Shown in pieces: positions 1 to 64,000 of a stretch of DNA of 64,000 bases. The DNA comes from Archilochus colubris (lineage: Eukaryota; Chordata; Aves; Apodiformes; Trochilidae): assembly GCA_023079485.1 (NCBI GenBank), contig CM041090.1, positions 6,198,519 through 6,262,518 on the forward strand, written 5' to 3'. The translations under genes and the position numbers were made by a program. Each line of letters begins with the position of its first letter. The stretch's first letter is position 1. The notes beneath the pieces are model-generated. The model was not told where the DNA came from and did not search any database. It was given only the letters and a program-made list of their open reading frames with translations.

Positions 1-2265
1 CAGCCCTATACTTAATGAGAGGCAGGAAGCCTAATGGATTGATGTTGCAGTCTCTGATTCACTGCTTAAAACTGTGTTTCATGTGAGCTATTGTTGGAAA
101 TGCCATTTGGACTGAGGGAAGGGGAAGATAAGGATGCTGTTTTAATATACATTGAAACTTTGGTGATAAAAAGTAATTTAAATTTTCAGTAAGAGACCTT
201 TATCTTCATTGGTTGGAGTCTCATGGCATCAGTCTGGTATCAGTACTGTGTAAATGTTCTTCAGTTCTGACCTGATTCCTCTTCTGGGAACTACACAATT
301 TTCCTGTTATTTCAGCTAAAAGAAGTCTTCCTTTGCATTCCTTTGGCTGGTCAGCTTACAAGTGGCTATTTTGCTGTTTTGTGTGATAAACAGGTTTTTT
401 GGCATCTGTTTTAAGATAGTTCTAAGTTTGGTATTTGTGGCAAAAATACCCTTGAAGGGTATTTTTATCAAAGTCATAGCTGTCAGTGCTGGATTTGGTT
501 CTGTTTCTCCTTTTCTAACAGATGAGAAACCAGTTGTGTTCCATGATCTATAGAAAAGTTCAAACCTTCCAAAATAAATGAAGGGCATGCATATATAAAT
601 ATAATATATTTAAATATAATAAATATATAATTTATAATATATATAAATATAATGAAAATCTCCAATTGAGAGTGAGTCTGAAAAGGCACACAGGAAAAGA
701 GATATTCAAATAAAACAAGAGGTTCTCTTCACCTAATAACAACTCATGGAGCCATTTTTAGAATAAAGCTTGAACTGTTTTTAGAATAAAGCTTGTCTTT
801 TGGTTGGCTGTGGATGCTGACCTGTGCAAGCATGTGCATGCAAAACAATGTGCACAATGTCTATTAGTAGCAGGCAAAGGAAATGCTCAACTAAGTCATT
901 TTTAAATATTCTTTTATTTTCTGTATCTGTAAATGAAAACTGAGAAGCTTCTTTTCAGCCTTTTTTTTTTCCTTTGGATGGGGGTTTGTTTTTCCCTTCT
1001 CACCAAGAAACCTCTAGGGGTTTCTCTTAGCAGAAAGAACCCTTAGCAGACAGAACCCAAGTCAATAACCCTCAAGAGACAAATAGACAAATGGAGAGAG
1101 GAGAACTTAGCAGCAATTCCTTCAGTATTTCACAAAAAACTTAAGGCTCTGACATGACAAGAGCAGACCATTGGAACTTGAAAATTATCTGATAAAGCCA
1201 TATGAAAGAGATGAGTTACTGAGTAGCTTTCACCTGCATTACTCAGTGCCATATAGATTGCTCTCTCCCCAGCTGATAATGTAAATTTGGGATTTTCTGT
1301 GGGGAGGAAGATGCATCCCAGTGAACCTGGAGGGCTGTCTATGGAGGGCTAGAGGTAAAAACTCAGAAGAATATGTATGTAGGTAGAGGAAAAGGAGCTG
1401 CACCTTGAGAAACGGGCACTGGAAAGGCTTCCTAATGCTCTGTTCAGCATCCCTGTTGGGACTATGGCTGCCCAGTATCAGCCTCTGGGAAGGAATTCCC
1501 TCAGGAAGAACATTCCCTGGGCCTCCTGCTTAGCAGCAGATGGAAAAGAAGCAGCCCACATCACCAGGCAGAACTGGATATGCTTGTGCCTCTTTAGGCT
1601 GAAGATTACTTTAATCCAGTAAATTAATTTCAGTCAGATATCTGAACTCTCTCTCTTAAATTAAAAGAAAAATTATTTTGGGGGTAATACCTGAGGTTGT
1701 TTTATAAAGCAAGTGAGCAGCAGAAACAATACTGATTGATGCAACATAAAACGTAATAGCCAATATAAGGGAACTAAAGCTAAACTGTGAATACATTTCT
1801 GTTATATTAAAGCATTATTTTATTTTGGCCAGGCATGTTGTTATAAATTGTCATAATATTACTTCCAATGGTGACTATTGTAGTTTATGAAGAGAGCTGT
1901 ATGAGCACAGAATAAAAGAGAGCTCTGCATCATTCACATGCAGTGAGGGAAGCAGTATTTTTATTTAATCCTTTTGACTTCTAGCTAGCTATGTTTTGTC
2001 TTGATGTGTTTTTTTAGTTTGTTCTTTGTTGTCGGTTTTTTTGTGGGGGATTTTTTTTTTTACTGGGCTGATTGCAAGATTATTTGGCCACTTCACAGTC
2101 ATTAATTCCTTTAGATAAAGTAAAAAGAGATTCTTCTCTGAACAGAGTATTCAGTCAATACTGAAAATACCCTACATCATGATGAGATGGAGTGAATAGC
2201 GGCACACTGGCAATTGTATTAAATAACCAAGCAGAACAAAAGCTTGTCAGCTTGTCAAGTTGTCT

Positions 2266-2315
2266 GAAATGCAATTTCTGGGTTTCTTTAGAAATGCAAT
2301 TCCTAGGTTTCTTTA
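2266..2315 (+). repeat. 25-bp tandem duplication
   Basis: GAAATGCAATTTCTGGGTTT at 2266 and GAAATGCAATTCCTAGGTTT at 2291 are adjacent copies with period 25, each ending CTTTA. Confidence 0.85.
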
Positions 2316-2373
2316 GCAAGACCTCATGTTCAGAAGCCGCAGAATGTGAAAGTGAGTTGGTCATTTGTTTATC

Positions 2374-2490
2374 CTTACAACTCCCCCTTGGTCATTATTC
2401 CAGTTGTACAAAGAAGTTGAGGCATAAGGATGAAGCATTAAGAGAGGAGATGGAACCCCATTCCTAGGGTCTGTGCTCTGGCAACCTGAA
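2374..2490 (+). mobile_element. Possible MIR-like ancient SINE
   Basis: TCCTTACAACTCCCCCTTGG, then a TTATTCCAGTTGTACAAAG stretch, AAGTTGAGGCATAAGG and later GGGTCTGTGCTC follow the order of the MIR core and 3' part (ATTATCCCCATTTTACAGAT, GAGGAAACTGAGGC). Similarity is moderate, as expected for a very old amniote SINE. The rest of 1-12787 shows no recognisable gene. Confidence 0.4.
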
Positions 2491-5400
2491 CCTTTTCCCC
2501 CAAAGCAAGCACCACTTAGATTCATTTAAATTCATTATCAGATATGGTGATAGCTCTGTGGGGATCAGAGATAATAGAACTGAAAATCATCACAGTGTTT
2601 GTAAGCAGGGAAATGTTGCTGTAGTCATGGGAGGTAATGGTTTAATCCTCTCTTCAGTCCTGTACACTTTCCTGAAGGTAGAGTAGCACTTTTTATAGCT
2701 AAACTAGCCAGTAGTGTCCAGTTGCACAAGTATCCCCATTTGGTTTCACTAGGAACACTAAAATTTCAGTACTGCACAGTTTTCACCTGTACCAAACAGA
2801 TCTTTCTGTTTCTCCCATCCTGGGCTCTCTTAAGTTTATATTAACTCTTGCAGCTACTTTCTGAGTTCCACAGTAATGGCTTGTATTGGCAAATACCCAC
2901 TAGTGACAGATCTGAGATTCACTGGAATCCATCCCTTTCTGCAGCTAAAAGCTGAATTTTAAATTACCCACATGAAAAAGGAGTGTTCTTGAAGTACAAG
3001 TTGTAATTTGATACTGAGCTGGTGGTAGTTAAAAATGGAGTCCCAAAAAAAAACGTGTCAGAATCCAAAAAGAAAAAAAAAAGTCACAAATGAGACTTGG
3101 ACAACAAATTGGATTGATCTTCATTAGCAATAGAAATTCAGGCTGGATATAAACTTTGTGTCCTGTATGGTTGTGGAGTGACACAATGATAAATCACTTG
3201 CTTAAATCAAAATTCTAATTAAAGTGATTAGCAGCAAAATGTTGAGAGTATTCTGGGCTGAGTGATTTGTGTGAAAGTGATGGCACCATTCTGTCCATGC
3301 CATACTGTGCCAGGCAGTGCTGCCCAAACTAGGAGTGCTGATTAAATTCTAGGTATGTATTTTGGTGATTTACAGATTACTACAGATAAAACATGAACTT
3401 CAGGAGTGTTTTATCACATTGTCATACCAAGAATGCCACAGGTATCCCTAGTGCCCAGCAGATGAAAGGGAGAAATTCCATCTCATTCCATCTCATTATC
3501 ATTCCATTATATTATCAGATAATATCAACATTATCATTATGTTGTCCACTTAAAGGGGCTGCATGTTCCTCAGCCATGCCTATGAATTTAGTCCATGGAA
3601 AGGATATTAACAGGATATGTAGCCAACTGGTTTGACCCTTATGCTTCCCTGTACACACCTATATTGGTTATAATGAGTATTAAAAAGAAGCTAAATTTGT
3701 GAGGGCCGTAAAACTATTAATGGTAAGTTAATTTGGAACATCTTAGCTTTATGCTTTTCATGTTTTAATCATAATTTTAATGATTTTTACTTTGTTACTC
3801 CTGTGACAATTGCAACAAAAGCGTGCATGCACAGCCCACTAACACCTCTACTTTTTGCTGTCTTTGTGTCCTTAAATAAACCTCACTGAAACAGAAATTT
3901 GCCATACTCCTTCACCTTCTTTTCCCCTCTTCAAAATGAATGTAATTGGTATGTAAGGATGCTGTGGCAGAAAATCTTTTTTCTTTCCAGTTAAACAGGG
4001 GAGGGCTAGTATGGTTATCATGTATGTTTCTTTGTATGTATTCCCATGCTATCGGCAAATGCACAATAATTTTTTAATCATTTAATCATTTTAATCACTT
4101 ACATTCACAGTGCACTGAGACATTGATTGATTCATTGCACAGGTTCAGTTCAAAAAGGAACTGCAAACAAAGTCTGTAATTTTGGTTTGGTTTTGTTTTG
4201 AGAGTAATGTGTTGTAGATGTGATTCATGTGCAATGGTTTCTCAGCTGTTATTAGGGAGCTGAAATTCTTCAGTGAGTACTTAGCACTTCCTATGGAAAG
4301 CAGCTGGAGCTTTAGATGGAAGGGAAGCAGATTATTGAGTTGACCTCAGCAGTGCATCTGAGAAAGAAGGATGCTGGCCTGGACATTTTTTTCCCCCCGT
4401 GGCAATAGGTAAGCTGAAGAAGAGGGGTGTTAGAGACTGAATACTCCAGCTGCTCTCACTTGTGCTGCCATTTGCATATTTTACACTCCTTCAGTTTATC
4501 TCCAAAAGAAACAGGTATGCATTTATTTACTACTTTCATTTTGGTTGTTTTTTTAATTGTTTATATAAGTTAAAGCTTATTTAACTTATGGATTAACTTT
4601 CCAAGTTTTTCTTGCCTCAACTTTGAAGAGCTGTTTTTGCTCTCCTCTGATGTGCTCTTACCCTTCTCCTGCATTTAATCAATGCTTCTGTATTTGGGTC
4701 TGCTAAAGACCTCATGGAAAACACTGAAAATCATCCTTCTTGGAAACAATTTTGCCAATGTCTCATTGATTTCATTTGCATCAAATCATCATTTTTTTTG
4801 TTTGTTTGTTTCTCTAGTTTGCTGGCTCAGCCTGTCCTTCTCTACCATAGGTACTTAGAGTGGTTTTCTGATCCCCTCTGTCATTCTGTCTTCCAGACTG
4901 ATGTTTTAGTTAGTATTAGTCCTTGTCCCTCTGTCCCCTGGTTCTGTTCCTCTGTCCTGAGGATTCTGCTCATTCTGCTTAAGTTGATTCTGTCCTGTTC
5001 TTTGCCCCTACATCTCTTTATGGGGTCTCATGATGAAACAGATTGCTGATCTATTTTTAAAATATTCTACCTTTACAGGAAGGCTTGTAATTAACCTGGG
5101 AGTTATGGTCTTGTTTAAAGGAGATGTGTACAGAGTGTGGAATTCTACCAGCACAATCCAATGTGTGTACAGGAATAGTAAATATGTGTACATATGAGAC
5201 AGGAACTTCCAGAGTAGTCACAGCTACCCAAAGAAATGGCTGTGGAACAATAATGGTTCCTTGTTATCCTTCCCCAGATTTTTTTCCCTTAATGGTTACA
5301 TTTAGACAAATTTCTTGAAGTTAAAAGCCCTTTCAGCTCATCTGGTTTTGAGGGATCTTTTCCAGTCAGTATTAACCAGTTCCTCCAGGGCAGGAGAGTG

Positions 5401-8400
5401 AAAAACAACCACACTTACTGACTTTCTCAGTGCCAGGGAGCTTAACTCTTCCCAGCAGTTAAAGGTAATTTGGGGTTTTCTGGGAAGAGTTAAAATTGGA
5501 GTAAGTGGTAATTGCTCCTCTGATCCCCTAGCCCTGCAGGGACTGACAGCTCTCTTCTTTAACCTTTGTATGGCCTCAAAGGGCTTTATGGCCCACACTT
5601 AGAGAAATCAGTACTAATCTGGTGCCCTTCCTGGACTCAGGTGCCATCTTTCTGTGAATAAAATGTGCCAGAAGCTTTTCTCTTATGATTCTTCTCAGCA
5701 ATATTGCTGATACCAGGAGATCAGTGGCAGGAAGATGAAGCCATGCCGAAAGCTTGGTGAGCACTTCAAGTGGGCACAAGAAAACCAGAGATGGAAGCCA
5801 AGGATGTAAAATCCACTTTGACAGAGCCTCATGGCCAAGGGATGCCATAAAAATGGCACCTTCTTACTTAGTATTTGCCCTTAGTTGATCTTTGGAGTCT
5901 GTTTTACTCACAGAAATGTGTATTTTAGAAAACTCTGCAAAACCAGAGTTGCTGTAGGAGGAGCTGCATCCTGTTCCTCTGTGACATAACTTGTCAGGGA
6001 TTTTATTTTTGGTGGGGATGATGCAAGGTGCAGAAAGTAACTTGCTGAGCTGGCTTCCTAACATGGAGTTTGTTATTCTGTTACTTACAAGGCTTTGCTA
6101 TTCCGCTATTCTTCCCCATCAGCAGGCAAGCAAGACTGCAGTTTCCCTTTTTTTATTAGTTTTTTTATTTTTAATTTATTACTTACACTGGCCAGCAACA
6201 GAAACATTTCCTCCCTTTCTCATGCCTTACAGTCATACATAGACAGAAAAAAAAAAGAAAAAAAAGATATTTATTTTAATAATTCATCATTTCATCAACA
6301 GAATGTCCCTGATCTTCACTGTGGGCCTGCATTCATATTAATAGGTTTTTAATTGTGTGATGGCAACACACTAGTAATGACCATTAGCTCCAGTGCTGTA
6401 GATTTTGTTGCCAGCACAGTATACACTACAGAGGCTTTTTGCCTTTTTCCCTTGCTGGTGCTATGCTTTGGGCTTTTTAATGGTTACATTGCTGTTGAAC
6501 ATGTCCCCAAACATTTCTCTTAACCTCTTCCAGAGAAAGCTGAGAGCTCTTTTCCCTGTGTTCCCAGCAGGAGCTTCCTGCTTATTTATAACGTTGCAGC
6601 TACTCCACACACACACTTCACATAATTAACTATTCCGGAGAGCAGCTCCTGTCAGGCCAGACTCATCCCTTTTCCCTACATAATTTTTCTTACCTACTTG
6701 TGAAGTCTTTCACTGTGTGATTTATTTTGCTAATTTCGGATTTTTAGATTAACCATTAATTACTACGTTTGGCCATTACTCTGAGTACGTGAGATCTTTG
6801 TGCTGCTCATACGTTTTTAGCATACTTAAATAGAGTGCTCTAAGTTATTGATTGGTAAACAACCCCTGAAAATTTACTTCACAAGCAGGTTATTCTGTTG
6901 AGGACTACTGTCTTGGGGAATGGCTGTTCCATCTCATTAAAATCATCTTGTTTCCTGAGACATCACATTTTTATGGAACCCAGTGAGGGATACAGACCTA
7001 AAATGCATGCTTAAGTTCTTTCTCAACATCTCTCTGGAGCTGATCCCAAACTGGCTCCATGTCAAATGTTCTTCCTATTATTGCTTACCACAGTAAATAA
7101 TTCCCATCAGAAATTCTAAGCTGTTTCCAGTGCTGCAAGGCATCCCTCGGTATCAGAGTGTGGGCTTGTTATGGTGAAATAAAATAAGATATGTTCAGTG
7201 GGTGGGCTTTTTTTTTTCAAGTTTGTAGCAAGGTAAAAATTGATACTTACATGATACGACTGTGATTTGATATGAGGTGTTAAATGACTGGTTCAGTCAC
7301 GCAGCACTTGTCTTCTCCGTTGCAAACAATAGGAGAGATTTTTCTTCTTGTGTTTTACTTCCTGATTTCTTTTCTCTCAGTGTGTTCTGTCACGTAACAT
7401 GTTCAAATTTGACAATTATTTTCTGCTCTTACAACCCATATCATGTAGAAGATGTTCTGATCTAACTCTGAGGGAACAGGAGAAAACCCCAAGGAAATCT
7501 GACAGAGAGATTAAACGTTAGTCCAAAGTCAATTCCTACAGAGCACTGAACCTCTCTAGCACATCCCTCACCTTTGGACAACACTTCATGTGCCATCCCA
7601 TTAAATAGCTATTTTTTATCAGCCCCAGGGCACTCACAGAAGTTTTGTATACCAGCTCAAGTAATAAGAACATCTGATACTTTGTGGGTCTAAGTTTTCT
7701 TACGTTCTGTTTCAAGTTATGAGGCTTTTGGGTGATCAGTGCTTCCCAAAATTCAGACATCCAGCTTAGTGCTGCATTCCATAACCTTTTGTGTCTAAAG
7801 TCTCAGATATTTGGCATAATATATAAGAGGAAAAACTGTCTGCTTTGGGAAACCATGACTGTAGAAAATTATTTTGAAATGATCTTCTCTCTGGTCGTAG
7901 TGCCTGTTGCACTCTCAGCTGATGAAGCACCTGGGTGTGCATTTCACTGAGGAGTTACTCAGCAGTGATGCTTTACTCAGGAGTTGCACATGGAGAGGGC
8001 TGGCCAGGAGGGAGCTAGAGCCTCTAATATAAATGATGAGAAAAAAAGAGGTAAAATAAGAGGTTAAAAATACCGTGGTTTACCTTTCTTTTTTTGGATG
8101 CAAGAAGAAAAAGAAATATGAGGATGGCTTGATCTGGTTCTGGTGGCTCAGCAGTAGCCCCACGTTCATGTCTGTCTTCAGAGATACAGGGTTCTGAAAA
8201 GGAACTCTGAATGTTATATCAACAGTAAGCAGCAAGTGATCAGTGCTGAATATCCAGAACTGAACAGAATGGGAAGGACTGCAAGCTCTGTGATAATCTG
8301 TGTTTAGGCATTTGGAATTTTAAAATTTTAACTGCTTGCTGAAATGGGCTGTGCAATGTGGGAGGTGCAGTTGTGTTGCTGCACCAAAAAGCTGAACTGA

Positions 8401-11400
8401 GGACAAGAGTTTTAATGACAGTGATGCATGCAAGAAGCCTGACAAGTTGTGAAAATTAGAACTATATTGCCTCTGTTAGGACTAATCCTAATGAAACATG
8501 GTCTTTCGAGTGTGCCAAACCACTATAAACCCAATCTGTCTGCCTGCTGCACTGGTGGCATTTTCTAATCCAATTTAATTGGGATTCCAGCCCTTGCTAC
8601 GCAGCTGTTAAAGCCTCCCAGTGACTGCAGCCTGTATCAGTTTCCTCATCTGCCTCTTCTCCATTTCAGTTACCATCTCCACCTCATGTTTAGATCAGGT
8701 GGGTATCTAGCAAATATCTACTACAAAAAACTAATGCCAATCCTGCATGTAATTCCCTGGAATGATTCTGTGCCACTTGCAGTTCACATGAGGCTCCTGT
8801 TTCACTTCACTAAATCCCATTTCACAGGGAAAAGTTATTTACTCGCCAAGTTTTCTAGGCTTAGTCTGCTCACTGCTCCCCACTGAGTTTTGATTATTTA
8901 CAGCACTTCCATTTAAATCTGTGCTGGTCAAATCCCTCCTCCATGCATAGAAAATACTTTTCTTACTATATTCTTGATAAAAGAAAGTAAAGGTCACAGC
9001 TCTTAGTTTTTAAGAGAACTAGGAAGCCCAAGCTTTTCTTTTGCATCACTTAAGCTGTCTATACCTAAGTTTTATGGTCTTTTAAGATGAATGCCATAAG
9101 TCTTAATTCACTGTATTATTGTGTTATAATTAATTAATCATTTGAAACATTCTTTGAAGTTCTCATTTGTAAGGTGCTTTATAAATATGTAATATCATCA
9201 CACTAATTAATCCAGTTTCCAGCATTTCAGGCCAGTATCATATGGATTTGGGACTTCATATGATTTATTATTCCCCACACACCTAGTGCTTCATTTTGAG
9301 GCTGATAACCAAGTTATTCCACATCTCAGTTCTCCCTCTAAGTAACACTTTCTTCTTGTGCATACATACAGAGAGAACTTTAAATATTCTGTGTTCATGT
9401 TCCACATGAAGCACAGGGGTCTTTATTTATAAAACAAGTCTCCTGGAAAATGTAGATTATTTTCTTTTCAACCTTGTCTGCACTTCAGAATAGAATCATG
9501 CTGTGAAAATACACTGTAGAGGTGAGGCACACAGCCTGGAATGAGAATCCTAAATGGCCAAAACATGTGGAAGATTATTTCTTAACACTTTTTGGTACCA
9601 TCAAATATTTCAAAGAGGGTACTATATTCCCAATTTACTTTTTGGCCTTTGCTTCATTCTTCTTGGTGAGGAGAAAGAAGCCCATACCACACAAATGATG
9701 TAATGAAGGGGAACCATATAGCAGTGCAGAATAAGGATTGTAACAGGAAACACTGAAGAGCATTTAAATCCCATTGTAGTTGTAGTTTTAGACTGATGTA
9801 ATCTCATGTTCAACAGGTTCCTGAATTTGATGACATCTTTCCTGTTCTTGGTTATTTAGATGTGATAAGTGAGGAATTACCCATTTCAATTTCCTTCCTG
9901 TGCTAAAATCTCCTGATTTTAACAAGAATTCAGCCTCACACTGTGAATTCCATATCTAAGTAAAAACATTTTAAGTAATCTAATCTATTTTATCTAAGTA
10001 GAAATATATATGTATTAAATGCTTGTAAGACCAGGACCAAGGAATGGTATCCTCTTAGTAAGGCATCATCCTGTTAAAGGAAAAAAATCCATTTTATTTA
10101 TATCTTACACTTTTTTTGTCTTGCCTTGATTTGAAGGTATTCCATTGCAAGGTCATGAGAATGAAGAAGTTGAACAATTTAACAGCTGAAGTGGCTTTTC
10201 AGAAAATTACTGAAGTTATTGGCATCATTCACAATTTGCCTGGCACCCTTACATCAATTTAAAGGCTGAAGGAAGGGGCAAAAATATAGGGTGACAGCTC
10301 TCTACCCAGCTGCTGCTGAATCATTTGTATTTTTTCAGTAAAGAAAGGGTTGCTCCAGAATTAAACGTTTACTTCTCTATACAAATGTAGACACCACCAA
10401 TTGCTGTGAGTTCATGAAACTAAAAGAACCAGAGGACACAGAAACTTTATAGTATGTCTGAGAACATTCTTAAAATTATTTGAGATGAGGGTATGAAACA
10501 GGGAAAATATTAACAGACTGACAAAGAATAAAATATCTGATACTGTAGTAGGAGTTATTCTGGATGTTTTTCATGCTCCTTTACAAACATTGGAAGCACA
10601 GTGTATGCAAGCTTTAATTAAATTCTCACTGCTCCACTGAGAGTTAGCACCTTTAACCCTTCTGTGTTGTAGTATAACTTATAGATTAGAAACTTTCTCT
10701 TAATCTTGAAAACTGAATAGTAAATGAACACAGCTTTTTTGTCTGTATTTACATCTAACTTACAGTACTTCTGGCAGTAAAATATTTAGTTATGTAATCA
10801 TATTAATCCTTGAGATATGAAGTCTAAAATTTAAGAAACCTTTTATAACAGATGAGAATGATTTTTCAGATCTAACTTTTTATCCTTTACCATACAGTTT
10901 GCTCTCACAAATGGCTGCTTGTGGGTGTAGTGAAGTTTTATAGTAGGATTGTAATTATTTTTTCACATGAGGTTCTCTTAATAGTTTCATATGCCATTGT
11001 TACTTTTGTTGTTGAAAAGAATAAATGTGGCATTATCCTGTCATTTGGGAATCAAATAATGAAAAACAAACACAAAAAAAAAGTAAGAGTTTGTTATTTA
11101 TTTTATGTTACATCTCTGATTTCTGAAAGGGCAGAAACAGCAGCATTTGTAAGAGGTGCCAATGGCTGGGCTTAGGCTTTGACATCTGGTTTGAAAATCC
11201 TAGCCCTGGTTAATTATATGAAAGCCCATGGGGATGGAGAGGTATTAGAATTACTGTACCCTGAGTCTTGTTCTTCTACATTTCTTTCTTCTTATATTAA
11301 ACACAAATTCTATACAAAGGATAAAGGAAAATACTGTTGAAGTGATAATAGATTTTTTAAAACTAGAGAGCATGAAGGAATGGCATGCAAGTGGTAGGTT

Positions 11401-12787
11401 AATTCCTAAGCCTTTTTGATCTGTTTTTATTATTCTCTGTAGTTAAATATTAATAGAGGCAGTGCTACTCAAGCAAAGTCATCCAGATCATCTCAGTAAC
11501 CTCCATGGAATTAAGGAAGAAGGAACTTTAGCTCTTTAAGTGAGCAGGAGATAGCAATGCAGCATGACACAGACTGATTGAATTTGCCCTCAGTGTTTGT
11601 GCAATGCTTGCTAATTTATAAGAACATTTTCAAGCAATTCAGTGGCTGGGATTCCTTGGGGGCAGTTCCTTTGGACACTGAAACTTTGACATTCAAACAT
11701 TTTAACATCATTTAAATGGTTTTACTGTTAAAGTGGTCTAGAAAAATTACATAGGTACATAGGTGTTTTCATAATTAATACAGTAACTGAAAATCATGCA
11801 AGGATCATTTGCTCTTTGGAAGGAGGCAGAAGAGTGTTCTCACTTGGCTGGGCATTTTGCTCGCTGTTTGTTAGAGCTGTGAAGAAATGTAAAATGCAGA
11901 TTTCTGGATTCAAACAAGAGGAATTAGTCACTGATTCTGATGAGTCCACTCCCTCTGTAGCAGATAATACATCTGTTGTGGAGGAAATCAACTGAGCAGG
12001 AATCCAGAGGTCTCAATTCCTCCCTCTGCTCTGCCACTCATGTGCCTGTGCCAAGCATCCCACTTTTCCCTGCTTCAGTTTCCCTTTGGAAGCAGGAGAG
12101 GCAATGAGCCCTTTCAGAAGAACATTCAAATACTTAATTTTCCACTCTATTATTTCCTCTATGTTATATTTTATATTCTTACTCTACAGGTACTCTTGTT
12201 TTTCATCATGTTCCTGATGTGTTTTAAAATCTGACAATGTTTTGCTGCAGTTCCAGCATTTCAGTAGAAGAGCAGAAGGGAGATTGTTTTTCTCCTGTAT
12301 TTGTATTCTTTCTGTGAATTTGCAAAGAGGGACAGGCTGCTGGACATTTGCTATATTGATGCAATAAATACCTGTGCTTACTTGTTTGCTATAAAATCTA
12401 ATAAAACAGGAATTTTGGGGCTAAACCCCTCTTTTTGTGGCAGGGAGCAAGGTGACATTCTGGCAGAGGCTTAGAGTGGGAGCAACAGAGAAATCTTCTG
12501 TTCCTACCTCCTTGATTTCTTGCATGCTTTTGAAAGACAAAGTCAAATCAAAAAATCTTTTTGAATTTTTGTGAGCAAAGGTTTGGGTTTTTTCCATAAA
12601 CCCTTGGCCTCAGTAGAGCAGCTCAGGCTTCATCATTGCTGCCACACTTCTGTCTGTACCAACTCTTTCTTTAAAAACTTTCTCATCCAGCATAGGACAA
12701 TATGTAAATAGTATATTTATGGAGTTACACACGGATTTAAGTCTTTCTCTTGCAAAACCTCTGGAGGGAAAGATACACAATGCAATT

Positions 12788-13290
12788 CTGCCATGGTTTA
12801 GGCCCAACCAGAAGCTAAACACCACTTGGGGGCTTGCTCATGTCTCCTGCCCTGGTGGGAGGGGAAGGGGAAATAGACTGAAAATCTCCTGGGCTGAGAC
12901 AAGGACAAGCAGGAATCATGGACTGGTTATGCTCATGGGCAGCACTAGGCTCAAGTTGGGGAAAAATCCCTTAAAGTTGTCACCAGTCAAATCAAAACAG
13001 AACGATGAGAAAAAAAACAGATCTTAAAATAAAATACCTTCCTCCACCCCTTCCATTCTTCCTGGGCTCAAACTATTTTGCTCCCCATTTCTCCACCTCC
13101 TTTCCCCTAGGAGCACAGGAGAAAAGGGAAAAGGAAATGGCTATCCCTGGTCATTGAAATTAGGACAAAATTTTGTCTCAGGCTTCCATCTAATGAGGTT
13201 CTGAGCTTTTCATGTGGCAAAAGGGGATCCTGGAATCAGCACAGTTGGGAGCTGCCTGAAGCTGGGCAAAACAGGGGAACAATGATGCTT
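12788..13290 (+). mobile_element. Degraded solo-LTR-like fragment of an avian endogenous retrovirus
   Basis: The segment opens with TGCCATGGTTTAGGCCCAAC and continues with blocks (AAGCTAAACACCAC, CTTGCTCA, CCCTGGTGGGAGGGGAAGG, GGCTGAGACAAGGACA). Near 13040-13120 it has a C-rich stretch with CCTGGGCTCAAC-like and CTCCACCTCCTTTCCCC-like motifs. I recognise this order as an LTR common in bird genomes, probably ERVL-like. There are many small indels and substitutions compared with the form I remember, so the insertion is old. A TATATA motif lies at 13306-13311. The 3' boundary is not clear. No gag, pol or env reading frame is next to it. Strand is assigned from the TG-type start. Confidence 0.65.
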
Positions 13291-16079
13291 CCTAAGTCCC
13301 ATTTATATATAGCAAAACATTAGGGAGGGAAGCTGTTGTTCTTGCTACAAGTAGTAGTTCAGGCTCAATGGGATGAATACTATTAGCTGACTCTTAACAT
13401 TGCTGCTGTTGCCTCTTTCCACCCTTCTAATTCCTGGAGTTTGCCTTGACTGCTGGAGCTGTGCAGTAAAGACAAATTCTCATGGGGTCTTTTCTCTGAA
13501 TCTGAATAAGGCCCCTCAGCTTCTGCCAGTCTTAATACTTTAGAGCTTTATAAATTTACCAGATCCCTCCCCAAATCTCTGTCCTTGACTCCATCCAGTA
13601 GACTCTGAAATTGCTGGCTGTGCTAAGTTTCAGAACCAGCAGCTTCTGTCTCTAAACTAACCCGTCTTGCTTTTGCTAGGCTTGTATTACCTGCAGAAAG
13701 ACTGCAAGATTTTATTTTAGAAGTTTTTTCACATACTTGTTAAGATATGCTTTGGAGTTTTTTATTTGTTTTTCGATAAAGTAATTAACTTATTTTCTTG
13801 TAAAATGACTCCAGAGGAAAAGTAAAGAACTGAAAGGACTGCTGGGAGCTGAAGAGCAGTGATGATTAATGGCCTGCTGCCTCTGAAGGCTGCAACTCAG
13901 ATATGAGATTTCTTTACTAACAGAACTGGGATTTTTTTTGCTCATATACACATTTATATTACTGTACATTCATGCTTTCTTCCTGGTGTGCATGTGACGC
14001 TTCCATGGAAATTTCTGTTGAATGCTGCAGTGTTTCCAGTAGTAAGAAGTTGTGTTGTAATTTCTGATGCTGTAGCAGCCTTTGGAGCATATGAAATGAC
14101 ACTGAATTTGACAGGAGATTCTGCTCTATTGGCTGGGTAGCTTAATAGTGGCTGAGATTCAAATCAGAGTCTGTTTGTCATGTTTGGAGAGCTGGTAGTA
14201 AGAATATTGACCTAATCTCAGAGGGAAGTTGGTTTAAAACCAGCTGATGCTTCCCAGAAGGAACAATTGCCATGTTTGAGAACATTAATTAGAGTCTCAG
14301 ATCTGACTTACCAACAAAGTCTGTATAAAATCATAGGGGTTTACTTTTTCTTCCTTCCTCTTCTTACCTCTTATTCTATTTGCACTGAAGTGAATGTCAT
14401 TATCTCAGTTTTCTGTTCAAGAGGCACAGTGTGCGATCCACCCTACTTTGACTTACAGAAACACTGCCATATGAATTATTCCTGTTGAGCTCCACTGTAT
14501 CCAGATAAAAGGCTGCAAATCACCTTCTTGGCAGCAGACATTACCCCTCTACTGGGGAGCAGTGCTAGATGTCTTTCGTGGTAACCAGAAGTATGAAAAC
14601 AAGCAATTAGTGGGTATGTGGCCAAGTGTGTTAACAGCATTAGTGACTCATTTCTGCCATTTTGGAGATGCCACTCAACAAAATAAGGGAGAAACCATGC
14701 TGGGCTCCAGGGCAATCTGTAACAGTGGTAATGTAGAGTTGGTCCCTAACCAGGAATGACACCAGACAGAGCCATGCTTTAGAGTATTTTATCCACATCA
14801 TTAAATAACTGGAGTTTTGCCCACAAGTTAGAGCAGAAGACTGATGCCAGTGACTTTGGGTCATGGTTGTGCTCCTGATTTATTGCATAGCATTAGTCAG
14901 ATGATCTTGTATCTGGCCTCACTCTTAGGGTGAGTTTTGGGGCAGGGTTACCATCCTGATTTGGAGTTGCAAATGTTACTTCAGTATATGTTATAACTAA
15001 TGAAAAATAATGCAGTTCATCTTCGCATGAGCAGCATTTGAGTGCAGAGAATACATTATCCTTGATCAACTAGATTAGTCTTGAACTGGTAAACCCAACC
15101 TGTTCTTGTTCAGACAGCCCTAAGTATGTACATTTATTCATTTGACCTCTGGCTCCAACCCAAGTTATCAGTCATAAACTGTTAAATCTCTTCTCAAATG
15201 ATACAGTAGCTGTCTTTGTCTTTTGAGTATAGGAAAAGTTACAGTCGTGTGGGAAATGTAGTAGCTTCATCCCTGTTTTTTTTTTTTTTTTTAAGATGAG
15301 TCAGAGACATTTGCAAATGAGCAGAGATGAGGCAGCTGCTTGTATTTTCAGAATGGAGATAAACCTTAATAAAAAAGAAAATGCTACTGGCTGTAAAGTT
15401 GAGAGAGAGCATAAGGCAGTTTTGCATAAGGTTTTTGCTGCTCATTACTTTTAAATAATAGAAACAAGGGGGGGAGGAGGGGGGTGTTGGACACTAGGGA
15501 TGTACCAGAGCTCTCTTTCTCACTTTGGTTATGGAACCATGAAGAAGACCATTCATATAAAAAACCTGCAGCCCACATTTTACACTAAGTCAAGACTGTA
15601 GGAGCTGAGCAGTCATGTGAAACAGAGCTTATTCATAAATCCAGGTCTTACATATCCAGGGTAATGGAAGATGCACAGCAAATTCTCTCTGATAGGCTCC
15701 TTTGAAAATCTTTAATGTAATTAAGCAACCCTGTGAACTCCACTCACCTGGATGGTTTCAGTCTCCTGCACCCATTCCTGCTGACAGTTTCACTGTGTTT
15801 CTGCATTAGGTTTCTACTTTTAGGGCAGATACATTTAATTAGCAGGTTGTTTGATCAATTAGATAATGAACCTTAAAGTCACCTCCTTGCTTAGATGTGC
15901 TTTGAACAACAGTTTTAGTGACAGCTCCTCTAGACAGAAAAGGGAAGAACCCTCTGTAATTAAGATGTGAATGCACAAAAAATGCCTGTATGGCTCTGCA
16001 GCTTCAAATAAAAATACTTCAAGCTGTAAAACACAGAAGACAAGAGTTCAGTGCATGTGAACACCAGGTCAAGTGGCCA

Positions 16080-16199
16080 AGGTCAGGTTGGCTGGGGCTC
16101 CGAGCAAGCTGGTCTAGTGCAAGGTGCTCCTGCCCATGCAGGGGGTTGGAATTTGATCATCTTTAAAGTCCCTTCCAACCAAAATTATTCTGTGGTTCC
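16080..16199 (+). mobile_element. CR1 LINE 3' end, short fragment
   Basis: The sequence contains the diagnostic run from GGTTGGCTGGGGCTCCGAGC through AAGGTGCTCCTGCCCATGCA, GGGGGTTGGAATTTGATCAT and CTTTAAAGTCCCTTCCAACC to a decayed terminal ATTCTGTGGTTCC. It is older than the copies at 23 and 51 kb because the 3' octamers are degraded. Confidence 0.85.
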
Positions 16200-16260
16200 A
16201 GGTTGATCATGCTTTGTGAGATTATGAGGAGGTCATATTATTAGGCAATGCAATAATAAC

Positions 16261-16425
16261 ATATAGTGAAAAACAAACCAACCCACCAAAAAAAAAAAAA
16301 ACCAAACAAAAAAGCCAAATAATAAAAGCAAACAGCAAACAAACAAAAAAGCCACAAACAAACTACCAAAAACCCCAAAACAAACAAACAAAAAAACCCC
16401 AAACCAACAAAGCAAACCCAGAAAA
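16261..16425 (+). repeat. A/C-rich low-complexity tract
   Basis: AAACAAACC-type words make up about 165 bp with little T or G. It begins about 60 bp downstream of the CR1 3' end at 16199. Its base composition is the complement of the G/T tract at 22.1-22.8 kb, though no shared repeat unit is obvious. Confidence 0.8.
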
Positions 16426-17694
16426 AGTGAGCTATTTTGAGAGACTCTTTTCTCCCTACTTTTTAACTTCTTCTCTGCTTCTGTGCACATGCTCTGCAGT
16501 TCCAGATACCGGGCAATCGAGATTCCCTTATATTGAATCTTGGGGCGTAACTAAAGAATTAGTATTTAGTGAAAAATAATTTGCAGTGGCAATTAACATC
16601 CATTTTTAGGATCTAGAGTCATTAAGGCAAGGATTCAAACACTCAGAAAATTCCCTAGCTGGCATCTAATGTCTGGCCAAATAGATCAAAAAGGATGAAA
16701 GGAAACATTGTTGAAAATAATTTAAGAAGTGGAAGCTTAGTGCAGGAGGGGAGGAAAAGGGGAAGAAAGATTTGTAGGTGTGCACACCCTGCAGAGATGC
16801 AAATGTTGAATATGTGTGTCTAGAAGCACTCTGGTGTCAAATATTTCTGTTCATTGTGTTTCCTTGTCATGTAGGTTGACTTTGAGAAAGAAATCCACTC
16901 TTTTCTATGTGTCCTCCTATTTTATGGTGGAACATTACAGGCTGTAAGCTGTTCAGCAACAGAAAAGTTAATTCTGTCTGCAGTAGTGGTGAAAAGTGTG
17001 GAATCCTATGATAGAACTTGGGTATTTTGTAGTGAGTTCTGTATTGTCTGGTAAAGTTCCATTGGAGGTATTGGGGAGAATTTTTCTTTCAGTATTCTAG
17101 ACTGACACTAGATTTGTTTATTTTCCTGTTATTGGAAAACATCACTAATACAACAATTTTTTCTACACTGTTTTAATTGAGAGAGATTTCCTGAGGTGTG
17201 TGTTTATTTAAGAAAAAAAAACAAAATAAACCCCCCAAAATTATATTTGTGAAACAGAAATTATTCATCTAACTAGAAACAGTTAAATGTCCCTCTTGTT
17301 ATGCAGTCACCAATCCACTTAAGACAGGGTTAATTATATTATATTCTCTTGACACCACCATCAATCTTAGTATTTGTGAGTTTTGTTTTGAACATAATTC
17401 ATACTTTGTGGGATGTGTTCTCCAGTTTCTTTTTGTGCAGGAGTAGCACACTTTTTCTCAGATTTAAATCTCAAATTCATGCAGAAATGCAAAATCCAAA
17501 AGGTTTATCATATCTAACAAAGCCAGCTTTATATTTGCTGTATTTTCTTCTCAGATCCCTGTGCTTTTTCATTTCATGAGGAGCTCTCTCTCACCTAGGA
17601 ATATTAGTCCTTTGGTAGATCTGATCAATATGTTCCCTGTAATGTATATTGTTAATATTTCTGGTCTCTGACATCCTTTCTTAACAACAGGAAT

Positions 17695-17800
17695 ATAAGA
17701 ATGGTCTTTCCATGTCAGACCATAGATCCCTGTAATTCAGCATCTTTTTCCTATAGTAGCACCAAGTATGTAGGAAGGAATATAGGCAAAGAACAAAAGC
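17695..17800 (+). mobile_element. Possible ancient CR1/L3-type LINE remnant
   Basis: TAAGAATGGTCTTTCCATGT followed by CAGACCATAGATCCC and a CAGCATC...TCCTATAGTAGC pattern recalls the 3' region of old amniote CR1/L3 LINEs (the 'agaccaaaggtccatctagcccagtatc' type). The match is partial and from memory. Confidence 0.35.
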
Positions 17801-18628
17801 AGAGTAATTTATTGATTTGCCCTCTGGTATTTTCCACTTGAGACTTCCTTAGGACTTTTTTTGGTGGTGCTCCTGAGGCCTTTTTTCATCCTGCTGGCTT
17901 GTCTCCTCAGTTTTTGTTGCCAACCCTCCCAGGTAACAGCTTTTACCTTACCTGCAGCTAAGGATGGGGGTGCTGGTGAAGTCACCCCAGGGCTGTGTGT
18001 GCTGGTGTTCTGTTTCCAGAGGGAATTCCATGAAGACACCAAAGAGCTGGAGCTTGGAAACTGTTTATGCTTCTTCCCCAGCTAGGTGCTTTCCATCTTA
18101 GATTAATTTTTGAGCCTAAAGCAGATTTGGTTTTAATAAATTCTGTTGGGTTGCTCTTCCAAATCCTTGTCTAGTATCCATTTGTTTAGCTACATATTTT
18201 CTGACAGATTTATTTCCTTGTGTAGCCTGATGCATTCAGTGTATACAAAATGGATACTTTCTAATGATTATATAGACAGAAGCAGCAAAACCTGCTCAGT
18301 TCCTACTCTTTATTTCTGTATCATGTTTGGTTTCTTTTTTTTTATGGATTTCCAATATTTTGCCTTCCTTTGGTTTTTTTACAGAGTTCTAGTCCATTTT
18401 GTTATGTGCCATACAGAATCTCAGCTACTGCTCTGTAAACTTTCCTCAGTAGGGATGTCAACCATTTAAATGGGGGATGGCAACATTTTGGTTTTCTGTT
18501 CTTTCCCTGATAATTCGTGATGTTAAAATGCTTTTTGGACTGTTATACAATTGTTTTTGTAGAGTTGTCCATTATAAATTCACAGTCCTGCTCTGCATAG
18601 TTATTCCCCTGCTTTATGGAATGCATTT

Positions 18629-18718
18629 ATATGCATTATTCTCATGCAGCCTCTCCCATTCTTCCTATACCATTAATATGCATTATTCTCATGCAGCCTA
18701 CCCCATTCTTCCTAAATG
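18629..18718 (+). repeat. 47-bp tandem duplication
   Basis: Two adjacent copies (18629-18675 and 18676-18718) begin with ATATGCATTATTCTCATGCA and continue GCCTCTCCCATTCTTCCTA or GCCTACCCCATTCTTCCTA. They differ at few positions, so the duplication is fairly recent. Confidence 0.9.
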
Positions 18719-21700
18719 TGCCTATGCCTCTATGTAGTAAAACTGCCTGGGTGCTGAAACTCACAAATAAGAAAATAAGAGGAAAAAAAAATAGTAGCGT
18801 CAAGTTTGCAGATTGCATATGAGCTAGGAAGTCTGAGATATTATTTCAAGCAAACTGTAGTGAAAAAAAAAAACAAGCAAAAAACAGATTCCTGAGCTGC
18901 TGAGGAAACCAGCATTCATTTCTTGTATAGACTTGGTACAGTGATGGGCAACCAGAAACGAAGCCAGAATCAGCTTAAGGCAGACTTAGGGAGCTTTAGA
19001 GGAACAAGGTCCTGGTCCCCCAGGTTCCTCCCTCTGCAGCAGGATGGTGTTAGATATTCTCTCTAAATAGATGGAATTCTTTCTGGGCTTTCCACTGCAC
19101 TAGAAGCCCTGACAAATTTGTCTTATTGCCAAGGATTTAGTGAAAAAAAAAATAATGTCTTGTAAAATTCCTGACTAGTCTTATTATTCAGCCCACTAAG
19201 CATAAAATCAAATCTAAGAGGTGGCCATTAACTCTCATGGATGCCTGCCTTTATTTTATTAACACCAGCAAAAAGCAGGGACTGTTTACACATGGACTGG
19301 AGCTGCTTCTGCAGCAAGTGCCAGGGTAGGAGTGGAGCCATCAGTCACTTCAAAGTCCTGAAAACATCAGGACTGACTGCAAAACTGTACTGTAATTTGA
19401 CAATTAAAAATGATATCTCATTATAAAATAGTAAGAATTGTCCATAGCAGGAGTGACTCACCAAGCAGGTAACTCATTACCATGACCTAAATATAAAGGA
19501 TGGAGGAATGGCTCTGCTGAAGAGAAAGGATTAAAGTCTCCTGAAGCAGGAAAGCTACCAGCAGGTAAGTTTGAGGAGGTGTTAATACAATATTCATATT
19601 TTAAAATCTTAAGCTGTTTTCTTATTTTTCATGCAATAATGAAGCCTAACCCCTGGGTAGGCAGGACTTTTGGAGTCAGTCTTCTGGATAGAGAATCCTG
19701 GGAAACATTCCTGCTCACACAGTGTTACTAATAATCATGTAAAATATTAAAGCTGGCTGGGTTTTTATAGCTGCTGCTGTGCTCTTTGCACTCTGCACTT
19801 TCCTCATCTCGGGCACTGAGTGAACACCAGGCAGGTTTTGTTTCTGCAGTTCACGTGCCAAAGCAAGGATGTTATTTGCAATCATAGCACTGCAGGAAAA
19901 TGGTAAAGTAAAATGAAGAAAAGGAGAAAAAACAGGCAAATCATATACTGGGTGTAAATTCAATTTTCTCTTTACAGTACATTCTTGTAATACTCCTTCC
20001 CTATTGGCAATAGAAAGGTGTTTAAAATGCCGGATTTAAATGTGTGTCCAATGGCTTTGATATCTCATTATTAAGATTGACATCACTCTCCATGTTCTGT
20101 CCAAGAGCAAAAAATTACTTTTATTTGTAGGTAGAAAAAAGTTGTATTTTCAAACAGAGATCTTAAGTTCTAGAGAGATTTATGGGAAAAAAACTTGATT
20201 TAAAATTGGTTTGCCTTTGAGCTCAAGAGAAAACAGATACAAAAAACAATTTTTTTCAGTCATTTCTATGTCTTACTAAATTTTTAATTGCTTAAATCCC
20301 ACTTGTAAAAACACTTGATTCCTGCCTGTCCTTGTACTAAACACACTTGTAAAATTTTGAACATGCTGTGTTCAGGAAGTTGAGCTTGCATCCTAAGGGT
20401 TAATTTTGTTTAAAAGAATTAATAGAATAGCACATGGGAGCTGGGAATTGATTCTGGTGCAAGCAACTGGGGTGAGTGTGAATCTGTAGAGGTGCTGAGT
20501 AACTAAGGAAATACAGAGCTGGGATTTGACAGCTGCAAACCAGAAGAATTTTCTTATAGTTTTGTACAATTCTTTTCTCTCATGTTTTGCTGAATATTCC
20601 TAGTCAAGTGTAAAGGATATTGTTAGTGCAAATCAAGCTGCAATGCATTCATACATGCTTTATCTACATGAATATACACATTTTAATGATTGGTGCAGAA
20701 GGCAATGGCATAGATTTATTTTTGGACTGTGGTCACGGGAGCTGAAATAGCCTCTGTATGCCAAAAAGTTTTCCTCCACAAGTTTAGAACTTGTCTTTTC
20801 CTCTAATTGCTCTTTTTTTGCAAAAGGTGGCCGTGCTCAGAGCTTCTCTGCTGTGTTCCTCATCCCTCTCTGCACACTTTTGGGTGATGAATATCCATCA
20901 GGATGGGAAATATCTCTTGTATCTTGCCAAGGGAGTTCTCAGCTCTGTGCAGCAATGTGTTGGCAATTTAAAAGAATCCTTCCCTGCAGGGAGCAACAAC
21001 ATTAGAAATGATTAAAACAAAACCTAAAATGTCACCTTAGACTGATGAAATTCCCTCATCAAGCAATATGGAGTTGACACTTGAGTGAGACCCTTTAAAA
21101 CTCGGATAAACAGCAGAAAATTAAACTGGAGATGAGAGGCAAACAAAACCATCCCACTTTTCCCTGGCAAGAGCTGGTTCCAATGTGTTGATTATTCTCA
21201 GACAATCTCACAGCCACTGACCCTAACTCTGCATGAAGAACATCCAGCAACACAGCTTCAGGCAGCTGGGGATATGTATGGGCTATTGTTCATCAGCTAA
21301 AAAAAATGAAATACCCGTCTGTCTTGGAGCTTCACTCCTATCTTCCCTCATATGCAGGAAGACAGATGAGAAGCTGTCTTACTAGCTCAATTTTGGGATT
21401 ATTCTCATCCATTTTTCCATCCCCTTGGACTGCTTTTGTGGGAAGTATAGGATTCCTGCAGTTATAAAATAACCTGTGCATGAGGGAGTTTTCCTTGACA
21501 TTCTAATTCTGTCTATCAGTGCCTGCTTGGAAACAAGAGGATTTTGTAATTGTTTAATTCAGTTGAGTTGTGGTTTGAAGTTCAGAGCACCAGCAAGCAG
21601 CTTGTTGACCCCACATTTAAATCCAGGTACAGATCCAGCCCTGGTGGAACCTCTGGTGATGAACAGCAGGGTCCAGCTGCTGGAAATCCTTTCTGTGAGC

Positions 21701-21789
21701 TGCAGTTTTCCTTAAGAAGGAATTTTCAGTCTCCTATAGGGGCATTCTCCCCTCATTTCACAGCACTACTCTTGACTGCAAAAGACTGG

Positions 21790-21816
21790 AAAAAAAAAAA
21801 AAAAAAAAAAAAAAAA
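21790..21816 (+). repeat. Poly(A) run of 27
   Basis: A pure A run follows AAAGACTGG. The upstream 300 bp contain no recognisable gene or SINE, so I cannot say that this is a retrotransposed tail. Confidence 0.9.
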
Positions 21817-22114
21817 GACCAAACATTAAGGTTGAATCCTGAGGTTGGGATCTTCGGCCACCTTTAGGAATAGGAATTTAACTCGGATAATCCCTGCATG
21901 CTCCAGCATTTCTTTCTGAGCTCCTCAGCTGTCTGTGTTTGGATGGAATTTTGCCGTGGGCACAGATCCAGTCCCTGCAGCCCTGAGAGAAGTGATGTTT
22001 GGGGCTGCTCTGCTGCTGCTTTGGGTGACTGCTCAGGGTTGTTTGGCTTTCCTCAGCGCAGAGAGAAACTGAGCATCCAGGGGGGCTGTCAGCAGCTCCC
22101 TCCTCCTCCTCCTC

Positions 22115-22796
22115 CTGGGGGTTTTGGGGGTTTTTTGGTTTGGTTTGGTTTTGTAGTTGTGTTTTGGTTTCTTGGGGGGGTTGTTTTGTTTGGGGTTTTT
22201 TATGGGTTTTTTAATGTGTTGTTTTGGGTTTTTTAAATTTCTTTTTTGGTGGTTTTTGTTTGGTTTTTGTTTGGTGATTTTTTTGGTTTTGGGGGGTTTT
22301 TTGTTTGGCTTTTTTTCTGGGGTTTTATTTTGGAGGTTTTTGGGTTTTGGTTTTTGGGTTTTTGTTTGGTTTTTGGTTTTTTTGTTTAGTTTTTTCTTTG
22401 TTTTGTGCGGGGATTTGTTTGGCTTTTTTCTGGGGGTCTTTTTTGTGGTTTTTGGATTTTGTTTTTTGTTTGTTGGTGATTTTTTTTTTTGTTTGTGGGG
22501 TTTTTGGTTTGGTTTTTTTCTTGGGTTTTTTTGTGGTTTTGGGATTTTGTTTTTTGTTTGGTTTTTGGCGATTTTTGGTTTGTGGGGTTTTTTGTTTGGT
22601 TTTTTTCTTGGGTTTTTTTGTGGGTTTTGGGTTTTAGTTTTTTGTTTGGTTTTTGCTTGGTTTTTGTTGCTTCTTGTGGGGTTTTTGCTTTTTTTGTTTG
22701 GTTTTTGTCGGTTTTTGCTTGAGGATTTTTTGTGGCTTTTTTTTTGGGGGGGGGGCGGGTGTGTGTTTTTTTGTTTGTTTGTTTGTTTAGTCTTTT
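22115..22796 (+). repeat. G/T-rich degenerate minisatellite with extreme strand asymmetry
   Basis: Almost every base in this 0.68 kb is G or T on the + strand. A phrase of the form GGTTTTTTTCTTGGGTTTTTTT recurs near 22306, 22420, 22511 and 22598, with spacing falling from about 114 to 87 bp, so it is a degenerate tandem repeat. Many GGG runs make G-quadruplexes possible on this strand. It is bounded by a (TCC)n-like run at 22101-22118 and a G-run with a GTTT array at 22745-22790. Long open frames on both strands here (for example a Lys/Pro/Asn-rich minus-strand frame at 22033-23010) arise from the absence of stop codons in this composition and are not genes. Confidence 0.9.
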
Positions 22797-23093
22797 TTCC
22801 AGTGTGCCCTGCCATGCAGGCTGCTTTCCCCCAGCTGCCCCATCCCTGTGTGCAGTGGGATGAGGGAGGCAGCAGCTGCACCCAGGCAGGGAGCTGGAGG
22901 ATTCTGCTGCCTCCCAGCAGAGCTTGTGCCTGACTGGATCTGAAAGCCAGGAGCTTGCTCTGAGCAATGAGCCATACCTGATGGTGCAAATGAATCTGAA
23001 AGCACCTCATTCACAATTCTCCAATTCTGTGTGGCAGAAGAAAAGAGCTTATTTTACTGGCTGTGTGTGCCCAGAAAATAAAAGCAGAGCAAC

Positions 23094-23559
23094 TCTAGGT
23101 CCTGGAGCAGGTCCAAAGGAGGGCAACCAGGCTGGTGAAGGGACTCGAGCACAGACCCTATGAGGAGAGGCTGAGGGAGCTGGGGGTGTTCAGCCTGGAG
23201 AAGAGGAGGCTCAGAGGAGACCTCATCACTCTCTACAGCTCCCTGAAAGGAGGTTGGAGCCAGGGGGGGGTTGGGCTCTTTTCCCAGACAACTTTCAACA
23301 AGACAAGAGGGCATGGTCTTAAGTTGTGCCAGGGGAAGTTTAGGTTGGATATTAGAAAGAATTTCTTTATGGAGAGGGTGATCAGACGTTGGAATGAGCT
23401 GCCCAGGGAAGTAGTGGATTCTCCATCCCTGGAGATATTTCAAAAGAGCCTGGATGTGGCACTCAGTGCCATGGTCTAGCAACCACAACAGTGGTTCAAG
23501 GGTTGGACTTGATGATCTCTCAGGTCCCTTCCAACCCAGCCAATTCTATGATTCTGTGA
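23094..23559 (+). mobile_element. CR1 LINE, 5'-truncated 3' end
   Basis: The 5'-truncated copy starts at the CTGGAGCAGGTCCAAAGGAGGG block and ends with ATTCTATGATTCTGTGA, the CR1 3' terminal repeat. A frame at 23135-23479 still reads the conserved C-terminal stretch of the CR1 second ORF ([19 protein letters not shown], then [15 protein letters not shown]). It lies about 300 bp downstream of the G/T-rich minisatellite at 22.1-22.8 kb. Confidence 0.95.
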
Positions 23560-25487
23560 ACCCCTCTGGTGGACCCACAAGTCTCTTCTGGTGTCTCAGG
23601 AACACTTCAGTAATGATGAGACTGTCTTAATGGGTCTGGGATTAAAAACATGAGAGCCAGAGAGGAAATGTGCAGCTTAGACTTGGTGAAAAATGTCTTT
23701 TCTATCTTTCTATCTGAATTTATAGGCAGGTTGGGATGGTTCTGGCCAACTAACAAAACTCATTGAATTACATGCTGCCCAGGCTAGCAGGCTGGGCTGT
23801 TAATGTTGGTTCATTACATTTTATCACTGATTGCAGGGCCACTGGTATGGAACACTGTGTTCAGATAAAGCTCCTCTGAAGCACTAATTTGTTGAAATAG
23901 AGGTACCCTGATAAGGATGTGCAAATGAAGATAACTTTAATGGGTTATAAAAGCACTGTCAATCCACAGCTGTTCTTAGGAACATAGTGTTTGCCATGTC
24001 CTACTGATCATGTCATTTCAAAACCAGGGATTGCTGCTGATTTTTATTGACTGTGATAATTCTGATACAATTACCTGTGCTGGTGGTGATAAGTAGACAA
24101 AACTGTTGTGTGTTTAATGTAATTTGATTTTCAAGGTTTCAGAAGGACCAGGCCCTTGGGTGACAGATTTTTAGGTGACATCTTTGATGACACAGGGTTT
24201 CAGGAGGTTGGATCCCAGCCCCAAGAAGCTGGGTACCTGTGTTATGCTGCTGGATATCTTTTCAAATGAAACCCCAAATGCAGACCCAATAGTATTTTGT
24301 CATCTGTGTTCCTGTGCTGGGAGACTTCCCGTTGCTGCTCAGTCCAAAGGATGAATTAGGCCTAAAAAAATTTCTTCAGCTGCTCTAGTTGAAACACTGA
24401 GCTAGCAAATTCTTTTTTTTTTTTTTTTTTTTAATGTGAATTTTTCAGTCACATAGGAAGCTTTATTTGCCAGATCCTCAAGACGCATTGGAAGGGGATT
24501 TTGGTTGATTATGGGGATTGGAATGGAATTCTCTAACATTTCTGTCTGGCACAATACCATTAGGAGAATGCTCTTTTTTTTTTTTGTTCTCTGAGCAGAG
24601 AAAAGCTTCATTTCAGGGCAGACAAAATTTTAGTTCTTGATTAAAATAGAGGTGGTGTGACATTCCCCAAAGGAAAGCTCTTCAAAATATCTCCTTGAGG
24701 ACAGGCAGTTCCCTGCATTGCTGCTTAGGGTATAATTAGATTTCCAGGGAAGGGATCCAAGGCTAGGACAGGGTGAGTCTGGAGGCCAGGGGGTTCATTT
24801 CCTCTTCTGAGACCTTAATTCTAGTCCCTACCTCCTTTCTCAGAGAGTGTCTGTGAAATATGTTTGCTTTGTATGTTTAAAAGTCTAGATACTCATCTCT
24901 CAGCTACAACAGAACAGATACTCAGCATCCTTGGCAGCCTGAAATAGCATTTGTAAACGTCATTATTTTTCTGGAACCCCAGACTGCAAACAAGTAGCTG
25001 AGAAACTGGTCCCAGCAGCTTTAAGGCATGATTATTCTGTGAAACAGAAACCCTAACAAAGAAGACACTCATCTTCTCATTTCATTACCTCTCCCCAGAA
25101 GCAATTCTATTGCATTTGCATGGCACAGAATTTAAGTTTTAAACTCCTGGTCTCTCGGGAGTGTCTCAAAGGGCTGGCAATGGTTTCATCTGCATAAGCA
25201 TCCGTTGCATCCTCTAATCCTCCACTTTCTCAGCTCTATCACTTCTCTTATTGCAATCTGGAGAGCAGCACTAGAGAACTTAAAAAAGGATGGGACTAAA
25301 TTAGAGATAGAGGACTTGACAACGTGGTTCTCTTTCTGCCTTAGAAATAGGTGAGCTATGCATTACTCAAATGAACCCAATATATTTTTTTAAAAAAGGC
25401 TTTAAGAACTCCCAGAAAATGACAATGAGCAATGTCATAACAAGGCACAAAGAGTAGCTTTTGCTTAGACCCCCAAAACTAGGGAGA

Positions 25488-25549
25488 TAACTTCCTCCTA
25501 AGGTAACTTACTCCTAAGGTAACTTACTCCTCAGGTAACTTCCTCCTGG
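25488..25549 (+). repeat. 16-bp tandem repeat, about four copies
   Basis: The unit TAACTTACTCCTAAGG recurs at 25488, 25504, 25520 and 25536 with a few substitutions. Nothing else is recognised around it. Confidence 0.9.
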
Positions 25550-26855
25550 TTCAGGAAGAAGGGCCCTGATTTTTGTGAGGGATGCTGGCGTCACTCCTGG
25601 ATATCTCTGAGTATCTTTGCTTCTCTGACGCTGCCCACAAGAAATAACAGGAGTGGAAGAGGGTTGGGCTGTGGCTTTTAACAAAACCCTTTCACAGGAT
25701 TTCTGTTCTTGAGAAGAATAGAGACCTGGTAAAAACTCAACAGAACTGCATTTCTTTTCTTCCAAAAACATAAGGATTATAATCAACTTCTTATAGAAAA
25801 TAAGTGTTTTTCTAATGCTTTTACTGGGGCCAGCATTTCCTACTCAGAAGCTAATTAAAATTATTTCTTTGAGATAGTGGTTTGGGGTTACCTTTTATGA
25901 TGGATAAAACTCTCTTGTAAGGTCTATAAAAATTAAATTCCTTAGATTGTTATCCCCAAGCTCCCCAAAACAGTATTCCAGGCTTCTCAATAGTTTATTG
26001 TGATCAAAACCACTGTGTACATTTCAGTGTGTTACATAACAGGCAATTGTTCAGTAAATCCTATTGGCAGTGATTTTGGAATGGGGGAGGAGATAAAGAA
26101 AAAAAAAAAAAAGAACAAAAATAAAGCATCACTGCTAATTATATTTTTTTTCCTGTTAAGTCTTATGTGTTTTGCATTGTGTACCTATTTTCCCCTTAAG
26201 CTATAACTATATAAAATGGTGAAAGCAATAATTAACCATAAATCAATGATTCTGTTTCACTGATAACAGCAAGAAAGCATTTTTCATGCTTAATTTCTAG
26301 GGTCTAAATCAACTATAGAGTAAATTTTGAAGTGCAGTTTCTTGGCAAAGCCTTCTTTACAGCTTCTAGATTTTGCAGCCAGCTGCCTTAGTTGACAAGA
26401 AAAATTCTATTAGCTCCTACTTGTCTTCATGTGAGTAAGAAAGGAACCAAACTTCAAAGATGATGGGCACTGTTTTCTCCTACACTCCTGCTAGTTTTGC
26501 ACCCTTTGTTCTAACTCAGCTGAAGTGCTGTCAGGCCTCATTAGGATCAAACATCTGCTAATGGCAGGCTCTGATCTTCCCCAATATACATGGTTAGCTT
26601 GTGGTTTAGAGAGAGCTGTAACCTGAAACAGCAAGGCAAGATCTCTCAGTGCTGCAAAAGAGGATGTGATCCTGGAGAGGGATTCAGCATTAGCCTGGGG
26701 AACAAGTGATAAACAGCTGTGCAATCCAGCCAGGTAGGAGCAATCATCCCAATTTCCCTTCAGAAATCCTCCTCATCACTCCCAGGGTCACTGCCATATG
26801 AGTTATCATTTAGGGAGCATACCAGGCAAATAAGGGAGATAAGGTGATTAACTTG

Positions 26856-26885
26856 TTATTTTTTATTTTATTTTATTTTATTTTT
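26856..26885 (+). repeat. (TTTTA)n short microsatellite
   Basis: About five TTTTA units occur between GTTATTTTT and CTTGATTTTT. Confidence 0.85.
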
Positions 26886-29061
26886 ACTTGATTTTTAATT
26901 TGATTTCTGTGGTTCATGTAGTACCTGATCAGAAAAGTAAACCTAAGGTGGGTTTAATATGATTGACAATACAACATTGGTTCCACAAAACAAAAAAACC
27001 CAAACAAAACCAAACAAAAACCACCTTTGAGCTTAGGACCTTTGAGTACTGATCCTGAAGTTGTTTGATATTTGAGGTATGACTTTGGCAAGTCATAATT
27101 CATCAGGAAAGATGTTAAAAAAAAAAAAAAAAGGAAATTATTAAAAAAAAAAAAAAGAGGAACTTATACTCTGCAGCCTTAAATGTCTTCATCCAGAGAA
27201 AAGACTCTTGTGTATCAAACTGAATTCCCCATAACCATCATTCACTCCTATAAACCTCCCCTTGTTTATGTCTTGTGACAGAAATCAAAAAATCATTGTA
27301 AAGGACACAAAAAATGTGTCACATTGTAAAGGACACGAATGATGTGGAGGATATTTTTGACCTGGCTGTTCAAACATTTGAATTAGGTTCAAACATTAAA
27401 TATAACTTTTGTAAGAATATAATGAACCAATTACCAAGCACATATTAAAAAAAATAATCTTCATTCTTGTTCATTAACAATGAACAGAGGTGGTATTTTT
27501 GTGTTGGTTCTCTTCAGTGTTAGTCCATTTGCCCTCACTTGTCTGTCACCAGCACTGGGATAAAAATGTAGAATTATGAGGTTGAGAAACTAACTAACTG
27601 GATGTGCTGAGTCAGATCAAATGCCAGTGAAGCTACAGTGATTTATACAAGCCATGGATCTGGGCTGGGAATTTTATTTTTTTACAGTAAATGCTATGAC
27701 AGCACAGTCAGGACTTTCTACAGGCACTGGATCAACATCCACAGCTGTAATTTCATGTTGAATGACCTGACCTTCGTGCACTGAATTGAAATGGAAACTT
27801 CCCATTAAAAGAAGAGCCCAAAATAGCCAAATTCACCATGCATTCAGCAAAGAGAGAACATTTTTTCTCGGAGGGATGGAGTGTTAGGTATAAAGCCTGA
27901 ATCTTTGGGTCTGATTTGTGTTATTGAGGATTGCTCCACCATGGAATGGGCAGAGGGACAGGGACAAGAACCTTCATGAGGCACAAGGTCTTCCCAAGGC
28001 CACTCCTTGGGGTAGATTTGCTCATTCATTCTAATAAATGGGAGAAAGGAAAGACTGAATGGCCAGACTTATCAGGAGGAACCCTTCTGGGAGTCTGGAT
28101 CCAGCTCTAGGTCTTCCATCCACAATATATATACATATATATAAAGAACTTAAATGAAAATGGTTTTGTTGCAAATGGAATCAGCCACTATTTCTTGAAG
28201 CCTGCAAGGAAGGTCCAGCAGAAAACCTTTGTTCAATATTCTTGAATCAATAGTCTGAGAATCACAATTTCAAGAAGAGAATAGAGCCTGCACCAAATTT
28301 ACCAGGTACTGTCTGCATTGTCTGCACAGCAATCGCTAATGAAATTATTCTTCTCACTCCCTACTATGTTCTTCTTTTGCCTTTCAGTAAAAATTGGATG
28401 ATAAAGAATAGCAATGAAGAGCAATTGAATATGGTCTAGTAAGTGCCTTTTTCACACTTAAGTACTGCTTGTTAAATTTCATTCTGAAAAATGAAGCCCT
28501 ATTTAGAATAAATGTGAGGGATCCTGGTGAGAAAAAAAGCACCCTGGGCCATTAAAAGAAAAAAAAAAATCTGAGTTTTTTTGTTGCTGCATAATTTTGA
28601 AATAAAACAGCAATTTCTACTATACTTAAGGAAAAAAAAAATAATTTGCTGACAACTGGGACACCAGACTGCAGGTAAATGAAATTTTTAAAAGAGGGGT
28701 TAATACTCTTTAAGAAGGAAAAATGAAGTTTGTAAGTCCCTGGCAGAGCCTTAATTAAATGAAAGGTGTCTTGCTCTTCTCCTTTTATAGATAAAGGAGC
28801 AGCTCTTCAGGCTGTTCTGCTGACGGGGGGGTGGTGCAGCCCTGCAGGTTCCATTTCTGGGCAGTTTTGGGGAATAGCACCAAACTCTTCCCCCTTAAAC
28901 AGCTGTGAGGAATTAGGGTAGGATTTTAATACAGCTTTGCTCTCTTGTTCTTGTGGTTATCTACAGAGAGGACTTAACATCCCATTATTTGCCTCTGAGC
29001 ATTGATCTGTTACCTGTTTTCAGTAAGAATCAGCAGCTTCTGGAGGTAATCTAGACAACAG

Positions 29062-29153
29062 TACTCTAGGTGGCCCTGCTCTGGCAGGGGGGGTTGGACT
29101 AGATGATCTTTTGAGGTCCCTTCTAACCCCTAGGATTCTATGATTCTATGATA
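29062..29153 (+). mobile_element. CR1 LINE 3' end, short fragment
   Basis: The fragment runs from the CTCTGGCAGGGGGGGTTGGA block through TAGATGATCTTTTGAGGTCC to GGATTCTATGATTCTATGAT. It is only about 90 bp but has a clean 3' terminus. Confidence 0.9.
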
Positions 29154-29394
29154 ACAGGTAGTGGTTGTCTCTAGATCTCAGCAAATGATGCTCCCTCCTG
29201 CAGTATTTGTCTCCACTTTTAAGAACAGATAAAATACTTCATGGCTGCCTCCCAGGGAATCTCTCATCCCTGGCTCACTGAAGACAAATGTCAGGGATGC
29301 AGAGTCTGGCTGGCACTTGCTTCTGGGAATGCTGGGGGATGGATTACCATGGATTGCTCCTTACTGAACATTGCTGCTCACACTGGGAACCTGG

Positions 29395-29455
29395 AATCAG
29401 GGAATCATTAAGGTTGGAAAAGACCACTAAGGTCAAGTTCAAGCTTTCCATCTGT
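29395..29455 (-). mobile_element. CR1-like 3' end fragment, minus strand
   Basis: GGGAATCATTAAGGTTGGAA followed by AAGACCACTAAGGTCAAGTT is the inverted form of a CR1 3' end. Only about 60 bp are recognisable, and sequence beyond is unique. Confidence 0.7.
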
Positions 29456-29701
29456 CCTGAAAGACAGACCCATTGTATCTGCTAAACAAGACAGTTGCAA
29501 AGAAGCTATTTTAGTGAACTAAAACCCCATTCTGCTTGGAGTTAGGCCTTCTTGTGGAAACGCACGTTCTGAAACAGTAAGGGAAGTTTACCCTGATTGT
29601 TGTTGTACATCAAATTTGAGCACAAATATATAACCCATAGTTTTAAAATTTCTCATGGATTTCAGTTTAAGATAGGAGACTTCTCTATTTATTTATAAAA
29701 C

Positions 29702-29930
29702 CTGGAATCATAGTATAGTTTGGATTTGACCTTAAAGTTCACCCAGTCCCAACCCCCTGCATGGGCAGGGACACCTCCCACCAGCGCAGGGTGCTCCAGG
29801 CCCCCTCCAAAACTGCCCTTGGACACTTTCAGATAGAGCATCCCCAGCTTCCCTGGGCAATATCTTCCAGTGTTTCACCACCTTCACAATGAAGAATTTT
29901 TTCTTAATAAGTAATCTCATTCTAGACTCT
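29702..29930 (-). mobile_element. CR1 LINE 3' end, minus strand
   Basis: The inverted CR1 3' sequence is evident from GGAATCATAGTATAGTTTGG, then CCCAACCCCCTGCATGGGCA, GGGACACCTCCCACCAG and the CAATGAAGAATTTTTTCTTA block. It is a different subfamily or an older copy than the one at 30.3-30.9 kb, because the internal wording differs. Confidence 0.88.
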
Positions 29931-30335
29931 CAGAGATTACAACCTCTCCCTCCCTATCTGTGCTTGGGGTTGCTGTGAGATGTAGTTTTGGAAGGCAGAG
30001 GAGTGGCAGAAAATAGATGAAATACAGCATCAGTATTTAAATGTGACATTAGGCCTTACCATTTGTCATCGTTCTTAGCAACCCCCAGCCACATGGGAGG
30101 GCTGTGAAATACTCCAGTAAAAGTGCCTGGTTATGCCAAATTCTTCAGTAGAATATTTTGGAAGGCTGCCTTGTCAATGTGTTGGTCCACGTAAGGAGCT
30201 CACCCTGCCCTCTGCTAATGATGACCTCAAAAAATTCAAGGTACTTATCCTCATGCATCATTCTAGGGCAGAGTGTTTAGAGAAGGGAATGGTTCTCAGG
30301 GAGAGAGAGACCTGGGCACATTTTGTCATTCAATT

Positions 30336-30873
30336 AGAATCATAGAATTGGCTGGGTTGGAAGGGACCTCAGAGATCATCAAGTCCAACCCTTGATCCAC
30401 TGTTGCGGTTGCTAGACCATGGCACTGAGTGCCACATCCAGTCTCTTTTGAAATATCTCCAGACACGGAGAATCCACTACTTCCCTGGGCAGCCCATTCC
30501 AATGTCTGATCACCCTCTCCGTAAAGAAATCCTTTCTAATATCCAACCTAAACTTCCCCTGGCACAACTTGAGACCGTGCCCTCTTGTCTTGCTGAGAGT
30601 TGCCTGGGAAAAGAGCCCAACCCTCACCTGGCTCCAACCTCCTTTCAGGGAGTTGTAGAGAGTGATGAGGTCTCCCCTGAGCCTCCTCTTCTTCAGGCTG
30701 AACACCCCCAGCTCCCTCAGCCTCTCATCATAGGATCTGTGCTCGAGTCCCTTCACCAGCCTGGTTGCCCTCCTTTGGACCTGCTCCAGGACCTCGATAT
30801 CCTTCCTGAACTGAGGGGCCCAGAACTGGACACAGGACTCGAGGTGTGGCCTCACCAGCGCTGATGGCACCAC
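30336..30873 (-). mobile_element. CR1 LINE fragment on the minus strand with an open C-terminal ORF2 remnant
   Basis: On the + strand it begins with the inverted 3' terminus (AGAATCATAGAATTGGCTGGG) and extends to the block for [21 protein letters not shown] minus-strand frame at 30412-30876 is open for about 154 codons across the C-terminal part of CR1 ORF2. It lacks the endonuclease and reverse transcriptase domains, so it cannot move on its own. It belongs to a cluster of five CR1 pieces between 29.1 and 32.4 kb. Confidence 0.95.
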
Positions 30874-32018
30874 CACAGGGGCAGATGTACTTTTTTATGT
30901 ACTTTTTTTTTATGTACTTTTGATGTCTTCTGTCTGCAGCAATAGTTGGAAAACAATTTAAAAATTCATAAAATATTTTCCTGATAGGAAACAAAAGGGT
31001 TTTTGTAAACACCACTATTAATAAGTGCCTATGGGTACCTGTGCATGCATACATACAGATATTGGCATGAGAGCTTCATTGCCTGCTTTCTGCTTTGGTG
31101 CTAACTTTAACTATATGGCCAGCTCATATTTTCCCCTTAGTAACTCTGTGGTTTTCAATGTAGAGAATGGGAAAAAAAAAAAAAAAGCGCCTGAATTCAG
31201 TACCTGGCAGTTTGTAAGGAATATTGTGCTTTTTTTTGGTAACTAGTTTTTACTATAATTTATGGCAGCTGCTTTGTGGCTGTGTGGAGTGTGTCAGTGA
31301 CTACTGTAGATATATCTAGCATGAAAAATTTCATCTGTAAATGGTTAAAATTTTGCAGTGTAAGAAACTGAAAGCAGCTTGTCACAGTGGCAGATGTTGG
31401 ACATCCTTAATGACAGGTGGGATTGCTGCTGTCTGGGGTAAATATATTTGTATTGCTACACAAGTCAGCATAATCATGGAAAGTTTACTGCAAACAGGCA
31501 CATTCATATCCTCGAATAACTTCAGTTATCAAATTTGTTCTGTTTTAGACAGATAATTTTCAAATTTGTTTTGAACCTTAGAATCACCCTCTCGATATTA
31601 ATTTTTAAAGTAGCAGAGTAATGTTTTTGATCTTTTAAGAACCCAATATCTTATCATTTAAAAATATTATTTTTGTTTTGTAGCACACTTTCACATTCAT
31701 GAACTCTGTCTTTTTAATTGTCTCAGTCACTCCTTTTCATTTTATGTTCTGTGAGCTTTAATTAATGAAGAGTGAATTGCTATCTCCCTGAAAACTGTAC
31801 TAAAAGAATGGCATCAAAAGAAAGTATATGCCAGCTTTCCTGGATCTGATATGAATTTTATATTGATGTAGTAATATTGTCAATATGGCCAATGATTTCA
31901 ATAAGCAACCTACACAAAGATACTTAATAAAATTAAACAAGAATAAAGTGAAAATAACTATTTTTGTTCCCAGTGTTAAAGTAGATGACACAGTAACAAA
32001 TTTTTTGACTTAATAATC

Positions 32019-32350
32019 ATAGAATCATCCCTTTGGTTGGAAAAGACCTTTAAGATCATTGAGCCCAACTGCTAACCCAGCCCTGCCAAGTGCACCATGT
32101 GTCCGGGTGCCACCTCCCCATGTCCTTTCAGTACCTCCAGGCTTGGTGACTCAGCCATCCCCTGGACAGCCTGTTCCCATGCTTGACAACCCTTTCAGGA
32201 AAGAATTTTTTTATTTTTTTTTTTTTTTAACATCTAATCTAAACCTCCCCTGGCACAATTTAAGGCCATTTCCTCTTGTTCTATTGCTTGTTACCTGGGA
32301 TAAACCACCACCCACTTTGCTACAGCCTCCTCCCAGGTAGTTGTAGAGAG
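32019..32350 (-). mobile_element. CR1 LINE 3' end, minus strand, with an internal poly-T expansion
   Basis: It starts with inverted terminal sequence (AATCATAGAATCATCCCTTTGG) and continues through CAGTACCTCCAGGCTTGGTGACTC and CCCTGGACAGCCTGTTCCC-type blocks to TTGTAGAGAGAGCTGAAT. A T-rich run at 32205-32228 sits where other CR1 copies have a shorter TTTCCTAAT-like stretch, so a homopolymer has grown inside the element. Open frames over this stretch are not genuine genes. Confidence 0.9.
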
Positions 32351-32940
32351 AGCTGAATTTTGCCAGCTGATTTAACCCATTCCTGCCTCAGACATAAACT
32401 GGAATAATCCATCTCCTGACCTCATTAGAATTACCTGTCTCCTTTCTGGGGATAGGTTTGTGTTTGACCTCCTTACTAAGGTGATCCAATCAGGGATGGA
32501 TTGTTGCCAAAACTCCCATTGTATGGAAATGCAGTAACAGGAGTTCCAGGTCAAAGTTTGTTGCTTTCACCCAGGAAAACACTTGTAAGTGGTTGTTGCA
32601 GCCACCCTGAGTCATCACTTAGTCTCACACTTGATTTTATTTCCCTGAATTTAATTGAAATGTTTACCACCTAGTAATATTTAAGGGTGTGGAGGTGCTG
32701 TATGTAAGAACACCTCTGCCCTTTGCATTGCCCAGCAGTGACAGATCAGGCAATAATGCGTTTGTTCTTCTGGCTGAGATGCACCTGGGTAACACGTGGA
32801 GTTTAATTGAAATACACCCTGACCTTGGTTTTGTTCATGAGCCACAGAATGGACATAATTACTATGAATCTACCGAGGGGCATTATGGCAAAATGTTTTA
32901 TTACTAATTCTGGCTCCTCACACACTTTGGGGAAAAAAAA

Positions 32941-33023
32941 ATCATATATTATATAATATAATATAATATATAAATATTAGATTATATTAAAATATTATTA
33001 TATATAATCATATATTATAATCA
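32941..33023 (+). repeat. AT-rich low-complexity tract (ATAAT/TATAT words)
   Basis: About 80 bp of A and T with almost no G or C, consisting of imperfect TATAATA repeats. It is a simple AT tract of the kind that recurs through this region, for example at 600-655. Confidence 0.85.
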
Positions 33024-33835
33024 AGTTATACATCTCCGAACAAACAATATGCTGCCATTTCAGCTAAGTCCTAACACAATTTTTATTTTTTTTTTTAATT
33101 GGCTTGTTAAATTTCTCTGTACCTACTTTTTCTCTCAAAACATTATTATAATATGATAATTGCATTGCCCCTAACAGTTTCATATTCCTTCATAATTAAA
33201 TAAACAGCTTGTGAACTGCAGACCAAAAAATGCCTTTGTTCCACTCTTACCTTCAGGTGTTTCCATAGTTACCAAGAACAAGAAGTTTTACCAGGCTCAT
33301 TTGCCAGGCTTGAGGCTATTCACAACCTTAACTTTTCATCTCATGTCTCTTTTCTTCTTTGTCTCTTTGTTTATTAACAGAAGAAGGAAGTAATTAGAAC
33401 TCAGTTAGAACAAATGCCATGATGCAAAAGGAGTGCAGGGCTTCAGAGTGTTATTAGCAGGATATTTTTCTCCTAGAAGGTTTTTTTAAATACTGGATAC
33501 TAAGCAATACAGCCTTTAGTTACCAAAATTCTAAAACACTTATCAAACACTTCTCCAACTCAATATTCAGACCTTAGAGAAGGAAAACACCTTTCTTGAC
33601 ACAGCATGATCACATAGAAACATTTCGACAAATACCTAAAAATTTCTGTCTTCTGGTTTCTATTATGTACTGAGATCAAGAGCTCAGCAAGACTCAAAGT
33701 AGGATTTGTATGAGTAACAAAAATATTCAGGAGACATTGTAATTTAGGGAAGGCTGCTTTGGGCTTTAAAAATTGGACTCATTTTCTGAGATTAGGATGA
33801 AACCTTCTTAAAGGCAGATATATCGTTTAATGGCT

Positions 33836-34045
33836 TTCTTCTCTTCTCTTCTCTTCTCTTCTCTTCTCTTCTCTTCTCTTCTCTTCTCTTCTCTTCTCTT
33901 CTCTTCTCTTCTCTTCTCTTTCTTCTCTTCTCTTCTCTTCTCTTCTCTTCTCTTCTCTTCTCTTCTCTTCTCTTCTCTTCTCTTCTCTTCTCTTCTCTTC
34001 TCTTCTCTTCTCTTCTCTTCTCTTCTCTTCTCTTCTCTTCTCTTC
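33836..34045 (-). repeat. (GAGAA)n pentanucleotide microsatellite, about 42 units
   Basis: The + strand reads CTTCT units without interruption for about 210 bp except for a single-base phase shift at 33920-33921, where an extra T occurs. The last 15 bases (to 34060) are degenerate copies. The pattern is pure purine on the minus strand, hence able to form triplex or unusual DNA, and is probably length-polymorphic. The overlapping 79-84 residue frames (EEKRR or SSLLF repeats) are artefacts of the pentamer. Confidence 0.97.
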
Positions 34046-34060
34046 GTTTCTTTTCTCTTC

Positions 34061-37000
34061 ACTCATACCGATGCTGTGACTTAGGCAATCATTCCACCAC
34101 CTGACCCTGCTTGGGAAGGGGAAATCAGGAAAAGGAATGGAGACCTGTGGGTTGAAACGAAAATAGTTTTAACAAAATAAAAATAATCAACTAATATTAT
34201 CCCTCTGCACCAACATGGTTCAAAGCTACCCTTGACCTTGGTCACTATAGAAACCTGCATACCAGAGCTAGGAATAGATGACAACAACACATCTTAGCTC
34301 TTTTGTTCTTAAAGAACTGGACTCTGTAATTTGGAAAAAAAAAATCTGAACAGAAAAAGAAATTATTGTGTAATTCTGTCCCAGCAAACCCAGTATAACT
34401 GGCTACATTTCTCTATGCATTCTTAGAGTACAATGCTGTTCTGAGCTGACATTTCCTACATCTGTTTTTGTAGTTTGGGAGTAGAGAGAAAATTTTGGAA
34501 GGAATCAGGACTAACATCTTGGATTCCATCAGCCTTGCACTTTTTGCCTCTGCATTTTTTAGAAGATGCACCATTGAAATATTTCACATACTCAAGCTCC
34601 AGACTCTTGCCTGCTGTTTTGAAATCCTGTAGTATGTGGTTGAAAAGGATGTTAATTTATACAGGTTAAAGCTTTCCTGTAAAAAAACAAAATTGATATT
34701 CTACCAGATCAAAACTAGTTTGTTTGAAATGAAGTATTGCTGTAGTACCTTTAAATAGAATGTTGTCTTAAGTCACTACTGGGCTCATAAAAATAAGCAA
34801 AGATTGCAGTGTTTCAAAATAATGAAGTGTGCCAGGAGTGAAAATGGCATTGCAGTCCATCGCATAATTTTTACTAAGGGTTGTTCTTATCCTAATTTTG
34901 TTGTGGTGCTTTGTGAATGGGGATCTGTGATTTTACTTTGATAATAAACCAAAAAAGGGATTAAGGAAGCATCTGTTTCAATAGATAGAAGCCCCTATTT
35001 CAGATGAATAGAAGCATCTATTTCCATAGACACAGATATACTCTGGTTTAGGTGCTGCTCACTGAGCTATTCCTGACTTAAGACAGTGAAATCCTGAAGG
35101 TGTTTGTGTGCCTCCCATTTCTCCCCTGGCTGGCACATGAGATGTGGGGTTGTGCTGCTGCACTTAGGAGAATTCTCTTAGCAAGGCTATTGGGAAATTC
35201 CTCCTGTAGAGTTGCTTGTTTCCCCCCTAGATGAATATCTGTCTTGAAAAATACACAGGAAACTAAAAAGGTTCAGAGAAAAGGTGTTTTGTCAACTGAA
35301 TTAGTTAAGTGAGAAGAACAAAACTGGAAATAAATAACCCCAGGGACCAGTACTGAGGTAGAAAGCCTCTTTAGCTTTATGTAATTGAATCGAGCCTGAG
35401 TTAATACAGAACAAAAGTTTTTAATGTCTAGATGGAGTCTCAAGAAAATTAATCCAAATTAACTTTGAAAAGGGAGTAGCTAAACTGCATTACATTCTTT
35501 CATGGTCACTCTTAATTGAAATTACAGTGCCCTTGATGCAATTTAGCTTAAATTACATTCTAAATAAGAGTGTCCACACAAAGATTTAATGCAATATAAT
35601 TAAACCACTTTAAAAGTTAATTCCAATTAAGATTCTAGAATGTTTTGGAGTGGACAAGTACCAAGCTACATTCTGGTGGCTTTTATGAAAGAATTTAAGT
35701 GAGTTTATTGTGAGTTCATAGATTGTTCCTTTTATCACCACTGTGAGCAATCTGAATAGAGATTAAAATTGCTTTGTCCTCTTCACCCTTTGGGTGATAT
35801 CCAGGGAAAGGTCAATAAAGAAGGCAAATAATTTCTCCTAATAAAAATCAGTCTGTCCTAAAAATATATCTACTACATATTGTCTAACATTTCCTATTAT
35901 TTTCCTGTAAAATTAGCAAATATGATGAGTGGTACTGAGGATAGGCAGTGCAAATGACTCTTGGGAGTAAAAGAATATTTATAAACAAAGGGAAAGTTAT
36001 TTAGTTTAAAACTCTGGAAAATCTCTTAATTTCCAGCTAAAATGCAAATATTTTCACCTGGGCCAATGTGTACTAAAATTCTCATTTTTAAAATGTCTTT
36101 TTCATGTTCATTTCTGCTACCTAAAGCTAAGGAGAAATATCTTAAACCTTAGGAAGACGTGGGAGAGGAAAAAGGAAATCATGCTGGAAAATGAGGAGTG
36201 TGGAATAAAGCTGTTTTCTGTATAACCTCATGAGAGAAAAGAAGAAAAAGGCAAATTGGATCAAACTCATCCTTGATTGAACTCCCTTGAAATCAATGGT
36301 GATTCAGGAGGATTGAAGATGTCCAGTCACATTTGGGTCTCTCAGGTCAGTGTCTTAGTGGTTCAGCTGGGTTTTGAAAGGCTTGCAGAGGAGAACTGGA
36401 AAGTATCTGTGGTACAGCAGTGTCCACTCTGCATCCTACACCTATCTGAGAAAAACTGATGGGTTTTGAATCCTCCTGGGTTTTTAGGCTTTATGGCAAT
36501 GGCTCTCTAACCTGGTGGTGAAACTTGTAAAGTCTTGTAGCAGTGAAAAGGGAAAACTGATTTTTAAGAATGGAGGAAAATATCCACAGCTCTATGGTTG
36601 CACTGAAGGGGGTTTCACTGTGGAGCAGTCTGTTTACAAAAAAAAAAAAACAACAAAAAACAAAACAAAGAGCTCAGGCAGGTCCCAATCCATGAGAAAA
36701 ACAAAAAATAAGATCAGGAAGAGGAAAAGATCAGATCTGTTGTAACCTAGTGTACTGATTTTGTGTGATGTTCTCTGCAGAACACAGCATGTGTTCCTCT
36801 GCTGATGGCAAAGCCATTCCAGAGAGCACAGGAGTAGTGCTGGTGTCCTGTGCACAGGCAGGGAACAGGATGCAGAGTGTTTGGACTTAAAGCTCTGGTC
36901 CTGGGCTTTCAGCCTGGTGGGGAGGGGTAGATGAGGGCAGGGGGAAGGAATCCCTAGCAGTCTGGTTCTGTCAGCCCATCCCTTCCCTTCCCAGCCATCT

Positions 37001-38133
37001 GGGGCCATCTGAGGCTGCAGGAACATTTGCAGAGCAGATGTTGGTACAAGATTTCTGGCCCCACTGGGGTTCCCTGCCCACAGTTCGGTCTCTGTTCTGG
37101 GACAAGGGTTTTACCTTCACATGTTTCAATATTTTGTGGGGCTAAAACAGATTGTGTGCTTTTCTCCTGGTATCTACACTGACATTCCGTTGGCTTCCTC
37201 TGCTGGCTTTGCTTCCAAAAGGGGATCAGGCCCTGGGAGCATTCAGAGTTCCTGAAAAGAGAGCCAAATGAGTCACTTCTGCATCCTGGGATTCAGACCT
37301 ATTTTTATTGCTGCACTGCACGGCCCGTGCCATCAGAAACTGTTTTCAATTCTCTGATGCTGATAGTACTGGAAAAGATTTCCCAGCATAATTAGCTGCT
37401 TGATGCACCTGGCTCCTCTTCATATGTTTGGAAATCTGCCATTTAATTTGCAACTGTAGAATGACTTGTTTACTAAAAAATGCAGGTAGGTATCTTAGCA
37501 AAGGGTTTTTCTCTCAAAAACCTCTTCAAAAGAGTACAATATACAGCATATATAGCTGTGAAATATAAGGTGAAGCAAAGGTGTGTTTTCTGAATGCATC
37601 CACTTACTTGTCAACTTGAAAAAAATAGTAGGAAGTGATATGAATGCATCCTGAAATGTTGTGGCATGTGGTTGAGGGAGAATTGTGAGTATTTAACTAT
37701 GCTTTAGTTTACATTTATCTGTGATATAGTTATGATGATTTAAATTTGCTGGGATGGTTTCATCACCTGATAACTGATAGATTCTGTCTATATCTTCAAT
37801 GTAGTGACAGCATCACATCTCCTTTTTTATGGCAGATGGACAGCACCAACCAAAGTGTGTTAGATCAGATTGCACCATAAGTATAGATTGGGATAAAGCC
37901 ATGGTCTTTGGCCTCCACTGCCCCCCATCTGAGCTGATTAGTTACAGACTGGATGAATTCTGTATCCCACAGGCTATACTGAAAGCTCAGTCTGAGTTGC
38001 CTACAGCAACCAAAGCACCAGTGATCCAGCACAGGGTCACTGGAGCTTGGGAAATACCTTTGCCACCTCCCATACCTCATCAGGCAGAGGTTCTGTTTTT
38101 GTAACCAGAGCCCACTCTTCCAGTAAAACCTTT
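34061..38133. other. Noncoding DNA between the GAGAA array and the palindromic element; no gene seen
   Basis: AT-rich to 36 kb, then moderately GC-rich. Apart from the candidate old repeat at 35395-35665, I recognise nothing. An open frame at 37829-38104 immediately left of the palindrome has no family resemblance. Confidence 0.6.
35395..35665. repeat. Candidate ancient interspersed repeat rich in TTAATT/AATTAA blocks
   Basis: The segment repeats related phrases: AAATTAACTTTGAAAAGGGA, ACTGCATTACATTC, CTTAATTGAAATTACAG, TTTAATGCAATATAATTAAA and AAGTTAATTCCAATTAAG. It contains an inverted pair GTCCAC (35573-35578) and GTGGAC (35651-35656) about 80 bp apart. I have seen similar wording in reptile and bird repeats that behave like old MITEs, but I cannot name a family. 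Confidence 0.3.
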
Positions 38134-38139
38134 AGAGAG
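38134..38139. repeat. Left copy of a 6-bp target-site duplication, AGAGAG
   Basis: AGAGAG directly precedes the TG terminus at 38140 and is repeated at 38648-38653 directly after the CA terminus. The motif is simple, so chance identity is possible, but it falls exactly at both breakpoints of the palindrome. Confidence 0.65.
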
Positions 38140-38647
38140 TGTAGTGGAACAAAGCAATCAGACGCCTCTGATTACCGAGAAGTGGGTGTGAGCCTGTATC
38201 AAATCCACCTGTGCCCAATTAGGGCAGCCCCCCTATTGAGCATGTGCAAGACCAGGGGGCCAATAAAAGGGTGAAACTCACAGCCACAGACTAGCTCACT
38301 CTCAAGCACTGTATTACCTTTATTGTGCCACTAGCGCTCACCACCTCCAAGGTGAGGCTCTCGTGGCACAGCTGGTTAAGACCCAGTACTGCAATGCCGA
38401 AAGCACTGGGTTCGAGACTCCACAGAGAGCCTCACCTTGGAGGCGATGAGCGCTAGTGGCACAATAAAGGTAATACAGTGCTTGAGAGTGAGCTAGTCTG
38501 TGGCTGTGAGTTTCACCCTTTTATTGGCCCCCTGGTCTTGCACATGCTCAATAGGGGGGCTGCCCTAATTGGGCACAGGTGGATTTGATACAGGCTCACA
38601 CCCACTTCTCGGTAATCAGAGGCGTCTGATTGCTTTGTTCCACTACA
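38140..38647. mobile_element. 508 bp palindromic (foldback) element with tRNA-like centre and LTR-like ends
   Basis: The left arm 38140-38362 and right arm 38425-38647 are reverse complements over 223 bp with only two mismatches (within 38341-38343 against 38444-38446, both transitions) and no net indel. The symmetry centre is 38393.5. The outer ends are TGTAGTGGAAC and GTTCCACTACA, giving TG...CA termini. The 6-bp direct repeat AGAGAG lies immediately outside at 38134-38139 and 38648-38653, and beyond it the flanks are unrelated. Each arm, read inwards, has a GC-rich stretch, then AATAAAAGG (38262-38270), then a possible R/U5-like stretch. The 62-base loop plus the innermost arm bases form a tRNA-like sequence. 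TG...CA ends and a 6-bp duplication are retroviral-integrase hallmarks, but head-to-head arms around a tRNA are not normal provirus structure. Alternatives are a long-TIR DNA transposon or a novel SINE-like foldback. No ORF is present, so it would be non-autonomous. Confidence 0.9.
38357..38430 (+). ncRNA. tRNA-like sequence with internal Pol III A and B boxes, centre of the palindrome
   Basis: The segment is 74 nt long, the length of a tRNA. The 5' GCTCTC and 3' GAGAGC pair as the acceptor stem, and pairing continues into the palindrome arms. TGGCACAGCTGG at 38364-38375 matches an A box. GGTTCGAGACTCC at 38409-38421 matches a B box and T-loop. The two are 45 bases apart, as in tRNA genes. 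CCCAGT and ACTGGG (38382-38387, 38405-38410) can pair around the middle region. The D arm and T stem are not clean cloverleaf arms, so I call it tRNA-derived rather than a functional tRNA and cannot assign an isotype. The first TTTT downstream is at 38519-38522, so a Pol III transcript would run about 165 nt into the right arm. Confidence 0.6.
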
Positions 38648-38653
38648 AGAGAG
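38648..38653. repeat. Right copy of the 6-bp target-site duplication, AGAGAG
   Basis: This is the partner of the copy at 38134-38139. It abuts the CA end of the 508 bp element, and the six-base length is typical of several endogenous retrovirus groups. Confidence 0.65.
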
Positions 38654-40163
38654 CAGAGTGAGTATCACAACTGCTGGTGAAATAACAAAGAGTGATCAAA
38701 GCACATCTGGCCTAAGACCTAATTACAAACCAATGAGAAACTAATTGTGAGTTCTACCCTGATACCCATAAGGAAGATCTCTCTCCATCCACATTTGGCA
38801 ATATTTCCTTTCAGTAGCACAACCATTTGAGCTGTCCCTGAGTAAAGCTGCACTGAGCAGATGTGCACAGGCTTTGTGCTTCATCTTCTGCATTGGATCT
38901 CAGAGGGCAATGGTTTTTCCTTAAGGGAAAACAGGTGGTCCATTGAGACTAAGCAGCAAACAAGTTTTAGAGAGGAGAACATGCAAATCAAATATCAGTT
39001 TGAAAAATGATTTTTTGAGTGTTCTGTGGAACTGAAGTGAAACCAAACCGAATAACTCTCCATATTTGTGTGTCTCCATGGCCACAAAGAGAATAGACTT
39101 CAGTATACTAAAAGTGACAGATGATGCACGCTTGCAGCAGTGTAGTGCCACAGAGCAGTCATGTTTGGAGAAACAATAATTGTACAGTGTCTGGAGAACT
39201 GACTGTGCAGTAAAGAAATTCTTAGCATTTTAGATACATATTAAATATATACAGCAGAGGGCACTAGTGTTATGGAATTGACCGTAGAGTTGGTATTTTG
39301 GTACTAGGATAATGAAGGGGGGAAAAAATTGCTGAGAAGAGAAGGAGTTGTCAGGAAGGTCTAAAGAAGTTGGTTGATGTTCTGTGTTCCATGTGTGGAT
39401 TTATAAAGCTAAACCTCTGTGTATCTCTGGCATTATAGGCAAATACTGAATAGCTAATTACTCCAATACAGAGTTCCAGATGGGTCTTTATCTTAAGCCC
39501 ATCAAAATTTTTCCATAATGTTCTTCAAGGCTTTAAATTAATTTTCCACAGAGTTTTTGTGCTAGCTAATTTTTTTTTCAGGGATCTTATGGTTTAAAAT
39601 TACATTGATGTGAAATAACTGCACCCAGACTTCCTAAACACTTAAGCTCTGAGCAGTGGAAAACCAGCAGTAGAAAAGAAAGGACCTTTTTGATATATTC
39701 CTACTCCCACTAGGAATCTCAGTGCAGTATGCAGTTAGCTGGAGACAAAGTTCAGTGGTTGGAAGGGAGGACTTGCAAGGCACTGCCCAGCAGAGTTTTT
39801 GTTGGTCATTGGGGCTTTTATGACTCATCAGCTCCCCTGTCCTTAATGGCACCATCCCCAGTGAGTGTGTTCTGATGGTAAATACTTCATTTTGCTTCCT
39901 GTATTACCAAGGAAGAGAGAGAACAAATTAGTAATGTAAATAAATCCAAAGTTAACTTAAATGTTGGCTACAAAATCCAAGATTTTCTCTCAGTGCCTCC
40001 CAGAAGATGTTCCAGTGGATTGGTAATATAGATCTTCTGAAATTATATATTAAAAAAGATACACCTTAGGCTGTACTTTAGACAGAAAAGTCAAACACAC
40101 TGACAGATCTGAAATTGTATCTAGGACTCTCCATCCCCATTTCACAATACATACCATTGAATT

Positions 40164-40186
40164 TATATATATATATATATATATAT
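40164..40186 (+). repeat. (TA)n dinucleotide microsatellite
   Basis: An uninterrupted TA run of about 11 units lies between ATTGAATT and TCTCACAATAGG. Confidence 0.95.
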
Positions 40187-41099
40187 CTCACAATAGGTAC
40201 AGTTGGGTGCCAAAGGAGCAGCTGCAGGGAGCTGTGTGCACACACTGGGTGATGCTGAGGGCATCCCTCATGCCCTTTCTTATTTTTCCTGTGCTTCTTT
40301 GCTCTGCACATCTCAAAGTTCTCCTGGTCCTTCAGGGTATCTAGCTTACAGAAAGGAGAGCACAGAGCAGCAGAAAGCAATCCAGGGAGGCCATAAAGCA
40401 TCTTGCATAGCTGGCCTTGGCTAGTGAATGGGTCAGAGCCAGCCCAAGGAAGGTGTGGAGGTAAGGATTACTGGCAGCTCTGGAGCTGGGTGCAGCAAGC
40501 TGAGTTCTCAGATCAGTTCCAGTGAAAACGTCATCATTTCACTAGTGCAATGATGGTTTGATGTGTTTCTGTACCTGTTCTATTACTTGTTGATGGAATT
40601 TATTATCTTGAGGGGATAAGTTTTAGGAGAATTCAAAAAAATTACAAAAAAAGACAAATCTACTAAACAAAGAAAACCAACAACTACTGACAACAAAAAC
40701 CAGTAATTAAATCACATTATACAATCATATCAACTAACAGAAGATGGTTAATGACTATTCAATATAAATATTCAGTGAGCACAGTTGTTAAAGAGCCTGA
40801 AATTTGTATTAATCTCATTGATAAAATTCTTTTGACCACAATGGGCACGTTCTTCTTCATGAAAGCATAAAAAAAATAAGAACCAGGTCCTTTTCATCCT
40901 CTTTTAGCACAGTGATTTATTAAAGTTGGATATATTTTTTAACTTTTTATATTCTTTATTTTTCAGCATCTCTTTAGAAAAAAGTGACCTTGTAAACCTG
41001 CAGTAAAAAAGAATCTGTGTACAGCAGCCACCCCTCATCTAATCAAGTATATTATATCGTATCATATTATATTATTATTATTATATTATCCTAAAGCCC

Positions 41100-41215
41100 C
41101 AAAGCTGATGTTCAGAGTTGCAGAGATGGGAGTAATAATCTTCAGAGTCATGACAGAGTGTAAGGCATAGACAGAAAAGCTGAGTGACTTGCTCAAGGTT
41201 GCAAAACACCTTCGT
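41100..41215 (+). mobile_element. Possible MIR-like ancient SINE
   Basis: AAAGCTGAGTGACTTGCTCA followed by AGGTTGCAAAACACC resembles the MIR block that reads TTAAGTGACTTGCCCAAGGT then CACACAGC. Upstream the match fades. It lies in the presumed LRRC4C intron about 1.2 kb before the coding exon. Confidence 0.35.
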
Positions 41216-42341
41216 TTCATGAATCTTTCATACCAAGAGTGATGTTTTATAAATAGCACTAAGAGAGCAGATCAAAGATACAGTCCAGACTTTCCAGTCC
41301 CCATTCACAGGTTTTTAACCTGTTTTTAAATTGGATTTCTCTGCAGTAAATTATTAAAAGCAAGAGGAGAACACTTGCTAGGCCTGAACAAGTTTTTTAA
41401 AAATGCAGAAATTCTCAAGCATCCATTGTCTGAATATATAATTAGGAAAAAAAAGTCTTTCAGTAAATGGATTACTGCAAGATGCAAGTTAACATGTTTT
41501 TTTCCTGTTTTGTTTCTTTTTATTTTCCAAGAATGATAGTTGTTGTTGTTGGTTTTTAACATAAAATGAAACAATTCAGAGCCTCCAGTGGAAAATCTTT
41601 GCCTTACGGTATGTTGTTTTACTGAATATATGTATTATTCATCTGGTTGCTCTGGGTTACAAACATGCCTTAAGCTTGCTGTAATTTATAAGACTGTACT
41701 TTTGGCTGATTTATAGGAAATATCATTAATCTCTACAGCAGTGAGACCTTGCACTGAGCAGCAGATTGAAAATGAACTGAGGACAGGAGGCTTTAGGAAC
41801 TACGACAAATGAATCAGTAAATTCTTAAAATGGTAATGATCATTTGTAGCCCTTCCAGCAAGATCTGTAGGGGGTTTTTTAGAGGTACCAATGAAACTGC
41901 CAACCTTGAAGCTACTGAGATATTTTTCAGCATTTAAATAGCTATTCTTACTTTTGTGTGCAGCACACATTTACTAACGAGTGTTTGTCTGCTGGGTGCC
42001 AAACAAAATTGAGGAGGAAATACCATGAAATTGGATGATGTTGTTTCATGGAAGGAAAGAGTTGATGCCCAGCATGTTTCTTTTGTATTTTATTTTTAAA
42101 ATTTGAAATAGGCCTAGCATTTGCATGAGCTGATAGATTCAGTATTAAAGGCTTTTCTTCTAGTTAAACTCTGATGCAGGAATGACACTTCTGTAGGCAA
42201 AGATTTTCACCCATACAAAACAGGACTCTCAATGTGCTCTTCATAGTATCCGTTGTGTTGTCTTATGTCTCAAGAAGGTTAAAGACTTGAATATTCTGGT
42301 ATTTGTTTTTTTTAGAGAGCACACTTAAATATTTGAGGTTA

Positions 42342-42365
42342 ATCTAATGTTCTCCTTTCTTTCAG
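42342..42365 (+). promoter_or_regulatory. LRRC4C: Splice acceptor (polypyrimidine tract and AG) of the LRRC4C coding exon
   Basis: A candidate branch sequence (CTAAT, 42344-42348) is followed by a pyrimidine-rich run and CAG ending at 42365, 42 bases before the annotated ATG. LRRC4C coding exons in other vertebrates are preceded by spliced noncoding 5' UTR exons, so this is the expected position for an acceptor. It implies that the upstream 42 kb is intronic. Confidence 0.75.
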
Positions 42366-42407
42366 GCTATTCAAACTTCAGAAGGTCCAACACCAAATAA
42401 ATTATGA
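42366..42407 (+). other. LRRC4C: Short 5' UTR segment of the LRRC4C coding exon with an upstream ATG
   Basis: The 42 bases between the acceptor and the main ATG form the last piece of the 5' UTR. They carry an ATG at 42404 with A at -3, four bases before the main ATG and in another frame. That frame stays open for 17 codons and stops at TAG 42455-42457, so it overlaps the start of the main ORF. The main ATG at 42408 has a poor context (T at -3, T at +4). An in-frame ATG at 42420 (Met5) has A at -3 and could serve as an alternative start. Confidence 0.7.
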
Positions 42408-44324
42408 ATGTTGAACAAGATGACCTTACATCCACAGCAGATAATGATAGGTCCTAGGTTTAACAGGGCCCTATTTGACCCCCTGCTTGTGGTGCTGTTG
42501 GCTCTTCAGCTTCTTGTGGTGGCTGGGCTAGTGAGGGCTCAGACTTGCCCTTCTGTCTGTTCCTGCAGCAACCAGTTCAGTAAAGTGATTTGTGTACGGA
42601 AGAACCTGAAAGACGTCCCGGACGGGATCTCCACCAACACCCGCTTGCTCAACCTCCATGAGAACCAGATCCAAATCATTAAAGTCAACAGCTTCAAGCA
42701 TCTGAGGCACTTAGAGATCCTGCAGCTCAGCAGGAATCACATCAGAACAATCGAAATAGGGGCTTTCAATGGTCTGGCCAATCTCAACACTTTGGAACTC
42801 TTTGACAATCGTCTGACCACTATCCCAAATGGGGCTTTTGTATACCTGTCAAAACTGAAGGAACTGTGGCTGAGAAACAACCCCATTGAGAGCATCCCCT
42901 CTTATGCTTTTAACAGAATCCCTTCCCTCCGGAGGCTGGATTTGGGTGAGTTGAAAAGGCTTTCATACATCTCAGAAGGTGCCTTTGAAGGTCTGTCCAA
43001 CTTGAGGTATTTGAACCTTGCCATGTGCAATCTCCGAGAGATCCCTAACCTCACCCCCCTTGTAAAACTGGATGAGTTAGACCTTTCTGGGAACCACCTG
43101 ACTGCCATCCGGCCAGGTTCTTTCCAAGGGTTAATGCATCTTCAGAAATTGTGGATGATACAGTCCCAGATTCAGGTGATAGAGAGGAATGCTTTTGATA
43201 ACCTGCAGTCCCTCGTGGAGATCAACCTGGCACACAACAACCTGACCCTTCTGCCTCACGACCTGTTCACACCACTCCGCCTGGAGAGGATCCACCTGCA
43301 TCACAACCCTTGGAACTGCAACTGTGACATCCTTTGGCTCAGCTGGTGGATTAAAGACAAGGCTCCCTCCAACACCGCGTGTTGTGCCCGCTGCCACACG
43401 CCTCCCAGTTTAAAGGGGAGGTACATTGGTGAGCTGGACCTCAACTACTTCACCTGCTACGCTCCGGTCATCGTGGAGCCCCCAGCGGACCTCAACGTGA
43501 CGGAGGGCATGGCCGCAGAGATGAGGTGCCGGGCATCCACCTCCCTCACCTCCGTCTCTTGGATTACTCCCAACGGATCCGTCATGACGCACGGGGCCTA
43601 CCGGGTCCGAATCGCCGTGCTCAGTGACGGCACGTTGAATTTCACCAAGGTGACCGTGCAAGACACGGGCCTGTACACCTGCATGGTGAGTAACTCTGTG
43701 GGGAATACCACGGCCTCCGCCACGCTGAACGTGACTGCCCTGGATAACCCCGGCTATACCTACTTCTCAACCGTCACAGTAGAGACTGTGGAACCTTCTC
43801 AGGACGAGGCACAGACCACAGAGCAGGTTGGGCCCACGCCGGTTACCAACTGGGAGACCACCAACGTGACAACCTCACTCACCCCACAGAGCACAAGGTC
43901 GACGGAAAAAACGTTCACCGTCCCCGTGACGGACGCGAGCAACGGGATCCCGGGGATAGATGAGGTTATGAAGACTACTAAAATAATAATTGGTTGTTTT
44001 GTGGCTATCACTCTCATGGCTGCTGTAATGCTGGTGATTTTCTACAAAATGAGGAAGCAGCATCACCGGCAGAACCACCACGCTCCGACACGGACTGTGG
44101 AGATCATTAATGTGGATGATGAGCTCACGGGTGACACTCCCATAGAGAGTCACTTGCCCATGCCAGCAATAGAGCATGAGCACCTAAATCACTATAACTC
44201 TTACAAGTCTCCTTTCAACCACACAACAACAGTTAACACAATAAATTCAATACACAGTTCGGTGCATGAACCGTTATTGATCCGAATGAACTCAAAAGAC
44301 AATGTACAAGAGACTCAGATCTAA
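42408..44324 (+). CDS. LRRC4C: Leucine-rich repeat containing 4C (netrin-G ligand 1, NGL-1), complete single-exon coding region
   Basis: This is a postsynaptic adhesion protein that binds netrin-G1 through its leucine-rich repeats and recruits PSD-95-type scaffolds (family knowledge). The 638 residues show an N-terminal hydrophobic signal segment (about 25-44, cleavage likely near Ala44-Gln45) and an LRRNT cysteine cluster (C47, C51, C53, C62). About nine LRRs follow (77-300), then an LRRCT cap (C304, C306, C325, C326, C329, C350) and one I-set Ig domain (about 353-443, C374 and C425 with the DTGLYTC motif). A Thr-rich linker, one transmembrane helix (about 524-546) and a cytoplasmic tail ending ETQI, a class I PDZ ligand, complete it. 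Sequons include N278, N363, N389, N411, N433, N441 and N486. From memory the human protein has 640 residues; this one seems to lack one residue near 290 and one near 473. The start at 42408 matches the family N-terminus [11 protein letters not shown]. The frame is intact. Confidence 0.98.
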
Positions 44325-45050
44325 AAGATTTATGACATTATGGGGCTGGGGTGGGTACAGTGAGAGATGGTTTATAAGACAAATGACACAAATGACTGGG
44401 CTAAATCTACTGTTTCAAAAAAAGTGTCTTTACAAAGAAAAAGAAATTTATTTATTAAAAATTCTATTGTGATCTAAAGCAGACAAAATTATGTGTATTC
44501 CTCAGAACCTGTTTTTGCTGCACTTATTTACCCTCCTGTTTCCCTTTTTCCCTTCCCAACCTATTCTGATTCCCATTTGCCATATTTTTCATAGGAGATC
44601 TTGATTCCCTAAAAGAACTGGTCTAGGAAATTTTGTAAGAATTCTGTTACACTTTGGGAATTTATATGGTGAATTCTAGTGGTGAGATTTGGTCTATTTT
44701 GTCATTTTTCCTCCTTTTTTCTTTTGCTTTCTCATGCCCTTTTTGAAATCATTCAGTAGAGAATGGAATAATAACTGCTACTTTACAGGTGCAAAAGACA
44801 AACATGAAAAACTTTTTTCTCATGTAATTATTTGCTCTGTATTGCCTGAAGGCACCATTCTGCGAAAAAAATGGAAGAGAAAGTAGAAAAACCACAAGAA
44901 ACAAAAAAACAAACATAAAAACCCCAAGAAATTAATTTACTTGTGAAAACTTATAAAACCCATGATCTTTTAAACAATTCTAGAACCAGAATTTGTAGCT
45001 CAAACACTAAACAAAGATTATAAATAAAATACTGGTTTTTTCTGTACTTG
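44325..45050 (+). other. LRRC4C: Proximal 3' UTR of LRRC4C with a candidate poly(A) signal
   Basis: Sequence directly after the TAA stop is AT-rich, has no repeat insertion, and holds no other gene. An AATAAA hexamer at 45023-45028 is the first canonical poly(A) signal I noticed; weaker ATTAAA-like strings occur near 44455. The true 3' end may lie further downstream because brain-expressed LRR genes often have long 3' UTRs. The end coordinate is a guess. Confidence 0.4.
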
Positions 45051-48000
45051 GGTAAAGCTCATTTATAGTCGGGATCTAAACATCAAAAGTTTGTTAAAAT
45101 TCTTCTGATATTCTGCTGTGATGGTCCAAAACACAAGCCCTTTAAAGAGAGAAATTAAAACATTTTGGATCATTACTGAAGAATAGCAGTTTTCCTTTTG
45201 GTTTATGGAGGCAGCATACTGGCAAATAAGGGTGTTTGACTTGTAATGCAAGATTTAGTTTGTTTCTTCTAATGATGTTTTCAATTATTACATCACAAGG
45301 TGTATTTCACAGTGCCAGAAGAAGTTCTGGAAGTAGTTTCAGTAATCAGTGAAATTATTAGACAAGGCTGAATATTTTGTTCTGTTGTAGTTTTGGGTAT
45401 TTTTTTCTACATACAACTGTGAGTAAGAAAAGTCATCTTTATATGAAAGGTAGTAGTTTACAGTTCAGTTGTTCTGGTAGTCCTAGACATAAAAATGAAA
45501 TATGTTCAGCTATAATGCCTATGATCAGAGCTGTATCCCTGTGTGCACAATGACACTAAAATGCTGCTAATCGACTAAATCATGGGAAGAAGTTCAAGGA
45601 TTTGGTTAAAAATTTCAAAGAAGAAAGTCAGCCAAGTCAGAGGAGAGCATCTGTATGTCATTTGCATGACAAACAGACTCCATGCAGAACAACCAGTTTA
45701 GATTAATTTAAACTCCATTTCCTTTACCAACATGAAATGTATGCCCTTTCTATTTATATATGTTCTTTGAATTAATTTATTGGGATAGGAAGGGTGTATA
45801 CCATGCATGCTGAAAGCTGAAGAGGAAGGCTTTGCATAAGAAAATCAGTCTCAGGACACGGTGTTCTTCTAATTAGAAGTTCTGCCAAATTAAAATACTT
45901 TGTGCATCAGCAACACAATAGAAGCATTTTAAGATTGTTTAGGTTAGGAAAAAGAATCAAATATATAATTTCTGAATGTCTTTTTTACCTATTTTTGTCC
46001 TTAACTGTCCTTACTGTGAGTTCTCAGGGTCCTGTGCTAGGTAAATAATGTTCTTAGTTCATATCAAAATCTCTTTGAAGTTTTCTAGTATGCAAGCAGG
46101 ATGAGGATGCTACTGAGCAGTAGCTTTCTGTCCTGTATCTTTAAGAAGGAATTTCTGTTAGTTTCAGGGGTCAATGTCTCTTGTTGGATGCACAGTTCTC
46201 AAGGTTACAAGTGAATATTGTAGCCCTGATTTAAAGAGTAGAAGAGATAGGTAACAATGCAACCTTGCAAGGAGTCTGCTCAGCATAATACCAAATAAAA
46301 TCCCAAGTTCTTTCATAATATCGAGCAAACATTTGGCAAGGCATTATCCATTGAAGTACTACATGAAAAATAATACCTGCTCTAAGGGAATATTAATGGA
46401 GAGCAAAGATGGACTGGCATGTAAAATGTTGCAGCTGTGATTGATAGCTTTGCCTGTTTCTTGGAAGTGCAATGGAGCATTTAGTTGGTGATTTATGTTA
46501 AACCTTGTGATAGAGCTTGTTAGAAACACTACAGTTACACATTGCTGTTAGTACTGTGCCCATCTGGCTAGTAATATTGTATCTGTGGTCGACGCTTATC
46601 TGAAAATCAAAAAAACCAAACAACCAACAACCAGGAAACCTAAATCTGGGTGCTCTGCAATCAGCAGATTTATGCTAAAAATAATGGTTAGTCTCAAACC
46701 AGTATTTCTGAAAGCACTTATGGTCACCATGGGTTTACATACAGGTAGTTTTTGCTAACTCCTACAGGCTATGCATAGGAGGCCTTCAAGAACATAAGGT
46801 AAAATAAAAGGTATAGCCATTGCCAAGTGGGGTACCAGGTCAGTGACAATCTTTATTCCTCTTTGGAGTAATGCAAGATAACATCAGTGACTTTTTATAA
46901 ACATTATGCTAATTTTTACTGATTGTTAAGCTGGTTTTATTGGCTAATAAAAAAATAATATAGCTTGCTTTCTCATGGTGAGGATAAAGAAAAAGCATTT
47001 TGGTGTGTTTGATTGGGTGAGTATATGTGTTATGTGGAAACTACGTGAGTTATGATTTTCCTGTATCTTCTCCATCCTTCTTGGAATCACAAAGGTTATT
47101 CCAGACTCCTTCCTAGTTCTAGGAAAAAAAACCCCAGTACTTTTATATATTAATGAAATACTAAAGTTAGAGACTGCCACAGCTTAAACTGTGACCTGAG
47201 CTCTTGAATGAAGTGAGAGGAGTTCTGTGTTTTGGTGCTCAGAACTTGTGCCAGTGCCTCCTGGGGCTGCTCCAGAGACTGCAAGGTTAAAAATGAAGCC
47301 TGGGTCTCCTGAATGGCAGAGCACAACTGGGAGGAAGCTCTGACAAAATAACAAAATTTCTCTTGCAGGTGACTGCATTGTAGGCAGTGTGTGAGGTAAG
47401 AAATGGTGCAAAAAACCCTGTGGTCTTGATTATGAGCTATCACTTTGTAGTGAGATCACGTGAAAGGACAAATTATTCTTCAGTTCATTTGATGGAGTCC
47501 GAAGATTTTTGCCTGCTGTCCTGTAAAAATACAAATTGCAACTAATTTTTTTTCCCCCGGAATAGTCATGGAGTCTTCCAAACCTTGTCATATTCAGAAA
47601 TAACATATTAAATCAAAACAAGTGAGTTCTGTTCAATTCACCAGACAAGGTATGGACATTTTATTTTACTTTGAAAAGGGCTAACTGTATGAAAATTATT
47701 ACAGTAATTGTTGTTATTTTGCTAAAAGTTTCTAATGCATTAAAAATTATATGTAATTGTTCCCTGTCCCCACTGACAGCATTATAGGTTAATCACAGCA
47801 TTAAAGATAACAAAATGAATACTGTACTTACTTGTTCTAGCTTCACAGTCCTGGGAAAATATTTCCGAACAGCTATTATGAGCTTTTCTTTGTCAGATAT
47901 GCCCATTACTGTAGGCTTTTCAATGATGAGAATGGAAAATCTTTTCAACCTATTCACCCTTCTCTAAAATTTCTATTCCAGTTTTTAAATGAGCTAAGTA

Positions 48001-51000
48001 CAGCGATTTTTAATTTTCACTTTTTTCCTAAGTCCTGGCATTGAAAGTATGGGAAATATTAGGAGCTACTGTGCAATTTCATACTGAAAAAATTAAATGA
48101 AGAAATAATTCACCCTTATCTTGAAGATTAAATGTGAAGAGTTAGACTTCAGTGTCTGGGTTTCTGTTTTTCTTAGGAGAACTCTGTAATGCATTTTTTT
48201 CTCATTTGTGCAGGTAATGACAGTAAAAGTCTCATTTCAAACTTGCATCTAAGATTGGATCCACAGTTACTTTGAGGGTAGCAGCAGACCTTTTGTGATG
48301 GAGGTGGTGCTAGGTGTTAATATTGTAGTAGAATAACACCAGAGCCATCCCTAAATAAATAGCAAGAGTTCATGAGCAGGGGATGGACTTAGGGAGGTTC
48401 TGGGAAACCTGAAATCTGCAGTAAATCTGCAGTTTCTCTTGGCTCCACAGCCTCACTCCATAGTGGTGCTCCATGGAGATGCTGTGGTTGTGTGTACTTT
48501 GCAGCAAATACGTGGTGTTCATGTGTAGTTTGTGGCCACTGTCTGCATGCTGTTTGCTTCAGTAAGTCATGGTTGTCTTAGGTGAGACCTGTTAAAAAAA
48601 ATATATATTGTGTTTAATTTGTCTTGGTTTAATGGATGTCTAACTTAAACCTAGGCTGTGGGTTACTCAGAGTGCTCTGACTCTTTCCTATTTGGTAACT
48701 CCAGTGAAGTGTGGAATTCTGGAATGAAGAGGAGGCACACAGATGATTACAACATCAGATGATTTAATGGCTAATTTTTTTTTAAAATAATGAATAAAAA
48801 AACTAAAGACCTGTTTTCGAGAACTTTGAAAACCGATTCTTATGTAAAATTAGGAAAAATTGTTGGGTAATATATCTCAGATAACTTTTACATCTTTTTC
48901 TAGCAACATAATTTGTAAACTCAAGAATTTCAGTTACTTTTCATGTATCATTTGGTGTGTGCAAGCATCCTGACTGCCCAATCCATAGATTGTTGTTTTC
49001 TTCTTAATTTTTGCTGTACATGTATGGTGTAATGTGGGCTCTCAGCTCTGGAACAGCTTCCCATACGGAGCATGCCAGAGAATTCTCTGCTAAATCATTC
49101 AACCCTCTCCCACTGGAGGTTCATGTTTAGTACTCTCTGGGGCTTTTTTCAATCTACTTTGTGATGGCTTCTGCAGTGATAGATTCCTTAATTCATTTGT
49201 TCCTTTACTGGAGTAGCAAAACATTATTCATATCCTAGTTTAGAGAAGATTTGCATTGGTTGTACTTTCATCAATTTTAAAATATAAATTGCAACTTTAT
49301 TTTAGTAAAAAAAAAATAATTCTGTTGACTTGAGAACTATATCTATTCCTTTCAAAGTAGCTCAATTAAACACAACTAAGTTACTAAAAAAGAAAAAATA
49401 GAGAAACAATATCTCAGAATGCTGTGCATGTATAAATGTCTGTATATGTCTGTTATTTACAGAGTGATTGTATGAGTAAGATTAAGGGGGAAAATATATG
49501 AAAAAGAGAAAGTAAGAATAAATAAGATGAGATAGACTCAAGTAAACTGGAACCAGAATTAGTGGACCACTAAATGAATCCTACCCCTACGACTAGTTTA
49601 GTTCTGTAACATGTAATTCAACTTGATTTCTTTTCCCCGTGGATTTCCTCTCAAGGGCCGTTGTCTGAGCTGTGGTTTTGACAGCCCTGCCATGCTAGGA
49701 AGCAGCTCTGCCCTCTCCTTATTGATTTCCCATTTTTTTCCAGCTGTTGACCTCTCATTTTCTGAAGCTCTCTTCCTGAGGCATTTGTCTCCAGCCTGAC
49801 TTGGGACTGAATTCCAGAAGGCAGTGGGACAGAAGTCAGGTCAGTGTTGTGTGACTGGATGGAGCCTCTACAGAGCTGGGTACAGGTGTTTAAATCTACT
49901 GACAACCAAACAGCTTGTTCTTATCTGGTACTGCAAAGCAGTTTCTTAAGTAATTTATATGTTTGGATTTTTTTTTAATATTGTATATAAGGTTAGGCCT
50001 GTTAATCACCTGCCATGTGTTGATAATTTTACAGGTTGAAAAGTAGTGTTTTGTTGTCATTGGTTTGTTTTTCACCCCTTTTGAAACATCCCTTTGTCTG
50101 TGATGAAGTACTTGAACATTCTGATGAGCTGGAGATAATATGTCAGTGTCTTTGGGTAATCAGACTGCAACAACATTCCAAACTATATGAAACTACAGTT
50201 GAAAAAAAAAAAAAAGACAATAAGTAAGAGTGCTCTCAGATTCCTAGAAAGCAAATGCCTAAACAAGCAGTGTTTCTCACTTTTGTTTGTTTGTTTTTAT
50301 TAAAACTGTTCCTCTCTTTGGCTAGGCAAAGTTATCAAGGCCTTTTGAGACTGAAAAGCAGAGGCTCTAGAAAATTCCATGGCTTTTGCTAGCCAGAGCA
50401 AACAGAGCTTTGCAATTTATTTATATATTTGTTTGTTTTTTAAATTCTATTGCTTCGGTCAAGAGTGTTCCTATCAAGATGGGTAGAAGTGATTATTATT
50501 AGCAACATTTTCACCTCTTGTTTCCTTCTGGAGAAACACTGGCTCTGGGTTTATCTTTTCACCTCCCTACTGATTTCTGCCCCTCCTGTGGGAAGCAATC
50601 AGTTCTGTGCTGAAGGGAAACCTCCTTCTGGCTGACATAGCAGTGAAATAATCAAAGGATGAACCAAGCGAAGACGAATGAAATAAAATGCAGTGACAAT
50701 GGGGAGAGAAGAAGGAAGCCCAAGCATTGCAGAGAGAGAAAAAAAATTGCACAAAGAAGAAAGAAGTTGAAAAGTGGTGAGAATCTATTCTCTCCTTTCT
50801 TGCCCTCCTTCTCATTTAATCCATTTTCTTTCCTGGTAGAGCTGAATAATGGTTGAACCCAGTGATGAATCCATTCTGAATAAATCACACTGGAAATAGT
50901 CTGAGGGAGTATTTTAAAGTCAAGAGTCTTTAGACTCATATAGGTCAGACAAGTCTCAGTGGACTATTTAGGATGCCAGGATACTGTACTAAGAGATTCC

Positions 51001-51040
51001 TATAGCTAGAGATTTAAGTTGGAATTCTGGAAATAATAAG
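45051..51040. other. Distal 3' UTR or flanking DNA after LRRC4C; no gene seen
   Basis: The stretch is AT-rich, with no recognisable interspersed repeat until the CR1 at 51041. Its repeat-poor nature could reflect a long 3' UTR or constrained flanking sequence. Frames of up to 97 codons (for example the minus strand at 47150-47443) show no recognisable domain. Confidence 0.5.
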
Positions 51041-51768
51041 GCTGGGGACAGAGTGGCTGGAGAGCAGCCAGACAGAGAGGGACCTGGGAGTCTGGATTGA
51101 CGGGAAGCTGAACATGAGCCAGCAGTGTGCCCAGGTGGCCAAGAAGGCCAATGGCATCCTGGCCTGGATCAGGAACAGCGTGGCCAGCAGGTCCAAGGAA
51201 GGGATTCTGCCCCTGTACTCAGCGCTGGTGAGGCCACACCTCGAGTCCTGTGTCCAGTTCTGGGCCCCTCAGTTTAGGAAGGATATCGAGGTTCTGGAGC
51301 AGGTCCAAAGGAGGGCAACCAGGCTGGTGAAGGGACTCGAGCACAGACCCTATGATGAGAGGCTGAGAGAGCTGGGGTTGTTCAGCCTGGAGAAGAGGAG
51401 GCTCAGGGGAGATCTCATCGCTCTCTACAACTCCCTGAAAGGAGGTTGTGGCCAGGTGGAGGTTGGGCTCTTTTGCCAAACAACCTTCCATGAACATGGA
51501 AAGGGCGTGGTCTTAAGTTGTGCCAGGGGAAGTTTAGGTTAGATATTAGAAAGAATTTCTTTATGGAGAGAGTGATCAGGCATTGGAATGGGCTGCCCAG
51601 GGAAGTAGTGGATTCTCCGTCCCTGGAGATATTTCAAAAGAGACTGGATGTGGCACTCAGTGCCATGGTCTAGCAACCACAACGGTGGTTCAAGCGTTGG
51701 ACTCGATGATCTCTGAGGTCCCTTCCAACCCAGCCAATTCTATGATTCTATGATTCTATGATTCTATA
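51041..51768 (+). mobile_element. CR1 LINE, longest copy in the window (about 0.73 kb 3' end)
   Basis: The copy starts within the region encoding [21 protein letters not shown] sequence and runs to a terminal array of about four ATTCTATG units at 51738-51767. A frame at 51114-51542 reads CR1 ORF2 C-terminal sequence ([40 protein letters not shown]). It leaves frame after VGLFCQTTF through a small indel near 51490, and the remaining conserved part ([15 protein letters not shown]) continues in another frame. The well-preserved 3' repeats suggest a fairly young copy. Confidence 0.95.
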
Positions 51769-54621
51769 ATATTCATACTTTATGAGTAGAAAATATTTTC
51801 CCAAGAGGAAAGGTAGAAATTTGCATTCTGGAAGCACTTAGTTCACAATTTTTGCTTGTAAATATAACTTCAGCATTAATCTCTGCTGATTTTAAAATTG
51901 GTCCCTTAAATTTAATCTGGAAGGAGCATAGAATAGACATACATAGAATGGACAAGAATGGCAGTAGGGAATTATTTATTTTAGTAAATAATTTCAGTCC
52001 ATTGGGATTATTTGCAATTACACAGGATTTTTAATTCGAAAATAAGAATAGGCTTATTTGTACATATCCTGCCCCTTCCTCCCCACAAATAAGGATAACA
52101 TTTTTATCTGGCTAAAAGATAGCCAGATAACTGAAATAAGAATTTTGGGGGAAAAAAAAAAAAAAAAAGACACATTATGAAACATATGGTATTTTGATAG
52201 TATGCCTTTGTTTTTCTTTTAAGTTGCTTTTTCTCACTTTCATGAATAAATATAATTTTAGAAAATGAAAGAATAAGACAGAAAACTTGGCCCTATCATG
52301 AGATTTGTGAAAGTGCAAGATTTATACATCCTTACTGTTCTCTTAATTTCATTTTCAGTTGCTGTCACCAAAGAGTAGAAAGCCTGAGTCAGGCCTCCTT
52401 CTAATTTTTTAATGATTCTTTAGTCTTGAAATATACCTCTTTCCTACAATGGTCAAATACATTTTCTATGGATTTTATTATGTTTTGGAGTAGAAACCCT
52501 TTTCCTTGTCTCTAGAATTTCAGCTTTTTTCACCCAACATAATTTTTGGGGGGTTTTCACCCAACATGTTTTCTCAAAAGCTGAGTCTGTTTTAATTATA
52601 TTTTCTCCATTATACACAGGTGTAGGATTTGAGTCTGTGTTGCCTTGCTATGTATTCTTCCAACTTCATGGCAGTTTCTGCTCCCATTTAATGCCCTCTT
52701 TATTGTTGTTTGTGTTTAATTGGGGACCAGCCCATAAGGTTTTTGGGTCTCTTCCCTCCACACCAAGTGTTGCTGTAAAAGGGAGGTGTGGAAGGGTACG
52801 ACTGCCTAGCAGTTGTTTGAAGGTTTACGAGCGAAACACTGTAAACTCCCAGCTTTTCAAGGTTTTGTGGCAATTGGGGTTTGGCTGCACAAAATCAGCA
52901 GAAGTGGTGTTGAGGTAATTCATCTTTGGTGTTTACACATCTTATCAGGGGGAGATCTTATCTCTGAACAGGAGAAGGATGCTCTGGCTCCTCTGAAGCT
53001 GACAGCTTCAGTGAAAAAAAAGCAGCTGATCTTTGCTAGTAAGCTGTTTTCTTATTTCAAATTTCTAAAGCCTCTTGGGTGTTTAGCTCTGTGCAGGGAT
53101 ATTTGGTGCATGCTTGATGGAAGTGTTGCAAGGCCACCATTCAGTCAGCAGCACTCAGGGATTGGGGCAGCCTGGTTTTAAGTTAATTTTCCTTCTCCTG
53201 ACTGCTTTTAATTTTGGGTCTTTTTTTTAAATGACTGCTAAGTACTGATAGTACAGTTCTGGAAGCATATTACTGGGAATAATGCCAAAATTTGGCAGCT
53301 GTGCAAATTTGTGGCATCCAGTCCAGTGCTCTTTGGTCTTTTCAAGCTGTTACCTGGCATGTGCTGCTGTAATGGTTCAGTAGGAGAAACTATTCTGTTC
53401 TTTTATAATATTTAAGTTCTAAGAGAATTGTTGGGTTGAGAACAAAGTCCTTCAGTTTCCTTCACTGATACTGTAAGTTTTGCAGGTTTGGACTTTCAGG
53501 GTGCACCAGAAGGGTACAAGAAGGGTTCAGTTTCTGTGTCTGCTCTCTTGAGATCAGTTTCCTGTGATAAATGCAGTTCTCTATAAGAACACTTAATCTA
53601 AGATACAAACTCTATCAGACTCAGTGCAAATAGACCACAGTATATCACTCATGGAGTAATAAATAGATCTTTTCCTTTTGAATTTGGTCTTGTGGATTAG
53701 CTTTCTATATCTTCATTCAGGTTTCCATCAAGTGCTCTCCTCTGGTGCAGCTGGTAAGCAATTGATAGCTAAGAAAATGTCTTTGGAGGGTAAGTTATGC
53801 AAAAAAGAAAAAAAAACTCAACAATATCTGTCCATCCCATACAGAAACTTCCATTAGTCGTATTTCTCTGAAATCCTACTTGATAAGATTAATTCTCTAT
53901 ATTCCATTTCATTTCTCAGGATGTTTCCAGTGAATGGCACAAGCAATAAATGGCAAGAAGAAAGAAGCTGGTTATTTTCCTTCCAGGATATATGTGTTTC
54001 CAGATAATGTTCATGGAAAGGGCCCATGGAAAGAACTATCATCAAGATCAATCAAGGCATAAAAGCTTTAAAAAAGGGAAAGATTTCATTGTTTCCTCTA
54101 TTGTATACAGAGACAGACGGACAGAGATACAGACAGTTTTGTGGCTCTGCTATTCTCCAGCATCTCTGCTGAGGAAAGCAATGCAGCAGCAGTAGGGATG
54201 CAGTGCCCTTCTCTTTGGTCACCTCGCTGCCCACTGACATGTGGCAGAGAAGGAAAGTGAAAGACAAAATGTTTTCACCAAAGGTCAAAGTTCTGGTGTG
54301 CACAGGGCCCCAACCATCCCTGAGGAGAGAGCTGACCCCATGCAGTGAGGATCTGATATGTGCCAGGGAACTGCTTCCCTCTACAAACAGGGGAAAAGGG
54401 TATCTGAAGGTGGAATTAATGTCTCTGTAGAAATTCTGGGTTTGTCACTGCTCTGTGCCCTGTAAAAAACTTGTGTGGGACTTCCTGAAGCAGTTTCCCC
54501 ATTTGCAGAAAGTCCTGGGGAACACAAGCACAGAAATGTGTGTGAGTGCTGCTCATTCCTCTGCTGCTCTTTTTGCTGAGGTTGTGCTGCTTTTGGATTG
54601 CTTGATTGGTTGATTTGTTTG

Positions 54622-54677
54622 TTTTTTGCTTTATTCCTTTTTTGCTTTATTTCTTTTTTGCTTTATTCCTTTTTTTC
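54622..54677 (+). repeat. 16-bp T-rich tandem repeat, about three copies
   Basis: The unit TTTTTTGCTTTATTCC is repeated three times with one change, then fades into poly-T. Confidence 0.85.
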
Positions 54678-57106
54678 CCACCATTTGTGTCTCTCGAGCA
54701 TTCCAGGTTTCTCTTTGAGAATTTCAAATGAGAGGGTCAACATATAATGGTCTCCAAGTAAAATAAATACATACATTTATTACTTTCACTTTTTGTCTTC
54801 TAATATTGGCACAGTTGTTCATTTCATGAGGGGGGGGGAAAAAAAAAAAAAGTTCTCTACCTCCTTGTTTCACTAAAACCCAACAATCAACAGAGCCCTG
54901 GAAAACACTGGGGGAGAGCAGTGCTCTCTGAGGTGCTGTGATGATAAAAGTCTCATCATGGAAAAATATTCTTGGAGCATGTTAAAAGTCACTAACAAAG
55001 TATTTGCATCAGTGTTCTGATTCTGAGGTTAGAAGAAATGAGTTGTATGGTTAAAAAATACTTTTTGCTTTTCCTGCTGCCCCATTTCACTCATCAGAAT
55101 TGGGAGTCCCCTGAGCATGGAGCTCTGGCAGTAGGGAGTATGGTGAGTAAGTGGATGTGGAGATGGACAGAGAGATGGACAGACATGGATGGTGGTTTTT
55201 ATTTTCCTTTTCTTTCAACTTAGGGCCACAGGTGCTGTTGATAAGGTCAGATGAAGCTCTGCATATCCTGAGGCAGAAATGGAGCCAGGTGGGGTGTGCT
55301 GAAAGGTCAGAGCCTGTGGCTGAGGGTTAATGAGAGGGAGAGAAGGCTCTGGAATGGAATGGGGTGCACACCTTAGGAAGCTGGAAAAATATCCTGTGAA
55401 GGGCTGTAGGAAATCAGGTTTGGTGGTTAAGAGGAAATTAAGAGAAGGAGGAGGAAAAGATCTGTACCTTCCTCCTTTCTCTTATGGTTCCTATGGTTCC
55501 TATGTTAAAAAAAACTTAGTAAATCTGATATGATAGTGGCACTTAAATTAAGATTCCAGATTCAAAAGTTATCCCGTTATTGCTAAAGATGGAACATCCA
55601 CCATCCCCCATCTCTGTGAGGAAGCATTCTTCTGCACGTTCAAGGAACTTGACTGATTTCAGGTGAGCTGCAGAGTTGTTCTTCCAGCACCATCACTCAA
55701 TTTCATTTGGATTCAGTTCCTCAGGACTGGCTGTGAAGCCTATATAAGTAAGTTTTATGCTTTGAAGAACATTCTCTCTTCCTGTAACTATCATCCTTCT
55801 TCCAGCCTTCTCCAACTGCTTTCTTGCCTGTAGTATTTATGAACTGTTTTGCATGCTTCTTATAGTATCATAGTAAATTAACAAAAATATCCACAGCTTG
55901 AGGTCTTAGATTTCTTTAAAAAAAACAAACTACCTTGTGTGTATGTGAAAAGGGGACAGAAAAGTGTGTTGGGGCAGGGGGGGAGCAAAACTGAGGTTTT
56001 CTGAAGTTCTTAGGATTTCCTTTAGGAATTTCTGATGGTATTCTATCCAGAGAGCATCCAAGATGCTGGCAAAATCAGTCAGTGCTGGCTGCCTCCTCTT
56101 CACTGTACACCCCTCACCCCCTGGTTGATGTTTGTTTTGCAAGATGATTTTCCCTAAAAAAGCAATTTACTCAGGATTATGCAGTTAGGTCTTTTGAAAT
56201 CAGAATCTGGCTGCTCATGACCACATTTTAAATTGTTTGGTTATCTTCTCTGTGGGGGATGCACATGGATTTATTCCATGAAATAACACAATTATGTTGC
56301 ATTCCTCAAAGCAAGGGCTGTCACAAAGAGTAGATAAAGGCATAGACTGAGATTAAGTACATTTTGGCCTATAATTATTTGAGGATACAAACAGGAATTG
56401 TGAGGCTTGAAATTTCACTTCTGAATAGTCAGCACTTAGAATGCAATCAAGCTCCTAAGATTATTAACCCTCTTTTATGCTGTAGGCCATAAAGTCTAGA
56501 AATTATTGAATTTCTCCTCTTTGCCAATGAATCAGTCCAGCTGCAATGTAGGTGGAGAATCATCCATCAGAGAATGTGTGTAAGCAAAATGAAGTTGAAT
56601 TATGCTGTAAGTGAATGATGCTGCAAAGAGGCACATTCACCTATTGGAATCCAGTTAATTAAATTCATATTTATCTGGATATATTATATTAGAATAGGTG
56701 TGTTGGATCTCCTCTTTAGTAATGGATGTGCTGTGACTTCCAATAACAAAGCCAGGGTGACTTTGGAGTCCAAAGAGCGAGATATAACAACTGTATTAGC
56801 TGTGTATTAGCTGTGTGTGCCTTCTCCCTCAGCTTTCTAATGCTATTGATTTTATTTTTCCTCTAGTGCTTCACTGGGTTTGCAATTGGAGTCTGAAGGG
56901 GAGTATTGCCAGGCTTTGTCTGTCCTGGGAGCTGCTCTGCCATTCAGCAGGTGGCTCTCAGTCTACAGGAGGGGTAGAGATGTTCAGCCTGGCATGGTGA
57001 CACCACCTGCAAAGAATTAAAAGAATTTATCTTAAGAGCATACAATAAATTCCATTGGGGGTGCATAGGACTGGATTTTTCAAAGCTAAAATTCCCACCC
57101 CTTTAT

Positions 57107-57235
57107 TTAGAGAATTATTATAATTATAATTAAATAATAATAATTATTAATCTATAATATTATTTTATAATATATAAATTATGATATATAAGATTGTAAA
57201 ATAATAATAATAATTATCATTATTATTATTATTTA
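57107..57235 (+). repeat. AT-rich low-complexity tract with (ATT)n/(TAA)n words
   Basis: About 130 bp of near-pure A/T with repeated AATAATAAT and ATTATTATT, able to form imperfect hairpins. No gene signal. Confidence 0.9.
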
Positions 57236-60200
57236 GGGAAAATAAGCTATAGCTTGGTCTCCCATACTTGGATTTCTTGATTTTAGGATTTTCTCCACTA
57301 ATGAGGAGGTACAGAAGAACTAATGGTTCTACTTAACACACACTTTTGATCTGCAACAGAACTTTTGCCTTCCTTAAAACTATTGAATATTTTTGTTTTC
57401 TGCATCCCACTTTCAAATCCCTGTTGGTACATATACACACACACGTATATATATATTCTTACATATTTATTTTTGCCCCTGTGCATCTTTAGTTTCCTGA
57501 AGCTAATGTAGTATATTGGGAAGGATATATAATATGTTGGAAAGTAACAACCAAATGGAGAAAGAAACAACAACCAAATGGAAGAAAGCCCTGCTGGGGC
57601 TGCTGCATTTGGTTTGTTAGGTTGGGCAGATTGGTAACCTGGCATAAAAGGCCTGCAGAAGGATCTCAAGGATCTCCAGAGAGGAGAGGTACTTTCTATG
57701 TTCATTAAAACTGGAACAGTGGGTCTAAAATATTACCCTTTGGTTTTAGATCATTTATTAGGAAGTCTGGCTTCATAATGAATTTAAATTATGGGATGGT
57801 ATTCATGGCCAATGTAAATTTGCCTCATAACCCCAGGTTTTACAAACTTTCCCTGAGATACAAGATGTTTGCTCTCAGTTGTCAGCTTGTGAGTCCAACT
57901 GTGAATATTAGGGACCTTTAATGAAGGGCACTGTTATGAAAAGTACTCAGATTAAGTTTATTGTCCTGGCTGTTTATTTGATATGAGGTTGGTGATGGAG
58001 CTGCTGTGGGAGGAAGTTGAGTGTATGTGCCTGTGTTTGAGAAATGGCATCAATAAATGGCTTCAGTGAAACTGAACACACTCTTAGCAGCAGCTGCTTC
58101 TCTCCTATGCACTGGAGAACAATTTCTATTTAACAAGCTTCTAAAGCTTTTGAGGCATCTCTGTAGCTTTTATCACAAAGTGAATTCAAGCTTCTAACTG
58201 GAAATGAAAAAACCAACAGCTTGGACTTAATTATTTGTTGGTTTTGTTTTGTTTTGTTTTTAAAAAAGCATGTTCTTAGGAGATAGCAAGTAACTTCAAA
58301 TATCATTAGAGAAACAATGAAATAGATCTAATATTTGTATATTTTTATGATGAGATGAGAGATGAGAGATGTTTTTGATGAGAGAACTGAATCATGCTGA
58401 GGGATGTGCTAACATTTACACATAACAAAAAGGAAGAAATTCATCAACGTGCAAAATTCATCCCATGTCATCCCATTGTCAACTTATCAGGAATTTTTAA
58501 TGTTGTGCTTGCTTTGTTTATTTTTATTTGGTTTAGTTTAACTTCTTTGTTGTCAATGGAATTTCATTTTTCTACATTTTTTAATGGAGTCAAAGCAGGA
58601 AAGAGTGAAAAGGGGCACATGAAATTGTATTCCCAGGGTATTCACTTTTGATGGCAAATTCTGCTCCTATTTAATGTCACTTCCACTGAGCTCCAAATAA
58701 GGATCCAACTTTGAACAACCCACTGGACTGTTTCCTAGCTTTTCCTATCAAAAGTCATTACATCAAATCCTATTATTCTGCACAATTTTACTAGTAAATC
58801 AGTCACATTTAAAGGAACGTATTATTAAGACTTAACCCTTATAGTGAAATGAAAAATACATAAATGTGTTTTCAGAAATGTACTGTTCAACAGTAATATA
58901 ATTACATGGAATTAAGGATGCATTAATTTTCAGTCTTGACTCCCAAGTCTGGCAGGTACTGTTTGTGGTTTACTGTCACTTGTGGAAAGCTTTTGGTTGA
59001 CTACAGCAGTATTTGACAATTTTGCTGATTTACTGATTTTTTACCATGCAAATAAAATGCTTGGTTTTTTATTTAGTAAACTTACCCTTGGAGGCAATTT
59101 CTGTTCACTAAGAATTATGCTACCATCTAAAAGCAGTGACTTGCATCAGTGTTTCATGTGAAAGCCACTCCTTGGCTACCTTACAAATATATAATGATAA
59201 ATCCCACCTGTGGAATGCATCCATCTGAGTACAGAGACATAGATAATGGATATCCAACAGATACTAGATATCAGAGAGGTGTTTGTGCATCTCACATGAT
59301 ACATGGTTTAGATATAATGGTAAATACTTTACTCTAGAAATCTGTTCAAGGCAGTGCCACAGGCACTGTGCTCAAAGAGATGCTCAGAGCTTTTTGCGGC
59401 TACCCCAAATGAGAAACTGTGAATTTCAGTGTCTTTCTCAGGATATGTTTTGAAAGAGCCTAGGCTGGGGCTTACATTCATTCACATTATTTTGGGGATT
59501 TTCTGGAAAAAAAGATTCCGTGACAAATTTTTTGATGGGTTTTTGTTCAGTTTAAGGAAAACTTGAAATGGGAACTCAAATAAGTGAAAGCACCATGGGC
59601 TTCCCAAAACCCATTGGCAGGGTTGTGCAGGGTCTGCACTGGAGCTAAGGACACGTGTGCTGTTGCCAGTCCCACCCACCAGAGCTTTGTTTGTTGCACA
59701 AATAAATCATATTTCCCATATTTACACTGCTCTTCCCATTGCCACTTGGGCAAAGCCTTTTCCTTGGGATTGATGGAGTTTTGCTCTGGGTGACTTGTCT
59801 GTGCCTACTCTGCTCAAGAAGAAGCAGGCACTTAGGTTTTGGCACAGGATTTTCTAAATATTGTACTGTTGCTTTATATTTGATGTTTTGATGGCAATAC
59901 AGATTTCTGTGTGCTGTTCTCACAGAGCTGTGTGCTTCTTGAGAGCCTTATCCAAGTGTCTCCTCTGTGATGCTAGATAAATTACCATCCACTCCTTCTC
60001 CATTGTTCATTTTAATTTTAAATTTTACTCTGTTCTTCCTTTTCCATGAAATAATAAGGCAGATCATAGAGCATTATCAAAAGCTGGGTAGGCATTCATG
60101 TCTATTCTGAGTACCTGCAATTATACACCCCCAGGGGAAGAGAATTCTGCATCATGATCCCCTTGGCAACTGTGACCATTCAGACAGTGTGCAGTTTGCA

Positions 60201-60388
60201 TCATTCTCAGACCACAATTTGGTGCTCAGGGTTACACCTGCAGCACAGAGAAACAGCTCAAATGACAATCAGGGACAGTACATAACAGAAAAGAAAGAGG
60301 GTTTTTGGGGGGGTTTTTTGTTTGTTTGTTTCCCTAGGTAAATGGATAATTCTATTCCTTATTTTAATTTGAAGATATTGAAATCATA

Positions 60389-60412
60389 CATAGAATCATA
60401 GAATATTAGAGG
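60389..60412 (-). mobile_element. Possible CR1 terminal remnant
   Basis: CATAGAATCATAGAATATTAG resembles two inverted CR1 terminal octamers. Nothing beyond it matches, so this is either a tiny truncated insertion or chance. Confidence 0.35.
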
Positions 60413-62979
60413 GTGGATTGTGCTGTGTATTGAGTCCTGGTTTGTGGACTGAAAGTATTCTGTCACCCCTGGACTCCTCAGTGAGCAGGGAAAAAAGTTT
60501 AATGGAGTCAAAGGACATTTCTTACCAAGAGGTATGATGTTTTGGTGATGAAGTTATGGGATATCATGAACGCCAAGTGGCTAAGTGAACAGTGTTATGG
60601 TAGCACACTTTTCAGAAATTCTGTGATTTGCAGGCAGTTGTCTGATTCCCCCCATCATAAGATTGGTTAATGTTCCTCTGGAGTGGGCAAGGAGATAATA
60701 TTGACCTGTAGGTATTTTGGAAAATATATCTTTTTGAAGAAATGCCTGAAGTGGAGCTTGGAACACTGGGGCAGAGCCACAGATCTCCAGGCTTTCAGCT
60801 GCTGTGAATTAGAAACTTCAGTGCCAAGTGCTGAAGTGAGAAAGTAAGAAATTAGTTTGGAAGGGAGGAGTATGGAAAGGAAGGAGATGATAATGAACAT
60901 GATGTGTGTACATCTTCTCCAGTTAGGCAACTGGATTGGCCTAAAATATCTCTCTATTTATAGAAAGGGTAGTAGAGAGATAAACTTTGTTAGTGCCATT
61001 GTAACTGTTTGTAGCCGTATCATGAAGGCAAAAATATTCTGACACCAAAATTCGGTTTTGGAGGTTGTCATCCTTAAATACATCTATGTATTTGCTCCTT
61101 TTCATTTCTCAAAGGTGCTGCTGGACCTGCTGGAAGTGAATAATTACATGCATATGAATTATTTCTGTATTTTCACAATACATTGAGATATTCTAAAATG
61201 AAATACGATGAAAATATGTACACCAAATTTTGTGCTCATCTGTTACTGTATCCCAAGTTTTAAAGCATGTTTGACATACCGGTTATTGAATGGCTCAGTG
61301 TTGATAATGACCTATTGAAACTATTTACAGATAGGAGCTAATGAAATTTTTTAGCAAGCAGCTTCATTTCACATGCCTGTGGAATATACAGGAAAGGCCC
61401 CATGGGGCCCTGTGGCTCTGCTCTGACCAACAGACTGCAGCAGCAAAACCCACACTCAGTGTAATTTGGCCACCAGCTAATGAATTCTGCCTTTTTTTAT
61501 ATTTACTGGTTAACAAATTAGAGGAGGTCATGCACAAACCCAGAAGTCTGTTTATGGGTTTTTAAAAAGTCCTCCTGGTTATCAGGCAACAGTCAGGATG
61601 GAGGTGGGGGAGCAGGAGGGCTCTGAGCCCATAGGCAGCAGCAGTTCAGCCAAGCAGACTTCATCCCTGTACCTGTACTTCACACAGGTAGCTCTACAAA
61701 ATGAATACAGTTCCTGGAATGCAATAACTGCAGGTGTTTCATGGTCTGAAACCAGCATTTCCCTAGATGAGGTCCCCAGAGTCCCAGCCTCTATGCTCAC
61801 TGCCCTCTCAGATCTGTAGAAGAATAAAACATCAGCTGAAGGGAAGGGTGGCAAAGCAGAAGAACCAAACAGTGCATTTGACTGGAGATTAATTGGCTCT
61901 TATAAAATATGCGAGGATGTATTTTTTAATGCTTTTTAAAGGTGGTGTCTTGCACAGAGGAAGAAAATTCCTTTTAAAGTTTGCCTGCCCTAAAAATATT
62001 AAATATGTTTCTCTTCTCCACTGCAATTATTGGATTCTGCTGCTTCATTTGCAACTTCTTTCTATAAAAAAAATGTTTCACAGTTACTGTAAGTTATTTA
62101 ATGAGATGTCACAAACTCAGATGCATGTGATCCCCTCTAATCCTCCTCCCTGCCATCCTCCTTCACCTGCTGCTGTAAAACATTAAAAGCCTTCGTTATG
62201 TGTTAATTGGTATGAATGAGGTTAATCTTTACCAAGCAGAGATTATCTTGTTTTAGTCAGAGATTCAGAGGAGAACTTAATTAACCAATGACAAGAAAAA
62301 AAACAATGTAAAAAGACTTAATACAAATCCAATGTTTTCCATAGCCACGTGTGCAGATTTGGGGCTGTATTGTTCATTTTCAGCTGTGTGTCCCGAAACA
62401 AGAGCTGCACTGTCCATGCAGTTCATCAAAGAGTGATATGTTAAGGAAAATTCTGATTTATTTATTTTTTTTACATTTTGCTATCTTCATAACTTCTTGA
62501 AATCCTTGAGGTGAGAGTTTTGTCTCACAAAAGACAACGGGAGACACAAGAAGGTGCATTATGCAAGTGAATCATTCAGCTAGTCTGCTAGATAAATATC
62601 ATCATAACAGAAGGCACAGGGAAGTTTATCCTATCAAAAGTGAAAATCTGATTTTATCAAATGCGAGTAATTACAGACTGGGATTTGTTGCCAAATACAG
62701 ATATATTTGCTGTAGACAGATATAAAAAAAAGCATGTAAAAAAAACTTTCCACGTGGGTTTGTGCCTTTTTTTTTTGGCCATTTTCCTGTCCGGTCTTGA
62801 CAGTCTGAGTGCTCACTCTCTGTTAGTTTGGATTATCTGTCACCTTCACATCATTAATAATTGTATTATATTTCCTAAGATCTGCAGCTTCTGGTAAGTG
62901 GAATTTAAAGGAGCATTTCTTCAGAAGTTACTCTGTAGTCAAGGTGACTGGATCTGTCCCTTGACAATCTCACAAATGC

Positions 62980-63035
62980 AGAGGGGTTGGAACTGGATGA
63001 TCTTTAAGGTCCCTTCCAACCCATGATTCTAAATG
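62980..63035 (+). mobile_element. CR1 LINE 3' end, minimal fragment
   Basis: AGGGGTTGGAACTGGATGAT followed by CTTTAAGGTCCCTTCCAACC and a decayed terminal CATGATTCTAAATG is a CR1 3' end. The 5' limit cannot be set; weak similarity may start near 62940. Confidence 0.85.
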
Positions 63036-64000
63036 TTCCAACTAATAGTTTCCTAAAACAATTTAAACTCAGTGGCCATTTGGGAAGCTAATGGAAGCTC
63101 TGTGCATGATTCAGAAGGAATAATGCTGGCTATTATCTAATATGTTGGCATTTGTTCACTAAACTCTTTGGGATCAGCATAAAGATTTTACCTCCTTCTT
63201 TTGATCCAGGACTTCAGTGTCCAGCATGGAAGAGACCTTTTGAAAGAGCCTCTGGTCAGTTGTCAGTGGCTTCCCATTGGTTTTGGAAAAGACCTCAGTT
63301 TGGTACTGATTCTCTAATTTCTCTGGGCTTTCATAAGTGTGGGAAGGGTACTTTTGTTTCTTGCCAGCCAGAAGATTTAAAAGCTCCATGTTAGCTCATA
63401 ATTTAATCAGTTATGTATTTAAAAAAAAAATTTAATAGCCTTGATGAATAGCTCTGAATACCTGATAAGATCAGGGATTTTTCATAATGCACAATAGTGT
63501 TTCAAAAAAAAAAGTAAAAATAGAAAGCAACAACAGTTAAAAACAATCTTCCAGCCATTATGTGTGCTAAATGATCCAGAATGGCAAATTCTATTGCTTT
63601 CACTACTACCTTAATGTAAAACCGATGTTTCTTTTCCTTTGAAAATTCTGCATATAGAAATTAAATGTTCATCTGGATATGACAGTTTGATATGAAGTTT
63701 TATTTTATATTTGTTAAGCTTTTGACAAAACTGCAGGTGATGTATATGAGTGTCTATGGTTTTCATGTAGAAAGAGATTGCCTTGACCCATATGCAGATC
63801 CATATGTGTCTTTTTGGGGACTGTTTGCTTGCTTTCAAGCAAAATACAGACAAGTTTGTGTCAAATGGTTGAAAACTGTTTGAAAACACACCTTATTGAT
63901 TTAGAAGAGGAAAATGGGAGATGTTCGTATATGAAAGACTTGCCTGCAAGAGCAGACAAAGAAATAAAATTAAGTGTTGTGGTTCTTTATACTGAGAAAT

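Follow-up and report, generated by a model that had tools for sequence, protein, structure and literature searches.

A palindrome of 508 bp in the genome of Archilochus colubris is, with a probability that we put at about 80% from sequence comparison, a non-autonomous retroelement dependent on class II (ERVK-like) endogenous retroviruses. We describe its DNA form as U3-R-inner arm-tRNA-like-inner arm'-R'-U3', that is, with two U3 ends and no direct LTRs. Its copies make up a dispersed family that entered the genome in the manner of integrase substrates, and the two outer arms of a copy go back to a single source. In subfamily B, the young sister of the subfamily A found here, these outer arms are retroviral U3-R; that subfamily A works like B would follow by analogy.

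The palindrome and its copies

The window, by which we mean the whole 64-kb stretch of DNA that was analysed, carries two 223-bp arms (38140-38362 and 38425-38647). With one arm reverse-complemented they agree at 221 positions and need no indel, the mismatches being 38341/38446 and 38343/38444. The flanks lack complementarity and the same six bases stand on both sides. The palindrome reported in the preliminary description is real; its centre lies at 38393.5 (Table 1). Three reading frames of at least 40 codons overlap the element: those of 75 and 51 codons extend beyond it, and the other has 43 codons. Unlike a class II endogenous retrovirus the element has no long reading frame. RNA of the inner part folds with a z of -19.9 against shuffles, as expected of any such palindrome. 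About 1 kb downstream (39139), a similar stretch matches over 23 bases at 83% and was taken as chance. Elsewhere in the window, low-complexity sequence rich in G and T extends over 22129-22790 and contains a degenerate tandem unit of 88 bp.

Table 1. Features of the window copy (positions in the window).
Feature	Position	Strand	Basis or remark
Left target-site duplication AGAGAG	38134..38139	.	Seen directly
Left outer arm, U3-R equivalent (arm positions 1-169)	38140..38308	+	Homologous to subfamily B arm 1-139 (U3-R of the helper LTR); putative border, carried over from the subfamily B alignment
AATAAA, left arm	38262..38267	+	Shared by A and B; appears as TTTT on the opposite strand
Left inner arm, element-specific (arm positions 170-217)	38309..38356	+	Absent from subfamily B helper LTRs
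tRNA-like centre on the symmetry point	38357..38430	+	Box motifs and alignment; no ARAGORN or Rfam call
A-box-like TGGCACAGCTGG	38364..38375	+	Match to the box consensus
B-box-like GGTTCGAGACT	38409..38419	+	Match to the box consensus
Right inner arm, mirror of left inner arm	38431..38478	-	Arm comparison
AATAAA, right inner arm	38463..38468	+	Possible poly(A) signal of an RNA starting in the left arm; putative function
Right outer arm, U3-R equivalent, mirror of left outer arm	38479..38647	-	Arm comparison
Right target-site duplication AGAGAG	38648..38653	.	Seen directly

That a tRNA-like segment occupies the symmetry point had also been proposed, and this held. The A-box-like and B-box-like motifs (matches to the pol III box consensus) start 45 bases apart, which is tRNA spacing, and no other pair at that score occurs on either strand within the window. 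When 22 human tRNA sequences were aligned to the centre and scored against shuffles, Thr-AGU, Ile-UAU and Arg-UCU reached z values of 6.5-7.5 and the other 19 gave 2.0-5.9; given that three tRNAs score best at similar z, no single parent is clear. ARAGORN and Rfam called no tRNA on the element, and "tRNA-like" is therefore a fair term where "tRNA" is not. The exact centre pattern had 0 matches in viral contigs and 0 in genome contigs.

Searching 182 contigs (1.0998 Gb) with the 508-bp query returned 1,739 first-look candidates, which are not necessarily all copies, and 40 of these were scored. All 40, the window copy and 39 others, match at about full length and 93-100% identity, each in reverse as well, and nearly all of the 39 retrieved copies share with the window copy the ends TGTAGTG...CACTACA (subfamily A). 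The earlier view of a rather recent mobile element with TG...CA ends and a 6-bp duplication is borne out by these copies, and the layout is the same in every one of the 39. Two further queries, 201 bases of one arm and the centre (84 bases), added 40 loci, in many of which one arm is shortened or missing. Around a similar centre, the loci carry outer arms of three or more kinds: A, B and, in L097 and L099, C. A query for subfamily B retrieved 14 copies of full length, 12 of them at 98-100%, and 6 partial ones, the whole set spanning 93-100%; with 40 of 1,428 candidates scored, this amounts to at least 20 B copies. Loci L104, L129 and L130 were not included in the analysis.

Contig C32 (32.4 Mb, about 3% of the genome) holds 7 of the 20 young B copies and 2 of the 40 A copies. 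In birds, the W chromosome is a store of young retroviral insertions, and we suppose that C32 could be this chromosome. On contig C1, four centre-query matches lie within about 0.5 Mb (17.19-17.72 Mb), two of them (L101 and L103) with a longer inner arm.

Eighteen of the loci L064-L103 are half-elements, found in both orientations, in which one arm and the tRNA-like segment are followed by no second arm; the remaining 22 of the 40 additional loci have two arms or parts of both. In 17 of the 18 the sequence stops where the tRNA-like segment ends on its far side, or just beyond. Ten of the 18 were retrieved with the arm, a query without preference for an intact centre, and 9 of these stop there too; the centre, a query that does select for intact centres, retrieved the remaining 8. 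L078, one of the 17 that stop there, has a 6-bp duplication at the junction; the other half-elements, 17 in all, have none and may be later losses. Seven further copies (L071, L073, L074, L079, L085, L090 and L096) have lost an inner stretch of one arm and kept their ends and duplications, with short shared stretches at the junctions when read by eye. Half-elements and one-arm internal deletions alike may be aborted products or later losses at the palindrome.

Integration and the probable helper retrovirus of subfamily B

Among the 56 copies with both ends (40 A and 16 B), TG...CA ends occur together with 5- or 6-bp duplications in 53, five of these with one mismatch. The duplication is an exact 6 bp in 43 copies (32 A, 11 B), 6 bp with one mismatch in five (4 A, 1 B) and an exact 5 bp in five (3 A, 2 B), and three copies have none (1 A, 2 B). 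According to PMC9410886, cleavage by integrases is adjacent to CA and results in 4-6 bp, RSV/ASLV produces a mixture of 5- and 6-bp duplications, and MMTV has the weak integration motif ATN/GTTAACNAT. In the 48 sites whose duplication shows no more than one mismatch (both strands pooled, n=96, flank background 0.294, p values uncorrected for 13 positions), T is enriched over the flanks at -2 (48/96, p 2.6e-5) and A at -3 (42/96, p 3e-3); AT at -3/-2 corresponds to the "ATN/" part of the MMTV motif as given there. The G/C preference of MMTV at the first duplicated base is absent from these 48 sites (C 32/96, G 21/96), and nothing in the MMTV motif answers to A at -7 (41/96). The 5-6-bp duplications and the AT target preference argue for a retroviral integrase, which is the likely enzyme joining the element to its target. 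A LINE-type 3' tail and long variable duplications, both features of tRNA-derived SINEs, are absent from the copies.

The source of the subfamily B outer arm could be traced. Positions 1-122 of the B arm (123 bases with one flanking base) were used as a query, and 40 of 723 candidates were scored. The sequence also occurs outside palindromes, at fourteen retrieved places that include two same-strand pairs. There the similarity spans arm positions 1-139 (134-136 of 139 identical) and stops at 139/140 in all 14, which would be expected if U3-R had been captured at the 3' end of a retroviral RNA. By their neighbours these LTRs are six 5' LTRs, followed by the primer-site side, three 3' LTRs and five solo LTRs, and a polypurine tract (an A-run, a G-run and AAA) immediately precedes each of the three 3' LTRs. 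By eye, the primer-binding-site side of the helper does not resemble the loop of the element.

One pair, at C1:73.80-73.81 Mb, consists of LTRs of 255 bp each, 5.8 kb apart, with 0 mismatches between them and a 6-bp duplication, GGTTTT. Within two separate 1-kb pieces between these LTRs, four of the nine listed open stretches were scanned: three contain Gag_p24_C, dUTPase, and RNase_H with Integrase_Zn, respectively, and the fourth had no domain match. Class II, betaretrovirus-like elements usually carry a dUTPase next to Gag. Judged by sequence, what fills arm positions 1-139 of subfamily B is U3-R from a class II (ERVK-like) endogenous retrovirus. At C1:9887073-9889724, two same-strand helper LTRs lie only 2.5 kb apart, a shorter and possibly deleted relative of the 5.8-kb unit.

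Origin of the arms and competing explanations

Derived variants present in both arms of the same copy fill 90 cells, against 18.9 expected and a maximum of 35 in 500 permutations that redistributed right arms among copies and left out the ambiguous-gap positions 126-133. With these positions likewise left out, arms differ by 1.9% within a copy and by 3.6% between copies. Several of the mirrored variants are private transversions, for example at positions 8, 9, 10, 35 and 54. In young B copies, most of which are 98-100% alike, the majority of variable sites already show mirroring. Such recurrence in both arms of one copy means that the outer arm comes from a single source.

The inner arm behaves differently. 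Across 201 non-CpG positions in 40 A copies, unmirrored variants rise from 0.24 to 1.09 per site, summed over the copies, after position 162, a break matched in strength by 0 of 1,000 shuffles, whereas mirrored variants show none (729 of 1,000 as strong). In L095 the outer arms are about identical and a 30-bp insertion sits in the left inner arm only; the same insertion is present in L096, L097 and L100. Five A copies carry a haplotype at 163-167 in one arm, on the right in L021, L027 and L031 and on the left in L023 and L034, a distribution that fits no single simple origin. Arm position 181 is A in one arm and G in the other in 15 of 16 B copies, and in three B copies the arms also differ at 107 or 112. 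Mirrored outer arms beside inherited inner differences indicate that each round makes the outer part anew from one source, and the inherited asymmetry that the inner halves of a copy can have two different sources.

How a helper could supply this outer part is suggested by L121 (C32:26.2 Mb). Both of its arms are identical over 1-139 to four of the 14 LTRs (L135, L136, L142 and L146, the first two belonging to one provirus-like unit), and they differ at four or more positions from every one of the 11 B copies set beside them. The inner arm of L121 has 2 differences in 54 positions from the window copy and 2 in 54 from the B copy L083, its centre matches L083 at 61 of 62 positions and the window copy at 58 of 62, and its own two arms differ once in 193 positions. 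We read L121 as an existing element onto both ends of which the U3-R of a helper was placed together.

A wider comparison paired 13 LTRs (L137 being omitted for an indel) with the 11 B copies, other than L121, that have no gap in 1-139. Over positions 1-99, distances are 0.22 between LTRs and elements, 0.28 among LTRs and 0.17 among elements, and 224 of the 286 LTR-element pairs, which are not independent, are identical; over positions 100-139 the values are 3.93, 1.69 and 0.82, and 0 of 286 pairs are identical. Positions 1-99 thus form one pool and positions 100-139 two. The LTRs were retrieved by an element query over 1-122 and are therefore biased towards an element-like U3, a bias that does not explain why differences cluster after position 99 within the query itself. 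When only majority letters are counted, the contrast is weak (3 of 40 sites in 100-139 against 0 of 99 in 1-99, Fisher p 0.02).

A cycle that would produce these patterns can be outlined. The RNA of the element would run from R through the tRNA-like loop to R', without U3, and could end at the AATAAA of the right inner arm. Reverse transcription would be primed by the hairpin itself or by the tRNA-like loop; the R' end of the cDNA would then jump to the 3' R of a helper RNA and copy U3, the end of which would be set by the helper's polypurine tract, where the plus strand starts. The plus strand would pass through the loop, its R' end would snap back so that U3 is copied to the other end, and the helper integrase would join the two U3 ends to the target. 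An A-type helper LTR would be expected to carry arm 1-169 either directly after a polypurine tract or ahead of a U5 unlike CTGTATTACC. In its full form, with an RNA lacking its own U3 that obtains a fresh one in each round from an active retrovirus by strand transfer at R, U3 mirrored to both ends by snap-back, two-U3 integration, lineages A, B and C recording a succession of helpers, and the loop as built-in primer or promoter, we hold this scheme at somewhat short of even odds. Several observations sit badly with it: mirroring in A breaks near 153-162, past the position of about 128 at which B would place the U3/R point; the MMTV-like G/C preference is missing; the sides of the 163-167 haplotype are mixed; and AATAAA is too near to where the RNA would start to serve as a TATA box. 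We also considered a pol III transcript with its end at the right-arm TTTT; it agrees with the boxes, but was rejected because it conflicts with the inherited inner differences.

Alternatively, U3-R may have been captured only at the birth of each subfamily, the element's own RNA carrying one full outer arm ever since, which is copied to the other end while the helper supplies nothing but enzymes. The near-uniformity of the B copies, most of which share letters at 100, 123 and 134 unlike those of most LTRs, and the private mirrored variants in A speak for such a history. We nevertheless find it doubtful, given that elements and LTRs form one pool over 1-99 and not over 100-139, and that the U3 terminus would have to be set without a polypurine tract; a C/T variant at position 24, found in two of the 14 LTRs (one unit) and in two elements, points the same way, although repeated mutation could explain it. 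The preliminary description had offered, as one model, a one-arm RNA with a tRNA-like 3' end that uses its acceptor stem for self-priming, so that the whole arm is copied. The idea that one arm was copied from its partner, or both from one shared source, survives in the mirrored private variants, and the half-elements ending at the far side of the tRNA-like segment would suit it. What is made afresh, however, is mainly the outer, U3-like part, and the inner halves can differ by inheritance, as in L095, at 163-167 and at arm 181, while the 17 half-elements without a junction duplication may be later losses; the cis-primed "one arm plus tRNA" RNA is not supported, the helper source of U3-R in B was unforeseen, and we regard this model as improbable.

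Mirrored private variants would also arise if gene conversion within the palindrome had equalised the arms after insertion. Conversion does not account for L121, whose outer arms equal retroviral LTRs at both ends, for the large inner difference of L095 beside nearly identical outer arms, or for young B copies already mirrored at most variable sites, and it is very improbable. Inverted terminal repeats and mostly 6-bp duplications could recall a foldback (MITE-like) DNA transposon; since the B ends are U3 termini that in proviruses lie next to the polypurine tract, and the target preference is of a retroviral kind, we give this origin hardly any chance. Perfect palindromes are a known type of assembly or foldback-read artefact, yet unlike flanks, target duplications and occurrence at 60 places in two subfamilies (40 A and 20 B) make such an origin virtually inconceivable, and the same layout at 39 other scored places refutes assembly artefact and chance alike.

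Relation to known elements and implications

In its U3-R (seen in subfamily B), TG...CA ends, 6-bp duplication and target preference, the element resembles class II (ERVK/betaretrovirus-like) endogenous retroviruses, from which it differs by having two U3 ends, no direct LTR pair and no U5 at the outer ends. Similar to TRIM and other non-autonomous LTR retrotransposons, it is short, gene-free and probably reliant on a partner's enzymes. TRIMs, however, keep direct LTRs with PBS and PPT; here direct terminal repeats are absent, the repeats being inverted and meeting in a tRNA-like loop, and no polypurine tract lies within the element, which ends at the U3 terminus, the tract sitting in the B helper. 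The A and B boxes recall tRNA-derived SINEs, from which it is set apart by its integrase-type ends and by the lack of a LINE-type tail and long variable duplications. For the proposed priming step the nearest precedent is the self-priming LTR element Tf1, in which self-folding of the RNA primes reverse transcription; Tf1 differs in using its 5' end for minus-strand priming and in having direct LTRs. DIRS-like elements likewise have inverted terminal repeats in a retroelement, but use a tyrosine recombinase and leave no target duplication, where the present family leaves mostly 6 bp.

Non-autonomous elements served by retroviruses are a known kind; for the palindromic two-U3 form, or an LTR-tRNA-LTR family, the titles and opening lines of abstracts among the literature matches listed hold no description. 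The main texts of PMC4992247, PMC2329609 and PMC5006616 nowhere use the word "palindrome" or its derivatives. In the portions of two of these papers that we could consult, the chicken family Hitchcock is of "undefined" class (PMC4992247) or an LTR element (PMC2329609), and the chicken family Soprano is mentioned in both, sequences being given for neither.

A two-U3 family that has dispersed through a genome would show that integrase and reverse transcription permit a palindromic life cycle. The normal entry of retroviral DNA is by a U3 end and a U5 end. The family would further be a natural record of first-strand transfer between a parasite RNA and the genome of its helper, and would document which retroviruses were active when. 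Its copies are also natural hairpin-forming insertions, the stability of which can be followed.
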